This document shows positions 1-64,000 of a DNA stretch of 64,000 nucleotides, one piece after another (position 1 is the first letter of the stretch; the number at the start of each line of letters is the position of its first letter). Location of the stretch: positions 124,001 to 188,000 of the forward strand of contig NZ_VEFS01000002.1 in NCBI RefSeq assembly GCF_007679045.1. The letters are read 5' to 3'. The stretch comes from Microbacterium sp. BH-3-3-3 (GTDB lineage Bacteria > Actinomycetota > Actinomycetes > Actinomycetales > Microbacteriaceae). The notes beneath the pieces are model-generated. The model did not search any database. It was not told the origin of the DNA and saw nothing but the letters and a program-made list of their open reading frames with translations. Both the position numbers and the translations under genes were made by a program.

Positions 1-332
1 GGGCCGTCACGACGCGCGAAGGTCGCCGCCTCGGCTCGGTGCTGCTCAAGCGCATCCCGTGGTCGCGCGACGCGGGCGACGGCCGCGAGAACGACGTCGA
101 GATCGGGTGGCACTTCCACCCCGACGCGTGGGGTGCGGGCTCCGCCACAGAGGCGGCCGAAGCGGTGCTGACGCTCGCCCACCAGCGCGGCATCCGTCGT
201 GTCGTCGCGGTGACGAACCCGGCGAACGAGGCGTCGAAGGCCGTCGCCGAGCGCATCGGGATGCGGCCGGTCGGCACGACCCGTGAGTACTACGACACCG
301 AGTGCTCGTTGTTCGTCGCGGAGGGTCCGTGA
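1..332 (+). CDS. GNAT family N-acetyltransferase (5' end outside window)
   Basis: The reading frame is open from the left edge, so the N-terminus lies outside the window. The visible 110 or so residues resemble the C-terminal half of RimJ/RimL-type acetyltransferases: a strand ending in EIGWHFHPDAWGAG (acetyl-CoA loop region), then the helix TEAAEAVLTLAH, then VVAVTNPANEASKAVAERIG, where the Asn-x-x-Ser and GM-R-P-V-G pattern is typical of this family. It would transfer an acetyl group from acetyl-CoA to an unknown amine or protein N-terminus. Its TGA overlaps the GTG start of the next gene, so the two are probably translationally coupled. Confidence 0.85.
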   Translation, partial: AVTTREGRRLGSVLLKRIPWSRDAGDGRENDVEIGWHFHPDAWGAGSATEAAEAVLTLAHQRGIRRVVAVTNPANEASKAVAERIGMRPVGTTREYYDTECSLFVAEGP

Positions 333-2089
333 GACGTCGCGCCGGGATCGCCCTCGTGCTGGTCGGCGTGCTTGCGCTCGCCGGTTGCGACCTGAAGTTC
401 TCGCTCGGCTTCGGCACGGGTTCCGACGGCACCTTCGAGGGCTCGGAGGTGACGGTGCCCGTGCTCTACGCCAGCGGTTCCAAGGGCGGACTGACCTCGC
501 AGCGCATCACCGCCGCGTCCGCCGACGGCGGCGACCTCAGCATCGACATCACCGAGAACGACGTCAGCGGCGTCGACCCGGTCACCCAGTCGGCGACGTG
601 GACGGCCGTCACCGCCGCGACACTGCTCACCGGCGCCCGCCCCGACACCGCCTACACCTTCGGCTTCGACGCACGCCTCGCCACCCCGTCCGCGGGAGCC
701 GTGACCGCGGTCGGCGTGCTCGCGCTGTACTACGGCACCGAGGTGCAGCCCGGCGTCGCTCTCGCGGGCGGGGTGACGCCGCTCGGCATCGTGAGTCCCG
801 TCGCGGGGCTGCCGGAGCAGGTCTCGGCGGCGATCGAGGCGGGAGGGATCGACACGATCCTCGTCCCCGCGGGGCAACGTGTGGCGGCGGATGCCACGGG
901 GGCGCCGGTCGACCTCGATCAGCTCGCAGCGACCGGGGGCATGACGATCACCGAGGTGGCCGACATCGCGGGCGCCTACGCCGTGATGACGGGGGAGGAT
1001 CTGCCCGAGGCGGCCTTCCCCACCCCCGCCGCGTCACCCGACGCCCTCCCCTCACCGCGTGCGGACGCCGACGGGCTGACAGACGGGGCGTTGGACGGGC
1101 CCACCGACGACGCTCTGACGGCGGCCGCCGCCGCGGTGCAGGGGCTCGACGGCGACCTCGCGGATCGGGTGCGCGCGGGGGTGCAACGGGCGCGAGAGCT
1201 GAGCGCGGCGGGCGAGACCGCGGGCGCATTCGCGACGGCCCTCTCGGCCGCAGACGACGCCGCGGCCGCGCGCGGGTCCGCCCTCTCCGCGGTCGAGGCC
1301 TCCGCGCAGGCGTCCGCCGTCCTCGCGGACTCCGATGCCCTGCTCACCGCTCTGGCCGGCGAGACGCCGACGACGCTCGACGGCGCCGACGCCCTCCTGG
1401 CGACGACGGGCGCCGCCGCGGAGGCCTGGGCGCTCGCCTCGTTCGCCCGATCGATCTTCGCCGCCGACGCCGACGACGCGCAGCTCGAGGCGGGGCGGAT
1501 CGCCGCGTCGCTGGCATCCGCGTCCCTCGCCCGCGCCCGGACGATCGACGACGTGCGCGCATCTCTGGGTGACGCCGGCCCCGTCGCCGCAGACGCCGAC
1601 CTCGACGGTCTCGCCTCGCTGCTGCGCCGTGCCGCGATCGCCGCCGACGACGCGTACGACGGCGGCGCCGACGAGACGCCCGCGGCCGATGACCCCGCCG
1701 CTGTGCGGCTGCGGGCTCTCGAAGAGGCGCGCGAGACGCTCTCGTCGCGCGCCGACGAGAGCGGCGAGTGGTTCGCACTGGCGGTCGCCGCAACGAGCTA
1801 CGACCGCAGCATCACTCCGCTCCTGGCGAGCCAGGCGGTGGCGGTTCCTCAGGGTGTCGACCCCGCCGACGCGATCGCCCAGCGCATCGCCGTGGGTGAC
1901 GAATACGTCGTGCGGGCCGTCGATGCGCTCACCGGGACCGGCGCCGAGGTGCCCCTCGTACGGGCGGCGGCGGCGGATGCCGCGGCGCGGGCATCGGCGA
2001 CGCTCGCGCCGGGGGCGTTCACGGCGTTCATCTCGCCGTTCCTCCGCGCTCGCGTGCTCGCCTTCGTGGGCGGCGTGCAGCGCGACTGA
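329..2089 (+). CDS. Ala-rich lipoprotein of unknown function
   Basis: A 586-residue protein. I chose GTG at 329 because it overlaps the preceding stop (GTGA) and gives a classic lipoprotein signal: RRR, a hydrophobic stretch, then lipobox LAGC at about residues 17-20. After the lipidated Cys the protein is Ala/Asp-rich, with a predicted beta-rich N-terminal third and long Ala-rich helical stretches to the C-terminus. I do not recognise a domain. It is probably anchored to the outer face of the membrane. It appears to be transcribed with the acetyltransferase gene and is followed by the convergent SIP gene after 16 nt. Confidence 0.8.
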   Translation: MRRRAGIALVLVGVLALAGCDLKFSLGFGTGSDGTFEGSEVTVPVLYASGSKGGLTSQRITAASADGGDLSIDITENDVSGVDPVTQSATWTAVTAATLLTGARPDTAYTFGFDARLATPSAGAVTAVGVLALYYGTEVQPGVALAGGVTPLGIVSPVAGLPEQVSAAIEAGGIDTILVPAGQRVAADATGAPVDLDQLAATGGMTITEVADIAGAYAVMTGEDLPEAAFPTPAASPDALPSPRADADGLTDGALDGPTDDALTAAAAAVQGLDGDLADRVRAGVQRARELSAAGETAGAFATALSAADDAAAARGSALSAVEASAQASAVLADSDALLTALAGETPTTLDGADALLATTGAAAEAWALASFARSIFAADADDAQLEAGRIAASLASASLARARTIDDVRASLGDAGPVAADADLDGLASLLRRAAIAADDAYDGGADETPAADDPAAVRLRALEEARETLSSRADESGEWFALAVAATSYDRSITPLLASQAVAVPQGVDPADAIAQRIAVGDEYVVRAVDALTGTGAEVPLVRAAAADAAARASATLAPGAFTAFISPFLRARVLAFVGGVQRD

Positions 2090-2105
2090 CCCCACGGCCC
2101 GCGCC

Positions 2106-2828
2106 TCAGTGCGGGGCGTGATACTCGGCGGTGCCGCGCTTCCAATAGCCCTTCACGATCGTCGCCGCGGGGTCGCCGGTCCAGCGTTCGAGAAGGAGGG
2201 CGCGTCCGGCGCGCACGACCGACTGCTCCGCGGCGACGAAGCCGAACACGCATCCGTCGGGCCGCTCCTCGACGTCGAGGGCGTCGAGCCAGTCGGTCAG
2301 CTCGCTGCCGGCCTCGCGATTTCCGCGGTGCAGCTGCACCACCTCGACACCGGGGGGAGCGGCCACGGGAAGGTCGTGCGCGGCGTCGGGGACTTCGATC
2401 GCGATGCGCCCGACCGCATCGTCGTCCATCGCCGCGGCGAAGCGCCGGATCGCGGGCACGGCGGTCTCGTCGCCGGCCAGAAGCCAGGCGTCGGGACGGC
2501 CTTCGAGCACCATCGAGCCGCGCGGACCGCCGACGCCCACCGCGTCGCCGATCAGCGCGGTCTCGGCCCACCGGCTGCCGACGCCGTCGCGGTGCAGCGC
2601 GACGTCGATGTCGAGCCACCCGTCGACGGCATCCCACGACACGGGGGTGTACTCGCGGTTCGGCGCCGACCGGAGGTCATCGGTTCCCGCCGTCGGCTCC
2701 GACGGGAAGAACACCCGGATGTGATCGTCGGCGCCGGGGGAGTCGAACCCGCGCAGATCGTCGCCCTCCAGTCGGAGACGGACGAAGGCGGGTGTGAGGT
2801 AGGTGCGGAGAGATCCGCATGAGTTCAC
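2106..2828 (-). CDS. Siderophore-interacting protein (FAD-dependent ferric-siderophore reductase family)
   Basis: A 240-residue protein of the SIP/ViuB family, which uses flavin and NAD(P)H or ferredoxin to reduce ferric siderophores in the cytoplasm. Visible signs are LTPAFVRLRLEGDDL and DDHIRVFFP near the N-terminus, REYTPVSWD (the flavin-binding RxYT/S motif), GGPRGS, WLLAGDETAVPAI, and the C-terminal GYWKRGTAEYH. GTG at 2828 is the only start available because an in-frame TGA lies shortly upstream. This makes the N-terminus slightly short for the family. The start overlaps the divergent binding-protein gene by 10 nt, and the context is iron-siderophore uptake. Confidence 0.87.
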   Translation of the reverse strand: MNSCGSLRTYLTPAFVRLRLEGDDLRGFDSPGADDHIRVFFPSEPTAGTDDLRSAPNREYTPVSWDAVDGWLDIDVALHRDGVGSRWAETALIGDAVGVGGPRGSMVLEGRPDAWLLAGDETAVPAIRRFAAAMDDDAVGRIAIEVPDAAHDLPVAAPPGVEVVQLHRGNREAGSELTDWLDALDVEERPDGCVFGFVAAEQSVVRAGRALLLERWTGDPAATIVKGYWKRGTAEYHAPH

Positions 2829-3787
2829 GCCTGTTCCGTCCCCTCGCCGTCGCTTCGCTCACGGCCGCTCTCGCCCTCGCCGGCTGCGCCTCTGCGGCAT
2901 CCGCCCCCGCCGACCAGGCCGCAGGCGCGTCCACGGTGACCGTGGACGACAACCACGGATCGATCGAGGTTCCGGTCGCCCCCGAGCGGGTCGTCGCCCT
3001 CGACAACACGACGTTCCAGACGCTCAGCGACTGGGGAGTGACGCTCGTCGCCGCTCCGAAGCCCCTCATGTACGACCTCTGGCCCTCGCTCTCCGGTGGC
3101 GACGATGTGCTCGACGTGGGCCTGCATCGCGAGCCCGACATCGAGGCCGTCGTCGCGAGCGAGCCCGACCTGATCGTGGGCGGCTACCGCTTCCGCGAGA
3201 TCTACGACCAGTTGAGGCAGATCCAGCCGGCGATCATCGAGACGAGCCCGCGCGACGGCGAAGACCACGCCGCCGAGCTGAAGCGGCAGACCGCGATCCT
3301 GGGTCAGGTCTTCGACAAGGAAGACGAGGCCGCGCAGCTCTCCTCCGATCTGGATGCCGCGATCTCCGACGCCCGTGAGGCCTACGACCCGTCGCAGACG
3401 GTGATGGGCCTCATCACCTCGGGCGGCAAGATCGCCTACGCGGCCCCCGGTGAGGGCCGCGGAGTCGGAACGCTCTTCCCGACGCTCGGACTCACACCCG
3501 CCCTCGAGCGCTCGGCCGAAGACGCGTCGCACGGTGACGACATCAGCGTCGAGGCGATCGCCGCTGCGAACCCCGAGTGGTTGTTCGTGCTCGACCGCGA
3601 CGCGATGTTCGGCGAGGACGGGTACGTCTCGGCGAAGGAACTGGTCGAGAACGCCGAGGCGCTGAAGAACGTCCCCGCCGTGCAGAAAGACCAGATCGTC
3701 TACCTCGACGCGAGCTTCTACCTCGACGAGGGCATCCAGGCCTACACGAAGCTGTACCGCTCGGCCGCCGAGGCTTTCGCGTCCTGA
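2819..3787 (+). CDS. Ferric-siderophore ABC transporter substrate-binding lipoprotein
   Basis: A 322-residue periplasmic-binding-protein family protein of the FhuD/FecB type. A lipoprotein signal ends at LAGC (about residues 20-23). The mature part carries the expected two lobes: VEVPVAPERVVALDNTT at the start, EPDLIVGG in the first lobe, and a C-terminal LKNVPAVQKDQIVYLD. It should capture ferric siderophores outside the membrane and pass them to the two permeases downstream. Its ATG lies inside the 5' end of the divergent SIP gene, so its promoter must lie within SIP coding sequence. Iron-dependent control is likely from function, but no clear DtxR box is visible. Confidence 0.93.
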   Translation: MSSRLFRPLAVASLTAALALAGCASAASAPADQAAGASTVTVDDNHGSIEVPVAPERVVALDNTTFQTLSDWGVTLVAAPKPLMYDLWPSLSGGDDVLDVGLHREPDIEAVVASEPDLIVGGYRFREIYDQLRQIQPAIIETSPRDGEDHAAELKRQTAILGQVFDKEDEAAQLSSDLDAAISDAREAYDPSQTVMGLITSGGKIAYAAPGEGRGVGTLFPTLGLTPALERSAEDASHGDDISVEAIAAANPEWLFVLDRDAMFGEDGYVSAKELVENAEALKNVPAVQKDQIVYLDASFYLDEGIQAYTKLYRSAAEAFAS

Positions 3788-3798
3788 CCCGGCTGTAC

Positions 3799-3841
3799 CC
3801 GCTCGTGTGGGGGTCGGATCCGCCGACCCTCACACGAGCGG
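3799..3841 (+). terminator. Strong hairpin after the binding-protein gene
   Basis: Arms at 3799-3817 and 3823-3841 form a 19-bp stem with one mismatch and a 5-nt loop. Flanking gtcctga (3781-3787) and tcaggac (3843-3849) could lengthen it. There is no T tract. It may end part of the transcripts and so give more binding protein than permease, a common arrangement in ABC operons. Confidence 0.6.
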
Positions 3842-3856
3842 CTCAGGACGGATGCC

Positions 3857-4822
3857 ATGACCTCCTCACCTGTTCGCCTCCGCGCGCGCATCGCGTTGCC
3901 TCTCGCCCTGGCTGGGGTGGCCGCGCTCGTCGTGCTCTCGCTGTTCGTCGGCGCCTACGATCTCGCCGCCGACGACTTCGGCGGCGAGATGTTCTTCATC
4001 TCGCGCGTGCCTCGCACGGTCGCGCTCGTCCTCGCCGGCTGCGCCATGGCCGTGTCGGGCCTGATCATGCAGCTGCTCACCCAGAACCGCTTCGTCGAAC
4101 CGTCGACGACGGGCACGACCGAGTGGGCGGCGCTCGGGCTGCTCGTCACGGTGTTGCTCGTGCCGGCGGCACCCCTGTGGGTGCGCATGGTCGCGGCCTC
4201 GATCGCCGCCTTCGTCGGCACCATGGTGTTCATCGGCATCCTGCAGCGGATCTCGCTCCGGTCCTCACTCGTCGTGCCCCTCATCGGCATCATGCTCGGC
4301 GCCGTCGTCTCGGCCTTCACCACGTACCTGGCCGTCTCGACCAACTCCCTGCAGATGCTCGGCACATGGTTCATGGGCAGTTTCACCTCGATCGTCCGCG
4401 GGCGGTACGAGGTGCTGTGGATCGTCGCGCTCGTGGTCCTCCTGGTGTTCCTCTACGCCGACCGCATCACCGTCGCCGGCCTCGGTCGCGACATCTCCAC
4501 CTCGGTAGGCCTGGATCACACCCGCGTGCTGCTCATCGGCACCGGTCTCGTCGCGGTCGCCACGGGGGTGACCACCGTCGTGGTGGGGTTTCTGCCGTTC
4601 CTCGGTCTCGTCGTGCCGAACCTCGTATCGATGTGGCGCGGAGACAACGCCCGCACCAACCTTCCCTGGGTATGTCTGGGTGGAGTCGCGATCGTGGTGG
4701 TGTGCGACATCGTCGGACGGATCATCCGGATGCCGTTCGAGGTCCCCGTCTCGATGATCCTCGGCGTGGTCGGCGCCGCCGTGTTCATCACCTTGCTGCT
4801 GAGGATGCGCGCCCGTGCCTGA
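3857..4822 (+). CDS. FecCD-family iron-siderophore ABC permease 1
   Basis: A 321-residue integral membrane protein with about nine hydrophobic segments. FecCD family features include RVPRTVALVLAGCAMAVSG near the N-terminus, QLLTQNRFVEPSTTG, and the cytoplasmic ATPase-coupling loop FLPFLGLVVPNLVSMW with a following conserved Arg/Asn-rich stretch. It starts with ATG 15 nt beyond the hairpin that follows the binding-protein gene, and its end overlaps the second permease by 8 nt. The two permeases should form a heterodimeric channel for ferric siderophores. Confidence 0.93.
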   Translation: MTSSPVRLRARIALPLALAGVAALVVLSLFVGAYDLAADDFGGEMFFISRVPRTVALVLAGCAMAVSGLIMQLLTQNRFVEPSTTGTTEWAALGLLVTVLLVPAAPLWVRMVAASIAAFVGTMVFIGILQRISLRSSLVVPLIGIMLGAVVSAFTTYLAVSTNSLQMLGTWFMGSFTSIVRGRYEVLWIVALVVLLVFLYADRITVAGLGRDISTSVGLDHTRVLLIGTGLVAVATGVTTVVVGFLPFLGLVVPNLVSMWRGDNARTNLPWVCLGGVAIVVVCDIVGRIIRMPFEVPVSMILGVVGAAVFITLLLRMRARA

Positions 4823-5822
4823 CACCCTGGCGACGATCGCCCCCGCCCGCCCGCGCCGTCCACGGATCGCCTGGCGCTTCGGCATCCTGGCTCTCGTCGT
4901 CGTGATCGCAGCCGTCGGCGTCCTGATCTGGGATGTTCCGGGCGCCCCCGGTTCGCGGGGCTTCGGTATCGCGGTGAACCTCCGCGTCGTGAGCGTGGCG
5001 ACCATCGCGCTGGTGGCCTGCTGCCAGGCGGTGGCGACCGTGCTGTTCCACACGGCCACGGCCAACCGCATTCTGACGCCGTCGATCATGGGCTTCGATG
5101 CGCTCTACGTCGTGATGCAGACCGCTCTCGTGTTCTTCTTCGGCAGCGCCGCCCTCTCGGCGACCGACGGCCTGCTCAAAGTCGTGGTGCAGAGCGTGCT
5201 GATGGTGGGGTTCGCCACCCTGTTGTACGGCTGGCTGTTCGCCGGTCGGCGCGGCAACCTGCACATCATGCTGCTGGTCGGCGTGGTGCTCGGCGTCGGC
5301 TTCGGCTCGCTCTCGACCGTCATGCAGCGACTACTGACGCCGAGCGACTTCGACATCCTCTCGGCTCGTCTGTTCGGCAACCTGTCGAACTCCGACCCCG
5401 ACTACCTCCCCTGGGGTGCCCTGGTCGTCGCCGGTGTGCTCCTGCTCGTGTGGCGCGCGCGTCATCGGCTCGACGTGCTCGCCCTCGGTCGCGAGACCTC
5501 CCTCAACCTGGGCCTGGCCTACCGTCGCGAGGTGATCGGCGTGCTCGTGCTCGTCGCCGTGCTCATCTCGGTGTCCACGACGATGGTGGGTCCGATGACC
5601 TTCTTCGGCTTCATCGTCGCGACCCTCGCCTACCAACTCTCCGGATCGTCGCAGCATCGCGTGGTGCTCCCCTTCGCGGTGCTGCTCGGCATGGCGACCC
5701 TGCTGGTGGGGTACTTCGTGCTGCGCCACGTCTTCTACGCCGCGGGCATGCTCTCGATCATCATCGAGTTCGCCGGAGGCCTGTTCTTCCTCGTCTACCT
5801 CCTCCGGAAGGGGAGCCTGTGA
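4815..5822 (+). CDS. FecCD-family iron-siderophore ABC permease 2
   Basis: A 335-residue permease homologous to the one upstream, starting at GTG 4815 in an 8-nt overlap that implies coupled translation. It shows the family pattern ATVLFHTATANRILTPSIMG and the coupling-loop region MVGPMTFFGFIVATLAYQLSG (split around the Gly-Pro pair), and ends with hydrophobic helices followed by LLRKGSL. It should pair with permease 1 in the membrane. Its TGA overlaps the GTG of the ATPase gene. Confidence 0.92.
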   Translation: MPDTLATIAPARPRRPRIAWRFGILALVVVIAAVGVLIWDVPGAPGSRGFGIAVNLRVVSVATIALVACCQAVATVLFHTATANRILTPSIMGFDALYVVMQTALVFFFGSAALSATDGLLKVVVQSVLMVGFATLLYGWLFAGRRGNLHIMLLVGVVLGVGFGSLSTVMQRLLTPSDFDILSARLFGNLSNSDPDYLPWGALVVAGVLLLVWRARHRLDVLALGRETSLNLGLAYRREVIGVLVLVAVLISVSTTMVGPMTFFGFIVATLAYQLSGSSQHRVVLPFAVLLGMATLLVGYFVLRHVFYAAGMLSIIIEFAGGLFFLVYLLRKGSL

Positions 5823-6577
5823 TCTCTCTCACCGACGTCACCATGACCTACGGCGATCTCACCGTGCTCGGCCCCGTCACGCTCGACATCCCGGCGGGCG
5901 GCGTCACGGCCCTCGTCGGGCCGAACGGGGCAGGCAAATCGACCCTTCTGACCATCGTCGGCCGACTCGCGACGGCGACGACCGGTCGCGTCACCGTCGC
6001 CGGTCACGACGTGACATCGACTCCCGGCCGCGAGCTCGCCCGAATCGTCTCGATCCTGCGCCAGGAGAACCACTTCGTCACCCGGCTCACGGTGCGCGAC
6101 CTGGTCGGCTTCGGCCGCTTCCCGCACTCGCAGGGCAGGCTCACCGCCCTCGACCACGAGAAGGTCGACGAGGCCCTCGCGTTCCTCGACCTCACGCCGC
6201 TGGCGGGCCGCTACCTCGATCAGCTGTCGGGCGGTCAGCGTCAACGTGCGTACGTCGCGATGGTCCTCGCGCAGGACACCGACTACATCCTGCTCGACGA
6301 GCCGTTGAACAACCTCGACATGAAGCACGCGGTCGCCATGATGGGCCAGCTCCGCCGAGCAGCCGACGAACTGGGCAAGACCATCGTGATCGTCGTGCAC
6401 GACATCAACTTCGCGGCCGCCTACGCCGACCGCATCATCGCGCTGTCGGAGGGCCGGGTCGTGCACATCGGAACGCCGGCCGATCTGATGACCCCCGCGG
6501 TCTTGGAGCAGGTGTTCGGCACCCCCGTCGAGGTGCGCCGTGACGGCGCGTACCCGCTCGCGGTGTACTACCGCTGA
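5819..6577 (+). CDS. Ferric-siderophore ABC transporter ATP-binding protein
   Basis: A 252-residue ATPase of the FepC/FhuC type. The start is GTG 5819, which overlaps the permease stop (GTGA); upstream in-frame codons belong to permease sequence. All catalytic motifs are intact: Walker A GPNGAGKST (about residues 35-43), a Q-loop in ILRQENHF, signature LSGGQRQR, Walker B with catalytic Glu in YILLDEPLNNLD, and H-loop VVHDINFA. It should energise the two permeases. It is the last gene of the operon. Confidence 0.94.
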   Translation: MISLTDVTMTYGDLTVLGPVTLDIPAGGVTALVGPNGAGKSTLLTIVGRLATATTGRVTVAGHDVTSTPGRELARIVSILRQENHFVTRLTVRDLVGFGRFPHSQGRLTALDHEKVDEALAFLDLTPLAGRYLDQLSGGQRQRAYVAMVLAQDTDYILLDEPLNNLDMKHAVAMMGQLRRAADELGKTIVIVVHDINFAAAYADRIIALSEGRVVHIGTPADLMTPAVLEQVFGTPVEVRRDGAYPLAVYYR

Positions 6578-6588
6578 GACCTGACGTC

Positions 6589-6810
6589 TCAGAGCTGGAT
6601 GCCGTTGTCGGGATCGTTCACGCCGACGCTGCGGCCCCGGCTCGACTCGTAGGCGATGAGCCATCCGACCGAGACGGCCGCGGCGATGATCAGGCCCAGC
6701 CAGATGTTCTGCCAGACGAGACCGAACACGGCGCCGAGCCCGAAGAGCACGACACTGCCCAGCACCCAGTAGGTGCGTCCGCGCGGCCAGCCGGTATCGG
6801 GTTGCGTCAT
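6589..6810 (-). CDS. Small two-helix membrane protein
   Basis: A 73-residue protein with two hydrophobic segments (about residues 14-30 and 34-50) joined by a short QNIW turn, and a polar C-terminus (SSRGRSVGVNDPDNG). I do not recognise it. Its ATG is exactly 6 nt downstream of a TAGGCT box, which supports both the start and leaderless transcription. Confidence 0.75.
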   Translation of the reverse strand: MTQPDTGWPRGRTYWVLGSVVLFGLGAVFGLVWQNIWLGLIIAAAVSVGWLIAYESSRGRSVGVNDPDNGIQL

Positions 6811-6816
6811 GCGGTC

Positions 6817-6822
6817 AGCCTA
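6817..6822 (-). promoter_or_regulatory. -10 box of a leaderless promoter
   Basis: TAGGCT on the minus strand, followed by 6 nt and the ATG at 6810. Confidence 0.6.
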
Positions 6823-6852
6823 GGGCGGGCCGCGGCCGATGTCGCGGGCGCC

Positions 6853-7842
6853 TCAGCGATCGCGGTGGTCCTCGGGGTGCAGGCGGGGTCCGCGGCGGGG
6901 CTCGAGGGCGGAGCCCGCGTAGATGAGACGGATCACGCGCTGCCGGTGCCCCGCGAAGGGTTCGAGAAGCTCGAGCATGCCGTCGTCATCGGTGCGGTGA
7001 CCCGTCAACGCGAAGCCCACCTGGTGGGCGAGGTGGTAGTCGCCGACGCTCACGGCATCCGGATCACCGAACGCGCGGATCCGCGTCTCGGCACTCGTCC
7101 AGATGCCCACGCCCTTGAGGCTGATGAACACGCGATCGCGGGCTTCGCCGTCGACGGCCGCCTCCGCCGCGCGGACGACCGATGCGCCGCGACGGGCCGT
7201 CTCGACGATCGTGCGCGACTGCGGCGGTTCGAGGCCGGCGCGATGCCACGCCCACGACGGAACGTGCCGCCATCCCTCGATGTCGGGAGGGGCGAACATC
7301 GGTCGCGGAGTCGGACCGGGCGCCCGCTCGCCGAACCAGGTGACGATGCTGCGCCAGGCCGAGAAGGCCTGCATGCTGGTGACTTTCTGCTCCATGACGG
7401 CGCTCACGAGCGCGTCGAAGACGAGGTCGGTGCGACCGATGCGCAGATCGGGGTGACGGCGATGCCATTCGGCGACCGACGGATGCCGCGACGCGTCGAA
7501 TCCGTCGAGGTCGTCGTCGCGTCCGCACAGGGCGGGCAGCTGGTCGAGTGCCCACTCGGCGCCCGGACCCCAGGCAGCCGCCGTGACCGTACCGCCGACG
7601 CGCAGGCGCAGGGCGAGGGTGGCGACGCCGAGAGGGGTGCGGCTCACGCGCCACACCACGCCCCCGGCCGACAACGGCTGCGAGGCGGAGTAGGTGGGAT
7701 CGTTCGCGCCGTGGCGTTGCGCCGCGACGGCTCGGCCGATGTCGACCGGGCCCGCCGGGCGGTACTCCGACTCGATCGGGCGTCCCGCGGGGGCGGCGAG
7801 CTCGCGTGACGCGTGATGCGCGCGGACCCCGGTCGACCTCAT
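6853..7842 (-). CDS. DNA-3-methyladenine glycosylase 2 family protein (HhH-GPD)
   Basis: A 329-residue base-excision repair glycosylase of the AlkA superfamily, which removes alkylated bases from DNA. The middle carries ALVSAVMEQKVTSMQAFSAW, the typical start of the HhH-GPD core. The helix-hairpin-helix LKGVGIWTSAETRIRA (about residues 245-260) is followed by SVGDYHLAHQVG, whose Asp corresponds to the catalytic Asp of the family. An N-terminal domain of about 110 residues resembles the AlkA N-domain. The ATG lies 6 nt after a TAGGGT box. It sits downstream of the winged-helix regulator gene on the same strand but has its own promoter. Confidence 0.88.
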   Translation of the reverse strand: MRSTGVRAHHASRELAAPAGRPIESEYRPAGPVDIGRAVAAQRHGANDPTYSASQPLSAGGVVWRVSRTPLGVATLALRLRVGGTVTAAAWGPGAEWALDQLPALCGRDDDLDGFDASRHPSVAEWHRRHPDLRIGRTDLVFDALVSAVMEQKVTSMQAFSAWRSIVTWFGERAPGPTPRPMFAPPDIEGWRHVPSWAWHRAGLEPPQSRTIVETARRGASVVRAAEAAVDGEARDRVFISLKGVGIWTSAETRIRAFGDPDAVSVGDYHLAHQVGFALTGHRTDDDGMLELLEPFAGHRQRVIRLIYAGSALEPRRGPRLHPEDHRDR

Positions 7843-7848
7843 GCCGAC

Positions 7849-7854
7849 ACCCTA
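7849..7854 (-). promoter_or_regulatory. -10 box of a leaderless promoter
   Basis: TAGGGT on the minus strand, 6 nt before the ATG at 7842 of the DNA glycosylase gene. Confidence 0.6.
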
Positions 7855-7916
7855 CGTCGGAGCACCGACATCGCGGCATCCGGCGTCGCGGAGAGGGTGA
7901 GGACCGGTCGGGAGGG

Positions 7917-8654
7917 TCAGAAGCGGTCGGGCGACGGCGTGCCGTGTCCGTAGCGGATCGACACGTCGGCGTGACGGTCGAAGCGGTAGCCGACCCCGCG
8001 CACCGTGCGCACGATGTCTTCGTAGACGCCGAGCTTCGCGCGCAGGCGACGCACGTGCACGTCGATCGTGCGCTCGCCGGGGGCGTCCTCGTCGGTCGAG
8101 CCCTCCCAGAGGGATGCCACGAGCTCGGTGCGCTCGATCGTGCGCCCCTCGCGCAGCACCAGGTACTGCAGCAGCTCGAACTCCTTGAACGTGAAGGCCG
8201 CCGACTCGCCGTCGATGAGCACGCGCTTGCGCGAGATGTCGACGACCACGCCGCCGGGCGCGCGATCCTCCTCGGCGGGCTCGTCCTTGGTGCGAGCGAC
8301 CGCCGAGGGCTCGTGCAGGGCGAGGCGCACGACGTCGACGTCGCGGCCACCGGCACCCGCGGGGGCGAGGGCCACGGTGGCGTACGTCTCGGCTGCGGGG
8401 GCCAGCTCGCCGAGCGTGCGGCGGAGGGCCTCGACCAGGGTGCCGAGGCTCACGCCCGCGGCGGCGGCCTTGGCCTCGTCGATGCCCACGTAGAGGGCGA
8501 AGCCGCGGGGGGAGGTGGTCGCCGGGCCGGTCGGGCGGGCGGGGGCCGCGGCGGCCGGCGCCACGGGGGCGGCGGGGCCCGGAGCGGCGGGGCGAGCGGC
8601 GCGGGGCGAGACGGTGGTGGTCACGGGGCGGTCGAGAACAGCGGTAAGCGACAT
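7917..8654 (-). CDS. Winged-helix (OmpR/PhoB-type) transcriptional regulator
   Basis: I place the start at ATG 8654 (MSLTAVLDRP, 245 residues), with AAGGA about 10 nt upstream; an in-frame ATG at 8744 is possible. After a Pro/Ala-rich stretch comes a small unknown domain (ALYVGIDEAKAAAAG to VVRLALHE), then a C-terminal trans_reg_C domain: VVVDISRKRVLIDG, FTFKEFELLQYLVLREG, TIDVHVRRLRAKLG and VRTVRGVGYRFD. There is no receiver domain, so it is not a classical response regulator; a ligand or partner may act through the N-terminal part. A 181-nt leader with a micro-ORF and a hairpin precedes it. Its targets are unknown. Confidence 0.85.
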   Translation of the reverse strand: MSLTAVLDRPVTTTVSPRAARPAAPGPAAPVAPAAAAPARPTGPATTSPRGFALYVGIDEAKAAAAGVSLGTLVEALRRTLGELAPAAETYATVALAPAGAGGRDVDVVRLALHEPSAVARTKDEPAEEDRAPGGVVVDISRKRVLIDGESAAFTFKEFELLQYLVLREGRTIERTELVASLWEGSTDEDAPGERTIDVHVRRLRAKLGVYEDIVRTVRGVGYRFDRHADVSIRYGHGTPSPDRF

Positions 8655-8745
8655 GAGGAGGAAGTCCTTGGGTGTGTGAACCCGGGCATCGTCACGGAGC
8701 GGGGTTCGACGGGAGGTGGGGGCCGAAGGGCCGGAGCGCGGCATG

Positions 8746-8774
8746 CGGATGCGCGTGATCGACGCGCGGATCCG
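8746..8774 (-). promoter_or_regulatory. Hairpin in the leader of the winged-helix regulator gene
   Basis: On the minus strand, CGGAT-CC-GCGCGT pairs with ACGCGC-ATCCG: 11 bp with a 2-nt bulge and a 5-nt loop. It lies about 60 nt after the stop of the Cys-rich micro-ORF and 91 nt before the regulator start, where an attenuator would sit. The rest of the gap 8655-9092 holds the micro-ORF, its promoter and the -10 box of the next gene. Confidence 0.45.
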
Positions 8775-8834
8775 TGGACCGGGGGACGACGTCGGCGTTC
8801 AGAAGCGCGAGGGTCGTCCGGGCGAGGGTCGCTG

Positions 8835-8936
8835 TTAGCGGCACATTCGACAACACATGACAACGCGGCCGGGCATCATCATGCCGGCAGTCCCGTTCGC
8901 CTCCCGGGCGGACAGAGAACGCGCGTTGACAGTCAT
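8835..8936 (-). CDS. Leaderless 33-residue Cys-rich putative leader peptide
   Basis: A micro-ORF with ATG at 8936 and TAA at 8835-8837. The peptide starts MTVNARSLSAREANG and ends MMMPGRVVMCCRMCR, so three of its last six residues are Cys. The ATG sits 6 nt after a CATAAT box with a good -35 element, so transcription should begin at the A of the ATG. Actinobacterial leader peptides that sense cysteine supply by ribosome stalling commonly end in Cys/Arg-rich tails. The position, a cysteine cluster at the stop codon and a downstream hairpin fit an attenuator for the regulator gene. Function is inferred. Confidence 0.6.
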   Translation of the reverse strand: MTVNARSLSAREANGTAGMMMPGRVVMCCRMCR

Positions 8937-8942
8937 GGGGGG

Positions 8943-8972
8943 ATTATGACCCACCGAGTCCTCGTGCGTCAA
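8943..8972 (-). promoter_or_regulatory. Promoter of the leader peptide
   Basis: On the minus strand: TTGACG (8967-8972), 18 nt, CATAAT (8943-8948), six C residues, then the ATG. This is the clearest -35/-10 pair among the leaderless starts in the window. Confidence 0.7.
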
Positions 8973-9080
8973 ATCGCGTCGACCGGGATCCCGGTGCGCA
9001 TCATGCTCAGCCGGCGTGGCCTGAGCTCGGTGTGCACCGTGCACTTTGCGGCATCCGCCCGACGATGTTTCCGGGAGGCG

Positions 9081-9086
9081 TAGCCT
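9081..9086 (+). promoter_or_regulatory. -10 box of a leaderless promoter
   Basis: TAGCCT, 6 nt before the ATG at 9093. Confidence 0.6.
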
Positions 9087-9092
9087 TCCCGC

Positions 9093-9392
9093 ATGTCAGA
9101 TCTGCAGTTCGCCGACGACAAGACCGCCTCGCGGTACACCCTCCACCGGGGAGACGACCTGGTCTCGGTGCTCGACTACCGCGACGACGGGCGCACGGTC
9201 GCCCTGACGCGCGCGTTCACCATTCCCACTTTCCGCGGTCACGGCTACGCGGGTGTCATCACCGAGCGCGCCGTCGACGCGATCGAGGCGGCGGGCGACC
9301 GCGAGATCCTCCCCGTGTGCTGGTACGTGGGGGAGTGGTTCGAAGCGCACCCCGAGCGCGCGGGCCTGCTCCATCGACGTTCGGCCTCCTGA
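9093..9392 (+). CDS. Small GNAT-type acetyltransferase (YjdJ/COG2388-like)
   Basis: A 99-residue single-domain protein. It fits the short Gcn5-related family: an N-terminal beta strand pair (RYTLHRGDDLVSVLDY), the strand ALTRAFTIPTFRGHGYAG with the acetyl-CoA-binding RGHGYAG loop, the following helix ITERAVDAIEAAG, and PVCWYVGEWFEAHPE, the conserved C-terminal Cys/Tyr/His-Pro-Glu pattern. Substrate unknown. The start is supported by a TAGCCT box 6 nt upstream. Confidence 0.87.
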   Translation: MSDLQFADDKTASRYTLHRGDDLVSVLDYRDDGRTVALTRAFTIPTFRGHGYAGVITERAVDAIEAAGDREILPVCWYVGEWFEAHPERAGLLHRRSAS

Positions 9393-9488
9393 GCAGCTCC
9401 TGGCGCCTATGTCCGCCTCGGTGCGGTCGTCAACCCCTGCCCGATGCGGGCGGTCGTTCGCGAAGCTGAAGCTCTGGAAAGGGGTGTC

Positions 9489-9698
9489 ATGAACAACGAA
9501 CGCGACCTTCCCGAGGGAGTCATCGACGCGGACCCGCCCGGAGGGTGGGAGAGCGGTGCCGTCGCCGACGGCGAGACCGCGGAGCGCAACGACAGCGCGA
9601 AGGGATCGTCCCGTCTCAACGACGCCGCTCCCTCGGACCCCATCGAGGGCGATGCCGCCAGCCAGGGCATCGACCCCGACATGAGCTCGGAGGACTGA
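9489..9698 (+). CDS. Small acidic hypothetical protein
   Basis: A 69-residue, Asp/Glu/Pro/Gly-rich, probably disordered protein. ATG 9489 is preceded by a GAAAGGGG ribosome-binding site. No domain is recognised. It ends 1 nt before the next small gene, so the two are probably co-transcribed. Confidence 0.65.
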   Translation: MNNERDLPEGVIDADPPGGWESGAVADGETAERNDSAKGSSRLNDAAPSDPIEGDAASQGIDPDMSSED

Positions 9699-9699
9699 C

Positions 9700-10017
9700 A
9701 TGACCGATGCAACCCGGGCCCCCGAGCCCACGGACGCTTCCGACGGCGGTGCGGGCGCAGCCGACTCCGTCGGCGGTGCGGTGCACGCCGACCGCAAGAT
9801 CGCCCGACCGGACGAGCAGTCCGAGCCGGCGATGGACACCCATCCCACCGACGACGAGGCACGCATCGCGGGCGTGGTCGTGCAGACCCGCGCCGATGTG
9901 GGCGACAAGAGCCAGGAGCGCATCGCCGACGTGCTGCGCCAGCGGTTCGCCGACGTCGGTCTCGACCTCGGTGACGACCGCATCCGCGCCCTCGCGGCGG
10001 AGGTCGCCGGCGCCTGA
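9700..10017 (+). CDS. Hypothetical protein, disordered N-terminus with helical C-terminus
   Basis: A 105-residue protein. The first 55 residues are rich in Ala/Asp/Glu/Pro and look disordered. Residues 55-105 (ARIAGVVVQTRADVGDKS, then ERIADVLRQRFADVGLDLG) look like a compact helical unit. I do not recognise the family. It follows the 69-residue gene after 1 nt and is followed by a strong hairpin. Confidence 0.7.
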   Translation: MTDATRAPEPTDASDGGAGAADSVGGAVHADRKIARPDEQSEPAMDTHPTDDEARIAGVVVQTRADVGDKSQERIADVLRQRFADVGLDLGDDRIRALAAEVAGA

Positions 10018-10027
10018 CACGCTCGCT

Positions 10028-10065
10028 CGGATGCCCCGCACTCCCTCACGGAGGCGGGGCATCCG
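10028..10065 (+). terminator. Terminator hairpin
   Basis: Stem of 12 bp, cggatgccccgc (10028-10039) with gcggggcatccg (10054-10065), continued inside by ctcc/ggag around a 5-nt loop. No T tract. It separates the two small genes from sbcD. Confidence 0.75.
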
Positions 10066-10107
10066 CATGTGCGGGGGTCGCTGCGAGCCGATGTCGGAGG
10101 TCCGACG

Positions 10108-10113
10108 TACCGT
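10108..10113 (+). promoter_or_regulatory. -10 box of a leaderless promoter for sbcD
   Basis: TACCGT, 6 nt before the ATG at 10120. Confidence 0.6.
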
Positions 10114-10119
10114 GTGAGC

Positions 10120-11274
10120 ATGCGGATCCTCCACACTTCCGACTGGCACATCGGGCGCTCCTTCCACGGGTTCTCGACGCTCGACGCGTTGAGCGGGGTG
10201 CTCGAGGCGCTCGTCGCCCAGGTGCGCGAGAATCAGGTCGACGTGGTCATCGTCGCGGGCGACGTGTTCGACTCGGCCGCCCCCTCGGCGGCGTGCTATC
10301 CGCTGCTGTCGCAGACGCTGGCCGCTCTCGCCGACGAGGGCGCGCGCGTCGTGGTCACCAGCGGCAACCACGATTCGGCCGCACGACTCGGGTTCCAGTC
10401 CGCCCTGCTGCGCTCCGAGATCGCGGTGGTCACCGACCCCTTATCGGTGGGCACCCCCGTCTCGATCGACGACGAGCACGGACCGGTCCACTTCTACGGC
10501 ATCCCCTACCTCGAGCCGGCCATCGTGCGTCATCTCTGGGAGGGGGTCGAGCTGCGCAGCCAGGCGCAGACCATGCAGCACGCGCTCGACCTCGTCCGCT
10601 CCGACCTCGCTCGGCGAGGGGGGCGCTCGGTGGTCGCGGCGCACTGCTTCGCCGCCGGTGTCGACGCCACCCCGGGGGTCGAGCGCGAGATCCGTCAGGG
10701 TGGACTCGACGTGGTCCCGCTCCCGGCGTTCGACGGACCCGACTATGTCGCGCTCGGGCACATCCACGGCCGCCAGCAGCTGTCCGAGCGCGTGCGGTAC
10801 GCGGGGGCGCCCCTGCACTACAGCTTCTCCGAAGAGGGCAAGCCCCGGGGGTCGTGGCTCGTCGACCTCGACGCCACGGGGCTGGCGTCGGTGCGCTGGA
10901 TCGACCTGCCCGTCCCGCGCCCTCTCGTCACCCTCCGCGGGTCGCTCGACGACCTGCTCGTCGATCCCCGTTTCGACGGACACGACGAGCACTGGGTGCG
11001 CGCCGAGTACACCGACGCGACACCCCAACCCGATCCCATGCGCCGTCTCCAGGCGCGCTTCCCCTGGTGCGCGACGGTGGTGCACCAGCCTGCCGGTGTC
11101 CGCGCCGATGACGGCGTCGCCTACAGCGCGCGCGTGCGCGCCGCCCGCGACGACGGCGAGATCATCGAGGCCTTCCTCGCGCACGTCAGAGAAGGAGAGG
11201 GAGCATCCGACGCCGAGCGCGAGCTGATCCGCGACGTCCTCGACTCCCGCTCGGTGGCGGAGGCCGCGAAATGA
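10120..11274 (+). CDS. sbcD: Exonuclease SbcD (Mre11-type nuclease subunit)
   Basis: A 384-residue metallophosphoesterase. ATG 10120 starts directly with MRILHTSDWHIGRSFHG, the first metal-binding motif (D and H). Further phosphoesterase motifs are VIVAGDVFDSA, TSGNHDSA and YVALGHIHG. With SbcC it forms the bacterial Mre11/Rad50 complex, which cleaves DNA hairpins and protein-blocked ends. A TACCGT box 6 nt upstream indicates leaderless transcription, and the stop overlaps the sbcC start by 4 nt. Confidence 0.95.
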   Translation: MRILHTSDWHIGRSFHGFSTLDALSGVLEALVAQVRENQVDVVIVAGDVFDSAAPSAACYPLLSQTLAALADEGARVVVTSGNHDSAARLGFQSALLRSEIAVVTDPLSVGTPVSIDDEHGPVHFYGIPYLEPAIVRHLWEGVELRSQAQTMQHALDLVRSDLARRGGRSVVAAHCFAAGVDATPGVEREIRQGGLDVVPLPAFDGPDYVALGHIHGRQQLSERVRYAGAPLHYSFSEEGKPRGSWLVDLDATGLASVRWIDLPVPRPLVTLRGSLDDLLVDPRFDGHDEHWVRAEYTDATPQPDPMRRLQARFPWCATVVHQPAGVRADDGVAYSARVRAARDDGEIIEAFLAHVREGEGASDAERELIRDVLDSRSVAEAAK

Positions 11275-14200
11275 AGCTCCACCGGCTCGAACTCGAGGGC
11301 TTCGGCCCGTTCCTCGAGACACAGGAGGTCGACTTCGACGCGTTCGCGGCCGACGGCATCTTCCTGATCACGGGGCGTACCGGTGCCGGCAAGTCGAGCA
11401 TCCTCGACGGCGTCTGTTACGCGCTCTACGGCGGCGTCCCCCGCTACGACGGCGGGGAGCGCCGGCTGCGCAGCGACCACTGCGAACCCGACGACCCCAC
11501 GCGCGTGACGTTGGAGTTCAGCGCCGAAGGCGACCGCTGGCGTCTGACGCGATCGCCCGAGTTCGAGCGGCCGAAGCGCCGCGGCGGCGGCACCACCCGA
11601 GAACCCCACCGGGCGGTGCTCGAGGTACTGGCGTCCGAGGGATGGACGGGCGTCGCCGCGCGACCGGTCGACGTCGCCGCCCGCCTCGACGAGATCCTGG
11701 GGCTGACCCAGCAGCAGTTCCTGCAGGTCATCCTGCTCGCGCAGAACCGCTTCGCGCGCTTCCTGCTGGCGAAGAACGACGAACGCCTCAGCCTGTTGCG
11801 CACGCTCTTCGGCACGCGCACCTTCGAGCAGTACGCGGCCGAGGTCGACGACCGCCGCAAGCGGGCTGCCGAGCGCCTCGCGAACGAGGGGGTCGAGGTC
11901 GCCACTCTCCTCGATGAGGCCGAACGGCTCGCAGCGGACCTCGATGAGGCCGCGGTGACCGAGGGCGACTCCGCACCCACCGCTGTCGAGGGCCTCGCCG
12001 GTCTCGGCGTCACCGAGCGGCTCTCCCGCCTCGTCCGCGCCGTCGAGCGCGCCGACTACCGGGTCGACACCCTCGCCCGTGAGCGCGACGAGAGCGATCA
12101 GCGCCTCGACAGCGCGCTCACCGCGGAGCGCGCCGCGACGGCCCTGCACGATCGCCAGGTCGAGAGACTGCGGATGAGAGATCGTCTCGCCGCGCTCGAC
12201 GAGGTCGCCGCCGCTGTCGATCGCGCCCGTCGGGAGGCGGCGGAGGCAGCCGAGGCCGAGGCCCTGGGCGCGCCGCTGGACGCCGCGGCGTCCGCGCAAT
12301 CGACCGCCGAAGCCGCTCGGGTGCGAGCCGCCGCCGCGATCGAGGTCGTCCGCTCGATCGGCGAAGAGCCGGCGGACGACGACGATGACGCTCTCCGCGC
12401 CCGCGACGACGCGCTCACCGGTCTGCTCTCCCGCGCCGAAGAGGCCCGCGCGGCGGAGGTCGAGCTGGAACGGCTCGAGGCCGAACGCGCCGCGTCCGCG
12501 GCGCGCGTCGTCACCCTTGAAGCGGAGCATTCCACCCTGGTCGACGGCCGCGCCGAGGTGCCCGAGGTGCTTCGCGACCTCGACGAGCGACTCGGTCGGC
12601 TCGAGGGTGCGGCGGCGCGTCGAGAAGCCGCCCTCGCGACCCGCGACGACACCCGCCGGCGTCTCGAGGCGGCGCGGCAGGCCGACCGTCTGCTCAACGA
12701 ACGCGAGCACGCCGACCTCACCTCGCTGGTCCGCGCCGATGAGCTGCAGCAGGCCGTCGAAGCGTGGACGACCCTGCTGCGCGCGCGCCTCGCCGGCGCG
12801 GCGGCGGAGCTCGCCCATGAGTTGGTCGACGGGCGACCCTGCGCGGTGTGCGGTTCGACCGAGCACCCCCGTCCCGCGGTCGGCGACGGCGAGCCCGTCA
12901 CCGACGACCAGATCGCGGCGGCAGAAGACCGCAAGAACACCGCGGCGGCCGCCGATCGCCTCGCCGCCGACGCCGCGCGCATCGCGCGCGACGAGCACGC
13001 CCTGGCCTCAGCTCGCGCCGGGGGTGACGACGTGCAGACGCTTTCCGCGCGACTCGACGACGCAGAGGCGGCGCTGGCCGCAGCCGAGGCGGATGTCGTC
13101 GAGAGAGATGTCGTGCAGACCGAGCGCCGCCGCTGCGCCGACCTCGATCGCGAGATCGCGGCACGCATCGAGACCCTCGTGGCTGAGCTCGCAACGGTGC
13201 GTCAAGAGGCGGCCCTCCTCGCCCACCGCGTCGACGTCGTGAGCGCCGCCGTGGGCGAGGCCCGCGGAGAGTTCGCCTCGGTCTCCGCGCGTCGAGACGA
13301 CCTGCGCGCGCGTCGCGCCGCCGTCCGCGAGCTCCGCGATGCCCGCGCTCAGCTCCGTGCGGCCGACGACGCGGCCCGCGTCGCAGACGAGGCCCTCGAC
13401 CGACTCGTCGGCGCGAGCCCGTTCGCCGACGTCGACGCCGTCACCGCCGCCCGGCGCACCCCCGCCGAGCGACAGCGCCTCGACGCCACCGTCGCCGAGC
13501 ACGATGCCGCGGTGACCGCCGCGAAGCAACGTCTGCTCGAGCTCGAGCTCGAACTGGTCGACGACGCAGACGAGCCGGTCGATCCGGCACCGTTCGCCGC
13601 CGCCGTGTCCGAGGCGCGGGCGCGCCTGCAGACCGCCGCAGCCGGTCACGCGACCGCGCAAGCGCTGGCTGATCGCCTGCGTGGGATCGCCCATCGAGCC
13701 GACGAGGCGCAGGGCCACATCGCGGCGCTCTCCGACGAGCACGCCGTGGTGGCGCGACTGGCGGACACCATGGCCGGTCGGGCGCCCAACACGCGCCGGA
13801 TGACCCTCGAGACCTTCGTGCTCGCCGCCGAACTCGAAGAGATCGTGGCCGCGGCCAACCTGCGCCTCGAGCATATGTCGGCGGGCCGATACCGTCTGCA
13901 GCACACCGACGCCCTCGCGGCGCGCGGCGCGGCCAGCGGCCTCGGCATCGAGGTGATGGACGCCTTCACCGGCCAGTTCCGACCCCCGCAGTCGTTGTCG
14001 GGCGGCGAGACCTTCCTCACCTCCCTCGCCCTCGCTCTCGGCCTCGCCGAGGTCGTCACAGCCCGTGCGGGCGGCATCCGCCTCGACACGCTCTTCATCG
14101 ACGAGGGCTTCGGCTCCCTCGACGACGACACGCTCGAGCTCGCGATGCGCACCCTCGACGAACTCCGCCAGGGCGGACGCACCGTGGGGATCATCAGCCA

Positions 14201-14303
14201 CGTCGCGTCGATGAAAGATCAGCTCCCCGCCCAGCTGCACGTCGCCGCGACCCCGCGCGGGCAGAGCGTCATCCGGCAGGGGGCCGTGGCGCCGACCGGG
14301 TGA
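11271..14303 (+). CDS. sbcC: Exonuclease SbcC (Rad50-type SMC ATPase)
   Basis: A 1010-residue ATPase. The N-terminal lobe has Walker A GRTGAGKSS (residues 35-43). Long Ala/Arg/Glu/Asp-rich coiled coils flank a zinc hook CAVCGSTEHPRP at about residue 524. The C-terminal lobe has signature QSLSGGETFLTSLALALG and Walker B LFIDEGFGSLD, ending with HVASMKDQLPAQL. All key residues are present. It overlaps sbcD by 4 nt (ATGA), and the pair should act in double-strand-break and palindrome processing. Confidence 0.96.
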   Translation: MKLHRLELEGFGPFLETQEVDFDAFAADGIFLITGRTGAGKSSILDGVCYALYGGVPRYDGGERRLRSDHCEPDDPTRVTLEFSAEGDRWRLTRSPEFERPKRRGGGTTREPHRAVLEVLASEGWTGVAARPVDVAARLDEILGLTQQQFLQVILLAQNRFARFLLAKNDERLSLLRTLFGTRTFEQYAAEVDDRRKRAAERLANEGVEVATLLDEAERLAADLDEAAVTEGDSAPTAVEGLAGLGVTERLSRLVRAVERADYRVDTLARERDESDQRLDSALTAERAATALHDRQVERLRMRDRLAALDEVAAAVDRARREAAEAAEAEALGAPLDAAASAQSTAEAARVRAAAAIEVVRSIGEEPADDDDDALRARDDALTGLLSRAEEARAAEVELERLEAERAASAARVVTLEAEHSTLVDGRAEVPEVLRDLDERLGRLEGAAARREAALATRDDTRRRLEAARQADRLLNEREHADLTSLVRADELQQAVEAWTTLLRARLAGAAAELAHELVDGRPCAVCGSTEHPRPAVGDGEPVTDDQIAAAEDRKNTAAAADRLAADAARIARDEHALASARAGGDDVQTLSARLDDAEAALAAAEADVVERDVVQTERRRCADLDREIAARIETLVAELATVRQEAALLAHRVDVVSAAVGEARGEFASVSARRDDLRARRAAVRELRDARAQLRAADDAARVADEALDRLVGASPFADVDAVTAARRTPAERQRLDATVAEHDAAVTAAKQRLLELELELVDDADEPVDPAPFAAAVSEARARLQTAAAGHATAQALADRLRGIAHRADEAQGHIAALSDEHAVVARLADTMAGRAPNTRRMTLETFVLAAELEEIVAAANLRLEHMSAGRYRLQHTDALAARGAASGLGIEVMDAFTGQFRPPQSLSGGETFLTSLALALGLAEVVTARAGGIRLDTLFIDEGFGSLDDDTLELAMRTLDELRQGGRTVGIISHVASMKDQLPAQLHVAATPRGQSVIRQGAVAPTG

Positions 14304-14325
14304 GCGAGGTGGTGACGCGGCCGAC

Positions 14326-14331
14326 TACGCT
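14326..14331 (+). promoter_or_regulatory. -10 box of a leaderless promoter
   Basis: TACGCT, 6 nt before the ATG at 14338. Confidence 0.6.
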
Positions 14332-14337
14332 GAAAAC

Positions 14338-14520
14338 ATGCGCAAGAGCACCATCTGGACCATCGTCGGCGTCGTCGTGGCCGTCATCATCGCGTGGGTC
14401 CTGGTGAACATCCTCTTCTCGCTCCTCGCCTTCGTGTTCCGGCTCGTGGCCGTGGCCGTCGTCGCGGTGATCGTGTTCTTCGTGCTGCGGGCGGTGTTCG
14501 CGCGTCGCGACGTCGACTGA
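14338..14520 (+). CDS. Small hydrophobic membrane protein
   Basis: A 60-residue protein that is almost entirely hydrophobic from residue 6 to 50, enough for two membrane helices, with RKS at the N-terminus and ARRDVD at the C-terminus. I do not recognise it. The start is supported by a TACGCT box 6 nt upstream. Confidence 0.7.
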   Translation: MRKSTIWTIVGVVVAVIIAWVLVNILFSLLAFVFRLVAVAVVAVIVFFVLRAVFARRDVD

Positions 14521-14623
14521 GCGCGGGCGCCGGGGCCGGTCCCCTCGTGTCTCCCGGTAGCGGCGCTCGCGTCGGATGCAAGCCCGAACCCGGTGCGGGA
14601 GGTCGGGAGTAGCGTCGGCATCG

Positions 14624-16138
14624 ATGTCTCAACCGCCTGCACCCACGGACTCCGCCCACCCCCCGACACGCGACATCGTCCTGTCGCCGCGGCATCGGTG
14701 GCGGGCGTACTGGGTGGCCGTGGCGGTGGCCGCTCTCACGATCCTCGACCTGACGAAGGTCAACGTCGCGCTGCCCTCCATCGAGGCGGCGCTGAACGCC
14801 GGGCCGACCGAGCTGCAGCTCGTCGTGTCGGGGTACATCCTGACGTTCGGCCTCGTGCTGGTCCCCGCCGGTCGGCTCGGCGACCTGCGCTCGCGCCGCA
14901 TGCTCTTCCTGGTGGGGCTGTCGCTCTTCCTCGTCACGAGCCTCGCGTGCGCGCTGGCGCCGAATACGACGGTGCTGCTGGTCGCGCGCCTGTTGCAGGG
15001 GGTGGCGGCCGGCATTCAGATGCCGCAGGTGCTGGGGCTCGTGCAGCAGCTGTTCCAGGGCAAAGAGCGCGGTCGCGCCTTCGGCTTGTTCGGAGCCACG
15101 ATCGGAATCGCCACCGCGTTCGGTCCCACCCTCGGCGGCCTGCTGATCGCCCTGGGCGGCGACACCGACGGCTGGCGCCTGATCTTCTGGATCAACATCC
15201 CCCTCGTGGCGATCGTGATCGCCCTCGCGGCGTGGCTGCTCCCCGACACCCGGACGAAGTCGCATCGTCGGCTCGATCTCGACCCGGTCGGGGTGGTGCT
15301 GTTCGCTCTGACGATCCTCGCCCTCATGTGGCCGTTCCTGTTCACCACCGGCAGCCCCGACGATGACCCGAACCGGTGGTGGTTCCTCGTGGCATCCGTC
15401 GTGTTCGCCGCGGCGTTCGTGTTCTGGGAGCGCCGGTACGCCGAGCGGGGCCACATGCCGCTCATGCCGTTCTCGATCTTCTCGCTGTCGTCGTACCGCA
15501 ACGGCGTGCTGATCTCGACGGCCTACTTCTCCGCCGTGCCCGCGATGTTCCTGCTCGGCACCCTGTTCCTCCAGGGCGGACTCGGGCTCGCTCCGGTCTT
15601 CGCCGGAATGGTGACCATCGGTTTCGCGGTGGCCTCGGCCGGCAGCTCGTGGATCGGCGGCAATCTCGTCACCCGATTCGGACGCCCCCTGGTGGTCTGG
15701 GGCATCCTCGGCATGGTCGTCACCGCGGGCGCCCTCGTGCTTGTCGCGCTCTTCACGGCACCCGAGTGGACGCCGTGGGCGATGGCCGCGGTCATGGCCT
15801 TCGGCGGGTTCGCCGGCGGTCTCGTCATCTCGCCGAACCAGACGCTCACGCTGGCCGAGATCCCGGTCAAGAGCGGCGGCGTCGCGGGCTCGGTCGGACA
15901 GCTGGGGCAGCGCATCGGAACCGCGGTCGGAACCGCGATCGCCCTCGCGTTGTTCTACGCCACGGTCTACCGCGAGCAGGGGAGCGTCGACGATCAGGCC
16001 GTGCTGTACCACGACGCCTACGCGTCGGGGATGATCACGGTCGGCGTCTTCCTGGGCCTCGCACTCATCGTGGGCGTCGCCGATCTCGCCGGCCGCGCCC
16101 GCTCGGGTTCGCAGACGCCGTTCGGCAGCGACGACTAG
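14624..16138 (+). CDS. MFS transporter, DHA2 (14-helix) drug-exporter type
   Basis: A 504-residue major facilitator protein. ATG 14624 is preferred because a TAGCGT box lies 8 nt upstream. The N-terminal cytoplasmic stretch is followed by about 14 hydrophobic segments. Family signs are LDLTKVNVALPSIEAAL (helix 1), GRLGDLRSRR (motif A loop between helices 2 and 3) and RLLQGVAAGIQMPQ (motif B). It should export small molecules by proton antiport. Its stop codon shares the CTAG tetranucleotide with the stop of the convergent nucleosidase gene. Confidence 0.9.
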   Translation: MSQPPAPTDSAHPPTRDIVLSPRHRWRAYWVAVAVAALTILDLTKVNVALPSIEAALNAGPTELQLVVSGYILTFGLVLVPAGRLGDLRSRRMLFLVGLSLFLVTSLACALAPNTTVLLVARLLQGVAAGIQMPQVLGLVQQLFQGKERGRAFGLFGATIGIATAFGPTLGGLLIALGGDTDGWRLIFWINIPLVAIVIALAAWLLPDTRTKSHRRLDLDPVGVVLFALTILALMWPFLFTTGSPDDDPNRWWFLVASVVFAAAFVFWERRYAERGHMPLMPFSIFSLSSYRNGVLISTAYFSAVPAMFLLGTLFLQGGLGLAPVFAGMVTIGFAVASAGSSWIGGNLVTRFGRPLVVWGILGMVVTAGALVLVALFTAPEWTPWAMAAVMAFGGFAGGLVISPNQTLTLAEIPVKSGGVAGSVGQLGQRIGTAVGTAIALALFYATVYREQGSVDDQAVLYHDAYASGMITVGVFLGLALIVGVADLAGRARSGSQTPFGSDD

Positions 16139-16692
16139 ACGCCGTAGCGGGTGCGGAACTCCGCGCGCAGCTCGTGGCTGCAGCGCTCGACGACGTCGTC
16201 CCACAGCTCGGTGGCGCCGTCCTGGGCACGGTCCGACACGGCGCGGAGAACCTGGACCGGCACCTCGAACTGCTGCGCGACCCAGATCAGGGCGTAGGTC
16301 TCCATGTCGACCAGGCTGGCGCCGAGACCGCGGATGAGGCGCACGGACTCCGCGTCGTCGACGAAGTGGTCACCGGTCGCGATGACCACGCCCTCGACCC
16401 CGGTGTCCACACGGGTGGGCAGCGAGACGTGCTCGCCGAACGTCCCGTCGAGGCCCTTCACATCGTGCTGGATCGCTCCCGCGATGTCGTAGATACCGCC
16501 CTCGACCTCGTCGTCGATGGCTCCGGCGGTGCCCACCACGATGATCTCGTCGTACTCCCCGGTCGTGAGAGCCCGCGTGAGGGCGTAGGCCGCCGGGATC
16601 TTGCCGACTCCCGTGAGCAGACGCTCGAAACCGGGGATGTCGTCTTCGAAGGCGACGAGTTCTGAGGCATGGGCGGCGACGAGAAGCTTCAC
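16135..16692 (-). CDS. Nucleosidase of the MTA/SAH nucleosidase-phosphorylase family
   Basis: A 185-residue protein if GTG 16692 is used (VKLLVAAHASEL); a start at 16725 would add 11 residues. Features of the PNP_UDP_1 fold are LLTGVGKIPAAYAL, VVGTAGAID, the ribose-binding LVDMETYA and the catalytic-Asp region RAVSDRAQDGA. It should cleave an N-glycosidic bond, such as that of methylthioadenosine, S-adenosylhomocysteine or a related nucleoside. It is shorter than typical Pfs/MtnN (about 230), so the exact substrate is uncertain. Confidence 0.8.
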   Translation of the reverse strand: MKLLVAAHASELVAFEDDIPGFERLLTGVGKIPAAYALTRALTTGEYDEIIVVGTAGAIDDEVEGGIYDIAGAIQHDVKGLDGTFGEHVSLPTRVDTGVEGVVIATGDHFVDDAESVRLIRGLGASLVDMETYALIWVAQQFEVPVQVLRAVSDRAQDGATELWDDVVERCSHELRAEFRTRYGV

Positions 16693-16743
16693 CCTGCCAT
16701 TGTCCCCGATCGGTGAAGCGCTCACCGACCTCCGGGACCGGAA

Positions 16744-16775
16744 CCGGCCGAGCCCCTCGAGCGGGGCTCGGCCGG
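16744..16775 (-). terminator. Terminator hairpin after the aldo/keto reductase gene
   Basis: A 13-bp perfect stem, ccggccgagcccc (16744-16756) with ggggctcggccgg (16763-16775), loop of 6 nt. It lies 8 nt past the stop of the aldo/keto reductase and upstream of the nucleosidase start. Confidence 0.75.
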
Positions 16776-16782
16776 GTCGATG

Positions 16783-17727
16783 TCAGCCCTGAGCGGGCGC
16801 GGAAGCCTCCGACAGACGGGCCACCTCGTCGGCGGTCAACTCCAGGGACGTGCTCGCGAGAAGGTCGGCGACCTGCTCGACCTTCGAGGCGCTGGCGATG
16901 GGGGCGGCGACCGTGGGCTGCGCGCGCAGCCAGGCGAGTGCCGTCGAGGCGATCGAGGCGCCGTGCGCGTCACCGACCTCCTCGAGTGCGTCGATGAGGG
17001 CGAGACCCGCGGGGGTGGCGAGCTTCGCCGCCCCTTCGGCGCGCGGCGACGACCCGGCGGCATCCGACGACCGGTACTTGCCGGTCAGGAAGCCGCTCGC
17101 CAGGGCGTAGTAGGGCACGAGCGACATCCCGTACTGCTCGGCGACGGGCACGATCTCGCTCTCGACCTGCGTGCGGTGCACGAGGTTGTAGTGCGGCTGG
17201 ATCGCCACGGGCAGATCGGCCCCGGCCGCCTCGGCCAGCGAGATCCACTCGCGGATGCGCTCGGCGGTGTAGTTCGACACGGCGACGTACCGCACGAGGC
17301 CGTCGGTGACGAGGTCGGCGAAGGCGGCCACCGTCTCTTCGAGCGGTGTCTCGGCGTCGTCGAAGTGGGCGTAGTAGAGGTCGATCGCGTCGACACCGAG
17401 GCGCTTCAGCGATGCCTCGGCCGCGGCGCGCACGTTCGATGCCGACAGGCCGCGGAACTCCGGGTGCTGGCTGACCTTGGTGGCCACGACGACGTTCTCG
17501 GGCTTGCGTGAGGCGAGCCACTCGCCGATGAGCGTCTCGCTCTCGCCTCCGGAGTTGCCGGGGACCCAGGCGCTGTACGCGTCGGCGGTGTCGATGAAAT
17601 CGCCTCCGCCCGCGTGGAAGGCGTCGAGCACCGCGAACGAGGTGTCGCGATCGGCGGTCCAGCCGAAGACGTTGCCCCCGAGCGAGAGGGGGAGGATGTC
17701 GAGGTCGCTGCGTCCAATGCGGGTCAT
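16783..17727 (-). CDS. Aldo/keto reductase
   Basis: A 314-residue NADPH-dependent oxidoreductase of the AKR superfamily. ATG 17727 is preferred because AAAGGG lies at a good distance and the protein then starts MTRIGRSDLDILPLSLGGN, the usual family N-terminus. The catalytic tetrad is visible: Asp in FIDTADAYSAW, Tyr in the same motif, Lys in VVATKVSQ, and His in YYAHFDDAETP. SNYTAERI and the C-terminal AP-IASASKVEQVADL complete the family pattern. It reduces carbonyl compounds; the substrate is unknown. A 14-bp dyad TGACC-CTGT-GGTCA lies 25 nt upstream of the start and could bind a regulator. Confidence 0.92.
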   Translation of the reverse strand: MTRIGRSDLDILPLSLGGNVFGWTADRDTSFAVLDAFHAGGGDFIDTADAYSAWVPGNSGGESETLIGEWLASRKPENVVVATKVSQHPEFRGLSASNVRAAAEASLKRLGVDAIDLYYAHFDDAETPLEETVAAFADLVTDGLVRYVAVSNYTAERIREWISLAEAAGADLPVAIQPHYNLVHRTQVESEIVPVAEQYGMSLVPYYALASGFLTGKYRSSDAAGSSPRAEGAAKLATPAGLALIDALEEVGDAHGASIASTALAWLRAQPTVAAPIASASKVEQVADLLASTSLELTADEVARLSEASAPAQG

Positions 17728-17822
17728 GATGCCCTTTCCGTCGAGGTTCGCTGACCCTGTGGTCAACGGTGACGCTCGGCGTGCATTCCCGCAACGCGCC
17801 GCGAGCGGCACAGAACGCGCGG

Positions 17823-17963
17823 TCAGTTGCCGCCCGAGAGGATACCGATGAGGCCGCTGATCAACAGCCACAGGCCCACGCCCGCGCCGGCGATCCAGAT
17901 GACGACCGTTCCCGGGGGGTACTTCTTCTTGCCGTCGCCGCTGCCGCCGTCGGGGGCGCTCAC
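17823..17963 (-). CDS. 46-residue single-helix membrane protein
   Basis: GTG 17963 to TGA 17823. The peptide begins SAPDGGSGDGKKKYPPG, then one membrane helix (about residues 19-42, TVVIWIAGAGVGLWLLISG onwards) and ends GGN. Its GTG overlaps the stop of the upstream 66-residue membrane protein gene (GTGA), so the two are likely translated together. Family unknown, but the charged head, single helix and coupling suggest a real gene. Confidence 0.65.
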   Translation of the reverse strand: MSAPDGGSGDGKKKYPPGTVVIWIAGAGVGLWLLISGLIGILSGGN

Positions 17964-18160
17964 GAGCGCACCATCATGATGATCGAGACGATGAGCACGG
18001 CGAGACCTCCGAGGACGGCGATGGTGGCGATGACGGGTCCGCCGCCGGCGAAGAACGCGGCGACGCCGAGAGCAACGAACAGCACGCCGAGCACGAGCCC
18101 GGCCACCTGGTACACGCGATAGCGCCGGCCTTCACCCGACGTCACCTTCTGTTCGCTCAC
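17960..18160 (-). CDS. Small two-helix membrane protein
   Basis: A 66-residue protein with a basic N-terminus (MSEQKVTSGEGRRYRVYQ) and two hydrophobic segments (about residues 19-40 and 44-64) separated by AGGGP. Not recognised. It overlaps the 46-residue membrane protein gene by 4 nt and could form a complex with it. Confidence 0.75.
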   Translation of the reverse strand: MSEQKVTSGEGRRYRVYQVAGLVLGVLFVALGVAAFFAGGGPVIATIAVLGGLAVLIVSIIMMVRS

Positions 18161-18247
18161 GATTCCCCCTTCTGCTCAGGCTACCGAAAAGCGACTGTCC
18201 CCCCGATTCCGTCTCCGGGGAACGCCCCGCAACGGCCCCGCGCGGCG

Positions 18248-18253
18248 TAGCGT
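18248..18253 (+). promoter_or_regulatory. -10 box of a leaderless promoter
   Basis: TAGCGT, 6 nt before the ATG at 18260. Confidence 0.6.
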
Positions 18254-18259
18254 GGGCCT

Positions 18260-18757
18260 ATGTCGCGCCCCGCTCCCGACCCCGTCCGCCCCGGCCAGGA
18301 ATCCGTGTGGGACTACCCCCGCCCGCCCCGGGTGGAGCGGGTCGACAAACGCGTGCAGATCGACTTCGGCGGCACCCGCATCGTCGACACCGACGACGTG
18401 GTGCGCGTGCTCGAGACGAGTCACCCTCCGGTGTACTACCTGCCCATCTCGGCCTTCGGTGGTGCGCTCACGCTGGGCGAGGGAGCGTCGTTCTGCGAGT
18501 TCAAGGGCGGCGCGCGGTACTTCGACGTCCACGGCGGTGGGGGAGCGGTCGCTCCGCGTGCGGCCTGGAACTACCCGCACCCCATGCCGGGCTACGAGGC
18601 GCTCGAAGACCGCGTGGCACTGTACGCCGGCCCGATGGATCGCGTCGTGCTCGCGGGCGAGACGGTCGAGCCCCAGCCGGGCGGGTTCTACGGCGGGTGG
18701 GTGACCGCCGACCTCGCGGGTCCGTTCAAGGGCGTCCCGGGCTCCATGGGCTGGTGA
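18260..18757 (+). CDS. DUF427 domain protein
   Basis: A 165-residue protein of the DUF427 (NTP_transf_9) family, small beta-rich proteins of unclear function found in actinobacteria and proteobacteria. Typical elements are VQIDFGGTRIVDTDDVVRVLETSHPPVYYLP, split here as VQIDFGGTRIVDT and SHPPVYYLP, then SFCEFKGGARYFDV, AAWNYPHPMPGYE and the C-terminal YGGWVTADLAGPFKG. Monocistronic, with a leaderless start. Confidence 0.9.
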   Translation: MSRPAPDPVRPGQESVWDYPRPPRVERVDKRVQIDFGGTRIVDTDDVVRVLETSHPPVYYLPISAFGGALTLGEGASFCEFKGGARYFDVHGGGGAVAPRAAWNYPHPMPGYEALEDRVALYAGPMDRVVLAGETVEPQPGGFYGGWVTADLAGPFKGVPGSMGW

Positions 18758-18799
18758 CCCCGCTCCCTCTTGGGGAGAAGGGACACCGGATGCCACGCC

Positions 18800-20860
18800 T
18801 CAGGCGCGGTCGAAAGCCCCCGGCACCGCCGCGTGCAACTCGGCGATCCACGCGCGGGCGTTGCCGTCCGACGGTGCGCGCCAGTCTCCGCGCGGTGACA
18901 GCGACCCGGCGGGGGAGACCTTCGGACCGTTGGGGATCGCCGAGCGCTTGAACTGCGCGAACCCGAAGAACCGCTGCAGGAACACCTCGAGCCACTTCGC
19001 CACGGTGTCGAGGTCGTACGACGGACGCTCGCCCTCGGGATAGCCGGCGGGCCAGGACCCGGCATCCGGATCGCCCCAGGCGTGCGCCGCGAGGAACGCG
19101 ATCTTCGACGGCCGGAAGCCGTACCGCATGACGTGGTAGAGCGAGAAGTCGTGCAGGTTGTACGGGCCGATGCGGTCTTCGGTCGACTGCATGCGGCCGT
19201 CTTGGCCGGCCGGCACGAGCTCGGGGCTGATCTCGGTGTCGAGCACGTCTTGCAGCACGTCGACGGTCGCGTCGCTCAGCTCGCCGGCCGAGATGACCCA
19301 CCGGATGACGTGCTGGATCAGCGTTTTGGGGACGCCGGGGTTGACCGAGTAGTGGCTCATCTGGTCGCCCACGCCGTAGGTGGACCAGCCGAGCGCGATC
19401 TCGGACAGGTCGCCCGTTCCGATGACGATCCCGCCCTTCATGTTGGCGAGGCGGAAGAGGTAGTCGGTGCGCAGACCCGCCTGCACGTTCTCGAACGTGA
19501 CGTCGTGCACGGGCTCGCCGGCCGCGAACGGGTGCCCCATGCGCGAGAGCATCTCGGATGCCGCGGGGCGGATGTCGATCTCTTCGATCGTCGCGCCCAC
19601 GGCCTCGGCGAGGGCGATCGCGTTGCCCTTGGTCTTCGCGCTCGTGGCGAAGCCGGGGAGCGTGTAGGCGAGGATGTCGCTGCGGGGGCGGCCCATGCGG
19701 TCCATGGCCCGCGCGATCACCAGCAGCGCATGCGTGGAGTCGAGCCCGCCGCTGACGCCGAGCACCGGCTTCGGCGAGCCGATCGCCTGCAGGCGCTGCA
19801 CGAGGCCCGACACCTGGATGTTGAACGCCTCGTAGCAGTCCTGCGCCAACCGGGCGGGGTCGTCGGGGACGAACGGGAAGCGGTCGAGCGCGCGCCGCAG
19901 GCCGAGGTCACCCGCGGGCGGGGCGAGCTCGAACGTCACGGTCCGGAAGTGCGGGTCGACCGTGCGGCGATTGTCGTCGAAGGTGCCCTGACGCAGGCGG
20001 TCCTGCCGCAACCGATCGAGGTCGACATCGGCGACGCTGCGGCGCGGACCGTCGGGGAAGCGCTCGGTGGTGGCGAGCAGCCGCCCGCCCTCGTAGATCA
20101 TCGTCTGCCCGTCCCACGAGACGTCGTTCGTCGACTCGCCCTGGCCGGCGGCGGCGTACACGTAGGCGGCGAGGCAGCGCATCGACTGGGACTGCGACAG
20201 GATCGACCGATCGTCGGCGCGACCGATCGTGATGGGGCTGCCCGAGAGGTTGGCGAGCACGGTGGCTCCGGCGAGGGCCGCGCTCGACGACGGGGGGATC
20301 GGCACCCACACGTCTTCGCACACCTCGGCGTGCACGGTCAGACCGGGGACGTCGGTGGCGGCGAAGAGCAGGTCGGGACCGAACGGGACCGTCTCGCCGG
20401 CGACGCGGATCTCGCCCCCCGCCTGGTCGTCGCCGCGGGCGTACCAGCGGTGCTCGTAGAACTCCCGGTACGTCGGCAGGTACGACTTGGGGGCGACGCC
20501 CAGCACGCGGCCCCGGTGCACGACCACGGCGCAGTTGAACAGGCGATTGCCGTGCCGCAGGGGAGCGCCGACCAGCAGGACGGGAAGCAGATCGGCGGAT
20601 GCCGCGACGAGACGCTCCAGCGCCGTCTCGACCGCGTCGAGCAGGGGATCCTGCATGACGAGGTCATCGATCGCGTAGCCGCTCAGGCACAGCTCGGGGA
20701 ACACCGCGACCGCGACGCCGTCCGCGTCGCACTCCCGCGCGGCGCTCAGCACGGCATCGGCGTTCGTCGCGGGGTCGGCGACGGCGACGGGGATCGTGCA
20801 CGCCGCCACGCGCGCGAATCCGTGACGGTAGACGCTCTCGAACGGCAGATCGGTGATCAC
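18800..20860 (-). CDS. nadE: Glutamine-dependent NAD(+) synthetase
   Basis: A 686-residue two-domain enzyme for the last step of NAD synthesis (NaAD + ATP + Gln to NAD). GTG 20860 gives the length usual for actinobacterial NadE (about 680). The N-terminal nitrilase-type glutaminase shows the Glu-Lys-Cys triad: Glu in VFPELCLSGYA, Lys in APKSYLPTYREFYE, Cys in HAEVCEDVWVP. The C-terminal synthetase has the PP-loop GVSGGLDSTHALLV and GTGDLSEIALGWSTYG. No residues appear to be missing. A CAGACT box lies 6 nt upstream of the start. Confidence 0.96.
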   Translation of the reverse strand: MITDLPFESVYRHGFARVAACTIPVAVADPATNADAVLSAARECDADGVAVAVFPELCLSGYAIDDLVMQDPLLDAVETALERLVAASADLLPVLLVGAPLRHGNRLFNCAVVVHRGRVLGVAPKSYLPTYREFYEHRWYARGDDQAGGEIRVAGETVPFGPDLLFAATDVPGLTVHAEVCEDVWVPIPPSSSAALAGATVLANLSGSPITIGRADDRSILSQSQSMRCLAAYVYAAAGQGESTNDVSWDGQTMIYEGGRLLATTERFPDGPRRSVADVDLDRLRQDRLRQGTFDDNRRTVDPHFRTVTFELAPPAGDLGLRRALDRFPFVPDDPARLAQDCYEAFNIQVSGLVQRLQAIGSPKPVLGVSGGLDSTHALLVIARAMDRMGRPRSDILAYTLPGFATSAKTKGNAIALAEAVGATIEEIDIRPAASEMLSRMGHPFAAGEPVHDVTFENVQAGLRTDYLFRLANMKGGIVIGTGDLSEIALGWSTYGVGDQMSHYSVNPGVPKTLIQHVIRWVISAGELSDATVDVLQDVLDTEISPELVPAGQDGRMQSTEDRIGPYNLHDFSLYHVMRYGFRPSKIAFLAAHAWGDPDAGSWPAGYPEGERPSYDLDTVAKWLEVFLQRFFGFAQFKRSAIPNGPKVSPAGSLSPRGDWRAPSDGNARAWIAELHAAVPGAFDRA

Positions 20861-20969
20861 CGCTCCAGTCTGGCAGGAGCCTCCGACACCGTGGCCACCC
20901 TTGGCGATCGGACCCCGGCTGTGGACGGGCGACGACCGATGTCGGTGGTCCCGATTAGCGTTGACGACC

Positions 20970-23900
20970 ATGCGGTACATCGAGCAAGACGCGCGGATCG
21001 TCTGGAGCGCCAGCGACCTCAAGGCGGCGGCGGAGTGCGAGTTCGCGTGGCTGCGCGCCATCGACGCGAAGATCGGCCGCATCGCCCCGGTCGACGACCC
21101 CGAAGACGCGACCCTCGAGCGCGCCGCGCGGCTCGGCACCGCGCACGAGCAGCGGGTGCTCGAGGAGTACCGCCGGCGTCTCGGCGACGCGGTGCGCGAG
21201 ATCCCGGCGGCCCGCTCGTCCGATGCCGAGGCGCTCGCCGAGGCCGTCCGCCTCACCGACGCCGCGCTGGCGGACCCGAGCGCCGAGGTCGTCTACCAGG
21301 CGGCGTTCGCGACCGACGAGTTCGTGGGCTTCGCCGACTTCCTCGTGCGCGAGCCCGCCGACGGGTCCGGCGCGCCGCGCCGGTGGCTCGTGCAAGACAC
21401 CAAGCTCGCCCGCCGGGCGCGGGTGACCGCGCTCATGCAGCTCGCGGCCTACGTCGATCAGCTCGACCGCCTGGGCGTCGCGCGCGCCGACGAGGTGCAG
21501 CTCCTGCTCGGCGACGGCACGACCAGCACGCACCGCGTCGACGACCTTCTGCCGGTGTTCGCGCTGAGGCGCGCGCGCCTGCACGCCCTCATCGCCGACC
21601 GTCGCGTCGAGCTCGGCCTCGCGGGCCCGGTCATCGCGTGGGGAGACCCGCGCGGAGACCTCGACGTCATCGCGTGTGGCCGCTGCGCCACCTGCGAGCT
21701 CGAGGTCGTCGCCCATCGCGACCTGCTCGTGGTCGCCGGCATGCGGCCGGTGCAGCGCGATCGCCTGCGCGCGGGCGGCATCCGCACCATCGACGACCTC
21801 GCCGCGGCCACCGAGCCGCCGACGGCGATGAGCGGCGACACGTTCGCCTCGTTGCGGACGCAGGCGCGACTGCAGCTCACCAGCCCCGCCGGCGTCCCCG
21901 GTGACCCCGCAGCGACGGACACCGCCGACAGCGCCCCCGCGGTGCCGACGTTCGAGGTGGTGGCGCCGAAGTCCCTCGGCGTGCTGCCGCGTCCCGACCA
22001 CGGCGACCTGTTCTTCGATTTCGAGGGCGACCCGCTGTACACCGAGGGCGCGGGCGTGCAGTGGGGCATCGACTACCTGTTCGGGTGGGTCGACACACGA
22101 GAGGTCTACGGCGAGCTGTGGGCCCACACCTTCGACGAGGAGCGCCTCGCCCTCGAGCGGTTCCTCGACATGGTGGCCCTGCGTCGGCAGCAGTACCCCG
22201 ACATGCACATCTACCACTACGCGCCCTACGAGCCCACGCACCTGCTGACCATGGCGGCGCGCTACGGCGTGCGCGAGGCCGATGTCGACCGGCTGCTGCG
22301 CGACGGCGTCTTCGTCGACCTCTACCCGGTCGTGCGGCGCGCCCTGCGCGTCGGATCGCGCTCGTATTCGATCAAGAAGCTCGAGCCGCTCTACATGGGC
22401 GACGAGGTGCGCACGAGCGACGTGCAGCGCGGCGACGACTCGATCGTGAAGTACGTCGAGGCGCGGGCCCTCGCGGCAGACGGCGACGCCGCCGGCGCGC
22501 AGCGCGTGCTCGACGACCTCGCCGACTACAACCGCTACGACTGCGTCTCGACGCGCCGCCTGCGCGACTGGCTGGTCGACCGGGCGCGCGAGGCGGGCGC
22601 CGTCCCCGCCCGGGGAGCAGAGCCCGACGAGCAGACGTACGAACCCTCTCCGCGGGCGACCGCTCTGCAGCGCTGGGCCGCGAGCGCGGCCGAGACCGAC
22701 GAACACTCCGCCGACGCCCAGGCGCTCCGCCTCGCGGCGGCCGCGATCGACTACTACCCGCGTGAAGAGAAGACCTACTGGGCCACCCACTTCCTGCGTC
22801 TGCGCGAGCCGGTGTCGGTGTGGGAAGAGACGCGCGACGTGGTCGTGGTCGACGCGTCGCGCTCACGGGTCGTCGCCGACTGGCACTTCCCCGAGTCGGG
22901 GCGCGGATCGGAGCGCCGCCTCGTCGAGCTGCGCGGAGACGTCGCCCCGGGCACCCGCCTGAGCGTCGACTCCGACCCCTTCGCGGTCTACGACCTCCCG
23001 GCGCCGTTCCCCCTCGACACCCGCCCGCGGTGGATCCACGGTGCGCGGCGCGTGACGGTGCGCGAGGTGCTCGATGACGGGGCCATCGTCGAAGAGACCG
23101 CCGCAGACGGCGTGACGTGGGACGATCTCCCCCTCGCGCTGACGCCACCGGCGCCGCCGCGCGCGGGGAACCAGCAGAAGGCGATCGACGCGTGGGCCGA
23201 CGAGGTGCTCGCCGCTCTCCCTCGCATCCCCGACGGTCCGGCGGCCGACATCCTCCGCCGCATTCCGCCGCGCACGCGGTCGGGCAGTCTCGCTCCCGTC
23301 ACGGCCGTGGACGGCGGCGACGGAGACGATGAAGTCGCTGCCATCGCGCGGAGCGTCGCCGACCTCGACCACAGCTACCTCGCGGTGCAGGGCCCTCCCG
23401 GTACCGGCAAGACCTACGTGGGGTCGCACGTCATCGCCCGCCTCGTCGCGGAGCGCGGCTACCGCATCGGCGTCGTGGCGCAATCGCACGCGACCATCGA
23501 GCACATGCTCGACCAGGTGATCGTCGCCGGCGTCCCCGCGTCGCGCGTCGGGAAGGCCCCCAAAGACCCGACCGCGCCTCACGCGTTCACGGTGCTGCCG
23601 AAGAACGGGGTTTCGGCGTTCACCGCGGAGAACGCCGAAACCGGCTTCGTCGTCGGTGGCACCGCGTGGGACTTCAGCCACGAGACGCGCATCCCGCGCG
23701 GCAGCCTCGACCTGCTCGTCATCGACGAGGCGGGGCAGTTCTCGCTCGCCTCGACCATCGCGGTCTCTCTCGCCGCGCAGCGACTGCTTCTGCTCGGCGA
23801 TCCCCAGCAGCTGCCGCAGGTGAGTCAGGGCACCCACCCCGAGCCGGTGGACACGTCCGCCCTCGGCTGGATCATCGACGGCGCCGAGGTCGTGCCCGCC

Positions 23901-24545
23901 GAGCTCGGCTACTTCCTCGCCCGCACCCGTCGCATGCACCCGGCCGTCGCCGGACCGGTCTCGCGCTTGTCGTACGAGGGTCGCCTCGAGGCGCACCCCT
24001 CGACAGCTCTTCGTCATCTCGAAGGTGTCGAGCCGGGCGTGCACGTCGTGCCCGTTCGCCATCGCGGAAACTCGACCTTCTCGTCCGAGGAGGCGGCCGA
24101 GGTCGCGCGCATCGTGGGCGGGCTCGTCGGCCGTGTCTGGACGGGCGCTGAAGGCGGACCCGGAGACACCGCGACGGTGCACGAGCCGCGTCCCCTGCGC
24201 ACCGACGACATCATCGTGATCACGCCCTACAACGCCCAGCAGGTCGCGGTCGAAGAAGCCCTCCTGGCCGCGGGACTCGCCGACGTACCGGTCGGCACCG
24301 TCGACCGGTTCCAGGGCAAGGAGGCCGTCGTCGCCATCCTCACGTTGGCGGCGTCGTCGGGGCGCGAGGCCCCGCGCGGACTCGAGTTCCTGCTTCTGCG
24401 CAACCGCATCAACGTCGCGGTCTCGCGCGCGATGCAGGCGGCGTACGTCGTCTACTCGCCCGCGTTGCTCGACGATCTCCCGCGCACCCCCGAGGGCGTC
24501 GCGCGCCTCAGCGCGTTCGCGCGTCTCGTGGCCGAGGCCGACTGA
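20970..24545 (+). CDS. TM0106-family RecB-like nuclease fused to a DNA2/UPF1-type helicase
   Basis: A 1191-residue protein. ATG 20970 is preferred, with a TAGCGT box 8 nt upstream. Residues 1-600 hold a RecB-like nuclease core (SASDLKAAAECEFAW, WLVQDTKLARRA) with a Cys motif CGRCATCELE and an RNase H-like element LFFDFEGDPLYT. The C-terminal half is a superfamily 1 helicase: Walker A GPPGTGKTYVG (about residues 808-818), Walker B VIDEAGQFSLAS, LLLGDPQQLPQV, GTVDRFQGKEAVV and RNRINVAVSRA. A nuclease-helicase of this type should process DNA or RNA ends; its biological role is not established. Confidence 0.9.
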   Translation: MRYIEQDARIVWSASDLKAAAECEFAWLRAIDAKIGRIAPVDDPEDATLERAARLGTAHEQRVLEEYRRRLGDAVREIPAARSSDAEALAEAVRLTDAALADPSAEVVYQAAFATDEFVGFADFLVREPADGSGAPRRWLVQDTKLARRARVTALMQLAAYVDQLDRLGVARADEVQLLLGDGTTSTHRVDDLLPVFALRRARLHALIADRRVELGLAGPVIAWGDPRGDLDVIACGRCATCELEVVAHRDLLVVAGMRPVQRDRLRAGGIRTIDDLAAATEPPTAMSGDTFASLRTQARLQLTSPAGVPGDPAATDTADSAPAVPTFEVVAPKSLGVLPRPDHGDLFFDFEGDPLYTEGAGVQWGIDYLFGWVDTREVYGELWAHTFDEERLALERFLDMVALRRQQYPDMHIYHYAPYEPTHLLTMAARYGVREADVDRLLRDGVFVDLYPVVRRALRVGSRSYSIKKLEPLYMGDEVRTSDVQRGDDSIVKYVEARALAADGDAAGAQRVLDDLADYNRYDCVSTRRLRDWLVDRAREAGAVPARGAEPDEQTYEPSPRATALQRWAASAAETDEHSADAQALRLAAAAIDYYPREEKTYWATHFLRLREPVSVWEETRDVVVVDASRSRVVADWHFPESGRGSERRLVELRGDVAPGTRLSVDSDPFAVYDLPAPFPLDTRPRWIHGARRVTVREVLDDGAIVEETAADGVTWDDLPLALTPPAPPRAGNQQKAIDAWADEVLAALPRIPDGPAADILRRIPPRTRSGSLAPVTAVDGGDGDDEVAAIARSVADLDHSYLAVQGPPGTGKTYVGSHVIARLVAERGYRIGVVAQSHATIEHMLDQVIVAGVPASRVGKAPKDPTAPHAFTVLPKNGVSAFTAENAETGFVVGGTAWDFSHETRIPRGSLDLLVIDEAGQFSLASTIAVSLAAQRLLLLGDPQQLPQVSQGTHPEPVDTSALGWIIDGAEVVPAELGYFLARTRRMHPAVAGPVSRLSYEGRLEAHPSTALRHLEGVEPGVHVVPVRHRGNSTFSSEEAAEVARIVGGLVGRVWTGAEGGPGDTATVHEPRPLRTDDIIVITPYNAQQVAVEEALLAAGLADVPVGTVDRFQGKEAVVAILTLAASSGREAPRGLEFLLLRNRINVAVSRAMQAAYVVYSPALLDDLPRTPEGVARLSAFARLVAEAD

Positions 24546-24565
24546 CCGGCGACGCCGCGATCAGG

Positions 24566-24589
24566 GCGCACCGGGCAGGCCCGGCGCGC
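24566..24589. terminator. Hairpin between convergent genes
   Basis: GCGCaCCGGG (24566-24575) pairs with CCCGGcGCGC (24580-24589) with one mismatch and a 4-nt loop. It lies between the converging helicase and upp genes and could serve both. Confidence 0.55.
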
Positions 24590-24596
24590 CTGAACC

Positions 24597-25229
24597 TCAG
24601 GCGGTGCCGTAGAGGCGGTCGCCGGCGTCACCGAGACCGGGCACGATGTAGCCCTTCTCGTTGAGGCGCTCGTCGACGGCGCCCAGCACGAGGGTGACGT
24701 CGTGGCCCTCGACCTGCTTCTCGATCGCCGCGACACCCTCGGGAGCGCCGAGCAGGCAGATCGCGGTCACGTCCTGCGCGCCGCGTGCGAAGAGGAATTT
24801 GATGGCCGCGCCGAGCGAGCCGCCGGTGGCGAGCATCGGGTCGAGCACGAAGCACTGGCGGTCGCTGAGGTCGTCGGGCAGGCGCTCGGCGTACGTCGTC
24901 GGCTCGAAGGTCTCTTCGTCGCGCACCATGCCGAGGAATCCGACCTCGGCCGTGGGGAGCAGCTTGACCATGCCCTCGAGCATGCCGAGTCCGGCGCGCA
25001 GGATCGGGACGACGATCGGGCGGGGCTCGCTGATCTTCACGCCCATGGTCGTGGTGACAGGGGTCTGGATCTCGATCGGGTCGACGCGGACGTTGCGGGT
25101 GGCTTCGTACGCGAGGAGCGTCACGAGCTCTTCGGTGAGCTGACGGAACACCGGCGACGACGTCTGCACGTCACGCAGCACCGTCAGCTTGTGGGTGATG
25201 AGCGGGTGGTCGGCGACGTGGACACGCAT
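24597..25229 (-). CDS. upp: Uracil phosphoribosyltransferase
   Basis: A 210-residue salvage enzyme that makes UMP from uracil and PRPP. Sequence signs are [19 protein letters not shown] at the start, [16 protein letters not shown], the PRPP loop [15 protein letters not shown], and the uracil-binding C-terminus [16 protein letters not shown]. Length is standard. A TAGCCT box lies 7 nt upstream of the ATG. It is divergent from tadA. Confidence 0.97.
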
Positions 25230-25285
25230 AGGCTCAAGGCTAACCTCTTCACCCGCGCGGCTCAGCCCCCGTTCTTGGAGCTTCT

Positions 25286-25777
25286 GTGATCTCGACCGCC
25301 CGCGACCTCGACGCGATGCGTCGGGCTCTCGCGCTCGCCGACGCCGCCGCGAGCGACGACGACGTGCCGGTGGGGGCGGTGGTGCTGGATGCCGCGGGCG
25401 AGGTCATCGGCGAAGGGCGCAACCTCCGCGAGGCCACGCACGATCCCACGGCGCACGCCGAGGTGGTGGCGCTGCGGCAGGCGGCGACGCGCCTCGGATC
25501 GTGGCACCTTGCCGGCTGCACGCTCGTCGTCACCCTCGAGCCGTGCGTGATGTGCGCGGGCGCGATCCTGCAGGCGCGCGTCCCGCGCGTGGTGTTCGGG
25601 GCGTGGGATGCCAAGGCGGGAGCCGCCGGGTCGATGTACGACCTTCTGCGCGACCGGCGTCTGCCGCACCGCGTCGAGGTGGTCGGCGGTGTCCACGAGG
25701 AGCACGCCACCGCTCAGCTCCAGGCCTTCTTCCGCGGCCGTCGCGGCTCGGACGACGCGGCCTCGTCAGCGCGGTAG
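25286..25777 (+). CDS. tadA: tRNA-specific adenosine deaminase TadA
   Basis: A 163-residue zinc deaminase that converts A34 to inosine in tRNA-Arg(ACG). Zinc and catalytic residues are His57-Ala-Glu59 in [13 protein letters not shown] and Cys87/Cys90 in [15 protein letters not shown] 25286 follows a TTGGAG ribosome-binding site. The C-terminus overlaps the convergent oxidoreductase gene by 12 nt. Confidence 0.93.
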
Positions 25778-26695
25778 CAGCGGCAGCAGCTCCGCGCCCA
25801 CGAGGTCGGCGTGCTCGACGTCGCGCAGGTCGAGCAGCTGGAAGTACACGCGCGACGCACCCAGAGCCCGCAGGCGCTCGACCTTCTCGGCGATCTGCGC
25901 GGGGGAGCCGATGAGGTTGGCACCGTTGTCGAACTGCGCGCGCGTCTGTCCGATCGCGGCGACGCGGCGCTCGATCTCGGTGTCGTCGGCGCCCACGATC
26001 GTGGGCAGGGCCACCGAGAGCTGGAGGGTCTCGGGGTCGCGCCCGATGCTCTCGCACGCCTGCCGCACCACGCGGAACTTCTCCGCCACCACGTCTTCGG
26101 CGACGAAGCCGATGTTGAACTCGGTCGCGTACCGCGCGGCCAACGCGGGGGTGCGCTTGGGGCCGCCGCCGCCGACGATGACCGGCACGCGCGACTGCAC
26201 GGGCTTCGGCAACGCCGGCGCCCGGTCGAGCCGGTAGTGCTCGCCGTCGAAGCTGAAGGTCTCGGCATCCGGGGTCTGCCAGAGCCCCGTCACGACCTGC
26301 AGCTGTTCTTCGAGCAGATCGAAGCGCTTGGGCGGGAACGGGATGCCGTAGGCCTCGTGCTCGCGCTCGAACCATCCGGTACCGAGGCCCAGCTCGGCGC
26401 GACCGCCCGACATGGTGTCGACCTGTGCGACCTGGATCGCGAGGATCGAGGGAACCCGGTACGTCACCGACGACACGAGGGTGCCGAGGCGGATGCGCGA
26501 GGTCTCGCGGGCGAGGCCGGCGAGCGTCGTCCACGCGTCGGTGGGGCCGGGACGGGGGTCGCCCTCTCCCATGCGCAGGTAGTGGTCGGAGCGGAAGAAC
26601 CCGTCGAGGCCGTGGCGCTCCGCGGACTGCGCGAAGGCCAGCTGGTCGTCGTACGAGAAGCCCTGCTGGGGCTCGGTGAACAGGCAGTATTCCAC
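25766..26695 (-). CDS. LLM-class F420-dependent oxidoreductase
   Basis: A 309-residue TIM-barrel protein of the luciferase-like monooxygenase family, of the F420-using actinobacterial type. It begins EYCLFTEPQQGFSYDDQLAFA, followed by LDGFFRSDHYLRMG, LGTLVSSVTYRVPSILA, GRAELGLGTGWFEREHEAYG and PVIVGGGGPKRTPALAARYA, all usual cofactor-binding loops. It would oxidise or reduce an unknown substrate with F420 or flavin. It probably forms an operon with the hydrolase gene upstream on the same strand (42 nt). Confidence 0.9.
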   Translation of the reverse strand: MEYCLFTEPQQGFSYDDQLAFAQSAERHGLDGFFRSDHYLRMGEGDPRPGPTDAWTTLAGLARETSRIRLGTLVSSVTYRVPSILAIQVAQVDTMSGGRAELGLGTGWFEREHEAYGIPFPPKRFDLLEEQLQVVTGLWQTPDAETFSFDGEHYRLDRAPALPKPVQSRVPVIVGGGGPKRTPALAARYATEFNIGFVAEDVVAEKFRVVRQACESIGRDPETLQLSVALPTIVGADDTEIERRVAAIGQTRAQFDNGANLIGSPAQIAEKVERLRALGASRVYFQLLDLRDVEHADLVGAELLPLLPR

Positions 26696-26737
26696 GGTCA
26701 GCTCCAGGGGGCGGTGTGGGGCGGGGCGGGGGAGAGG

Positions 26738-27850
26738 TCAGTCGGCGGAGCGCAGGATGATCGCCTCGGTCGGCGGTGCGGGGTCGGCGGGCCGGCCGAC
26801 GTAGCCGATGTGCGTCAGCAGCGCGCGACGGAACTGCGCGGGACGCTCGAGGTGCACCGAATGACCGGCCCCCTCGATCTCGACCTCGGTGACCTCGCCG
26901 CCCTTCTCCTGATACGCCGCGAGCACGTCGCGCGTCTGCGAGACCATCGGCTGCGCCGGGGCGACCTCCGCCCCGGGCCAGCCCGGTACGACGCCGAGGG
27001 CGCCGAGGTGGTTGAGGTCGTAGAACGATTCGTCGGACACGATGGCATCCGCCGTCCCGTGGATCCACAGGATCGGGGGCTTGGGCGAGAGATCGACGAT
27101 GCCCGAGACGTCGAAGTACTTCGGCACCAAGCTGTTGAGTACCCCGGTGGTCCCCGGGGCGAAGCCGGGCCACGTCGCGGTCGGGACCGAGTCGCCCGGG
27201 TAGTTGCCGCCCGCGGTCGAGGTGGTCAGCATCGACTCGACCCACACGTCTTCGTGCTCGCTCTCGTAGCCGGGCGCGACGTAGCCCGCCCGGAAGACCG
27301 ACCGGGGCGAGGTGGGGGCGTCGGCGGTGGTGTCGTGGTCGATCAGACGCTGGATGAAGTCGGCGTTGGCCGCGCCCGCGCCGGTCCCGGCGTCTTCGTC
27401 GTTCAGGCGTGAGCCGTCACGACGGGTGCCGCCGAAGCCGTAGGGCGACACGGGGGCCTGCAGGGTCAGCGAGCGCACCGGGTGGTCGAGGGCGTACTGC
27501 ATCACGACCCCGCCTCCCATCGACCAGCCGACGAGGTGCGCCTCGGGGATGTCGAGGGCCTGCAGCGTGGCGAACAGGTCGTCGCTGAAGTCGCGCACGC
27601 CGCGGGTGGCGTCGAGGGGCGTGTGTTCGGTGCGTCCGAACCCGCGCAGGTCGACGGCGAGCACGCGCAGGTCGCTCGGCAGGTCCTGCATGATCTCCTG
27701 CCAGAACAGCGACGACGAGACGTTGCCGTGGACGAACACGACCGTGTGATCGGGCGTCGTCGCCGGGTCGTCGCCCGTGCGCTCGAGCACGTTGACACCC
27801 AGCCGGTCGGTCTCGACCAGGCGCGCGCTGATGCCGTCGAAGAGAGTCAT
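26738..27850 (-). CDS. Alpha/beta hydrolase
   Basis: A 370-residue hydrolase. ATG 27850 follows AGGA at good spacing. The oxyanion motif VVFVHGNVSSSLFW, nucleophile elbow LVGWSMGGGVV (Ser), an Asp region in ILWIHGTADAIVSDE and the catalytic His in GAGHSVHLERP are all present. It hydrolyses an ester or similar bond; the substrate is unknown. A long cap region lies between residues 150 and 260. Likely co-transcribed with the LLM oxidoreductase downstream. Confidence 0.9.
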   Translation of the reverse strand: MTLFDGISARLVETDRLGVNVLERTGDDPATTPDHTVVFVHGNVSSSLFWQEIMQDLPSDLRVLAVDLRGFGRTEHTPLDATRGVRDFSDDLFATLQALDIPEAHLVGWSMGGGVVMQYALDHPVRSLTLQAPVSPYGFGGTRRDGSRLNDEDAGTGAGAANADFIQRLIDHDTTADAPTSPRSVFRAGYVAPGYESEHEDVWVESMLTTSTAGGNYPGDSVPTATWPGFAPGTTGVLNSLVPKYFDVSGIVDLSPKPPILWIHGTADAIVSDESFYDLNHLGALGVVPGWPGAEVAPAQPMVSQTRDVLAAYQEKGGEVTEVEIEGAGHSVHLERPAQFRRALLTHIGYVGRPADPAPPTEAIILRSAD

Positions 27851-27958
27851 CCAGGGTCCTCCGTATCGCTCGCCGGTGCCGCGGTACACCGCTTCCCGAC
27901 TCTAACGCGCGACCCCTGTGGTCGCACCCGGCGTGCCCCGCGTCGCGAGGGGTCTTCG

Positions 27959-27964
27959 TAGAAT
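27959..27964 (+). promoter_or_regulatory. -10 box of a leaderless promoter for proC
   Basis: TAGAAT, 6 nt before the ATG at 27971. Confidence 0.65.
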
Positions 27965-27970
27965 GGGCGC

Positions 27971-28816
27971 ATGACGGATGCCACCCTCTCGCTGCCCCCG
28001 ATCGCGATCCTCGGAGCCGGGTCCATGGGCGGGGCGATCCTGCACGGCCTCGTCGCGTCGGGACTTGCGGAGGGCGGCGTGACGGCCACCAATCGCTCGA
28101 TCGCGAAGGCCGCAGAGCTCGCCGACCTCGAGGGCGTGACCAGCGTCGCCCTCGAAGCGCGTCCGACCGGCAACACCGAGGCCGCGGCATCCGCCGACAT
28201 CGTCCTGGTCGGGGTGAAGCCCGCGATGGTGCCCGATCTGCTCGATGAGATCGCCCCGCACCTGCGGCCGGGCGCCGTCGTGGTGAGCCTGGCGGCCGGT
28301 GTGACACTCGACACGTTCGCGCGCCACCTCGGCACGGACGTCGCCGTCATCCGCTCGATGCCGAACACCCCGTCGCTCGTGGGCAAGGGCGTCACGGGCC
28401 TCGCGGCGGGAGCCTCGGCGTCGGCCGACGACGTCGCGGTCGTGCGGGCCCTGTTCGAGACCGTCGGAGCGGTCGTCGAGGTGCCCGAGTCGCAGATCGA
28501 CGCGCTGTCCACCATCTCGGGGTCGGGCCCCGCCTACGTCTTCCTGCTCGCCGAGCAGTTCACCGCGTCGGCCGAACGGATGGGCTTCGACCACGACCAG
28601 GCCCGCCTGCTCGCGGAGCAGACCTTCATCGGCGCCGCCGCCCTCATGGCGGCCTCCGACGACGAGCCGGCCGAGCTGCGCCGTCGCGTCACGAGCCCGA
28701 AGGGCACGACCGAACGCGCCGTCGCGGTGCTGCAGGACGCCGACCTCGCCTCGACTTTCACCACCGCCGCCGAGGCCGCCCTGGCCCGCGCGAAGGAACT
28801 GGCCGCGGGGAGCTGA
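27971..28816 (+). CDS. proC: Pyrroline-5-carboxylate reductase
   Basis: A 281-residue enzyme for the last step of proline synthesis (P5C + NAD(P)H to proline). The Rossmann motif ILGAGSMGGAILHG, VLVGVKPAMVPDLL, VIRSMPNTPSLVGKG, SGSGPAYVFLLAEQF and the C-terminal RRRVTSPKGTTERAV are all typical. The start is supported by a TAGAAT box 6 nt upstream. The DUF1905 gene follows after 2 nt. Confidence 0.97.
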   Translation: MTDATLSLPPIAILGAGSMGGAILHGLVASGLAEGGVTATNRSIAKAAELADLEGVTSVALEARPTGNTEAAASADIVLVGVKPAMVPDLLDEIAPHLRPGAVVVSLAAGVTLDTFARHLGTDVAVIRSMPNTPSLVGKGVTGLAAGASASADDVAVVRALFETVGAVVEVPESQIDALSTISGSGPAYVFLLAEQFTASAERMGFDHDQARLLAEQTFIGAAALMAASDDEPAELRRRVTSPKGTTERAVAVLQDADLASTFTTAAEAALARAKELAAGS

Positions 28817-28818
28817 CC

Positions 28819-29106
28819 GTGCGCCTGCGGTTCACCGGAACGATCTGGTATTGGCGCGGTCCGGCGCCGTACCACTTCGTCTCGGTGCCGCCGGCCGAGG
28901 CCGCGATGATCGCCGAAGTCGCGTCCCTCGTCACCTACGGCTGGGGCATGATCCCGGCATCCGTCACCATCGGCGGCACGACCGTGACCACCTCGCTCTG
29001 GCCGAAGGACGGCGGGTACGTCGTTCCGATCAAGAAGGCGCTGCAGGATGCCGAGGGGCTCGGCGTCGACGACGAGGTCGACCTCGCGCTCGACATCGAC
29101 GCCTGA
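28819..29106 (+). CDS. DUF1905 domain protein
   Basis: A 95-residue protein of the DUF1905 family. It shows RFTGTIWYWRGPAPYHFVSVPP near the N-terminus (F-x-G-x-I-W and W-F/Y-F-V-x-V-P pattern) and the C-terminal WPKDGGYVVPIKKALQDAEG and DDEVDLALDID. Function unknown. GTG 28819 lies 2 nt after proC, so it is the second gene of that operon. Confidence 0.88.
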   Translation: MRLRFTGTIWYWRGPAPYHFVSVPPAEAAMIAEVASLVTYGWGMIPASVTIGGTTVTTSLWPKDGGYVVPIKKALQDAEGLGVDDEVDLALDIDA

Positions 29107-29136
29107 GCCCGAGGCGGCGGCGACGGGTGGGGACGC

Positions 29137-29808
29137 TCAGCGGTCGAGCGACGCGAAGCGCTCGATGTCGCTGTTCGTCCCCGACACGATGATGAGGTCG
29201 TGGTTGGTCACCACGGTGTTGGCCTCCGCGTAGCGGAACGGGCGGCCCGGGCTCTTCACTCCGACCACCGTGACGTTGTACTTCGAGCGGACGCCCGACT
29301 CGTTCAGGCCCACCCCGCGCACGAGTTTGGGCGGGTACATCTTGGCCAGCACGAAGTCGTCGTCGAAGCGGATGAAGTCGAGCATGCGGCCGCTGACGAG
29401 GTGCGCGACGCGCTCTCCGGCCTCGGCCTCGGGGTAGATCACGTGGTTCGCGCCGACGCGGGCGAGGATCTTGCCGTGCGACTGCGACACCGCCTTCGCC
29501 CAGATCTGCGGGACCTTGAGGTCGACGAGGTTGGCGGTGATCAGCACGGACGCCTCGATGAGCGAACCGACCGCGACCACGGCGACCTGGAAGTCCTGGG
29601 CGCCGATCTGGCGCAGGGCGTCGATGTTGCGCGCGTCGGCTTGGACGGCGTGGGTGACGCGCTCCGACCACTTCTGCACGAGCTCGAGGTTGCCGTCGAC
29701 GGCGAGCACCTCGCGGTCGAGCCGGTCGAGTTCACCCGCGCACGCGGCGCCGAAGCGCCCGAGGCCGATCACGAGGACGGGGGCGTCACTGCGGATGCGT
29801 TCAACCAA
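29137..29808 (-). CDS. TrkA/KtrA-type regulatory subunit of potassium uptake
   Basis: A 223-residue cytoplasmic RCK protein. The nucleotide-binding domain has VLVIGLGRFGAACAGEL (GxGxxG) with an acidic residue at the end of the second strand (LAVDGNLELVQ), then VVAVGSLIEASVLITANL. A TrkA_C domain occupies roughly residues 140-223. It gates the TrkH/KtrB channel in response to nucleotides. It overlaps the channel gene by 8 nt. Confidence 0.93.
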   Translation of the reverse strand: MVERIRSDAPVLVIGLGRFGAACAGELDRLDREVLAVDGNLELVQKWSERVTHAVQADARNIDALRQIGAQDFQVAVVAVGSLIEASVLITANLVDLKVPQIWAKAVSQSHGKILARVGANHVIYPEAEAGERVAHLVSGRMLDFIRFDDDFVLAKMYPPKLVRGVGLNESGVRSKYNVTVVGVKSPGRPFRYAEANTVVTNHDLIIVSGTNSDIERFASLDR

Positions 29809-31243
29809 CGATGGGCCTTTCCACGGGGAGCGCGTACAGCTGCGACCGGGACGAAGCAGCCACGGCCGCGGCGAGTGTCACTGTACCAATGCGCCCCATG
29901 AACATCGTGGCCGCCATCACGTAGACCCCGGGGTCGGGGAGCTCGGCGGTGAGTCCCGTCGACAGGCCCACGGTGGCGAAGCCCGAGACGACGTCGAAGA
30001 GTACGTACTCGATGGGGGCGTCGGTGATGCGGCTGATGGTGACGGTCGAGACGGCGACGATCGTCGCCCCCCACGCGACGACCGACAGCGCCACGCGCTG
30101 GACGTCGCTGGGGATGCGGCGCCCGAACGCCTGCACCGAGGGGCGCCCCTTCGCCTCGGAGAAGACGGCGAGGGCCAGGACGGCGAGGGTGGTGACCTTG
30201 ATGCCGCCGGCGGTGGACGCCGATCCGCCGCCCACGAACATGAGCATCGACCCGACGATCAGGGTGGCGCCGTTGAGGTCGCCGATGTTGATCACGCTGA
30301 ATCCGCCCGAGCGCGTCATGGCCGAGAGGAAGAACGCCTGGAACGTCGTGTCCCACGCATCCATGCTGCCGAATGTGAGCGGGTTGTCGTATTCCAGCAG
30401 GAGTATGACGCCCGCTCCGGCGAAGAACAGGATGACCGTCGTGATGATCGTGAGCTTGGCGTGCAGAGACCACAGACGGAAGCGCCAGTAGTGCCGCCAG
30501 AGCGTGAAGATGACGGGGAAGCCGATCGAGCCGAGGAAGACGCCCGCCATCAGCACGGTGAGCAGGTAGTAGTCCTGCGCGAACGGCGTGAGCCCGTCGG
30601 CGTTGGGGATGAAGCCCGTATTCGTGAAGGCCATCGCCGCGTAATAGGGCGCTTCCCACAGCGCGACGAGGGGGTTGATGCCGCCGATGATCAGCGACGG
30701 GTAGATCAGCACCGTCAGCACGGCCTCGATCACCAGCGTCGACAGGGCGACGGTGCGCAGCAGTTGTCCGACCTCGCCGAGACGAACGGTCTGACCCTCG
30801 TTCACCGGTCCGCCGTGCGCGCGCAGAGGGTTGCTGTCGCCCGCGGCGATCAGTTTGGCGCGCAGTCCCAGTCGCTTCGAGATCACCAGGCCGAGGATCG
30901 ACGCGAGGGTCAGCACGCCGAGCGCTCCGACGTTGACGCCGATGTAGGTGATGGCCCGACCGAGGGGGGAGAAGTCGGAGTACATGTTCAGCGTCGACAG
31001 GCCGGTGACGCAGATCGTCGACACCGCGGTGAACAGCGCGTCGGCGAACGCGATGCGCTGACCGGTGGCGGATGCCGCGGGAAGCGAGAACAGCGCGGTG
31101 AACAGAGCGATCAGTGTCACGAACACCAGGACCGCGAATCGCGCGGGGGATGCCGTCGTCAGATTGCGCAGACGATCCCATGCCTCGTAGGCGATGCGAC
31201 GCATCCGCGTCGACAGTCGAACCTCGTTCGGCGTCGCCGCCAT
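29801..31243 (-). CDS. TrkH/KtrB-family potassium uptake channel subunit
   Basis: A 480-residue membrane protein with four M1-P-M2 repeats. Selectivity-filter loops with the conserved Gly are visible in VSTICVTGLSTL, AFTNTGFIPNADG, AMTRSGGFSVI and VSGFATVGLSTGLT. It mediates sodium- or proton-driven potassium uptake with the RCK partner encoded directly downstream. The ribosome-binding site GGAGGGAG supports ATG 31243. Confidence 0.94.
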   Translation of the reverse strand: MAATPNEVRLSTRMRRIAYEAWDRLRNLTTASPARFAVLVFVTLIALFTALFSLPAASATGQRIAFADALFTAVSTICVTGLSTLNMYSDFSPLGRAITYIGVNVGALGVLTLASILGLVISKRLGLRAKLIAAGDSNPLRAHGGPVNEGQTVRLGEVGQLLRTVALSTLVIEAVLTVLIYPSLIIGGINPLVALWEAPYYAAMAFTNTGFIPNADGLTPFAQDYYLLTVLMAGVFLGSIGFPVIFTLWRHYWRFRLWSLHAKLTIITTVILFFAGAGVILLLEYDNPLTFGSMDAWDTTFQAFFLSAMTRSGGFSVINIGDLNGATLIVGSMLMFVGGGSASTAGGIKVTTLAVLALAVFSEAKGRPSVQAFGRRIPSDVQRVALSVVAWGATIVAVSTVTISRITDAPIEYVLFDVVSGFATVGLSTGLTAELPDPGVYVMAATMFMGRIGTVTLAAAVAASSRSQLYALPVERPIVG

Positions 31244-31299
31244 GCGCCGCTCCCTCCGGTGTCCGAACCCGAATCATGGTACTCCGGCCGGGGCGCCGC

Positions 31300-31305
31300 T
31301 AATCT
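31300..31305 (+). promoter_or_regulatory. -10 box of a leaderless promoter
   Basis: TAATCT, 6 nt before the ATG at 31312. Confidence 0.6.
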
Positions 31306-31311
31306 GATGCC

Positions 31312-31707
31312 ATGGCGGACATCTTCGACGTGATCGCTGACGGAACGCGTCGCGACATCCTTCAGTTGCTTCTCGACCGGGCGACCGGCGGTGAGCGGGG
31401 CACGAGCGTCTCGCAGATCGTGGCATCGCTGGGGGTCAGCCAGCCGACAGTCTCGAAGCACCTCAAGGTGCTGCGCGAGGCGGAGCTGGTGTCGGTGCGC
31501 GAAGAGGGCCAGCACCGCTATTACAGCCTGGCCGTCGCTCCACTCGATGAAGTGGACGACTGGCTCGTGCCCTTCTTCTCCATCGACGAAGAGAACGAAC
31601 CGGCTCTTCCGGAGTCGGCGATGCACGCCGCCGAAGTGGTGGGCCGGGCCGCGGCGTCGGTCAAGCACTCGTTCTCGACGGCGCTGCGCAAACTCCCGGG
31701 CAGATGA
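31312..31707 (+). CDS. ArsR-type winged-helix transcriptional regulator
   Basis: A 131-residue regulator. It starts MADIFDVIADGTRRDILQLL, the usual first helices, followed by the HTH VSQIVASLGVSQPTVSKHLK and the wing EEGQHRYYSLAVAPL. The C-terminal 45 residues are helical. The canonical metal-binding ELCVCDL motif is absent, so it is probably not a metal sensor of the ArsR/SmtB type. Leaderless start. Targets unknown. Confidence 0.88.
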   Translation: MADIFDVIADGTRRDILQLLLDRATGGERGTSVSQIVASLGVSQPTVSKHLKVLREAELVSVREEGQHRYYSLAVAPLDEVDDWLVPFFSIDEENEPALPESAMHAAEVVGRAAASVKHSFSTALRKLPGR

Positions 31708-31768
31708 TCGCTCCGGATGCCGGCTCCCGGCGTCCCACGTTGCACTTTCGTCACAGCGTGCCCATAGG

Positions 31769-31798
31769 TTTACAGCCCTTGCACGCAGACCCTAGAGT
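31769..31798 (+). promoter_or_regulatory. Promoter of the HTH-bS22 unit
   Basis: TTTACA (31769-31774), 18-nt spacer, TAGAGT (31793-31798). Transcription starting about 7 nt later would give a leader of roughly 40 nt before the ATG at 31847, unlike the many leaderless genes here. Confidence 0.6.
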
Positions 31799-31815
31799 GT
31801 GGGTCAGCATCAGGA

Positions 31816-31845
31816 GGGTGAGTTCACCCGGAATATGAGGTGAAC
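31816..31845 (+). promoter_or_regulatory. Two mutually exclusive stems in the HTH gene leader
   Basis: GGGTGA (31816-31821) can pair with TCACCC (31824-31829), or GTTCACC (31822-31828) can pair with GGTGAAC (31839-31845). The second stem would hide the AGGTGA ribosome-binding site of the gene at 31847. The two stems share bases, so they cannot coexist. Confidence 0.35.
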
Positions 31846-31846
31846 G

Positions 31847-32038
31847 ATGGCCGAGCTGCCCGACGTGCGGTTTCTGACGGTCGCTGAGGTGGCCGATCTC
31901 ATGCGCGTGTCGAAGATGACGGTCTATCGCCTCGTCCACGCCGGAGAACTGCCCGCTGTGCGCTTCGGACGCAGCTATCGCGTGCCCGAGTCGGCGGTCG
32001 TGGAGGCTGTGCAACGACCGGTGTCCGACGTCGGCTAG
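31847..32038 (+). CDS. Excisionase-family helix-turn-helix DNA-binding protein
   Basis: A 63-residue MerR/excisionase-type HTH: RFLTVAEVADLMRVSKMTVY, then RLVHAGELPAVRFGRSYRVPE. It has the same architecture and the same neighbour (bS22) as the Rv0500A-Rv0500B pair in mycobacteria. It is probably a small transcription factor and not a phage excisionase, since no integrase or attachment site is nearby. The ribosome-binding site is AGGTGA. Confidence 0.88.
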   Translation: MAELPDVRFLTVAEVADLMRVSKMTVYRLVHAGELPAVRFGRSYRVPESAVVEAVQRPVSDVG

Positions 32039-32121
32039 ACTGATCCGAGGCTTTTTTCCAAACGCCTAGTGTTCCCGGGCGCCGACATCGGCACCCAGAC
32101 CCCGACTTAGTGAGGTTTTCC

Positions 32122-32220
32122 GTGGGTTCTGTCATCAAGAAGCGCCGTAAGCGCATGGCGAAGAAGAAGCACCGCAAGCTGCTTCGCAAGACTCGTCACC
32201 AGCGCCGCAACAAGAAGTAA
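32122..32220 (+). CDS. 30S ribosomal protein bS22 (AURKAIP1/COX24-type)
   Basis: A 32-residue, highly basic protein, MGSVIKKRRKRMAKKKHRK followed by LLRKTRHQRRNKK. It matches the actinobacterial small-subunit protein bS22 (Rv0500B type), which binds 16S rRNA near the decoding region. GTG 32122 follows GAGGTTTTCC. It lies 83 nt downstream of the HTH gene; the gap contains a small dyad gccga-ca-tcggc. Confidence 0.92.
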   Translation: MGSVIKKRRKRMAKKKHRKLLRKTRHQRRNKK

Positions 32221-32236
32221 GCGGCCACCACACCGA

Positions 32237-32260
32237 GCGCCTGTCCGAAGCGACGGGCGC
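32237..32260 (+). terminator. Terminator after bS22
   Basis: gcgcctgtc (32237-32245) pairs with gacgggcgc (32252-32260), 9 bp including one G-U, 6-nt loop, followed by ttcgtgt. It starts 16 nt after the bS22 stop. Confidence 0.6.
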
Positions 32261-32304
32261 TTCGTGTATCCGCCGTGCCCGTTCGTTCTCTTTCGGAGGA
32301 AGCC

Positions 32305-32598
32305 ATGCAGTCCATCTCCGTCCACGATCTGCACGCGGGGCGCGAGCGTCCCCTCATCGACGTGCGCGAGGAGCACGAGTTCGCGGCGGGCCACGTGCCC
32401 GGTGCCGTGAACCTGCCGATGTCGACGATCGGCGAACACCTCGACGAACTGCCGGGCGAGCCGTTCGACGTGATCTGCCAGGCGGGCGGGCGCTCGGCGC
32501 GCGTCGTCGAGGCCCTCACGGCGCGCGGCCACGACGCCACCAACGTCGAGGGCGGCACGGGCGATTGGATCGCGGCGGGCTACGACGTCGAGTCCTGA
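32305..32598 (+). CDS. Single-domain rhodanese-like protein
   Basis: A 97-residue protein. ATG 32305 follows GGAGGAAG. The rhodanese fold is seen in PLIDVREEHEFAAGHVPGAV, NLPMSTIGEHLDELP, and the active-site Cys loop VICQAGGRSARVVEAL. It should carry a persulfide on this Cys for sulfur transfer or detoxification. It lies just upstream of a glutaredoxin-like gene. Confidence 0.92.
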   Translation: MQSISVHDLHAGRERPLIDVREEHEFAAGHVPGAVNLPMSTIGEHLDELPGEPFDVICQAGGRSARVVEALTARGHDATNVEGGTGDWIAAGYDVES

Positions 32599-32633
32599 CG
32601 TCGTGGGCTCCGCCCCGGCCCGCATGCGCCTCA

Positions 32634-32639
32634 TAGGAT
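32634..32639 (+). promoter_or_regulatory. -10 box of a leaderless promoter
   Basis: TAGGAT, 7 nt before GTG 32647. Confidence 0.5.
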
Positions 32640-32646
32640 GGACGGC

Positions 32647-32925
32647 GTGACCACCCTCACGCTCATCGGCAAGCCCGACTGCCATCTCTGCGATGTCGCC
32701 GAGCAGATCGTCGAGTCCGTCGTCGACGACCTCCCCGTCGAGGTGGCCGACCGCATCACGATAGAGCAGGCCTCGATCGCCGATGACACCGAGCTGTTCT
32801 CGACGTGGTGGGAGAAGATCCCCGTCGTCCTCATCGACGGCGAGCTGCACGCGCACTGGCGCGTTTCGGCCGACCGTCTGCGTGCCGCCCTCCTGGCGGC
32901 CGACTCCGAAGGAGCCTCCGCGTGA
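32647..32925 (+). CDS. Glutaredoxin-like thioredoxin-fold protein
   Basis: A 92-residue protein with LTLIGKPDCHLCDVAEQ, a CxxC redox motif, then IPVVLIDGELHAHWRVS with the cis-Pro of the thioredoxin fold. This is the DUF836/glutaredoxin-like group. GTG 32647 is chosen because a TAGGAT box lies 7 nt upstream; ATG 32638 overlaps that box and would add three residues. It overlaps the Dabb gene by 4 nt. Confidence 0.88.
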   Translation: MTTLTLIGKPDCHLCDVAEQIVESVVDDLPVEVADRITIEQASIADDTELFSTWWEKIPVVLIDGELHAHWRVSADRLRAALLAADSEGASA

Positions 32926-33224
32926 GCATCCGTCACATCGTCCTCTGGAAGCTCGCGGCGGACGACGCCGACACGCGTGCCCTGCACGCCGAGCAGATCG
33001 CCGAGCGACTTCTTGCCCTGAAGGGCGTCGTGACCGAGATCGACCACATCGAGGTCGGCCGCAACGTCGCCTACCCGCAGTCCAACTGGGACGTCGCGCT
33101 CGTCAGCGAGTTCGCCGACGTCGAGGCTCTCGAGCGTTACCAGGTGCACCCCGCGCATCAGGAGGCCGCGGGATTCATCCGCTCCGTGGTCGCCGAGCGC
33201 TCCTCGGTCGACTACCCGGCCTGA
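32922..33224 (+). CDS. Dabb (stress-responsive alpha/beta barrel) protein
   Basis: A 100-residue ferredoxin-like barrel protein: SIRHIVLWKLA at the start, VVTEIDHIEVGRNV, WDVALVSEFADVEALERYQVHP and the C-terminal HQEAAGFIRSVV. These are the standard Dabb signs. Its role is not known. GTG 32922 overlaps the preceding stop, and the 3' end overlaps the convergent ABC-like gene by 13 nt. Confidence 0.9.
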   Translation: MSIRHIVLWKLAADDADTRALHAEQIAERLLALKGVVTEIDHIEVGRNVAYPQSNWDVALVSEFADVEALERYQVHPAHQEAAGFIRSVVAERSSVDYPA

Positions 33225-34303
33225 GCCGGTCCGCTCGCGTCGAGCGGTTTCACCGTCGCGGGCACCGCGGCGAGGGCGATGCGCACCTCGTCGTGATCGT
33301 CGAGCCGTCGCTCGGGCGCATGTTCGACGACCACGCGGCTGCCGTCGGCGGTGAGCACCGTCGAGCGACGCACGCTGCCGAGGAACGTCGTCTCTTCGAC
33401 GACCGCGTCGACGCCGGGGGCGTCCGGCCCCACGAGCACGACGTGCTCGGGGCGGACGACGACCTCGCAGTGCCCGTCGTGCGCGGCCGCGGCGAGCGGC
33501 AGGTGCTGGCCCCAGACCTCGACGACCACGCCCTCGACGATCCCGGGCACCGCGCTGACCGGACCGAGCACCTCGGCCACGGCGGCGTCGCCGACCCGCG
33601 CGAAGACCTCGTCGGGGCATCCGGATGCCACGACGCGCCCTTGCGCCATGACGACGAGATCGTCGGCCACGGCCGCCGCCTCCGTGGTGTCGCGCGTCAC
33701 CCACAGCGTCGTGACGCCGCGTTCGCGCAGTTCGCGGGCGAGTCGATCGCGCAGCTCGGCCCGGGCGGTGGTGTGCAGCGCCGCGAGGGCATCGTCGAGC
33801 ACGAGGGCGCGCGGTCGCGAGGCGAGGGCGCGCGCCACGGCCCACCGCTGACGATCACCGTGGCTCAGTCGGCTCACCGGCTTCGCGGTCGAGCTCAGAC
33901 CCACGAGCGCGCACAGGCGATCGGCTTCGCGCTCGGCATCCGGAGCCCCCGCCTGGCGGGCCGCGCTCACGATGGCCGCACGAACGCGACCGAAACGGGC
34001 GACGGTCGTGCGATCGCGCACCTCGGCGACCCGGGGAGCAGCCGCCCCCGACCGTCCGTCGACGGTGACGGTGCCGGCATCCGGACGCTCGGCCCCCGTC
34101 ACCAGGCGCAGCAGCGTAGACGCGCCGCAGCCCGACGCGCCGACGAGCGCCACGATCCGCCCCGGACCCACCTCGAGATCGACGTCGCTGAGGATGACCG
34201 AGCCCGCTCGCTCGCGGCGTACTCCGCTCAACGTGATGGTCCAGCCCGGCGCGGGCGCGGCATCCGCGGTCGACGAAGGATCCACGGGGATGACAGCGAC
34301 CAT
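33212..34303 (-). CDS. ABC-type ATPase homologue with substituted catalytic motifs (pseudo-ATPase)
   Basis: A 363-residue protein with the fold order of a sugar/Fe-type ABC ATPase plus a C-terminal TOBE-like domain (about 240-350). Its key motifs are changed. Walker A reads GASGCGAST (55-63) with Ala61 in place of the essential Lys. The signature reads LSHGD (146-150) in place of LSGGQ. Asp171 replaces the catalytic Glu after Walker B (LVLDD). The D-loop is AALH, and the H-loop reads VTRD with Arg204 for His. No permease or binding protein is next to it. ATP hydrolysis is unlikely; a regulatory or structural role is possible. The open frame is intact, so it is not an obvious pseudogene. The start is 6 nt after TAGCGT. 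Confidence 0.85.
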   Translation of the reverse strand: MVAVIPVDPSSTADAAPAPGWTITLSGVRRERAGSVILSDVDLEVGPGRIVALVGASGCGASTLLRLVTGAERPDAGTVTVDGRSGAAAPRVAEVRDRTTVARFGRVRAAIVSAARQAGAPDAEREADRLCALVGLSSTAKPVSRLSHGDRQRWAVARALASRPRALVLDDALAALHTTARAELRDRLARELRERGVTTLWVTRDTTEAAAVADDLVVMAQGRVVASGCPDEVFARVGDAAVAEVLGPVSAVPGIVEGVVVEVWGQHLPLAAAAHDGHCEVVVRPEHVVLVGPDAPGVDAVVEETTFLGSVRRSTVLTADGSRVVVEHAPERRLDDHDEVRIALAAVPATVKPLDASGPAQAG

Positions 34304-34309
34304 GAACGC

Positions 34310-34315
34310 ACGCTA
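34310..34315 (-). promoter_or_regulatory. -10 box of a leaderless promoter
   Basis: TAGCGT on the minus strand, 6 nt before the ATG at 34303 of the pseudo-ATPase gene. Confidence 0.6.
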
Positions 34316-34336
34316 GAAATCGCGGATGACAGCAGA

Positions 34337-34362
34337 ACGCCCGGGGGGTGAACCCCGGGCGT
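34337..34362 (-). terminator. Terminator after aspS
   Basis: A 10-bp perfect stem, acgcccgggg (34337-34346) with ccccgggcgt (34353-34362), loop of 6 nt, followed on the minus strand by TCTGCTGT. It lies 15 nt after the aspS stop. Confidence 0.75.
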
Positions 34363-34376
34363 CGCTCGCTCGAACC

Positions 34377-35717
34377 TTACGGGGCGAGACGCGTCGGTCC
34401 GCGGAAGAGGTACGTGACCTCGCGGATCGACGACTCGCCCAGCATGAGCATGAGCACGCGCGCGAGTCCCATGCCGAATCCGCCGTGCGGCGGGGCGCCG
34501 AAGCGGAAGAAGTCGAGGTAGAAGTCGAGGTGCTCGGGGTCGAGACCCTTCTCCTTGGCCTGCTCGATCAGCACCTCGACGCGGTGCTCGCGCTGGGCGC
34601 CCGTGGTGATCTCGACGCCGTTGAACAGCAGGTCGTACGACTTGGTGAGCCCGGTCTCCTCGTCGCGCATGTGGTAGAAAGCGCGGATCTCGGGGTGGTA
34701 GTCGGTGATGAAGACGAACTGGTGACCGAAGGTCTCGGCCACGTGCGCCGCGATCTGACGCTCGCCCTCGGGGTCGAGGTCGCCGTCGGTGCGGGGGATG
34801 TCGTAGCCGCGCGCGGCGACGATCTCGCGCGCCTCGGCGAGGGGGATACGCGGGAACGGGAGGGCGGGAACCTGCACCTCGATGCCGAAGAGCTCCTGGA
34901 TCTCGGCGCCGTGCTTGTCGGCGACCGCCTGGAACGCGGTCGCGATGAGCTCCTCTTGCATACGCGCGACATCTTCGTGCGAGTCGATCCAGCTGATCTC
35001 GGCGTCGATCGAGGTGAACTCGGTGGCGTGGCGGCTCGTGAACGAGGGGTCGGCGCGGAACGCGGGGGCGATCTCGAAGATCTTGCCGAAGCCGGCGACC
35101 TGGGCCATCTGCTTGAAGAACTGCGGGCTCTGCGCGAGGTAGGCCGTCTTGTCTTCGAAGTAGGGGACCTCGAACAGCTCGGCGTTGGACTCGGAGGGCG
35201 AGGCCATCAGCTTGGGGGAGTGCACCTCGATGTAGTCGCGCTCGACCCAGTAGGTGCGCATGGCGTGCTCGAGCGTGGTCTGCACGCGGAAGATGAGGTT
35301 GTTGCGACGCTGACGCAGGTCGATGAAGCGCCAGTCCATGCGCTTGTCGGGGCTGCTGTCGGCCGCGATGGGGGTCTCGGGGTTCGCGGCGGCCGCGATC
35401 ACGAGCTCGCCCACCTTGATCTCGACGCCGCCGAGCTTCACGCGCTCGTCGTGCTTGAGCTCGCCGCGCACGGTCAGGAACGTGCCCGTCGAGAGGGCGC
35501 CGATCGTCTCGGTGAGGGCGAGAGCGGCGGCATCCTGGTCGACGGCCTCCTCTGAGGGACGCGTCGCGGGGTTGACCAGCTGCACGGCGCCGGTCTCGTC
35601 ACGCAGGACGACGAACTGCACCTTCTTCTGATCGCGCACGGTTTCGACCCATCCCGACACCTCGACGGGGCCGGCGGGCAGGGACTTCAACTGGTTGACC
35701 AGGACGCGTTCGCTCAC
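34377..35717 (-). CDS. aspS: Aspartyl-tRNA synthetase, archaeal type (probably non-discriminating)
   Basis: A 446-residue class II synthetase. GTG 35717 gives an N-terminus running straight into the anticodon-binding OB fold (VEVSGWVETVRDQKKVQFVVLR). Motif 2 is in APAFRADPSFTSRHATEFTSID, given here in parts as AFRADPSFTSRH and EFTSIDAEISW; motif 3 is GFGMGLARVLMLMLG. Bacterial AspRS is about 590 residues with a GAD insertion; that insertion is absent here, as in archaeal enzymes. Such enzymes often also charge tRNA-Asn with Asp for later amidation by GatCAB. A terminator follows the gene. Confidence 0.95.
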   Translation of the reverse strand: MSERVLVNQLKSLPAGPVEVSGWVETVRDQKKVQFVVLRDETGAVQLVNPATRPSEEAVDQDAAALALTETIGALSTGTFLTVRGELKHDERVKLGGVEIKVGELVIAAAANPETPIAADSSPDKRMDWRFIDLRQRRNNLIFRVQTTLEHAMRTYWVERDYIEVHSPKLMASPSESNAELFEVPYFEDKTAYLAQSPQFFKQMAQVAGFGKIFEIAPAFRADPSFTSRHATEFTSIDAEISWIDSHEDVARMQEELIATAFQAVADKHGAEIQELFGIEVQVPALPFPRIPLAEAREIVAARGYDIPRTDGDLDPEGERQIAAHVAETFGHQFVFITDYHPEIRAFYHMRDEETGLTKSYDLLFNGVEITTGAQREHRVEVLIEQAKEKGLDPEHLDFYLDFFRFGAPPHGGFGMGLARVLMLMLGESSIREVTYLFRGPTRLAP

Positions 35718-35770
35718 GGTCGACCAGTCTACGTGCGGGCGCGGCCCGGGCTCACGACCCCGCCCACGCC

Positions 35771-36649
35771 TCAGCGCCCGGCGCCGGCGGTGAGGCCGGC
35801 CTTGACGTGCCGCTGCGCGGCGAGGATCACCACGAGCGCGGGCAGGCTCGCGATGAGCGAGGCCGCCATCGTGGCCGCCCACGTGTTCAGGTTGGAGTTC
35901 GACAGCGCGAGGATCAGCACCGACATCGGGTACATCTCGTTGCGATTGACCAGGGTCAGACCGAACAGCAGATCGCCCCAGCTGAAGAGGAACGCGAAGA
36001 CGCCCGCTGTCACGATCGCGTTGCGCGAGAGGGGCACGACAATGCGCCAGAGCGTTCCGAACGGCCCGAGTCCGTCGACCGTCGCGGCCTCGAGCACCTC
36101 GGTGTCGAGGCGCAGCATGAACGCGCGCATGACGATGACGGCGAAGGGGACGCCCGCGGTCGAGTTCGCCAGGATCAGGCCGATGAAGGTGTTGAGCAGT
36201 CCCCACGAGTTGAACATCGCGTAGAACGAGGTGGCCAGCACGACGCTCGGGATCATCTGCGCCAGCAGCAGCAGGATGAGCGCGATGCTCACCGCCCGCG
36301 AGCGCAGCCGGCTGAGCGCGTAGGCCGCCGGGATCGACACCAGCAGGGTGACCAGCACCGAGCCGAGCGAAACGAGGGTGGTGACGCGGAGGCCGCCGAT
36401 GCCCGCGTCGTCGAGCGCCTTCTCGTATCCCCCGAGGCCGGGCGCCGTGGGGAACCACTGCGTGTCCGCCGAGTTGGCGGAGGGCTGCAGCGAGGCGGAG
36501 ACCATCCAGTACACGGGGAAGAGGTAGACCACCAGCACGGCGATGGTGACGAGGGTCCACATCCATCCGCGGCGCCGGCGACGTCGCGCGACGGGAGGGG
36601 CGGATGCCGGGGCGACCACGGCGGGCGCGGAGGGAAGGGTGGCGGTCAT
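35771..36649 (-). CDS. Carbohydrate-type ABC transporter permease (MalG-like)
   Basis: A 292-residue permease. ATG 36649 overlaps the upstream permease stop by 4 nt. A basic stretch RRRRRRG precedes the first helix. Six hydrophobic segments and the EAA loop EAATVDGLGPFGTLWRI (ATPase contact) are present. It should form the channel with the MalF-like protein. It is the last gene of a three-gene importer operon that contains no ATPase. Confidence 0.93.
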   Translation of the reverse strand: MTATLPSAPAVVAPASAPPVARRRRRRGWMWTLVTIAVLVVYLFPVYWMVSASLQPSANSADTQWFPTAPGLGGYEKALDDAGIGGLRVTTLVSLGSVLVTLLVSIPAAYALSRLRSRAVSIALILLLLAQMIPSVVLATSFYAMFNSWGLLNTFIGLILANSTAGVPFAVIVMRAFMLRLDTEVLEAATVDGLGPFGTLWRIVVPLSRNAIVTAGVFAFLFSWGDLLFGLTLVNRNEMYPMSVLILALSNSNLNTWAATMAASLIASLPALVVILAAQRHVKAGLTAGAGR

Positions 36650-37590
36650 TCTTCGCGCTCCCGACGCATCGACATCACGGTGTAGACGATCGCGAACACC
36701 ACGCTGATCCCCAGCAGGAGCATTCCGTACGCGCCGCCCAGACCGAACTGGAACTGCTGGAACGCCTGCCGGTAGGAGAGCAGGCCCAGGGTCACGGTGC
36801 TGTTGGCGGGGCCGCCCGCGGTGAGAACGAGCACGAGGTCGACGATCAGCAGGGTGTAGACCACGCTCATCACGACGAGAACGGAGACGACGGGCCAGAT
36901 GGTCGGCAGCACGATCGCGGTCAGTCTCCGCCACGCGCCGGCGCCGTCGAGCTGGGCGGCTTCGAGCTGTTCGGCGGGGACCTGCTTGAGGGCGGCGCCG
37001 AGGATCGTCGCCCAGTAGGGGAGGCTCGCCCAGACGGCCACGACGATGACCGACGGCAGCGCGGTCGCCGGATTCGCGAGCCACGCCTGGACGGGCAGGC
37101 CGAGTGCACCGAGCACGTCGTTGATGGGGCCGTCACCGGCCAGCAGCGACTTCCACACCGTGGCGACGACCACGGCCGGCAGCAGCCACGGAAGAAGGAT
37201 GAGCGTCGGCAGCCACCGGCTGCCCGGGAAGGTGCGGGCGAACAGCAGGGCGAGCAGCAGGCCGAGCACCAGCTCGACGGCGACCGAGACGAGCGTGATG
37301 GTGAGGGTGTTCGCGAGTGCGCGGAAGGTGATGGGCTCGGCCAGCACGGCCTCAAAGTTCGTCGTGCCCACGAAGGGCGCGCGCCCCGTGATGAAGGTGC
37401 CGGTGGTGAAGTTCGTCGTGCTCATGTAGACGCCGTACCCGAGCGGGAACAGGAAGAACACGACGAAGAAGACCAGCGCGGGGGTCAGGAACCCCCACAG
37501 CTCGCCCCGCCGGCGGGCGGCCAGAGAACGCCGGAACCGGCCGGGGGCGGGTGCCCCCGACCGGCCGGTCGAGATGGTGTGGGCCGTCAC
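36646..37590 (-). CDS. Carbohydrate-type ABC transporter permease (MalF-like)
   Basis: A 314-residue permease. GTG 37590 overlaps the binding-protein stop (GTGA). After a basic N-terminus (FRRSLAARRRGELWG) there are six hydrophobic segments, with the EAA loop EAAQLDGAGAWRRLTAI. It pairs with the MalG-like permease. Related systems import sugars, glycosides or nucleosides; the nucleoside hydrolase gene next door makes a ribonucleoside-like substrate plausible but unproven. Confidence 0.93.
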   Translation of the reverse strand: MTAHTISTGRSGAPAPGRFRRSLAARRRGELWGFLTPALVFFVVFFLFPLGYGVYMSTTNFTTGTFITGRAPFVGTTNFEAVLAEPITFRALANTLTITLVSVAVELVLGLLLALLFARTFPGSRWLPTLILLPWLLPAVVVATVWKSLLAGDGPINDVLGALGLPVQAWLANPATALPSVIVVAVWASLPYWATILGAALKQVPAEQLEAAQLDGAGAWRRLTAIVLPTIWPVVSVLVVMSVVYTLLIVDLVLVLTAGGPANSTVTLGLLSYRQAFQQFQFGLGGAYGMLLLGISVVFAIVYTVMSMRREREE

Positions 37591-38825
37591 TTGCCGCTGG
37601 CCTGCTCCAGTGCGGCCTGGGCGGTCTGCCCGCCGACCGTCGCGCTCTGGATCGCGTCGACGTACTCCTGCTGCAGCGTGTTCCACTCGGTGCCCAGCTG
37701 TGCGGAGTTGTAGGCGCCGTCGACCGCGTCGACGAACGGGGCGGCCGCGGGGACCTTCTCGACGAAGGCGTCCTGCGCGCTCTTGAGCGCGGGGATGTAG
37801 CCGCCCTGAACGGCGGTGTCGATCTGGTTCTCCTCCGAGGCGCGGCACTTCACGAGGGCCGCGGCGGCGGCCTCCTTCTGCGCGTCGGCGTTGGCGGCGA
37901 CGCCGTAGGCGTAGCCGAGCAGGTTCACCTTGGGCGACTCGCCGCTCTTCGCGGTCGGGAACGGGAAGGTGCCCCACTCGAAGGGGATCGAGGTGTCGAC
38001 GAGGTTCCACGGACCCGAGACCGTCATCGCCGCGGCACCCGAGGTCCACTGGTCGATGGACTCCCAGCCCCAGTTGACGAACTCGGTTGACAGCGAGCCG
38101 TTGCCCACGAGGTTCTTGTAGAGGTCGACCGCCTCGACGGCGCCGGCGCCGGTCGGGTCGGCGGGGTCGCCGCCCGCGGAGAGCAGGAACGGCAGGAAGT
38201 AGACCGGCGTCGAGCCGTCGCCGCCAATGCCCGGCAGCACGATGCCCTTCTGCGAGCCGGTGGTGAGCGAACCCGCGAGCGACACCAGGTCGTCGAAGGT
38301 CTTCGGGGCGGTCTCGGGCACACCCGCCGCCGCGAACGCGGCCTTGTTGTAGAAGATCGCGTAGTCCTCGACCTGCACGGGCAGGCCGTACAGGGTGCCG
38401 TCGTAGCGGCCGAGGTCGGCGGCGCTGTCGGCGAGGCCGTCGGTGGTGACGTCGTACTGGCTGAGATCGGCGAGGACCCCCTGCGAGGCGAGCTGCGGCA
38501 GCTGCGTGTCGGTGGAGAGGATCGCGACGTCGGGCAACGCCTTGGCACCGGCCGCTTGCAGGAGCTTCGTGGTGTAGTCGCCCGACTGCGTCTGCACGTC
38601 GACCGTGATGCCGAGGTCGGCGGCGCACGACTCGAAGTAGCCCTTCTGCAGGCTCTGGTACGGCTCGAAGTCGATGTTGTTCCAGACCGTGAGCTGGACG
38701 CCCTTGAATCCGTCGCTGGACACGGGGGCGGCCTGGCCGCCCGCGCAGGCAGTGAGGGCGAGGGCGGCGGTCAGACCGACCGCGGGCAGCGCGAGACGTC
38801 GCAGCCGCTGAGACGAGGAAGCCAT
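37587..38825 (-). CDS. Extracellular solute-binding lipoprotein (family 1)
   Basis: A 412-residue binding protein. The signal MASSSQRLRRLALPAVG is followed by lipobox LTAC (about residues 24-27). The mature protein has family 1 features: VQLTVWNNIDFEPYQSLQKG, KALPDVAILSTDTQLPQL, GTLYGLPVQVEDYAIFYNK and INAMTVSGPW-type AAAMTVSGPWNLVD. It should deliver a sugar-like substrate to the two permeases encoded downstream, and is the first gene of the operon. The nucleoside hydrolase gene is divergent across a 179-nt gap. Confidence 0.94.
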   Translation of the reverse strand: MASSSQRLRRLALPAVGLTAALALTACAGGQAAPVSSDGFKGVQLTVWNNIDFEPYQSLQKGYFESCAADLGITVDVQTQSGDYTTKLLQAAGAKALPDVAILSTDTQLPQLASQGVLADLSQYDVTTDGLADSAADLGRYDGTLYGLPVQVEDYAIFYNKAAFAAAGVPETAPKTFDDLVSLAGSLTTGSQKGIVLPGIGGDGSTPVYFLPFLLSAGGDPADPTGAGAVEAVDLYKNLVGNGSLSTEFVNWGWESIDQWTSGAAAMTVSGPWNLVDTSIPFEWGTFPFPTAKSGESPKVNLLGYAYGVAANADAQKEAAAAALVKCRASEENQIDTAVQGGYIPALKSAQDAFVEKVPAAAPFVDAVDGAYNSAQLGTEWNTLQQEYVDAIQSATVGGQTAQAALEQASGK

Positions 38826-38918
38826 GGTGTGTCCGTTCCCGACGACGTTGGGGGCGTCGTTCGACCTGTGCTGAGGAGGGTGCGGGCCGGTGCCGCCCGC
38901 ATCACCCCCCACTGTGGA

Positions 38919-38965
38919 GTGTTGACGTGACGAACAGGGAACAGACGTGTCACGCGATGTAACAC
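38919..38965. promoter_or_regulatory. Possible operator between the importer and nucleoside hydrolase genes
   Basis: Two nested inverted pairs, GTGTT (38919-38923)/AACAC (38961-38965) and CGTGAC (38926-38931)/GTCACG (38949-38954), lie in the divergent region. Spacing is not symmetric. The TTGACG at 38922 could be a -35 element for the hydrolase gene. No matching regulator gene is nearby. Confidence 0.3.
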
Positions 38966-39004
38966 CACGCCGTGTCGCCGCCGCCGACTTGGCAGGGTGA
39001 GTGC

Positions 39005-39994
39005 ATGGCATCCGTCCCCTCCTCCGTCCGCCGCGTCGTCGTCGACACCGACACCGGCCTCGACGACGCCCACTCGCTCATGTACCTGCTGGCGCAGCCC
39101 GACGTCGAGATCGAGGCGATCACGACGATCTACGGCAACACGCCCGTCGAGGATTCGGCCCGCAACGTCCGCACGGTGCTGCGCCTGGCCGGCCGCGAGG
39201 ACATTCCGCTGCACCTGGGCGAGGCCGCGCCGCTGGAGGGCGAGGCGTCGATCGCCGACTTCGTGCACGGCACCGACGGGCTGGGCGACCGCTTCGAGCG
39301 GGCGGAGCTGCGCGTCGAGGACGAGAGCGCGGTCGACGCCATCGTGCGCATCGCGGCGGAGAGCCCGGGCGAGGTCGACCTGCACCCGCTCGGTCCCCTG
39401 ACCAACATCGCCCGCGCGCTCGAACGCGACCCCGATCTGTTCCTGAAGTACCGCTCGGTCGTCATCATGGGCGGGGCGGGTCCGTACCCCGCGCCGGGCG
39501 GCGCCACGCTGACCGACGCCAACACGGCGAACGATCGCCTCGCCGCCGAGATCGTCTTCGGGGCGCGCAATGCCGGCAACGTCGTCATGGTGGGCGTCAA
39601 CGTCACGGCGACCGCGATCCTCGACGAGCACGTGCTCGCGGTGCTGCGCGGGAAGGGCACGCCCTGGGCGAGCTTCGCCGGCGAGGTGCTCGACGCCTAC
39701 AACGACTTCTACCAGTACAAGTGGGGCCGGCGGATCTCGTCCGCCCACGACGGCCTGGCCACGGTCGTGCTGCACCGCCCCGAGATCGTCACGGGCTGGA
39801 TCGAAGGGCCCGTCGACTACACGCCGTACGGCGGTTCGCTCGCGACCCGCATCGCGCTCACCGCCGACGGACTGCCGCTGGTGTGGGGGACGCCCGAGGG
39901 GTCGACCGTCCGCGCGGTGACCTCGTTCGATCGCACGGCGTTCCTGCGCCTGTTCGTCGACGCGCTCTCGAGCGGACCGGCTCCGCGCGCCTGA
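39005..39994 (+). CDS. Nucleoside hydrolase
   Basis: A 329-residue enzyme of the inosine-uridine nucleoside hydrolase family, which splits ribonucleosides into base and ribose. The Ca-binding N-terminus reads VVVDTDTGLDDAHSLMYLL (the canonical motif is DTDPGxDDA, so Pro is Thr here). ITTIYGNTPVEDSARNV, HPLGPLTNIARAL, VVIMGGAG and a TANDRLAAEIVF region are as expected. ATG 39005 follows AGGGTGAG. It diverges from the sugar-type ABC importer and ends at a shared terminator. Confidence 0.92.
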   Translation: MASVPSSVRRVVVDTDTGLDDAHSLMYLLAQPDVEIEAITTIYGNTPVEDSARNVRTVLRLAGREDIPLHLGEAAPLEGEASIADFVHGTDGLGDRFERAELRVEDESAVDAIVRIAAESPGEVDLHPLGPLTNIARALERDPDLFLKYRSVVIMGGAGPYPAPGGATLTDANTANDRLAAEIVFGARNAGNVVMVGVNVTATAILDEHVLAVLRGKGTPWASFAGEVLDAYNDFYQYKWGRRISSAHDGLATVVLHRPEIVTGWIEGPVDYTPYGGSLATRIALTADGLPLVWGTPEGSTVRAVTSFDRTAFLRLFVDALSSGPAPRA

Positions 39995-40000
39995 CGCCGG

Positions 40001-40051
40001 CGACGCGGCATCCGGAACCTCCTGTCGGAGCAGATTCCGGATGCCGCGTCG
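40001..40051. terminator. Bidirectional terminator
   Basis: A 17-bp perfect stem, 40001-40017 with 40035-40051, loop 17 nt. It sits between the convergent nucleoside hydrolase and amidohydrolase genes. Confidence 0.8.
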
Positions 40052-40075
40052 ACGGGCATCCTCCGGTCGCGGCGC

Positions 40076-41371
40076 TCACACCCGGGCGGTGGCCCGTTCG
40101 TGCGCGGCGAGGCCCGCCCAGTGGATCTCTCCGCCGACGACGGTCAGTGACGCCTCGCCCGGACCCGATTCGACGAGCTCGACGAGCGCGTCGCGGGGAT
40201 CGGTGCTCGACACGTCGAAAACCGCCAGGTCGGCCCGCGCATCGGGACGCAGCACGCCGGTGTCGTCGAGACCCAGGGCGTGCGCGCCGCCCGCGGTGGC
40301 CGCGGCGAAGAGGCGCTCGTGCAGGTCGTCGTCGGCGTAGCCCTGGTCGCGGGCGATGTCGTGGAGCGCGGCGACGTCATGCCAGATCGACAGGCTCGGC
40401 GACGACGACAGCGAGTCGGTGCCGACGGCGATCGCGTTGCCCTCGCGGAGGTAGGCCGCCACGGGCGGCGCGTCGAGGCCGATCACGCGGTTCGAGCGCG
40501 GGCAGAGCGCGACGCTGACGCCGCGTGCGCGGAGCAGGGCGCGATCGTCGGCGGCGACGTAGATGCCGTGCGCGAGGTGGGTCGTCGGGCTCAACGCGCC
40601 CAGGCCGTCGAGGTAGCGGATGACCCCCGTGCCCACCCCGCCGCCCTGCAGCAGCGCGAACTCGCCGCGGCCGTTGGCGCGCCAGCGCTCGGCGAGGTCG
40701 CCGGTGCCCGAGCGCACGTACGCGTCCTCCCACGCCGACTCCGCGGCGTGGATGTGCTGGCGCACGCCGAGCTCGGCGGACAGGCGCGAGAGCTCGCGGA
40801 TCACCCCGGTGTCGAGGGAGTAGACCGCGTGGGGCGACAGACCCGTCGCGGGCGGCGAGGGGAGCGCCGAGAGCTGGGCCCGTACGCGCTCCTCTCCTCC
40901 CTCCGCCCACGTGCGATCGGTGTAGCCGAGGACCTCCCAGAACGCCACGCCGTGCAGACCCGCGTCGTGCACGGCGCTTCCGGCCGCGGCATCCGTCACG
41001 ATCTCGGCGACCGAGGTCGTCCCCGAACGCAGAGCGAGGGCCGCACCGGCGGCAGCCGAGGCGCTCCAGTCGCGGGGCAGGGGGTACAGCGCCATGAAGG
41101 CGCTCATCCACGACTCGAAGCCGGCGTGCTGGGCACTGCCGACCTCGGCCATGTCGGTGTACTGCAGGTGCGTGTGGGCGTTGACGAGCCCCGGGGTGAG
41201 GGCGCCGCGGTGCTCGTGGACGCTGGTCGCCGCCGAGTCGAGCGCGGCCAGCACCTCGTCGGCGGTGCCCACCGCGACGAGGCGGCCCCCGGCCACGGCC
41301 ACCGCCCCGTCGACGAGAGCAGGGCGCCCGGCCGAGAGGACGACCGGCGCCCGGTGGACCTCGACGCTCAC
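40076..41371 (-). CDS. Amidohydrolase, nucleoside or aromatic deaminase type
   Basis: A 431-residue metal-dependent hydrolase of the ATZ/TRZ/MtaD superfamily. GTG 41371 overlaps the stop of the AdoHcyase-like gene (GTGA). Metal ligands are visible: HxH in LTPGLVNAHTHLQYTD, His in HIHAAESAWED, His in LAHGIYVAADD, and Asp in AVGTDSLSSSP. Such enzymes deaminate S-adenosylhomocysteine, methylthioadenosine, guanine, aminodeoxyfutalosine or similar. Coupling to an AdoHcyase homologue suggests an adenosyl or inosyl compound, but this is inference. Confidence 0.9.
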   Translation of the reverse strand: MSVEVHRAPVVLSAGRPALVDGAVAVAGGRLVAVGTADEVLAALDSAATSVHEHRGALTPGLVNAHTHLQYTDMAEVGSAQHAGFESWMSAFMALYPLPRDWSASAAAGAALALRSGTTSVAEIVTDAAAGSAVHDAGLHGVAFWEVLGYTDRTWAEGGEERVRAQLSALPSPPATGLSPHAVYSLDTGVIRELSRLSAELGVRQHIHAAESAWEDAYVRSGTGDLAERWRANGRGEFALLQGGGVGTGVIRYLDGLGALSPTTHLAHGIYVAADDRALLRARGVSVALCPRSNRVIGLDAPPVAAYLREGNAIAVGTDSLSSSPSLSIWHDVAALHDIARDQGYADDDLHERLFAAATAGGAHALGLDDTGVLRPDARADLAVFDVSSTDPRDALVELVESGPGEASLTVVGGEIHWAGLAAHERATARV

Positions 41372-42624
41372 TCGTCGCCGTCCTCGGGGTGCCACGCCGC
41401 GAGGAACGCCGTCTGCGCCGCCGAGGGCACGTCGAGGGCGCCCCCGAAAGAGCCGAGCGCGATCGCCGCCACCTCGTCGTCGGCCGCGCGCGGCAGGTCG
41501 TGCACGCCCGGGGCGAGATCGGGGGTGACCAAAAGGTGCGCGACCGAGGCGAGCTGCACGCCGAACGACAGGTCCATGATCTCGACTGGATTGCCCTCGG
41601 CCGCGCTGACGTTGAGGCAGTTGCCGTCGTCGAGCACGCGCACCCGGGCGCCGCTCGGCATCCGCAGCACCGACACCGCGGCGTCGCGCGAGATCTCGAC
41701 GGCCCCCGCGGCGCGAGCGGCGTCGAGCGCGATCTCCTGCCCCACGCCGCCGCCGACGGCGACGATCGCCCCGGTGGGCAGCGCGTCGAGATGGGCGACG
41801 TCGATCGTGTGCCGGATGCCGGTGGCCGAGATGACGATGTCGGCGCGGCGCACGGCGTCGGCGAGCGGGCGCACCTCGTACCCCGCGAACGCCGCCTGCA
41901 GGGCCGCCACCGCGTCGGTCTCGGTCACCACGACGCGCGCGCCGAGGGCGGCGCAGTGCTGCGCGATCCCCGTGCCGACGCGCCCGTAGCCGACCACGAC
42001 GACCGTGGCCCCGCGCAGCGATCGGTCGGCCACGTCGGCGACGGCGAACACGACCGACTGGCCGGTCCCGTGCATGTTGTCGAACAGCGACTTCGAGCGG
42101 GCGTCGTTCGCGGCGACGACCGGGATGCGCAGCGCGCCGTCGGCCTGCATGCGGCGCAGCGGCCGGACCCCCGAGGTGGTCTGCTCGGTCGCTCCGCGCA
42201 TCTCGGCGACCACGTCGGGACGCTCGAGGTGGGCGAGGCGGATGGTCGAGGCGCCGTCGTCGACGATCACCTGCGGCCGGTGATCGATCAGGGCGAGGGC
42301 GTTCGCCCGGTCATCGGCGCGCTCGGCGTCGGCCCGGGCGTACACGGGGAGACCCGCGTGCGCGAGGGCGGCGGCGACGGCGTCGTCGGTGTTGCGGCCC
42401 GCGGAGGTGACGGTCACCTCGGCACCGGCCTCGGCGAGGGCGAGCGCGACGGTGGCGGTCTTCGGCTCGAGCACGTCGGACACCCCGGTCCGGATGCCGG
42501 CGACCGTCCCCTCGCTCGCGAGACGCGCGGCGAGGGCCGAGGTGACGGGCATGTGCGCGCGCGCCCACTCGATGCGGTCGAGGCCCGCACGCCACAGCGA
42601 GGCGTCGGCGATGCGGCCGGTCAC
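41368..42624 (-). CDS. Divergent S-adenosylhomocysteine hydrolase homologue
   Basis: A 418-residue AdoHcyase-family protein. Conserved are Asp122/Asp123 (VDDGAS), Glu147 (ATEQTTSG), Lys178 (NDARSKSLFDN), Asp182, Asn183 and the NAD motif VVGYGRVGTGIAQ (about 210-222). Three histidines of the canonical enzyme are missing: Val51 lies where His55 is expected (SDVLEPKTA for LHMxxxTA), AIVAVGGGVGQEI replaces AIVxNxGHFDxEI, and GNPVEIMDLSF replaces GHPxxVMxxSF. The chemistry or substrate is therefore probably altered. It overlaps both neighbours by 4 nt. True AdoHcyase may be encoded elsewhere. Confidence 0.88.
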   Translation of the reverse strand: MTGRIADASLWRAGLDRIEWARAHMPVTSALAARLASEGTVAGIRTGVSDVLEPKTATVALALAEAGAEVTVTSAGRNTDDAVAAALAHAGLPVYARADAERADDRANALALIDHRPQVIVDDGASTIRLAHLERPDVVAEMRGATEQTTSGVRPLRRMQADGALRIPVVAANDARSKSLFDNMHGTGQSVVFAVADVADRSLRGATVVVVGYGRVGTGIAQHCAALGARVVVTETDAVAALQAAFAGYEVRPLADAVRRADIVISATGIRHTIDVAHLDALPTGAIVAVGGGVGQEIALDAARAAGAVEISRDAAVSVLRMPSGARVRVLDDGNCLNVSAAEGNPVEIMDLSFGVQLASVAHLLVTPDLAPGVHDLPRAADDEVAAIALGSFGGALDVPSAAQTAFLAAWHPEDGDE

Positions 42625-43385
42625 GGGGTCACCGCCCGGGCGTAGACGCCGCGGGGATCGTCGGGGCCGCCGTCGACGACCAGAGCCGCGATCAGCGCGT
42701 CGAGGATGCGCCGCTGCGCGCTCGTGGGCGCGGCGCCGTCGACGGGCAGGGGAGAGGGCATCTCGACGAGCGATCCTTTCGAGGTGGTGCGCACGAAGGG
42801 GCGCGGCGAGGGAGCGGGGGAGGCGTCGGCCGGCCGCGGTGAGGCGTCGGCCACGAGCCCCGCGACGTCGTCGATGCCGAGGGCGTCGTATCCGACGCCG
42901 GTGAGGATCGCGGAGGGGGTGGAGCCCGACGTCGCCGCCGCCACGTCCTCGACGCGCACGCCGTCGAGAGTCGCGGTCAGCCGCTCCACGGGGTCGTCCG
43001 TGGAGCGCACCACGCTCGCGCCGAGGCGGCGGAGAAGCGCCGTCAACGCGGTGGCGAGGGAGGAGTCGCCGACGATGCGGACCGTGCTGCCGGCGAGGGT
43101 GAGGTTCGTGCGGGCCGAGAGGGCCAGCACCACCTGCTCCGCGCGGAGACGGCTGTACACGACGTCGAACACGCGCGACGAGAGCGGATCGACCGCGTTC
43201 TCGTCGTACGCGACCTCGAGGCCCAGCTCATCGCGCAGGGCGGAGCGCCAGCCCGGGGAGAGCGCGGGAAGGCTGCCGCCGTACGAGAGGGGGCGGGCGG
43301 AGGGGGAGGGCGCCGCGAGCAGGCGGCGGGTGGCGGGCAGAGCGTCGGCGAGCCCGTGGGGTGGAGCGGGATGAGTGGACGACAC
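42621..43385 (-). CDS. Degenerate AdoHcyase-like Rossmann protein
   Basis: A 254-residue protein from GTG 43385, which lies 6 nt after TACGTT; a start at 43427 is possible. It has no obvious standard annotation. Residues from SSRVFDVVYSRLRAEQVVLAL through LAGSTVRIVGDSSLATALTA and LLRRLGASVVRSTDDPVE can be aligned by eye with KSLFDNMHGTGQSVVFAVAD, LRGATVVVVGYGRVGTGIAQ and HCAALGARVVVTETDAVA of the downstream protein. The Lys and Asp of the active site and the GxGxxG motif are lost. The C-terminal third is Pro/Ser-rich. It may be a non-catalytic partner of the downstream enzyme. It is the first gene of the three-gene operon. Confidence 0.75.
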   Translation of the reverse strand: MSSTHPAPPHGLADALPATRRLLAAPSPSARPLSYGGSLPALSPGWRSALRDELGLEVAYDENAVDPLSSRVFDVVYSRLRAEQVVLALSARTNLTLAGSTVRIVGDSSLATALTALLRRLGASVVRSTDDPVERLTATLDGVRVEDVAAATSGSTPSAILTGVGYDALGIDDVAGLVADASPRPADASPAPSPRPFVRTTSKGSLVEMPSPLPVDGAAPTSAQRRILDALIAALVVDGGPDDPRGVYARAVTP

Positions 43386-43391
43386 GGCTCG

Positions 43392-43397
43392 AACGTA
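43392..43397 (-). promoter_or_regulatory. -10 box of a leaderless promoter
   Basis: TACGTT on the minus strand, 6 nt before GTG 43385 of the three-gene AdoHcyase-like operon. Confidence 0.55.
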
Positions 43398-43453
43398 GGG
43401 CGCGAACCCGGTTCGGCGCGAATTCACGACGCCGCGTCCCTAAGATGTCGCTC

Positions 43454-43843
43454 GTGACGTACTCGCTCCCCCCGGAGTCGTTCCGCACGCTGAGCCCCGA
43501 ACCGCGGCCCCGCGCGGGACGACCGTGGGATGTCGCCATCACGATCGCGCTGCTGGTGCTGCTGCCCCTGCTGGCGCTCGGTGCCTCCTACGCGGGGGTG
43601 CTGCTCGCCTTCGCTTCCGATGCCTGCAGCGGCGCCGCCTGCGACACCGACCTCATGAACGCCGGGTTCTGGATCGCTGTGGTCTCGCCGTGGGTCGTCC
43701 TCCTCATCGGCGTGATCGTCGCGATCATCCGCCTCGTGCGCCATCGCCTCGCCTTCTGGGTGCCGCTGGTGGCGGCCGTGGCCATGGTCGCCGTGTGGTT
43801 CGTCGCCGCCGCCCTCGTCGGCGCCGGGGTCTCGGCATCCTGA
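43454..43843 (+). CDS. Small membrane protein with three hydrophobic segments
   Basis: A 129-residue protein from GTG 43454, chosen because TAAGAT lies 7 nt upstream; ATG 43445 overlaps that box and would add three residues. A Pro/Arg-rich head is followed by membrane segments at about residues 27-50, 70-92 and 98-122. Two Cys (SDACSGAACDTD) sit in the external loop and could form a disulfide. Family not recognised. Divergent from the AdoHcyase-like operon. Confidence 0.75.
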   Translation: MTYSLPPESFRTLSPEPRPRAGRPWDVAITIALLVLLPLLALGASYAGVLLAFASDACSGAACDTDLMNAGFWIAVVSPWVVLLIGVIVAIIRLVRHRLAFWVPLVAAVAMVAVWFVAAALVGAGVSAS

Positions 43844-43942
43844 ACCGCTCGGGGGCAACCCCCAGGAACGCGCGGTGACGGGCCCGTAGCCTTGCACTGG
43901 GCGCCCGCACGGGCGGCCGATCACCGAGCGCGAAGGCACCCG

Positions 43943-44632
43943 ATGACCGACATGACCCTCACCCTGACCCCCGTCAGATCGACCTCCGGCTCGCCCGAGG
44001 GCCAGTCGTGGCTCACCTCGCTGGCCGACTGGACCGTCTCGCTGATGGAGGTCATCGGCCCGGTCGGTGCCGGCGTGGCGATCGCGCTCGAGAACCTCTT
44101 CCCCCCGCTGCCCAGCGAGGTCGTGCTCCCGATGGCGGGCCTGACGGCCAGCCGCGGATCGTTCACGCTCTTCGAGGCGCTGCTGTGGACCACTCTCGGC
44201 TCGGTCGTCGGCGCTTTCATGCTCTACGGTCTCGGTCGCTGGCTCGGCGCCGCGCGCCTGCGGGCGTTCGCGGCCAAGATGCCGCTGCTGCACCCCGAAG
44301 ACGTCGACCGCACCGTCGCGTGGTTCGAGCGGCACGGCGGCAAGGCGGTCTTCTTCGGGCGCATGATCCCGATCTTCCGCAGCCTCATCTCGATCCCCGC
44401 GGGCGTGGCCAAGATGCCGATGTGGCGCTTCGGCCTGCTCACCGGCGCGGGCAGCCTGGTCTGGAACACGATCTTCGTGCTGGCGGGTTACCTGCTGGGC
44501 GAGAACTGGCACATCGTCGAGGAGTACGCCTCGATCCTGCAGTACGTCGTCATCGCCGCCGTCGGCATCGGCGTCGCGTGGTTCCTGTACTCGCGAGTGC
44601 GCTCGCTCCTGGCGGCCCGGAAAGACGCCTGA
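43943..44632 (+). CDS. DedA-family membrane protein
   Basis: A 229-residue DedA/SNARE-associated family protein, related to undecaprenyl-phosphate or phospholipid flippases. Typical elements are GVAIALENLFPPLPSEVVLP near the N-terminus (E-x-x-x-P-x-P-x-E), LGSVVGAFMLYGLGRWLG, and HGGKAVFFGRMIPIFRSLIS followed by PAGVAKMP, which carries the conserved Arg and Gly residues. Several hydrophobic segments. ATG 43943 is preferred because it starts a natural polar leader. Confidence 0.92.
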   Translation: MTDMTLTLTPVRSTSGSPEGQSWLTSLADWTVSLMEVIGPVGAGVAIALENLFPPLPSEVVLPMAGLTASRGSFTLFEALLWTTLGSVVGAFMLYGLGRWLGAARLRAFAAKMPLLHPEDVDRTVAWFERHGGKAVFFGRMIPIFRSLISIPAGVAKMPMWRFGLLTGAGSLVWNTIFVLAGYLLGENWHIVEEYASILQYVVIAAVGIGVAWFLYSRVRSLLAARKDA

Positions 44633-44696
44633 ACGGGGTTATCTCCACGTCGAGGCAACCGGCATCCGGACTCAGTCAGACCACAGAACCCGCCCG

Positions 44697-44702
44697 TAGA
44701 CT
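44697..44702 (+). promoter_or_regulatory. -10 box of a leaderless promoter
   Basis: TAGACT, 6 nt before GTG 44709, the first gene of the cytochrome c maturation operon. Confidence 0.6.
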
Positions 44703-44708
44703 GGGCCC

Positions 44709-45353
44709 GTGCCCGCCGACCGCCTCCATCTCGTGCGCCACGGAGAGGTTCACAACCCCCGTCGCGTGCTCTACGGTCGGCTCCCCGGCTTCGGCCTGAG
44801 CGTCGACGGGCGCCGGATGGCCCGCCAGGCCGCGGAGTACGTGCACGGCCTCGAGCGGCCTGTGTCGGCTCTCGTCGTCTCGCCCCTGCAGCGCACCCGC
44901 GAGTCGGCGGAGCCCTTCGTCGAGCTGTTCGGCATCGAGCCGTTCATCGACGATCGGGTCATCGAGCCCACGAACGTGTTCGAGGGGCGGCGCATGAAGC
45001 AGGCGCTCGCGAACCCGCTCAACTGGCGGCACCTGAGCCGCCCCGCCGTGCCGAGCTGGGGTGAGCCCTACGAGAACATCGTGGCGCGCATGACCGCCGC
45101 CATGGCCGACGCGTGGGAGCGGGTCGACGGCGGTGACGTCGTCGTGGTCTCTCACCAGCTGCCCATCTGGGTCACGCACCTCGCCCTGTCCCACCAGCCC
45201 ACCCGCCACGACCCTCGCAAGCGCCGCTGCGCGCTGTCGAGCGTGACGAGCTTCGAACGGCGAGACGGCGCCGACGGCTCGGCGCGCTGGGTCGAGGTGG
45301 CGTACGCCGAGCCGGCCGCAACGGCCGGAGCCGTCGACGTAGGAGCAGTTTGA
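44709..45353 (+). CDS. Histidine phosphatase family protein
   Basis: A 214-residue phosphoglycerate-mutase-like phosphatase. The catalytic RHG lies in LHLVRHGEVHNPRRV, a second Arg in VVSPLQRTRESAEPF, Glu in the region FEGRRMKQAL, and the second catalytic His in VVVVSHQLPIWV. Substrate unknown. It is the first gene of an operon with the cytochrome c maturation genes: its TGA overlaps the ATG of the redoxin gene. Confidence 0.92.
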   Translation: MPADRLHLVRHGEVHNPRRVLYGRLPGFGLSVDGRRMARQAAEYVHGLERPVSALVVSPLQRTRESAEPFVELFGIEPFIDDRVIEPTNVFEGRRMKQALANPLNWRHLSRPAVPSWGEPYENIVARMTAAMADAWERVDGGDVVVVSHQLPIWVTHLALSHQPTRHDPRKRRCALSSVTSFERRDGADGSARWVEVAYAEPAATAGAVDVGAV

Positions 45354-45958
45354 TGCGCCGAATCCGCACCGCCGCCGGAGCCCTCGCCGCCGCGGCGGCC
45401 CTGATCGTGGGGCTGTCCGCCTGCACCGCCGACCCGCTGGCCGACCAGTACCGCGCGGGCGACAACAAGGGCTACATCGCCGCCAACGGGTTCCAGACCA
45501 CCGAGATCGCGCCCGAGAACCGCACCGACCCGATCTCGTTCGAGGGCACCCTCGACAACGGATCCGCGGTGTCGAGCTCCGACTTCGCCGGCAAGGTGCT
45601 CGTGGTCAACTTCTGGTACGCCACGTGCGGCCCGTGCATCATCGAGGCCCCGCGCCTCGAGCAGGCCTACAAGACGTTCCAGGGCCAGGACGTGTCGTTC
45701 CTCGGCATCAACACCTACGACCAGCCCGCCACCGCGCTGTCGTTCGCGCGCGATCACGGAGTGTCGTACTCGAGCGCCATGGCCGTCGGCGACGCCCAGC
45801 TCAAGCTCGCGTTCAACAAGGCGACCCCGCTGAACGCCACCCCCACGACCCTCGTGCTCGACAAGCAGGGCCGCGTCGCCGCGCGCATCGTCGGTGAACT
45901 TCCCGAGGCCTCGATCCTCGAGGCGATCGTGCGCACGCTGGTCGCGGAGAACGCGTGA
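45353..45958 (+). CDS. TlpA/ResA-like membrane-anchored thioredoxin
   Basis: A 201-residue redoxin. ATG 45353 overlaps the preceding stop and follows AGGAG. A lipoprotein-like signal ends at LSAC (about residues 20-23). The thioredoxin motif is in VNFWYATCGPCIIEAPRLEQ, and the later cis-Pro region is NATPTTLVLDKQGRV. It should reduce the heme-binding Cys pair of apocytochrome c outside the membrane, using electrons from the CcdA protein encoded next. Confidence 0.92.
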   Translation: MRRIRTAAGALAAAAALIVGLSACTADPLADQYRAGDNKGYIAANGFQTTEIAPENRTDPISFEGTLDNGSAVSSSDFAGKVLVVNFWYATCGPCIIEAPRLEQAYKTFQGQDVSFLGINTYDQPATALSFARDHGVSYSSAMAVGDAQLKLAFNKATPLNATPTTLVLDKQGRVAARIVGELPEASILEAIVRTLVAENA

Positions 45959-46704
45959 ACCCGGGCGCCCTCGTCTTCGACGGGGCCCTGTGGGTGGCCG
46001 TGCCCATCGCGCTCGCCGCGGGTCTCATCTCGTTCCTGTCCCCTTGCGTGCTGCCGCTCGTGCCGGGCTACCTCGGCTACATCGGCGGTGCCGTCGCGCC
46101 GCGCGGGTCTTCGGCATCCGCCCCCGGGCGCGGGCGGCTGCTCGGCGGAACCCTGCTGTTCATCGCCGGCTTCACCGTCGTCTTCATGGCCATCAACGTG
46201 CTGGGCGGCACGCTCGGACGCTTCTTCATCGAGTACGCCGACATCATCACGCGCGTGATGGGCGTCGTCATCATCCTCATGGGCCTCGTGTTCATCGGCC
46301 TGTTCGGCCTCGCGCAGAGGTCGGTGCGCATGCAGTCGCGCGCGAACCTCGGGCTGATCGGCGCCCCGCTGCTGGGCATCGCCCTCGGCATCGGGTGGAC
46401 GCCCTGCATCGGCCCGACGCTGACCGCGATCCTGTCGGTGTCGTACAACCTCGGCGACCCCGGGCGCGCGGCGCTGCTCGGCCTCGCGTACTCGCTGGGT
46501 CTCGGCATCCCGTTCGTCCTCCTGGCCCTCGGCCTCGGGTGGGCGACGAAGTCGGTGTCGTTCGTGCGCAAACACATCCGCGTCGTCAACCTGATCGGCG
46601 GATCTCTGCTCATCGTGCTCGGTCTGCTGATGGTGACCGGCCTCTGGGGTCAGTGGATGTCCGTGTTGCAGGGGGTGATCGGCAGTGTCCAGCTCCCGCT
46701 CTGA
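45955..46704 (+). CDS. CcdA-type cytochrome c biogenesis membrane protein
   Basis: A 249-residue protein with six hydrophobic segments. GTG 45955 overlaps the redoxin stop. The two redox-active Cys occur in SFLSPCVLPLVPGYLGY and GWTPCIGPTL. It moves electrons from cytoplasmic thioredoxin across the membrane to the ResA-like redoxin. It is part of the System II cytochrome c maturation cluster. Confidence 0.95.
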   Translation: MNPGALVFDGALWVAVPIALAAGLISFLSPCVLPLVPGYLGYIGGAVAPRGSSASAPGRGRLLGGTLLFIAGFTVVFMAINVLGGTLGRFFIEYADIITRVMGVVIILMGLVFIGLFGLAQRSVRMQSRANLGLIGAPLLGIALGIGWTPCIGPTLTAILSVSYNLGDPGRAALLGLAYSLGLGIPFVLLALGLGWATKSVSFVRKHIRVVNLIGGSLLIVLGLLMVTGLWGQWMSVLQGVIGSVQLPL

Positions 46705-46717
46705 TCGAGGGAACACC

Positions 46718-48388
46718 ATGACCGACCCGCTGCGTCCGTCCGACCACGCCGACGGCGACGGCGAGGAGATCACCCAGCCGCGCCTCGGTGCCGTCGGATG
46801 GCTGCGCTGGGGATGGCGCCAGCTGACCAGCATGCGCACCGCGCTGGTGCTGCTGCTCCTGCTCGCGATCGCCGCCGTCCCCGGCTCGCTCGTGCCGCAG
46901 CGCACCGCCGACCCGAACGGCGTCACGCAGTACTTCACCGACAACCCCGACCTCGCGCCGGTGCTCGACAAGCTCAGCCTGTTCGACGTGTACAGCTCGC
47001 CGTGGTTCTCGGCCATCTACCTGCTGCTGTTCATCTCGCTGATCGGCTGCGTGCTGCCGCGCACCAAGCACCACTGGAAGGCGCTGCGCTCGCAGCCCCC
47101 GCGCACGCCCGCCCGCCTGTCGCGCCTCGACGACCACCGCGAGCGTTCGTTCTCGGTGGAGGGAGATGCGGATGCCGCGGCGGCAGCCGCCGTCGAGAGC
47201 GCTGCCGCGCAGCTGCGCAAGAGCGGCTACCGCGTCGCGCGCTACGACGGTCGGGGCACCTTCTCGGTGTCGGCCGAGCGCGGATACCTGCGTGAGACCG
47301 GGAACCTCGTCTTCCACGCCGCCCTCGTGGGCGTGCTCGTGGCCGTCGGCGTCGGCGGCGGATTCACCTACACGGGCCAGCGCGTGCTCGTCGAGGGCCA
47401 GGCGTTCGCCAACAGCCTGCTCGACTACTCCTCGTTCAACCCGGGCCGCTTCGTCGGCGGCGACACCCTGACGCCCTACTCGATCACGCTCGACAAGTTC
47501 GACGTCAGCTACGTGCCGCCCGGCCAGCCCGGCTCGGGCCAGGCCGGCGACTTCATCGCCCACGTGACCACCCAGGCCCCCGGGCAAGACGCGCAGGACG
47601 GCGAGGTGCGCGTCAACCACCCGCTCGACGTGCAGGGCGACCGCGTCTACCTGCTCGGCAACGGCTACGCGCCGACCGTGACGATCCGCGACGCCGACGG
47701 CAAAGAGGTCTTCCACGACTCGATCGCCTTCCTGCCGCAGGACGCCAACATGACCTCGCTCGGCGTCATCAAGGTCGCCGACGGCCTGCCGCAACAGCTC
47801 GGTCTGCTCGGGTTCTTCTACCCGACGATGGACGTGCTCGACTCCGGAGCGCTGACCTCCACCTATGGCGGCCTCGAGTACCCGACGCTGACGCTGCGCG
47901 TCTACGAGGGCGACCTCGGCATCGACGACGGCACCCCGCGCTCGGTGTACACCCTCGACCCGTCGAAGATGACCCAGATCGCCGGCGGCGACAGCGGCAC
48001 CCCGGCGCTGCAGCTCATGCCCGGCCAGACCGAAGACCTGCCCAACGGCCTCGGCACCATCACGTTCGAGAACGAGGCCCCCGCGGGCGCCACGGGCTAC
48101 GAGCAGTCGGTCAAGCGCTTCGCCTCGCTGTCGATCCACCGCGACCTCGCCGGTCCCTGGGTGCTCGGCTTCGCGCTGCTCGCGCTGTTCGGACTGCTCG
48201 CGGCGCTGTTCGTGCCGCGCCGGCGCATGTGGGTCAAGGCGACCCCGAAGGGCGACACCGTGCTCGTCGAGTACGCCGGCCTCGCGCGCGGTGAAGACCC
48301 GACGCTGGCCTCCGCCGTCGACCAGCTCGCAGACAAGCACGGCGCCGTTGTTCCTTCGACCCACCCCGACACCGGAAAAGTAGACTGA
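46718..48388 (+). CDS. ResB-like cytochrome c biogenesis protein
   Basis: A 556-residue protein. ATG 46718 follows GAGGGAACACC. Membrane helices occur near the N-terminus (MRTALVLLLLLAIAAVPGS, IYLLLFISLIGC and a third after ETGNLVFHAALVG), followed by a large external domain and a last helix (LGFALLALFGLLAALF) near the C-terminus, the usual ResB layout. With the CcsA-like protein it forms the heme export and ligation complex of System II. Motif VPQRTADP and TKHHWKALRSQPPR are typical of actinobacterial ResB. Confidence 0.94.
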   Translation: MTDPLRPSDHADGDGEEITQPRLGAVGWLRWGWRQLTSMRTALVLLLLLAIAAVPGSLVPQRTADPNGVTQYFTDNPDLAPVLDKLSLFDVYSSPWFSAIYLLLFISLIGCVLPRTKHHWKALRSQPPRTPARLSRLDDHRERSFSVEGDADAAAAAAVESAAAQLRKSGYRVARYDGRGTFSVSAERGYLRETGNLVFHAALVGVLVAVGVGGGFTYTGQRVLVEGQAFANSLLDYSSFNPGRFVGGDTLTPYSITLDKFDVSYVPPGQPGSGQAGDFIAHVTTQAPGQDAQDGEVRVNHPLDVQGDRVYLLGNGYAPTVTIRDADGKEVFHDSIAFLPQDANMTSLGVIKVADGLPQQLGLLGFFYPTMDVLDSGALTSTYGGLEYPTLTLRVYEGDLGIDDGTPRSVYTLDPSKMTQIAGGDSGTPALQLMPGQTEDLPNGLGTITFENEAPAGATGYEQSVKRFASLSIHRDLAGPWVLGFALLALFGLLAALFVPRRRMWVKATPKGDTVLVEYAGLARGEDPTLASAVDQLADKHGAVVPSTHPDTGKVD

Positions 48389-48392
48389 CACC

Positions 48393-49403
48393 ATGACCGG
48401 AACCGACCCGCTTCTCCTCGATGAGATCTCCCTCCTCCTGGTGTGGACGGCGGTCACCATCTACGTGCTGGCGTTCATCGCCTACGCCATCGACCTCGCT
48501 CGGCGCAGCGACCTCGCGCTCAAGGCGAAAGACGAGGTCGTGGCCCGCGAGCTCGTGACCGCGGGCGGCGGGGGAGTCACCTCCGCATCGGCCGGGTCAT
48601 CGGCATCCGCCCCCGCTCCGTCCAAGCCGCGGTACCTCTGGGCGCGACTGGGGACGGTGCTGACGGCGCTCGGCTTCGTGTTCCACCTGGTCGCGACCGT
48701 TCTGCGCGGCATCGCCGCCGAGCGCGTGCCGTGGTCGAACATGTACGAGTTCGCCATGACGGGCCTGCTGCTGATCATCGCGGTGTACCTGGCCGTGCTG
48801 ACCCGCTACGACCTGCGCTTCCTCGGCTCGTTGATGACCGGCCTGGCCGTGCTGCTGCTCGGTGGAGCGACCCTGGCGTTCCACGTCGACGTCGTGCCCC
48901 TCGCCGACCCGCTGAAGTCGGTGTGGCTCGTCGTGCACGTGTTCGTCGCGAGCCTCGCGACCGCCCTGTTCGCCCTCGCGTTCGGGTTGTCGGTCGTGCA
49001 GCTCATCCAGACCCGTCGGGAGCGCAAGCTCGTCGACGCCCCGGTGGATGCCGAGCCGAAGCGCAGCTTCTTGCGCACCGTGCCGAACGCCGAGGCGCTC
49101 GAGTCGCTGGCCTACCGCTTCGCGATCGTCGGCTTCATCTTCTGGACCTTCACCCTCATCGCCGGATCCATCTGGGCCAACGACGCGTGGGGTCGCTTCT
49201 GGGGCTTCGACACCAAGGAAGTCTGGACCTTCGTCATCTGGGTGCTCTACGCCGGATACATCCACGCCCGCGCGACCCGCGGCTGGCGCGGCACCCGCTC
49301 GGCGTGGTTGTCGATCATCGGCTTCACCGCGGTGCTGTTCAACTTCACGATCGTCAACGTCTTCTTCAAGGGCCTGCACGCGTACAGCGGTCTGACGACC
49401 TGA
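48393..49403 (+). CDS. CcsA/CcsB-type cytochrome c synthase membrane protein
   Basis: A 336-residue membrane protein. The tryptophan-rich heme-handling motif WANDAWGRFWGFDTKEVW is intact, with conserved His residues nearby (VVHVFVASLATALFAL and YIHARATRGW). About eight hydrophobic segments. It attaches heme to cytochrome c together with the ResB-like protein encoded 4 nt upstream. It ends the operon, and a strong hairpin follows. Confidence 0.95.
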   Translation: MTGTDPLLLDEISLLLVWTAVTIYVLAFIAYAIDLARRSDLALKAKDEVVARELVTAGGGGVTSASAGSSASAPAPSKPRYLWARLGTVLTALGFVFHLVATVLRGIAAERVPWSNMYEFAMTGLLLIIAVYLAVLTRYDLRFLGSLMTGLAVLLLGGATLAFHVDVVPLADPLKSVWLVVHVFVASLATALFALAFGLSVVQLIQTRRERKLVDAPVDAEPKRSFLRTVPNAEALESLAYRFAIVGFIFWTFTLIAGSIWANDAWGRFWGFDTKEVWTFVIWVLYAGYIHARATRGWRGTRSAWLSIIGFTAVLFNFTIVNVFFKGLHAYSGLTT

Positions 49404-49421
49404 CGCGCGGCCTTCGTGCTC

Positions 49422-49456
49422 GAGGGCCCGTCCGGCATCGCGCCGGGCGGGCCCTC
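49422..49456 (+). terminator. Terminator of the cytochrome c maturation operon
   Basis: A 15-bp stem, gagggcccgtccggc (49422-49436) with gccgggcgggccctc (49442-49456), one G-U pair, 5-nt loop. It begins 19 nt after the last stop. Confidence 0.8.
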
Positions 49457-49457
49457 T

Positions 49458-49511
49458 CGCGTGTGCGGGGCGTCTCGCGTGTGCGGAGTGTTGCGCGTGT
49501 GCGGGGTGTTG
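49458..49511. repeat. Three tandem copies of an 18-bp unit
   Basis: CGCGTGTGCGGGGTGTTG occurs at 49494-49511, with copies at 49458-49475 (two mismatches) and 49476-49493 (one mismatch). It lies in the intergenic stretch 49404-49906, which holds no convincing gene. Confidence 0.8.
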
Positions 49512-49550
49512 CGCGGCGCGGGTCGAGCGCGGGTGCCGGGCTCACCACCT

Positions 49551-49611
49551 GTTGAGCGTCCTAAACACGCCGCATCTCGTCACACGTTGCGGCGTTTCCT
49601 GGACACTCAAC
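49551..49611. repeat. Inverted pair of the GTTGAG-GTCC repeat
   Basis: A direct-strand copy (49551-49580) and a reverse copy (49584-49611) face each other across 3 nt. Arms share GTTGAG-N-GTCC at the outer end and ACGCCGC at the inner end, with five differences over 23 positions. The pair could fold into a long hairpin. Confidence 0.75.
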
Positions 49612-49644
49612 GAGCGCTCCGCTGGAGCGCCGGGCTCCCCGACT

Positions 49645-49674
49645 GTTGAGTGTCCGAAACACGCCGCATCTCGT
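49645..49674 (+). repeat. GTTGAG-GTCC repeat, copy B
   Basis: Identical to the 49551 copy except at the seventh position (C to T) and one base after GTCC, and it includes the same ATCTCGT end. Confidence 0.75.
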
Positions 49675-49752
49675 CGTGCGTCGGTGGCGACCCACAGCCG
49701 CCCGGCGAATCGGCGCCGTGTGGAGGAGCCGTCTGAGTCCCACAGACCCCCC

Positions 49753-49774
49753 ACTGAGTGTCCAGGACATGCCG
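49753..49774 (+). repeat. GTTGAG-GTCC repeat, diverged copy C
   Basis: Reads ACTGAGTGTCCAGGACATGC, matching the core TGAGTGTCCAGGA seen in the reverse copy at 49611-49584. Confidence 0.55.
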
Positions 49775-49786
49775 TGTCCACAAATC

Positions 49787-49813
49787 GCATGCGGCGTGTT
49801 TTGGACGCTCAAC
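49787..49813 (-). repeat. GTTGAG-GTCC repeat, reverse copy D
   Basis: On the minus strand GTTGAGCGTCCAAAACACGC followed by CGCATGC. It is inverted relative to copy B, so B and D bracket copy C. Confidence 0.75.
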
Positions 49814-49906
49814 AGGCTTTTCGGCGCGGCATCCCTGCGCCGCACGCGCGACGCGAGGCGACTCGACGTGAGCGCGACGCGCCGGGCGGCCCGCGCCGCG
49901 CCGAGA

Positions 49907-51991
49907 TCAGACCGGCTGGGCGGCGGCGCGGGTCGTCGTCGTGCGTCGGCGCACGACCACCAGCGTGGTCACCAGCAGCGACAGCACTGCCCACACCACG
50001 AATCCGGCCACGCCCGCGGCCACGCCGCCCGACGACGACAGGGCGCCGAGCATCGCGTCGTAGGCGGGGGCGGTGGGCAGCAGCGAGGCGGCGGCGGCCA
50101 GGGCCGGCGGCACGGTCGAGACGATGCTCGCCCCGAGCGCGAGGGCGCCGATGACGGCGGCGATCCAACGGCCCGCTCCGCCGAAGAGGGCGACGAGGGC
50201 CTGGTGCACAGCGGCGAACGCGATGCCTGCGGCGACGCAGACAAGGGCGAACAGCGCCCAGTCGCCCCAGTCGTACTTCGACGCGATCTGCACGACGCCG
50301 GCGACCAGCACGCCCTGCACCGCGCCGACGAGCGCGGCGGGCGCGAACCCGCGCAGGGCGACCAGCGCCGAGGGGCGACGGCTGGTCAGCGCGCGTGCCG
50401 ACACGGCCTGGAACGCCACGAACGACGCCAGCCCGCCGAACCACAGCACGGCCATGGCCAGCAGCGGGACCGCGGCGAGGCCGAACAGCGAGTCGCTGGC
50501 CCCGGTCGCCGAGACGGGATCGGCCACGACGTCGGCGAGGTTCGTCGCTTGGGCGTCGGTGTAGGTCGGCAGCTGCGCGACGGCCTTGTCGAGACCGTCG
50601 GCGAGCGAGCCCGTTCCGGTCGCGACCTGGCTCACGCCGTCGGTGAGCTGGGCGGCTCCGGTCTCGGCGCCCGAGATCCCGGATGCCACCTGCGAGGCGC
50701 CCGAGCTGAGGGCGGCCGCTCCGGTGCCGAGCTGTCGCGTGCCGTCGGCGATCTTCGTCGCCCCGCCGGAGAGGCCGTCGATGCCGCCCGCGATGGTGGT
50801 GAGTCCGGATGCCGCTTCGCGCGCTCCTCCGGCGAGGCCGGTCGCGCCGTCGGCGAGCTGCTGGTTGGCGGCGGCGATCGCGCGGATGCCGGCGGGCAGC
50901 TGAGACGCTTGACCGGCGAGGTCGCCGATCTTCGTGACCGTCTCGGTGGCCTGGGGGAGCGCCTTCTTCGCCTCGGCGGCGGCGGTGCGCAGGGCCTGGC
51001 ACTGCTCGGGTGTGCCGGTGCACTCCTCGGCGGCCTTCTGCAGCGCGGCGGCGGCGTCGACGAGCGCCTGGTTGACCTGCGGCGCGGCCTTCGACAGCGC
51101 GGCGGCGTCGTCGGCGAAGCCGGGTGGGATCTGGTCGGCGAGGCCGTTGATCTGCGTCGCGAGCTGCTGGTTGCCCGCGGCGACGCCGTCGGCTCCCCCC
51201 GCGAGCTTGTCGACTCCGGCGGCGGCGTCGCGCGTTCCGCCGGCGAGGGCGGTGGCTCCCGTGGCGAGCTGGCCGGCGCCGTCGGCGAGGGGCCCGGTGC
51301 CCGCGGCGAGCTGGCCGGCGCCGTCGGCGAGCTGCGAAGCTCCGCTCGAGAGCTGACCGAGGCCGTCGCGCAGGCTCCCGGCGCCGGTGGCGGCCTGCGA
51401 GGCGCCGTCGGCGAGCTGGTGGGCTCCGCTCGCCGCCGTGCCGAGCTGGTCGCTGAGGCTGGTGAAGCCGAGGAACACGTTCTTGAGGTACTGCGACGAC
51501 AGCGTGCTGCCGAAGACGGAGGAGGCGGTGGATGCCAGCTGCGCGGTGATCGCGCCGTCGACCACGCGGGCGTCGGGCGCCGTCTGCACGCCGATGGTCG
51601 CCTTCTCGGGCGTCTCTCCGGGGCGGGTCGAGAGCGAGGCGGCGGTGAAGTTCTCGGGGATCGTGACGACGGCGGTGTAGGTGCCGTCGGCCAGGCCCGC
51701 GGCCGCGTCGTCGTCGTTCGAGATGACCCAGTCGATGTTGCTCGGCTGGTCGTCGGCGCCCTTGACCAGGCCGCCGGTGAGCTGGCGCCCGAGGGGGACC
51801 AGCTGCCCGTTCAGCTCGACGGCCTTGTCGTCGTTGACGATCGCGGCCGTGATGTTGTCGAGGCGGTCGGTGGGGTTGTAGAGGGCACCGACCAGGATGC
51901 CGCCGATCACCGCGGGCAGCAGGAGCACGCCGGTGAGGGTCAGCCAGGTGACGGGGCGGCGCGAGCGGGAGCGCTCGACGGGGAGAGTCAT
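49907..51991 (-). CDS. YhgE/Pip domain membrane protein
   Basis: A 694-residue protein. It has one N-terminal membrane helix (WLTLTGVLLLPAVIGGILVG), then a long external region rich in repeats of the type QLADGASQAATGAGSL and GQLATGATALAGG (about residues 195-480), which fit the coiled-coil heptads of the YhgE/Pip family, and about five helices at the C-terminus resembling an ABC-2 permease. Members are linked to export, phage adsorption and ESX-like secretion; its role here is unknown. ATG 51991 overlaps the MMPL stop by 4 nt, so the two are co-expressed. Confidence 0.92.
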   Translation of the reverse strand: MTLPVERSRSRRPVTWLTLTGVLLLPAVIGGILVGALYNPTDRLDNITAAIVNDDKAVELNGQLVPLGRQLTGGLVKGADDQPSNIDWVISNDDDAAAGLADGTYTAVVTIPENFTAASLSTRPGETPEKATIGVQTAPDARVVDGAITAQLASTASSVFGSTLSSQYLKNVFLGFTSLSDQLGTAASGAHQLADGASQAATGAGSLRDGLGQLSSGASQLADGAGQLAAGTGPLADGAGQLATGATALAGGTRDAAAGVDKLAGGADGVAAGNQQLATQINGLADQIPPGFADDAAALSKAAPQVNQALVDAAAALQKAAEECTGTPEQCQALRTAAAEAKKALPQATETVTKIGDLAGQASQLPAGIRAIAAANQQLADGATGLAGGAREAASGLTTIAGGIDGLSGGATKIADGTRQLGTGAAALSSGASQVASGISGAETGAAQLTDGVSQVATGTGSLADGLDKAVAQLPTYTDAQATNLADVVADPVSATGASDSLFGLAAVPLLAMAVLWFGGLASFVAFQAVSARALTSRRPSALVALRGFAPAALVGAVQGVLVAGVVQIASKYDWGDWALFALVCVAAGIAFAAVHQALVALFGGAGRWIAAVIGALALGASIVSTVPPALAAAASLLPTAPAYDAMLGALSSSGGVAAGVAGFVVWAVLSLLVTTLVVVRRRTTTTRAAAQPV

Positions 51992-54876
51992 GCGAACACC
52001 TCGGAGAGATCGGCGAAGGTTTCGGGTTCGGGGCGGGGGCGGCGCGGCGTCGCGAGGGGGAGCGACGTCACGTCGGGCCGCTGGGCGGCGGACAGCAGGG
52101 CGAGGGCCCGCCGTTCGTCGCGGGCCGAGACGATGAGCGTGAACGGGGAGTCGTCGTCGCCGCTGCGCTCGCGCGCCTCGGTCGCGGCGAGGCGCAGCAC
52201 CTCGGCGACGTCGTCACGGGTGTCGTCGTCGAGCCGGTCGACGTCGGAGATCACGACGATGCGGGTTCCGCGGGCGACGGCCTCGGCGACGTCGGAGCGC
52301 GCCCTGATCGGGTCGTCGAGCAGGGCGACGCCGACGCGGGCGCGCACGGCTCCCGCTCGCTCGGGCACGAGGAGCCCGTCGACGCGCAGGCGCCCCTCGA
52401 TCTTCGACAGACGCCCGGCCAGGGTCAGCAGCAGCGTGCGGGTGGTGCGCGTCTCGCCGGTGACCAGCAGCGTGCCGCCGTACGGCAGTCGCACCGCGAC
52501 GTCGCGGAACACCGGCTCCTCGGCATCCGTCGCCACGATCGTCTGCAGGTCTTCGGCCGCGATCGCGACCGGCGCGCCCGACGGCCAGTCGGCCAGGTGC
52601 ACCTCGCGCTCGACGGCTTCGCCCTCGACGTCGAGCTTGGGCAGGATCCGGTCGAGCCAGCGCGGCATCCACCAGGCCTTCGCGCCGAGCAGGGCGAGGA
52701 TCGCGGGCACGAGGGTCATGCGCACGAGGAACGCGTCGACCGCGACGCCGACGGCGAGGCCCAGCGCGATGGGCTTGAGGCTCGAGTCGCCCTCGGGCAC
52801 GAACGCGACGAAGACCGCGAACATGATCACGGCGGCAGCCACGACCACGCGGGCCGAGCCCACGAAACCGCTGCGGACGGCACCGAGCGCGACCTCACGG
52901 GGGGTGCGACCCTCGCGCTTGGCGTGCACGTAGTCCTCGCGCATGCGCGAGACGAGGAACACCTGGTAGTCCATCGCGAGGCCGAACAGCACGCCCATCA
53001 CGACGATGGGCATGAAGCTGATGATGGGTCCGACCTTGGCCACGTGCAGGGCATCGGCGAACCAGCCCCACTCGAACACCGCGGCGACGACGCCGAACGA
53101 GGCGGCGACCGACAGCAGGTATCCGCCGGCGGCGGTCAGCGGCACCCAGATCGAGCGGAACACGATCATCAGCAGCACGAGCGACAGCCCCACCACGAAC
53201 AGCCCGAACGGCAGCAGGGCGGCGCCGAGCTGGTCGGAGATATCGATGGTGACGGCGGTGTAGCCGGTGACGAGCAGGTGCACGCCGAACTCGTCGTACA
53301 GGCGGGGCTCGGCCGCGCGCAGCTCGCGCACGAGGTCGGCGGTGCGCGGGTCGTCGGGCGCGGTCTCGGGCACGATCTGCACGATGCCGGTGTCGGCGGT
53401 GGCGTTCGGGGTGGCGAGGGCCACCTCGGCGACGCCCGGGATCTTGGCGATCTCGTCGCCGATGTCCTTCATCAGGGTGAGCGGGTCGTCGGAGGTGACG
53501 ATCGTGCCGGTCATGATGAGCGGACCGTTGGCGCCGGGGCCGAAGTACTCGTCGGTCAGCTCGTAGGCGACGCGCGCCTCGTCGCCCTTCGGCAGCTGTC
53601 CGGCGTTGGGCAGCGTGAGGGCGAGCGAGGCCGCCGGGATGGCGGTGACGCCCAGCAGGCCGACGACGGCGACGGTGGTGATGACCGGATGCCGGGTGAC
53701 AAGGCCGACCCAGCGCTTGGCGGGCCCGTTGCGCTGGGCGCGCACGGCCGCCGTGGAGGCGCGGCGCAGGCTCTCGGCGGCGGCCTCTTCCGCAGCCGCG
53801 GCGTCGTCTTCGGCGGAGGCCGTGCGGGAGCGCTTCTTCTGCTTCTTGTAGCCCCAGCCGACGACGCGGTGTCCGGCGAAGCCGAGGAACGCGGGGGTGA
53901 GGGTGAGGCCGACACACACGGCGATCGCGACGGCGACCGAGGCGGCGATGCCCATCGTGGTGAGGAAGGGGATGCCGGCGAAGCCCAGGCCGATGAGGGC
54001 GATGAGCACCGTGATGCCGGCGAAGACGACCGCGGAGCCGGCGGTGCCGACCGCGCGGGCGGTGGACTCCTCGGGGTCCATGCCGGCGCGCGTCTGATCC
54101 TGATGTCGAGAGACGATGAACAGCGCGTAGTCGATGCCGACCGCCAGGCCCAGCATCACCGCCAGCAGCGGAGTCGTCGACGACACCGTCGCGAAGCCGG
54201 TCGCGATGAAGATGAGCCCGATCGAGAGCGCCACACCCAGGATCGCGGTGGCCAGCGGCATCCCGGCCACGAGGAACGAGCGGAACGTCACCATGAGCAC
54301 GAGGGCGGCGATGACCACGCCGAGCGCCTCGGTGATCGAGGCGCCGGGGATCTCGGTAGCGAACAGCTGCCCACCGAGCACGGCCTGCGAGCCGCTGGGC
54401 AGGGCGTCGCCGAGAGCGGTGGCGGCCTCGCGCAGTCCGTCTTCGGTCGCCGGGGGGACCGCCGTCGCCTCGCCCGAGAACTGGATGCGCACGATCGCGG
54501 CGCGGTCGTCGTCGGAGATGCCGCCCGAGATCTGGGAGTCATAGGGGTCGGTGACGGCCTCGACGAAGTCGAGGTCGGAGATGTCGCCCGTCGTCTTCTG
54601 GATGGCGCTCTGGTACTCGGGGTCGGTCACCTTCGCGCCGTCGGCCGAGACGACGATGATCTCGGCGCTCGCGCCGCTGACCTGGGGGAAGGTTCGTCCG
54701 AGCATCTCGAGGCCGGCCTGCGACTCGGTGCCGGGGATGGTGAAGGTGTTGTCGGTGCCCTTCGCGAGCAGGGCGACGCCGCCGCCGGCGAGCACGAGGA
54801 TGAGCAACCAGGCGCTCAGCACGCGCCAGGGGTGACGGAACGACCAGCGACCCAGGGTGTACAGGAATGTCGACAC
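51988..54876 (-). CDS. MMPL/RND transporter with C-terminal degenerate ATPase-like domain
   Basis: A 962-residue protein from GTG 54876 (GGGAG ribosome-binding site); GTG 54888 would add four residues. Residues 1-740 are a standard MMPL transporter with two six-helix halves and external domains; family signs are MLGLAVGIDYALFIVSRHQ and MGVLFGLAMDYQVFLVSRM. After KAWWMPRWLDRILPKLD a soluble domain (about 765-962) follows with the order of an ABC ATPase: VRLPYGGTLLVTGETRTTRT at the P-loop position (no GxGK), LAGRLSKIEGRLRVDGLLVP and IVVISDVDRLDDDTRDDV at a Walker-B-like site. It should not bind ATP in the usual way. Likely exports a lipid or drug. Confidence 0.9.
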   Translation of the reverse strand: MSTFLYTLGRWSFRHPWRVLSAWLLILVLAGGGVALLAKGTDNTFTIPGTESQAGLEMLGRTFPQVSGASAEIIVVSADGAKVTDPEYQSAIQKTTGDISDLDFVEAVTDPYDSQISGGISDDDRAAIVRIQFSGEATAVPPATEDGLREAATALGDALPSGSQAVLGGQLFATEIPGASITEALGVVIAALVLMVTFRSFLVAGMPLATAILGVALSIGLIFIATGFATVSSTTPLLAVMLGLAVGIDYALFIVSRHQDQTRAGMDPEESTARAVGTAGSAVVFAGITVLIALIGLGFAGIPFLTTMGIAASVAVAIAVCVGLTLTPAFLGFAGHRVVGWGYKKQKKRSRTASAEDDAAAAEEAAAESLRRASTAAVRAQRNGPAKRWVGLVTRHPVITTVAVVGLLGVTAIPAASLALTLPNAGQLPKGDEARVAYELTDEYFGPGANGPLIMTGTIVTSDDPLTLMKDIGDEIAKIPGVAEVALATPNATADTGIVQIVPETAPDDPRTADLVRELRAAEPRLYDEFGVHLLVTGYTAVTIDISDQLGAALLPFGLFVVGLSLVLLMIVFRSIWVPLTAAGGYLLSVAASFGVVAAVFEWGWFADALHVAKVGPIISFMPIVVMGVLFGLAMDYQVFLVSRMREDYVHAKREGRTPREVALGAVRSGFVGSARVVVAAAVIMFAVFVAFVPEGDSSLKPIALGLAVGVAVDAFLVRMTLVPAILALLGAKAWWMPRWLDRILPKLDVEGEAVEREVHLADWPSGAPVAIAAEDLQTIVATDAEEPVFRDVAVRLPYGGTLLVTGETRTTRTLLLTLAGRLSKIEGRLRVDGLLVPERAGAVRARVGVALLDDPIRARSDVAEAVARGTRIVVISDVDRLDDDTRDDVAEVLRLAATEARERSGDDDSPFTLIVSARDERRALALLSAAQRPDVTSLPLATPRRPRPEPETFADLSEVFA

Positions 54877-54904
54877 GGCGGCTCCCACGATCGGTGAACG
54901 GGTC

Positions 54905-54937
54905 GATACATCACCGTATCGGATACATCAATGTATC
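54905..54937. promoter_or_regulatory. Two adjacent dyad operators between the MMPL and TetR genes
   Basis: GATACATCACCGTATC (54905-54920) and GATACATCAATGTATC (54922-54937) are 16-bp units, 17 bp apart start to start, each a dyad (GATAC/GTATC and GATACA/TGTATC). They share 13 of 16 bases. They lie in the 118-nt region between the divergent MMPL and TetR genes, which is the expected place for the TetR protein to bind and control both genes. Confidence 0.8.
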
Positions 54938-54994
54938 GTAGTCGTCAGGGGAGGGCTCGAAGCTGAATCTCCCCCCAGAAACAGGAGGACGCGG

Positions 54995-55621
54995 ATGACC
55001 GACACCGCCCCCGCACCGTCACGCCGTCGCGAGAACACGCGCACGCGCCTGATGGACGCCGCCGCCGAGATGTTCGCCGAGATCGGCATCGAGGCCGCAT
55101 CGGTCGAGGCCATCTGCGAGCGCGCCGGATTCACGCGCGGAGCCTTCTACTCGAACTTCGGCTCGAAGGAGGAGCTGTTCCTCGCCCTCTGCGCCCGGTC
55201 GGCCGAGACCACCGTCGCCGCCGTGCGCGAGCGGGTCACCTCGATCGAGGATCGGGGGCTGGATGCCACGGGCGAGGTGCTGCAGCTCGTGCAGCAGGTG
55301 CTCGAGGTGACCGGCGACGACCGGCTCGACGTGCTGCTGGGCGCGGAGATCCGCGTGCAGGCACTGCGCAACCCCGAGTTCGCCGAGGCCTACCTCGCCC
55401 TCAACCGGGCCCTGGGCGAGAGCGTCACCCAATTGGTCACCGACATCGCGCAGGTGCGCGGGCTGTCGCTGCGGGTCTCGGCCGAGACGGCGACCGAGCT
55501 ACTGCTGTCGGCGTGGGTGTCGACGGCCGAGACGGCGCTGATGACGCGTCAGACTCCCGCGGCCACGCGCGCCGCCCTCGGCGCCCGGCTCGAACAGCTC
55601 GTGCGCCTCATCCTCGAGTGA
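54995..55621 (+). CDS. TetR/AcrR-family transcriptional regulator
   Basis: A 208-residue regulator. ATG 54995 follows AGGAGGACGCGG. The N-terminal HTH reads TRTRLMDAAAEMFAEIG and ICERAGFTRGAFYSNFGSKE, typical for TetR. The C-terminal helical ligand domain is not similar to any I can name. It most likely represses itself and the MMPL-YhgE operon through the two dyads at 54905-54937, with relief by a transported compound. It overlaps the convergent menC by 14 nt. Confidence 0.93.
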   Translation: MTDTAPAPSRRRENTRTRLMDAAAEMFAEIGIEAASVEAICERAGFTRGAFYSNFGSKEELFLALCARSAETTVAAVRERVTSIEDRGLDATGEVLQLVQQVLEVTGDDRLDVLLGAEIRVQALRNPEFAEAYLALNRALGESVTQLVTDIAQVRGLSLRVSAETATELLLSAWVSTAETALMTRQTPAATRAALGARLEQLVRLILE

Positions 55622-56609
55622 CCTCGAGCAGCGCGTAGCAGCGACGCAGGCGCTCGATCCACCAGTCGCGGCGATCGTCGGCCGCGGCGACCCGGTCGAG
55701 CTCGGCGCCGGTCGGTCGCGGTCGCTCGAGCGACAGGAATCCGCCCGCGGCGCGCAGCGGAGACGCCACCACGTCGGCGGTGAAGAGCGAGGCGGTCGCG
55801 AGACCGCAGTCGTAGTCGAGCTCGGGCAGCGATGCCGCGAGCGCGACCCCCATCGACAGGCCGATCGAGGTGTCGAGGGCGCTCGAGACGACCACCGGAA
55901 GCCCCGCCTGCGCCACGATCTCGCGCGCGGCGTGCACTCCGCCCAGCGGCTGCGCCTTGACGACCAGCAGATCGGCTGCGCCCGAGCGCGCGACCCGCAG
56001 GGGGTCGGCCGCCTTGCGCACGCTCTCGTCGGCGGCGATCGGGATGTCGAGGTAGGCAATGCGCTCGCGCAGCTGCGCGAGCTCGTCGACCTCGGCGCAG
56101 GGCTGTTCCACGTACTCGAGGTCGAACTCCGCGAGCGCGTGCACCGCGCGCTCGGCCTCGTCGACGGTCCACGCCGCGTTCGCATCGACCCGCACGCGGC
56201 CCTCGGGGCCCAGCGCCTCGCGCACCGCACGCACCCGTTCGACGTCATCGGCGAGGTGCTGACCGGGCTCGGCGACCTTGACCTTGACCGTGCGGCATCC
56301 GTCGAACCTCGCGAGGATCCGCGCGACCTCGGATGCCGCGACGGCGGGCATCGTGGCGTTCACCCCGACCGCGTCGCGCACGGGTGCCGGCGACGCGCGC
56401 CATCCGTAGTCGATCGCCCCCGCCAGCCAGGTCGCGGCCTCGGCGTCGGCGTACTCGACGAAGGGCGAGAACTCCGTCCAGCCCTCGGGACCCTCGAAGA
56501 CGAGGGCTTCGCGCGTCTCGACTCCGCGGAACCGCGCGGCCAGGGGGAGGGCGACGACCCGCGCCGTGGCGAGGACGTCGGCGAGAGGGGGGAGGGCGAC
56601 GGTGCTCAT
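55608..56609 (-). CDS. menC: o-Succinylbenzoate synthase
   Basis: A 333-residue enolase-superfamily enzyme that dehydrates SHCHC to o-succinylbenzoate in menaquinone synthesis. ATG 56609 gives MSTVALPPLADVLATARVV. The catalytic Lys pair is in RTVKVKVAEPG, metal ligands are Asp in RVRVDANAAWTV, Glu in LEYVEQPCAEV and Asp in IPIAADESVRKA, and the second Lys is in LLVVKAQPLGGV. All residues are present. It lies on the opposite strand from menB, menE and menA, separated by about 2.7 kb of unrelated genes. Confidence 0.95.
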   Translation of the reverse strand: MSTVALPPLADVLATARVVALPLAARFRGVETREALVFEGPEGWTEFSPFVEYADAEAATWLAGAIDYGWRASPAPVRDAVGVNATMPAVAASEVARILARFDGCRTVKVKVAEPGQHLADDVERVRAVREALGPEGRVRVDANAAWTVDEAERAVHALAEFDLEYVEQPCAEVDELAQLRERIAYLDIPIAADESVRKAADPLRVARSGAADLLVVKAQPLGGVHAAREIVAQAGLPVVVSSALDTSIGLSMGVALAASLPELDYDCGLATASLFTADVVASPLRAAGGFLSLERPRPTGAELDRVAAADDRRDWWIERLRRCYALLEVTRG

Positions 56610-56625
56610 GCCCTCATCCTGCCGC

Positions 56626-56805
56626 TCAGCGCGGTCCGCCGCCGCCGAACCCGCCGAACCAGAACGTCTGACGTTCAACCGTGTACGAGGACAGGTCGGG
56701 GGTCGACTCGAGCGACTCCTTCGCGGCCTCCGACTGCTCGTGCGTGCGTCGCGGGCCGAACACGTAATCGCGCACTCGCGCGAGCCTCGACATCTTCTTC
56801 GTCAT
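56626..56805 (-). CDS. 59-residue protein, paralogue 1 of a small family
   Basis: ATG 56805, ribosome-binding site GGAG. It begins MTKKMSRLARVRDYVFGPRR and contains HEQSEAAKESLES, with a Gly/Phe-rich C-terminus (FWFGGFGGGGPR). It shares MTKK, R-x-R-x-Y/F and H-x-QSE-x-A with the 59-residue protein at 57737-57916; both also share GACGATCGGAGTCA upstream of the ATG. Not recognised as a known family. TACCGT about 33 nt upstream could be the -10 box. Confidence 0.7.
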   Translation of the reverse strand: MTKKMSRLARVRDYVFGPRRTHEQSEAAKESLESTPDLSSYTVERQTFWFGGFGGGGPR

Positions 56806-56886
56806 GATGACTCCGATCGTCTGGCCTCTCCACGGTACGTGCCTCGGCGCGGGGAATCCACCCGCCCCGGTGTCGGAGGGCGGGCA

Positions 56887-56892
56887 TAGGCT
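56887..56892 (+). promoter_or_regulatory. -10 box of a leaderless promoter
   Basis: TAGGCT, 6 nt before the ATG at 56899. Confidence 0.6.
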
Positions 56893-56898
56893 GACGCC

Positions 56899-57696
56899 AT
56901 GCTCTTCGATACCCCCGTCCGGCTCGGTGTGCAGATCCAGCCGCAGCACGTGCAGTACTCCGACATCCGCGACGCCGTCTTCCGTCTCGAAGAGATGGGC
57001 GTCGACGTCCTGTTCAACTGGGACCATTTCTTCCCGCTCTACGGAGACCCCGACGGCGAGCACTTCGAGGCGTGGACGATGCTGTCGGCCTGGGCCGAGC
57101 AGACCGAGCGCGTCGAGTTCGGCGCCCTCGTCAACTGCAACAGCTATCGCAACGCCGACCTGCAGGCCGACATGGCCCGTACCGTCGACCACATCAGCAA
57201 GAAGGGCGGCGACACCGGCCGCTTCATCTTCGGCACGGGTTCGGGCTGGTTCCAGCGCGACTACGACGAGTACGGCTACGACTTCGGCACGGCCGGTTCC
57301 AGGCTGAACGCGCTCGCCGCCGACCTCGACCGCGTCGTCGACCGCTGGGGCAAGCTCAACCCCGCGCCCACCCGCAAGATCCCCGTGATGATCGGCGGCA
57401 AGGGCGAGCAGAAGACGCTGCGCATGGTCGCACGTCACGCCGACATTTGGCACAGCTTCGTCACGCCCGACGAGCTGCCGCACAAGTTCGAGGTCATCGA
57501 GCGCTGGGCCGAGACCGAGCAGCGCGACCTGTCGGGTCTGGTCGTCTCGAACGAGCTCAAGGACCGCGACGAAGACGTGGCCGACGCCCTCTTCGACGCC
57601 GGGACCCGCCTTTTCACGCTCGGCTTCTCGGGCCCCGAGTGGGACTACTCGCTCGTCGAGCGCTGGCTGCACTGGCGCGACGGCAAGAACGCGTGA
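56899..57696 (+). CDS. LLM-class F420-dependent oxidoreductase
   Basis: A 265-residue luciferase-like TIM-barrel protein. It shows RLGVQIQPQHVQYSDIRDAV, VDVLFNWDHFFPLYGDPDG, TGRFIFGTGSGWFQRDYDEYG and IPVMIGGKGEQKTLRMVARH, which match the F420-binding group. Substrate unknown. Leaderless, monocistronic, followed by a strong hairpin. It lies between the two 59-residue paralogues, which run in the opposite direction. Confidence 0.92.
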   Translation: MLFDTPVRLGVQIQPQHVQYSDIRDAVFRLEEMGVDVLFNWDHFFPLYGDPDGEHFEAWTMLSAWAEQTERVEFGALVNCNSYRNADLQADMARTVDHISKKGGDTGRFIFGTGSGWFQRDYDEYGYDFGTAGSRLNALAADLDRVVDRWGKLNPAPTRKIPVMIGGKGEQKTLRMVARHADIWHSFVTPDELPHKFEVIERWAETEQRDLSGLVVSNELKDRDEDVADALFDAGTRLFTLGFSGPEWDYSLVERWLHWRDGKNA

Positions 57697-57701
57697 GCGG
57701 T

Positions 57702-57730
57702 GCGGCGCCCCGATCCGTTCGGGGCGCCGC
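57702..57730. terminator. Bidirectional terminator
   Basis: A 12-bp perfect stem, gcggcgccccga (57702-57713) with tcggggcgccgc (57719-57730), loop 5 nt, between the oxidoreductase and the second 59-residue protein gene. Confidence 0.8.
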
Positions 57731-57736
57731 CTGCAC

Positions 57737-57916
57737 TCACGGCTTGAACTGTGCGCCGCCGGACGTGCCCGTCCAGGTCTTCGCGGCTTCGCCGGCGTAG
57801 TACGCGGTCTCGCTCTGATGGTTCATCGAGCGCCGCGCGTCTTCGGACTGGTCATGCGAGGGCGCTCCGACGAAGTATTCGCGGATGCGGCCCAGGATCG
57901 ACACCTTCTTCGTCAT
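57737..57916 (-). CDS. 59-residue protein, paralogue 2 of a small family
   Basis: ATG 57916 with GGAG upstream. It begins MTKKVSILGRIREYFVGA and contains SHDQSEDARRSMNHQSE, ending TGTSGGAQFKP. Length and N-terminal pattern match the 59-residue protein at 56626-56805, but the C-terminal half is different. Function unknown; basic N-terminal helix followed by a polar tail. A TAACCT sequence lies about 30 nt upstream of the ATG. Confidence 0.7.
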   Translation of the reverse strand: MTKKVSILGRIREYFVGAPSHDQSEDARRSMNHQSETAYYAGEAAKTWTGTSGGAQFKP

Positions 57917-57989
57917 GCTGACTCCGATCGTCGGGGTCGTCCAGGTTACCGACGGCGGACGGACACGTCGAGCACAACGTGCCTCGGCG

Positions 57990-59111
57990 TCAGTCGTCGG
58001 CGAGCATTCGGGGGAGGTATCCCAATACATCGAGCCGACGGATGAGCCGAAGAGCGATGGGGCCTCGAGCCAAGGACAGTCTGTAGAAGCGCGGGCCCTC
58101 CTCCGCTTGCTGGAGAAAGTGTCGTTCCCGTAGTCCTCGTATGAACCGTGAGCGATATGAGGGAGAGCCCGGGACGACGTCTTCCAGATCACCCGACTTG
58201 ATGACGCCCCGTTCCAGCGCGATGCGCAGCGCATCATGCTCCTGGCTCGATACCAACCCGTCCCGTCGGAGACCATCGAGAGCCGGGGCGACGACCTGAT
58301 CGATGACGAACGCATGCTGTTGCAAGTCCACGAGCCTCGCGATGTCATCGCGGATGCCCGTGACGAAGTACTCCGCCCACGCGATCGTGCCGACGTCCGA
58401 GAGGTCGTCGGCGGCCTCGAGCGCCGAGATGTACGAGTCCCGGTCGTTCCCGAACACCGCGGTCGGATTGAGCGCGCTGTAACCCCGCGTCGCGAAGACG
58501 GTCTTGCGCAGCATCGCGTAGGTGAAGAGGCGTGAGACGCGCCCGTTCCCGTTGCGGAAAGGGTGAATCCACACGAAGCGGTGGTGGGCGATGGCGATCT
58601 GGAGCATCTGCTCGTGCAGCGGACGATCCTCGTTGGCGAAGTCGAGGAGGGCGCTCATCTCCGCGTGAACCGTGACCCAGCTGGGAGGCCTGTGGTCCGA
58701 CTCGACGATCCCGACCTCGACATCGCGGTACGCGCCGGGAGTGGGGTCGCCCTCACGGACGAGATCAGCAACGACGCGCTGGTGGAGTTCCCGCACGAGG
58801 GCGTGGGTCAGTGGAGTGTGCGCGTCGAGCTCATCGATGAAGCGCACCGCCGCGGCGATGTTCGTGATCTCGCGCTGGGGATCCGACTGAGAGTCGGTCC
58901 GTTCAATGGCCTCGTAGACGGTGGTGTGATTACCCTCGATACGAGCCGACACCACGCTCATCACAAAATCGAAGAGGCGGTGCAGCTCGACGTACGTGTC
59001 GTAAGGCGTGTCGCCCGTTCCGATGTCCGCGCGCAGTCTCTCGATCTCGAACAGCGTCGCGACGAGATCGGAGCCGAAATCGAGTCTCGGGATGGTGTAC
59101 TTGCCTGGCAC
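57990..59111 (-). CDS. Fic-domain protein (probable AMP-transferase), class II
   Basis: A 373-residue protein. The active-site motif HPFRNGNGR (residues 183-191) is complete, so AMP transfer to a target hydroxyl is likely possible. An N-terminal inhibitory helix S-A-R-I-E-G (residues 55-60) fits the (S/T)xxxE(G/N) rule of self-inhibited class II Fic proteins. The C-terminal 110 residues look like a winged helix (VVPGSPSYRSRFIRGLRERH). GTG 59111 follows CAGGAGCAGC. Codon use is less GC-biased than in the flanking men genes, and the upstream region is AT-richer, which suggests transfer. No partner antitoxin gene is next to it. Confidence 0.9.
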   Translation of the reverse strand: MPGKYTIPRLDFGSDLVATLFEIERLRADIGTGDTPYDTYVELHRLFDFVMSVVSARIEGNHTTVYEAIERTDSQSDPQREITNIAAAVRFIDELDAHTPLTHALVRELHQRVVADLVREGDPTPGAYRDVEVGIVESDHRPPSWVTVHAEMSALLDFANEDRPLHEQMLQIAIAHHRFVWIHPFRNGNGRVSRLFTYAMLRKTVFATRGYSALNPTAVFGNDRDSYISALEAADDLSDVGTIAWAEYFVTGIRDDIARLVDLQQHAFVIDQVVAPALDGLRRDGLVSSQEHDALRIALERGVIKSGDLEDVVPGSPSYRSRFIRGLRERHFLQQAEEGPRFYRLSLARGPIALRLIRRLDVLGYLPRMLADD

Positions 59112-59300
59112 GCTGCTCCTGTTTTGCGGTAGCGGAGAGAACTATTTGCATCTTGAAGACAAAATGGGCCGTATCTAGGTGAAATTCTCGCGTGTCTACC
59201 TTCGCACAATTTGCATGCGAGCTGTAAAGAACTTGCTCGGGACGCCGCGCTCGGGTTGCGTGCCGCCGGTGCGTGGAACGCCCGCGCGTAGGCTGAACGG
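59112..59300. other. AT-richer intergenic region upstream of the Fic gene
   Basis: About 120 nt (59140-59235) is clearly richer in A and T than the rest of the window. It contains TTTGCAT twice (59145 and 59211 areas), within ATTTGCATCTTG and ATTTGCATGCGA. No gene was found here. Promoter elements for the Fic gene should lie within it. The menB -10 box lies at its right end. Confidence 0.5.
59289..59294 (+). promoter_or_regulatory. -10 box of a leaderless promoter for menB
   Basis: TAGGCT, 6 nt before GTG 59301. Confidence 0.6.
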
Positions 59301-60203
59301 GTGACCGTCTCCGAGCTCTTCGACCCCGCGGAATGGACCCTGGCGCCCGGCGCCGAGGACTACACCGACATCACCGCCCACGTCACGCACGACGGCCGGG
59401 TCGCGCGCATCGCCTTCGATCGACCCGAGGTGCGCAACGCCTTCCGCCCGCACACGGTCGACGAGCTGTACCGCGCCCTCGACATCGCGCGGCAGGACCA
59501 CCGCATCGGCGTCGTGCTGCTCACCGGCAACGGCCCGAGTCCGAAAGACGGCGGCTGGGCGTTCTGCTCCGGCGGCGACCAGCGCATCCGCGGTCGCGAC
59601 GGCTACAAGTACTCCACCGACGAGACCACGGTGCACGATCCGGGTCGCGCGGGTCGCCTGCACATCCTCGAGGTGCAGCGGTTGATCCGCTTCATGCCGA
59701 AGGTCGTCATCGCCGTCGTCCCGGGCTGGGCGGCCGGCGGCGGGCACTCGCTCAACGTCGTGTGCGACCTGTCGATCGCGAGCGCCGAGCACGGTCGTTT
59801 CAAGCAGACGGATGCCGATGTCGGCTCGTTCGACGCCGGCTACGGCTCGGCCTACTTCGCGCGGCAGATCGGCCAGAAGTTCGCCCGCGAGATCTTCTTC
59901 CTCGCCGAGGAGTACTCCGCCGAGCGCGCGTACGAGATGGGCGCGGTCAACCGCGTCGTGCCGCACGCCGAGCTCGAGCGCGAAGCCCTCTCGATGGCGC
60001 GCACGATCCTGACGAAGTCGCCCACCGCGATCCGCATGCTCAAGTACGCCTTCAATGCGGTCGACGACGGACTCGTGGGCCAGCAGCTGTTCGCCGGCGA
60101 AGCCACGCGCCTGGCGTACGGCACCGACGAAGCGGCCGAGGGGCGCGACTCGTTCCTCGAGAAGCGCGACCCCGACTGGTCCGACGTGCCGTGGCACTAC
60201 TGA
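59301..60203 (+). CDS. menB: 1,4-Dihydroxy-2-naphthoyl-CoA synthase
   Basis: A 300-residue crotonase-fold enzyme that closes the second ring of the menaquinone head group from OSB-CoA. It shows YTDITAHVTHDGRVARIAF, RPEVRNAFRPHTVDELYRAL, WAFCSGGDQRIRGRDGYKY (oxyanion loop), VIAVVPGWAAGGGHSL and DVGSFDAGYGSAYFARQIG, all MenB features. GTG 59301 is 6 nt after TAGGCT. It is followed by menE after 16 nt. Confidence 0.96.
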   Translation: MTVSELFDPAEWTLAPGAEDYTDITAHVTHDGRVARIAFDRPEVRNAFRPHTVDELYRALDIARQDHRIGVVLLTGNGPSPKDGGWAFCSGGDQRIRGRDGYKYSTDETTVHDPGRAGRLHILEVQRLIRFMPKVVIAVVPGWAAGGGHSLNVVCDLSIASAEHGRFKQTDADVGSFDAGYGSAYFARQIGQKFAREIFFLAEEYSAERAYEMGAVNRVVPHAELEREALSMARTILTKSPTAIRMLKYAFNAVDDGLVGQQLFAGEATRLAYGTDEAAEGRDSFLEKRDPDWSDVPWHY

Positions 60204-60219
60204 GCGCCGGGTCGCACGC

Positions 60220-61380
60220 GTGAGGCTCGAGCCGCCGGCATCCGGGGATCCCCGCGACGTGCTCCGCGCGCTGCGCTCAGCCGTGCTCGGCGCAGGTCCC
60301 GCCGTTGCCCTCGGGGGAGACGCGGCGCCGCGCGAAGCCCCCGCGGGCACGGCCGCGGTGGTGACCACGTCGGGTTCGACGGGCGTGCCGAAGTCGGTGG
60401 TGATCTCGCGCAACGCCCTGATCAGCAGCGCGTATGCCACGGCCGCGCGCCTCGGCGAGGGGGCCTGGCTGCTCGCGGTGCCGGCGACCTACGTCGCGGG
60501 GGTGCAGGTGATCGTGCGCGCGCTGCTCGCCGATCGCGAGCCCGCCGTGGTGGCGGGGCCCTTCCGCGCCGAGCCGTTCGCGGCGGCGGCCCTCGGCATG
60601 GCCTCGCACCTCGACGGTGCGCGGGTTCCGACCTACACCTCACTCGTCCCCGCCCAACTGCAGCGGTTGCTCGACGCCGCCGAGCATGACGACACGGTCG
60701 CCCAGGCGCTGCGGTCGTTCGAGGCGATCCTCATCGGTGGCCAGGCGCTCGCCCCCGCGGTGCGGGAGCGCGCCGCAGAGGTCGGGGCGCGGATCGTGCG
60801 CACCTACGGCTCGAGCGAGACCAGCGGCGGGTGCGTCTACGACGGCGTCCCGCTCGACGGCGTCGGCATGCGCATCGTCGCGGGCGAGGTGCAGTTGTCG
60901 GGCCCCACTCTCGCCGATGGCTATCTCGACGACCCGGCGCGCACGGCCTCCGTCTTCCCCGTCGAGGCCGACGGCACCCGCTGGTACCGCACCGGCGACG
61001 GGGGAGAGATCGTCGACGGGGTGCTGCAGGTGACGGGACGCCTCGACAACGTCATCGTCTCGGGCGGGGTCAACGTGTCGCTCGATCGCGTGGAGGCCGC
61101 GGTGCGCGGCATCCGGGGTCTCGAATCCGCCGTGGTGGTTCCGATCCCGGATGCCACCTGGGGCCAGGGATCCGCCGTGGTGATCCCCGGGCTCTCCGTC
61201 GTCGACGAGAGCGAGGTGCTCGAACGCGTGCGCCGGGCGGTCGGCGAGGCGGTGGGCGCGCCGGCTCGTCCGGCACGGGTCATCGCGGTCGACGAACTGC
61301 CGACTCTCACCTCCGGAAAGCCCGACCGTGCGGCCCTGCGGCGACTGGCCGAGACCGGCGCGACCGGCGCGCGGGATTAG
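60220..61380 (+). CDS. menE: o-Succinylbenzoate-CoA ligase
   Basis: A 386-residue acyl-CoA synthetase of the short actinobacterial MenE type. GTG 60220 follows menB by 16 nt. The AMP-binding loop is TTSGSTGVPKSVV, then RTYGSSETSGGCVYDG, the hinge RTGDGGEIVDGVLQVTGRLD and the C-terminal Lys region PTLTSGKPDRAALRR. It activates o-succinylbenzoate with ATP and CoA to make the MenB substrate. Length is standard. Confidence 0.94.
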   Translation: MRLEPPASGDPRDVLRALRSAVLGAGPAVALGGDAAPREAPAGTAAVVTTSGSTGVPKSVVISRNALISSAYATAARLGEGAWLLAVPATYVAGVQVIVRALLADREPAVVAGPFRAEPFAAAALGMASHLDGARVPTYTSLVPAQLQRLLDAAEHDDTVAQALRSFEAILIGGQALAPAVRERAAEVGARIVRTYGSSETSGGCVYDGVPLDGVGMRIVAGEVQLSGPTLADGYLDDPARTASVFPVEADGTRWYRTGDGGEIVDGVLQVTGRLDNVIVSGGVNVSLDRVEAAVRGIRGLESAVVVPIPDATWGQGSAVVIPGLSVVDESEVLERVRRAVGEAVGAPARPARVIAVDELPTLTSGKPDRAALRRLAETGATGARD

Positions 61381-61391
61381 GATGACCCTCC

Positions 61392-62366
61392 GTGGCAGCT
61401 CCCTCTCGTAAGCGTTCGAACACCGCCAAGAAGCGTCATCCCGGCGGCAATCCGCAGAAGCCGAAGAGCGGCGCTCCGCAGGCCGTCGCCAAAGCGACCG
61501 CGCGCGACTGGATCGCCGCCGCTCGCCTGCGCACGTTGCCGCTGGCCATCACCCCGGTGCTGATCGGGACGGGCGCTGCGACGCTGGTCGACGATCAGCT
61601 GCATTGGGTGATCGCCCTCGCGTGCCTCGCCGTCGCCTTCGCGCTGCAGATCGGCGTCAACTACGCCAACGACTACTCCGACGGCATCCGCGGCACCGAC
61701 GACGTGCGCGTGGGCCCGGGACGCCTGACCGGGGGCAAGAAGGCGAAGCCGCGGACGGTGCTCGTCGTCGCGCTGGGGTTCTTCGCGCTCGCCGCGGTCA
61801 TCGGTCTCGCCCTCGTGATCCGCACGGGTCAGTGGTGGCTCATCCTCGTCGGAGCGCTGTGCATCGTCGCGGCGTGGTTCTACACCGGCGGAAAGCGCCC
61901 CTACGGTTACAACGCGATGGGCGAGATCTTCGTCTTCGTCTTCTTCGGCCTGGTCGCCACCCTCGGCACGACCTGGCTGCAGGTGCTGTCGCTCCCGCAG
62001 GAGGCCTGGTTCGGGGCGGTGGCCGCGGGACTCCTCGCCTGCGCGGTGCTGCTCGCCAACAACCTGCGCGACATCGACCAGGACCGCCTCGCGGGAAAGC
62101 GCACGCTGTCGGTGCTCATCGGGCGCCGCGCGACGCAGGTGCTCTTCACGCTGTTCGTGCTGATCCCGTTCGGGATCGCGGTGTTTCTCGCCGTGTTCTA
62201 CCCGGTCGCGTGGCTCACGCTCATCGCGCTGTTGGGCGGACTTGCGGCGATCCTCATCGTCTGGACCTACCGGACCCCGCGCGAGCTGATCACCGCGCTG
62301 CAGGTCACGAGCTTCACCTCGGTCGCGTACGGCGCTCTGCTGTTCTGGGCGTTCGTGGCGGGCTGA
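61392..62366 (+). CDS. menA: 1,4-Dihydroxy-2-naphthoate polyprenyltransferase
   Basis: A 324-residue UbiA-family membrane enzyme that attaches the polyprenyl chain to DHNA. A basic N-terminal tail (SRKRSNTAKKRHPGG) precedes about eight or nine hydrophobic segments. The first Asp-rich motif is NYANDYSDGIRGTDD and the second DIDQDRLAGKRTL, so both prenyl-diphosphate sites are intact. GTG 61392 lies 11 nt after menE; a TAGGAT sequence overlaps the menE stop and could give an extra promoter. Confidence 0.96.
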   Translation: MAAPSRKRSNTAKKRHPGGNPQKPKSGAPQAVAKATARDWIAAARLRTLPLAITPVLIGTGAATLVDDQLHWVIALACLAVAFALQIGVNYANDYSDGIRGTDDVRVGPGRLTGGKKAKPRTVLVVALGFFALAAVIGLALVIRTGQWWLILVGALCIVAAWFYTGGKRPYGYNAMGEIFVFVFFGLVATLGTTWLQVLSLPQEAWFGAVAAGLLACAVLLANNLRDIDQDRLAGKRTLSVLIGRRATQVLFTLFVLIPFGIAVFLAVFYPVAWLTLIALLGGLAAILIVWTYRTPRELITALQVTSFTSVAYGALLFWAFVAG

Positions 62367-62369
62367 AGC

Positions 62370-62687
62370 TCAGCGGAGGTCGGCGCGAGGCTCGTCGTCG
62401 GGGCGGGCCGCGTCGACGACCGCGTCTTCGGCGTCGGCGTCGCTCTCGGCTCCGGAGCGGCGGCCCGTGGCGGTGCGCTGGGCGCGACGCTCAGCGAGAC
62501 CCCCGGTGACCTTGTCGAGCGGGCGGCGCAGGAACAGCAGCGACAGGCTGAAGCCGATCAGGGCGGCGAAGATCGCCGCGAGCCACGGCAGTTCCTGGAA
62601 CACCGGGAACAGCAGCAGGATGCCGAGGGGCACGAGGAATGCGAGGAGTCGCAGGACCGTGTAGACGAGGGCCGAACGAGCACGCAT
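62370..62687 (-). CDS. DUF4229 domain membrane protein
   Basis: A 105-residue protein with two hydrophobic segments (about residues 8-28 and 33-53), then RRPLDKVTGGLAERRAQR, the usual DUF4229 ending, and an Asp/Ala-rich tail. Function unknown. The ATG lies 6 nt after TAGAAT. It is convergent with menA (3 nt gap). Confidence 0.88.
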   Translation of the reverse strand: MRARSALVYTVLRLLAFLVPLGILLLFPVFQELPWLAAIFAALIGFSLSLLFLRRPLDKVTGGLAERRAQRTATGRRSGAESDADAEDAVVDAARPDDEPRADLR

Positions 62688-62693
62688 CCTTCG

Positions 62694-62699
62694 ATTCTA
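62694..62699 (-). promoter_or_regulatory. -10 box of a leaderless promoter
   Basis: TAGAAT on the minus strand, 6 nt before the ATG at 62687. Confidence 0.65.
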
Positions 62700-62782
62700 C
62701 GGCGGAGGGTCGGCGCCCGAGTCCGGGTGGTTCGACGGTGAAGTGGACCGCCGACTCCGGGCCGCTGTCCAGCCGACGCACG

Positions 62783-62788
62783 TAGACT
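62783..62788 (+). promoter_or_regulatory. -10 box of a leaderless promoter
   Basis: TAGACT, 6 nt before the ATG at 62795. Confidence 0.65.
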
Positions 62789-62794
62789 CGGGTC

Positions 62795-63241
62795 ATGGCA
62801 CGGTTGCTTCTCATCTTGGCGCTCGTGGCGACCGTCTTCTGGGTCTACACGATCGTGGATTGCGCCGTGCAGAATCCGTCCCGCCACCGCGGTGTGAACA
62901 AGCCCGCGTGGCTGGCGATCGTCATCCTGCTCCCCGTCCTCGGCGGCATCCTCTGGTTCCTGATCGGCCGCGGACGTGCGACGAACACCGTGGTGCGACG
63001 TGCCCCCGACGACGACCCCGAGTTCCTCGGCCGCATGACCGCCTCGGCCCGTGCCGAGCAGGACGAGCGCATCCGCCGTCTCGAAGAGGAGCTGGCGCAG
63101 CTCGACTCCGAGGCCGACGACCCGGCTCCGCCCCAGAAGGCGACCGGTCAGGGCGAGACGCCCGAGAAGGGCTCCGGAGCCCCCGGCACCCCCGGAACCG
63201 GCGACGACGACACCCGCGGTCAGCGCGGCGCCGTCGGCTGA
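62795..63241 (+). CDS. PLDc_N domain membrane protein
   Basis: A 148-residue protein with two membrane segments (residues 3-25 and 40-59) that fit the phospholipase D nuclease N-terminal domain: FWVYTIVDCAVQNPS, KPAWLAIVILLPVLGGILWF and LIGRGR. The rest is a charged coiled-coil-like stretch and a Gly/Thr/Pro-rich tail. No catalytic PLD motif. It lies 3 nt before menD, so they probably share a transcript. Confidence 0.88.
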   Translation: MARLLLILALVATVFWVYTIVDCAVQNPSRHRGVNKPAWLAIVILLPVLGGILWFLIGRGRATNTVVRRAPDDDPEFLGRMTASARAEQDERIRRLEEELAQLDSEADDPAPPQKATGQGETPEKGSGAPGTPGTGDDDTRGQRGAVG

Positions 63242-63244
63242 ACC

Positions 63245-64000
63245 GTGGTCTCCGACACCGTGCGTTCCGCCGCGCCCGCCACCGATGCCGCGGCGGCCCT
63301 GCTCGCCGGTCTCGTCTCGCGTGGCGTGCGCCACGTCGTGGTCAGCCCGGGCTCGCGCTCGCAGGCCCTGGCCCTCGTCGCCGCCGACCTCGAGCGCGCC
63401 GGCCTGATCGAGCTGCACGTGCGCATCGACGAACGCGTCGCCGGCTTCACCGCCCTCGGCATCGGCCGTGAGACCGGGATCCCCGCCGCGGTCGTCTGCA
63501 CCTCGGGCACCGCGGTGGCCAACCTGGTGCCCGCCGTGCTGGAGGCCCACCACGCGGGGGTGCCGCTCGTGCTGCTCACCGCCGATCGCCCGCCTGAGCT
63601 CCGCGGCGTCGGGGCCAACCAGACCACCCGTCAGCCCGGTCTCTTCCGGTCCGCCGTGCGCTTCGAGGCCGATCTGGCCGTGCCCGAGCTCGTCGACGAC
63701 GACGGGTCGAGCGAGCAGAGCATCGCCCTCGACGCGGTCGCCGCCGACACGCTCGCGGCGGCCCTCGGCGAGGGCTCCCGCGCGGCCGGGCCCGTGCACC
63801 TGAACGTCCCCTTCCGCGAACCCCTCGCGGGGGCGTCTCCGTCATGGCTGGCGGAGCGGGCGGCATCCGGGATCATCGCCGAAGCCGTCGCGGCCGACGA
63901 GTCCGGCGAGGACGACGGATCCGGTGCCCTGTACCAGGGCGGCGGGGGCATCGGTGAAGCCGATGTCGCGCCCGACGCCGAAGGCCCGCACCCCGTCGAA
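63245..64000 (+). CDS. menD: SEPHCHC synthase MenD (3' end outside window)
   Basis: The first 252 codons of a thiamine-diphosphate enzyme that joins isochorismate and 2-oxoglutarate in menaquinone synthesis. GTG 63245 begins the frame, which stays open to the window edge. Clear signs are HVVVSPGSRSQALALVAADL, the TPP-activating Glu in HVRIDERVAGFTALGIGR, VCTSGTAVANLVPAVLEA, and LLTADRPPELRGVGANQTT, followed by VHLNVPFREPL at the end of the first domain. Confidence 0.95.
   Translation, partial: MVSDTVRSAAPATDAAAALLAGLVSRGVRHVVVSPGSRSQALALVAADLERAGLIELHVRIDERVAGFTALGIGRETGIPAAVVCTSGTAVANLVPAVLEAHHAGVPLVLLTADRPPELRGVGANQTTRQPGLFRSAVRFEADLAVPELVDDDGSSEQSIALDAVAADTLAAALGEGSRAAGPVHLNVPFREPLAGASPSWLAERAASGIIAEAVAADESGEDDGSGALYQGGGGIGEADVAPDAEGPHPVE

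Follow-up and report, generated by a model that had tools for sequence, protein, structure and literature searches.

An operon for an AdoHcyase-like protein, a degenerate paralogue and a deaminase-type amidohydrolase in Microbacterium, with a probable role in the breakdown of an imported adenosine compound

Organization of the operon

The window analyzed was a stretch of 64,000 nucleotides from Microbacterium sp. BH-3-3-3. The operon consisted of three minus-strand genes in the order P0003, P0002 and P0001, joined by two 4-nt GTGA overlaps (Table 1), in agreement with the original prediction. All three genes were under purifying selection, P0002 most strongly (dN/dS 0.07-0.14; P0003, 0.28-0.46).

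Table 1. Positions in the window of the operon genes, the putative promoter element and adjoining genes
Feature	Position	Strand	Description
-10-like TACGTT	43392..43397	-	7-12 nt ahead of the P0003 GTG; common to the window and L100-L103
P0003	42621..43385	-	putative shrunken AdoHcyase paralogue without catalytic motifs (alpha remnant); GTG start; 254 aa
P0002	41368..42624	-	AdoHcyase-like "beta" protein; 418 aa
P0001	40076..41371	-	metal-dependent deaminase-type amidohydrolase; 431 aa
Nucleoside hydrolase	38972..39994	+	PF01156, 211 bits; start uncertain; convergent with the operon
Solute-binding protein	37587..39011	-	sugar-type ABC importer; start uncertain
ABC permease A	36646..37590	-	sugar-type importer
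ABC permease B	35771..36661	-	sugar-type importer

The region end set earlier at 43397 is the edge of the putative promoter and not the end of a gene. TACGTT and the GTG of P0003 were both kept in the window and in L100-L103 (5/5), and this GTG was the earliest start codon of the open frame in L100-L103. A leaderless start of P0003 is therefore plausible from the sequences of these close relatives. The frame in the window has an additional GTG at 43427, and no conserved -35 element was seen before P0003. TACGTT and GTG were not conserved at the assumed start sites of L104 and L107. An Rfam search gave no match at the operon of the window or in that of seven related loci; outside the operons, the search matched one tRNA (L072) and one fluoride riboswitch (L067), and control by a riboswitch was rejected.

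Family and active site of P0002

P0002 matched both Pfam domains of AdoHcyase, PF00670 with 105.3 bits and PF05221 with 93.8 bits, confirming that the middle protein is AdoHcyase-like, and scored 374 bits against the NCBIfam equivalog for adenosylhomocysteinase, NF004005 (cut-off 275). The predicted single-chain structure of a fused relative, L140, aligned with 7r3a (Z 41.9) and human 1li4 (Z 37.2). In a quick tree, which has several long branches and SH-aLRT as its sole support measure and from which the row L108, cut at the His55 region, was left out, P0002-type (beta) proteins formed one clade, and the alpha and beta clades had support of 100 and 98, respectively.

Sites were counted in 61 beta rows (matches of at least 600 bases, with S2 and the degenerate L112 alpha left out), and the human residue numbers given for P0002 positions are those we take to be equivalent. 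The residues for 3'-oxidation and the C4' base were retained in P0002 as K178, D182, N183, N173 and D123 (human Lys186, Asp190, Asn191, Asn181 and Asp131), and the NAD+ motif GxGxxG was present as G212xG214xxG217. D131, K186, D190 and N191 occurred in 61/61 beta rows and N181 in 60/61. The catalytic Lys and Asp and the NAD motif were thus kept, as had been stated. One row of the family survey, L073, was without D131 and other residues, so that some copies are not sound.

The proton donor His55 was replaced by V51, and all 60 beta rows that reach this position had no His there. The His301-Phe302 molecular gate was replaced by G293-V294; position 301 was Gly in 59 rows and Ala in 2, and His in none of the 61. 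At human position 353, P0002 had N345, and Asn was found in 59/61 rows. V51, G293 and N345 sit within otherwise conserved blocks of the sequence alignment, which placed no histidine at the expected sites. The reported replacement of three conserved histidines by Val, Gly and Asn was therefore correct. The claim that the catalytic Glu was kept was wrong: Glu156, which precedes Lys186 by 30 residues, corresponds to Gln148 of P0002, and only the neighboring Glu (human 155) was retained. Gln also occurred in eight other Microbacterium rows and Glu in the other 52 of the 61. The Lys-Glu spacing of 30 residues agrees with K235/E205 of the lupin enzyme in PMC13406329.

ExK (E53 and K55 of P0002) was found in 60/61 beta rows, the exception being the cut-off row L108, and the His of the HxExK motif was absent from P0002 (V51). 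HxExK enzymes favor an inosyl substrate, or hypoxanthine, according to Koeppl 2024 (PMC10978960). A new residue, Arg129, was present in 61/61 beta rows, 0/6 alpha, 0/20 other HxExK enzymes, 0/9 canonical enzymes and 1/9 S2-type enzymes.

P0003 and the paralogues of related loci

P0003 had no catalytic motifs, and its sequence matched the AdoHcyase Rossmann domain weakly (18.8 bits in Pfam, cut-off 27; 24.9 bits in NCBIfam). Its AF2 model (pLDDT 83.7, pTM 0.83) had the AdoHcyase fold: VIA alignment laid it along the full length of AdoHcyases (7r37: Z 15.5, 234 residues, 3.5 A, chain 10-397), rigid superposition by Foldseek was poorer (query TM 0.41-0.53, E 1e-7), and among the matches listed, 50 from Foldseek and 50 from VIA, all were AdoHcyases or AdoHcyase-like. 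From this model we read P0003 as a shrunken whole AdoHcyase. It had been described as the Rossmann half of P0002 with its motifs lost; the loss of motifs and the weak Rossmann match stand, but the predicted structure covers more than that half. P0003 performed weakly as a sequence query: in 150 family genomes its only strong match was to itself, and the 17 further matches had values no better than 4.8e-6, many of them falling in AdoHcyase genes.

Related loci held intermediate forms, namely a full tandem paralogue (alpha), a degenerate full-length copy (L112), short genes and a fused N-terminal domain, so that the whole series, from the tandem pair to the fused remnant, still exists today. Tandem alpha-beta pairs were found in L059, L113, L115, L132, L135, L144 and L215, and they show the probable source of the degenerate gene. 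Few or none of the catalytic residues are lost in the tandem alphas (Gln at Glu156 in one of six, Asn at His353 in one of six); therefore, where alpha and beta are both intact, alpha rather than beta may do the chemistry. An HMM built from 12 partner genes gave median scores of 56.8 for alpha (a set that includes the degenerate L112), 47.6 for SIHH-type, 43.0 for S2-type, 34.7 for canonical and 23.8 for beta proteins. Because alpha scored highest, an origin of P0003 as a copy of beta was disfavored, but the narrower HMMs do not favor alpha: that from the Microbacterium partner genes alone did not tell the types apart (top scores 41.3 for beta and 41.1 for alpha), and with that from the fused domains alone the S2 and SIHH types scored highest.

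P0001, a deaminase-type amidohydrolase

P0001 matched the amidohydrolase family PF01979 with 127 bits. In an alignment of 82 homologues, each matched over more than 330 residues, H67xH69, H207xH209, E212, H269 and D320 (numbered from one codon before the GTG) were shared by at least 95%. Among them are the amidohydrolase metal and catalytic residues H67, H69, H207, E212, H269 and D320. These results bear out the assignment as a metal-dependent deaminase-type hydrolase. P0001 was below the NCBIfam cut-offs for the deaminases of aminofutalosine (106.9 bits; cut-off 320), 5'-deoxyadenosine (105.7; 522) and MTA/SAH (54.7; 779), and its top NCBIfam score was with 8-oxoguanine deaminase (111.6 bits; 532). 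G000 has a second P0001-like gene (54% identity) that stands beside a Cupin_5 gene and lacks an AdoHcyase-like neighbor, which indicates that this deaminase type also exists without P0002.

Conservation of the gene set and its neighborhood

The 80 named loci were the best 80 matches listed to alignment A1, so that locus counts apply to a sample selected by similarity. Some of these loci come from genomes already in the family survey (L127/L056, L131/L070 and L134/L061), and gene calls in the loci were crude in this high-GC DNA. Among these best matches, a P0001-type gene lay downstream of beta on the same strand in 57/60 beta loci by masked tblastn (>60 bits) and in 58/60 by unmasked tblastn (>80 bits). 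An Amidohydro_1 gene was also downstream of beta in L144, and the remnant, beta and the deaminase were in one open frame in L066, L071 and L138. Gene order was thus kept in other genomes. In 20 non-beta AdoHcyase loci, among the matches listed, the P0001 query gave at least 60 bits in one (masked) and at least 80 bits in five (unmasked, 26-30% identity). A chance neighborhood was rejected from these counts (masked, 57/60 against 1/20; unmasked, 58/60 against 5/20; among the matches listed), in a comparison that leans towards beta because the queries come from beta loci. The L113 deaminase query gave at least 60 bits in 10 of the 20 non-beta loci (masked; among the matches listed); other HxExK enzymes are therefore often near a deaminase relative.

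Partner, importer and extra genes differed among lineages. Homologues of the nucleoside hydrolase were found in 7/8 split-type Microbacterium loci and immediately before P0003 in L105, and a homologue of the solute-binding protein, whose importer also includes the two permeases of Table 1, adjoined the operon in 8/8; we infer that both are functionally linked to it. An NtaA/DmoA-type FMN monooxygenase gene was added in 7/8 of these loci. Four kinds of importer (amino-acid, ECF, sugar and nucleoside) stood alongside beta loci, the amino-acid type in many relatives, and LacI-type regulators were present in some.

Proposed pathway and alternative explanations

Gene sets of this kind are found next to nutrient importers in many actinobacteria, and their probable role is to degrade an imported adenosine compound by an undescribed route. 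We somewhat favor the view that the operon encodes the central enzymes of a salvage or catabolic pathway linked to import: P0001 would form an inosyl compound, and P0002, with the non-catalytic P0003, would process it via 3'-oxidation. The substrate would be a 5'-substituted adenosine compound, S-adenosylhomocysteine being one candidate. Family and active-site conservation suggest that P0001 deaminates its adenine ring to hypoxanthine. The inosyl product would be bound by P0002 through Glu53 and Lys55 of ExK, its 3'-OH oxidized with NAD+ (Lys178, Asp182, Asn173 and Asn183) and its C4'-H loosened by Asp123. The step at C5' is probably unlike normal hydrolysis, since P0002 has neither His55 nor the His301-Phe302 gate and carries the new, invariant Arg129. 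P0003, as the remnant of a once-complete alpha, might stabilize or regulate P0002 without chemistry of its own, and the neighboring nucleoside hydrolase and sugar-type ABC importer in the window may complete the route. More tentatively, beta could carry out a reaction new to the AdoHcyase superfamily, having kept 3'-oxidation and C4' deprotonation but lost the gate and the acid/base of thiol-type C5' chemistry. Its substrate would be a 5'-substituted inosine with a leaving group that is bulky, is anionic (read by Arg129) or needs no protonation, or beta would stop before hydration, as an obligate pair with a chemistry-stripped paralogue that is fused in many lineages. The original idea of a two-step deaminase and AdoHcyase-homologue system with a degenerate partner gains from the conserved gene order, the one-frame loci, ExK, the tandem pairs and the lack of a canonical ahcY in the genome search, though its supporting detail of a catalytic Glu was mistaken.

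P0002 may be very slow or inactive because it is without the reported proton donor and has Gln148 for Glu156. That P0002 is a dead regulator resembling mammalian AdoHcyase-like proteins, with P0001 as the sole enzyme, is quite improbable. The loss of His55, His301 and His353, and of Glu156 in Microbacterium, would suit it, as would a partner without catalytic motifs. Against this, D131, K186, D190 and N191 are invariant in beta, purifying selection acts more strongly on P0002 than on the other two genes, and operons with a remnant alpha have no AdoHcyase-like catalyst other than beta. We also consider it unlikely that P0002 is a plain S-inosylhomocysteine hydrolase in which a variant donor supplies the proton, which would make the operon the known deaminase and SIHH route. 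ExK, the deaminase partner and the amino-acid-type importers of many relatives, which suit an amino-acid-bearing substrate, agree with such a route, and another residue, such as His185 of P0002, might give the proton; position 185, however, is His in just 17/61 beta rows, and both the gate His and the His described as proton donor to the leaving sulfur in PMC13406329 are absent from beta rows.

A search of this strain's genome, one of the checks first suggested, found no canonical ahcY, and together with the NF004005 score this would fit P0002 as the ordinary housekeeping SAH hydrolase of the strain. We regard that as very improbable and rejected it as the main role: the genome encodes LuxS, the window has a PNP_UDP_1 nucleosidase-like gene (TIGR01704, 31.5 bits, below the cut-off of 73.8), and beta is patchy, occurring in 31/149 genomes of the genus. 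Several beta carriers in the family also possess canonical AdoHcyase, and the housekeeping SAH route may lie elsewhere, with LuxS and the nucleosidase-like gene. There is likewise only a slight chance that the operon serves synthesis, such as that of a natural product or cofactor derived from a nucleoside: the odd retention of a paralogue and the FMN monooxygenase gene would fit synthesis, whereas the four importer kinds, the LacI-type regulators and the nucleoside hydrolase point to uptake and breakdown.

Comparison with known systems

AHCYL1 and AHCYL2 are mammalian non-hydrolytic AdoHcyase paralogues with a partner or regulator role. The operon resembles them in a non-hydrolytic paralogue that would serve as partner or regulator, but its dead partner is shrunken to 254 aa, is fused to beta in many relatives and belongs to a bacterial operon with a deaminase. 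P0002 is like AdoHcyase (ahcY) in both Pfam domains, the NAD motif, Lys186, Asp190, Asp131 and, via the L140 model, the fold; it differs in the replacement of His55, Glu156, His301, Phe302 and His353 and in ExK instead of TxE/Q. P0001 shares the amidohydrolase family and metal-site residues with the aminofutalosine, 5'-deoxyadenosine and SAH deaminases and DR_0824 (2imr), its nearest sequences, but falls outside each deaminase equivalog.

A route of SIHH and 5'-deoxyadenosine/SAH deaminase is described for Methanocaldococcus jannaschii and Thermotoga maritima in PMC10978960. The present operon is similar in its deaminase and AdoHcyase homologue, hypoxanthine-reading ExK residues and archaeal-type length. 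Unlike that route, P0002 is without the HxExK His and the His-Phe gate and has Asn for the third His and the new Arg129; a degenerate second paralogue, importers alongside and a deaminase below the NCBIfam cut-offs are further differences. In the open-access literature, searched by titles and abstract starts among the papers listed, there was nothing on this operon or on a tandem or remnant AdoHcyase pair.

The mechanism and key residues of AdoHcyase are exceptionally conserved according to PMC13406329. In the beta clade, mostly deaminase-linked, the part of the active site for redox chemistry is retained and the part for C5' is lost. Because NF004005 scores P0002 above its cut-off, beta genes risk annotation as ordinary SAH hydrolases in methyl-cycle reconstructions. 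The operon points to an uptake route for an adenosyl compound in Microbacterium, Curtobacterium, Leucobacter, Bifidobacterium, Nocardia and others.

Organisation of the operon

The original prediction had placed P0003 (a degenerate AdoHcyase paralogue), P0002 (an AdoHcyase-like protein) and P0001 (a deaminase-type amidohydrolase) in one overlapping operon, and two 4-nt GTGA overlaps were indeed seen among the three genes. A TACGTT element was located 7-12 nt upstream of the GTG of P0003, and both were conserved in the window and in four related loci (L100-L103). The window itself, G000:C12:124001-188000, belongs to contig C12 of a Microbacterium-like genome. The closest of the named loci listed were those of Microbacterium sp. 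CSI-V, M. enclense, sp. 5K110 and sp. RURRCA19A, with 88-89% identity in P0002. The dN/dS values in the 10 pairs formed by the window and L100-L103 were 0.07-0.14, 0.14-0.27 and 0.28-0.46 for P0002, P0001 and P0003, respectively, indicating that purifying selection acts on all three genes.

Table. Positions of the operon genes and of other features (G000, the genome of the window; L, loci from related genomes and from G000)
Feature	Position	Strand	Remark
P0003	42621-43385	-	first gene; GTG at 43385 taken as start
P0002	41368-42624	-	second gene
P0001	40076-41371	-	third gene
Nucleosidase-like gene (PNP_UDP_1)	window 16135-16725		
FMN monooxygenase gene	L105:9597-10961		
Fluoride riboswitch	L067:2885-2974		
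S2	G000:C12:245909-247042		L003, L216
Adenosine deaminase gene	L216:12777-13910		
Second P0001-like amidohydrolase	L214:5969-7731		G000:C11 about 1435470-1437230

Active-site residues of P0002

P0002 matched both AdoHcyase Pfam domains and scored 374 bits against the NCBIfam equivalog NF004005 (cut-off 275), and its 330.7 bits against TIGR00936 lay below the cut-off of 497.6. Its top sequence match among solved structures was 3x2e, listed as a thermophilic hydrolase/adenosylhomocysteinase. We aligned P0002 with 60 homologues from the 80 best-matching named loci (61 rows of the P0002 type, here called beta). As predicted, the three histidines were lost in P0002. Over the 61 rows, the position of human His55 was occupied by Val (46 rows), Phe (6), Thr (3), Pro (2), Ile (2) or Met (1), one row being cut off; that of His301 by Gly (59) or Ala (2); and that of His353 by Asn in 59 rows and His in 2. 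His55 and His301 were retained in six tandem full-length paralogues (alpha) and in 20 other rows with the HxExK motif at the human 55 region. Asp131, Lys186, Asp190 and Asn191 were retained in all 61 beta rows and Asn181 in 60, and Arg at human position 137 was found in 61/61 beta rows, 0/6 alpha, 0/20 HxExK, 0/9 canonical and 1/9 S2-type rows. The catalytic Glu, also predicted to be kept, was not: Glu156 corresponds to Gln148 in P0002 and to Gln in 8 other Microbacterium rows, with Glu in the other 52. A family survey of 26 rows gave the same picture, except for one decayed row (L073).

In the lupin enzyme, according to a review (PMC13406329), Lys235, aided by Asn230, Asn240 and Glu205, accepts the 3'-OH proton, Asp139 accepts the C4' proton, and His62 donates a proton to the leaving sulfur. 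Lys235, Asn230, Asn240, Glu205, Asp139 and His62 correspond to Lys178, Asn173, Asn183, Gln148, Asp123 and Val51 of P0002, respectively. Judged by these residues, P0002 retains the redox part of the mechanism, which comes first, apart from Glu156, and has neither the proton donor for thiol release nor the His-Phe gate. Koeppl and colleagues report a preference for S-inosylhomocysteine in HxExK enzymes and for SAH in HxTxE(Q) enzymes, with the Lys of HxExK reaching the oxygen at C6 of inosine (PMC10978960). Because the Glu and Lys of this motif were retained in 60/61 beta rows, we infer that the substrate of P0002-type proteins is probably a hypoxanthine nucleoside. The C5' step would probably be altered.

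The degenerate paralogue and its probable origin

At the sequence level, P0003 resembled the NAD domain of AdoHcyase only weakly; a search of 150 family genomes returned P0003 itself and weak matches in 17 others, many inside AdoHcyase genes. An AlphaFold2 model from a 12-sequence alignment (pLDDT 83.7, pTM 0.83) was used for Foldseek, and the 50 matches listed were all AdoHcyases (query TM 0.41-0.53). VIA-align placed 234 of the 254 residues onto residues 10-397 of the 7r37 chain (Z 15.5, 3.5 A), and this end-to-end placement of the model makes P0003 look like an AdoHcyase with much of the catalytic domain lost.

A full-length alpha was present directly upstream of beta in L059, L113, L115, L132, L135 and L144, all three histidines being found in five of these and Asn at 353 in L132; L215 held a further tandem pair. 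L112 carried a 368-aa alpha copy without the motifs. Short separate partner genes occurred in the window, L100-L107, L109, L116, L133, L137, L053 and L054, and, of the 24 loci in the family survey, 12 had an in-frame N-terminal domain on beta that its motif revealed, with alignment adding four more. In the phylogenetic tree, alpha formed one clade (8 rows including the degenerate L112, support 100), and the 86 beta rows grouped in a second (support 98). An HMM from 12 partner genes scored alpha best, and the Microbacterium partner genes alone did not discriminate. The fused relative L140 was confidently modelled as a single chain (pLDDT 90.8, pTM 0.88), and its beta part superposed on 7r3a with Z 41.9 over 386 residues (2.1 A). 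These relatives suggest a route from a tandem alpha through a degenerate full-length copy to a short gene or fused domain.

Conserved neighbourhood

The best 80 named loci comprised 60 beta and 20 non-beta AdoHcyase loci. A P0001-type gene lay downstream on the same strand in 57/60 beta loci (masked tblastn, >60 bits) and in 58/60 by unmasked tblastn (>80 bits), which added L132 at 29%. In L144 an Amidohydro_1 gene split over two overlapping reading frames directly followed beta, and in L135 no P0001-type gene was found within the locus. Remnant, beta and deaminase shared one open frame in L066 (1,135 codons), L071 (1,054) and L138 (1,101). In the 20 loci without beta, P0001 as query reached 60 bits in one (masked) and 80 bits in five at 26-30% identity (unmasked), and the L113 deaminase reached 60 bits in 10; thus a looser association of HxExK enzymes with deaminases may predate beta.

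In an alignment of 82 homologues, H67, H69, H207, E212, H269 and D320 of P0001, which we take to be the metal and catalytic residues, each showed at least 95% conservation. Its top sequence match among solved structures was 2imr (hypothetical protein DR_0824). P0001 scored below every NCBIfam deaminase cut-off listed, so its putative deaminase role follows from family and gene company.

The importers beside beta varied: an amino-acid-type solute-binding protein in 39/60 loci, an ECF substrate component in 6/60, a sugar-type binding protein in 10/60 (8 like the one in the window and 2 like the one in L113), and the BMP/PnrA nucleoside type in 2/60 (L144, the query itself, and L132, a 33% match); Cupin_5 was found in 36/60 (all tblastn >60 bits). 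Since importers were exchanged around a constant enzyme core, the data suggest an external substrate with nucleoside and perhaps amino-acid features. Eight split-type Microbacterium loci had the sugar-type importer (8/8), a nucleoside hydrolase (7/8) and an NtaA/DmoA-type FMN monooxygenase (7/8); L113 also had a nucleoside hydrolase upstream. The monooxygenase gene followed the deaminase gene in L105 (461 bits to TIGR03860) and six other Microbacterium loci. The window had no gene at this place, as only 81 bp separate P0001 from the nucleoside hydrolase. The fluoride riboswitch in L067, which precedes a fused P0002-type gene by about 1.7 kb, is probably unrelated.

The original operon finding is sound and more general than one sequence could reveal. 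As a new variation on the known pairing of a deaminase with an AdoHcyase homologue, the operon has a specialised enzyme without the usual histidines and, as putative partner, an evolutionary remnant.

Distribution and other homologues

P0002-type matches at 43% identity or more occurred in at least 26 of 150 family genomes, the window's included. Of 149 genus genomes, 31 had a match with E <= 1e-75; identity was 66-100% in 12 of them, which carry the kind seen in the window, and 47-50% in the other 19. Named carriers included Nocardia, Mycolicibacterium, Streptosporangium, Bifidobacterium, Schaalia, Demequina, a Rhizobiales bacterium and a Dormiibacter MAG; the operon is a patchy accessory system.

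A PF05221 search of G000 returned P0002 and S2 only and no canonical ahcY. The PNP_UDP_1 nucleosidase-like gene (73.7 bits; below the TIGR01704 cut-off) and LuxS on C13 (168 bits) may constitute its SAH route. A second P0001-like amidohydrolase (54% identity) was followed by a Cupin_5 gene, and no AdoHcyase-like gene was matched in this 13-kb locus (L214); by eye, it adjoins genes resembling rpsF-ssb-rpsR-rplI. S2, the second AdoHcyase homologue (377 aa), belongs to a type that has His55 and His301, and in 9/9 rows of this type Asp131 is replaced by Asn, Asp190 by Glu and His353 by Asn; it is another divergent class in the family. An adenosine deaminase gene (PF00962, 174.6 bits) lay about 11 kb from S2.
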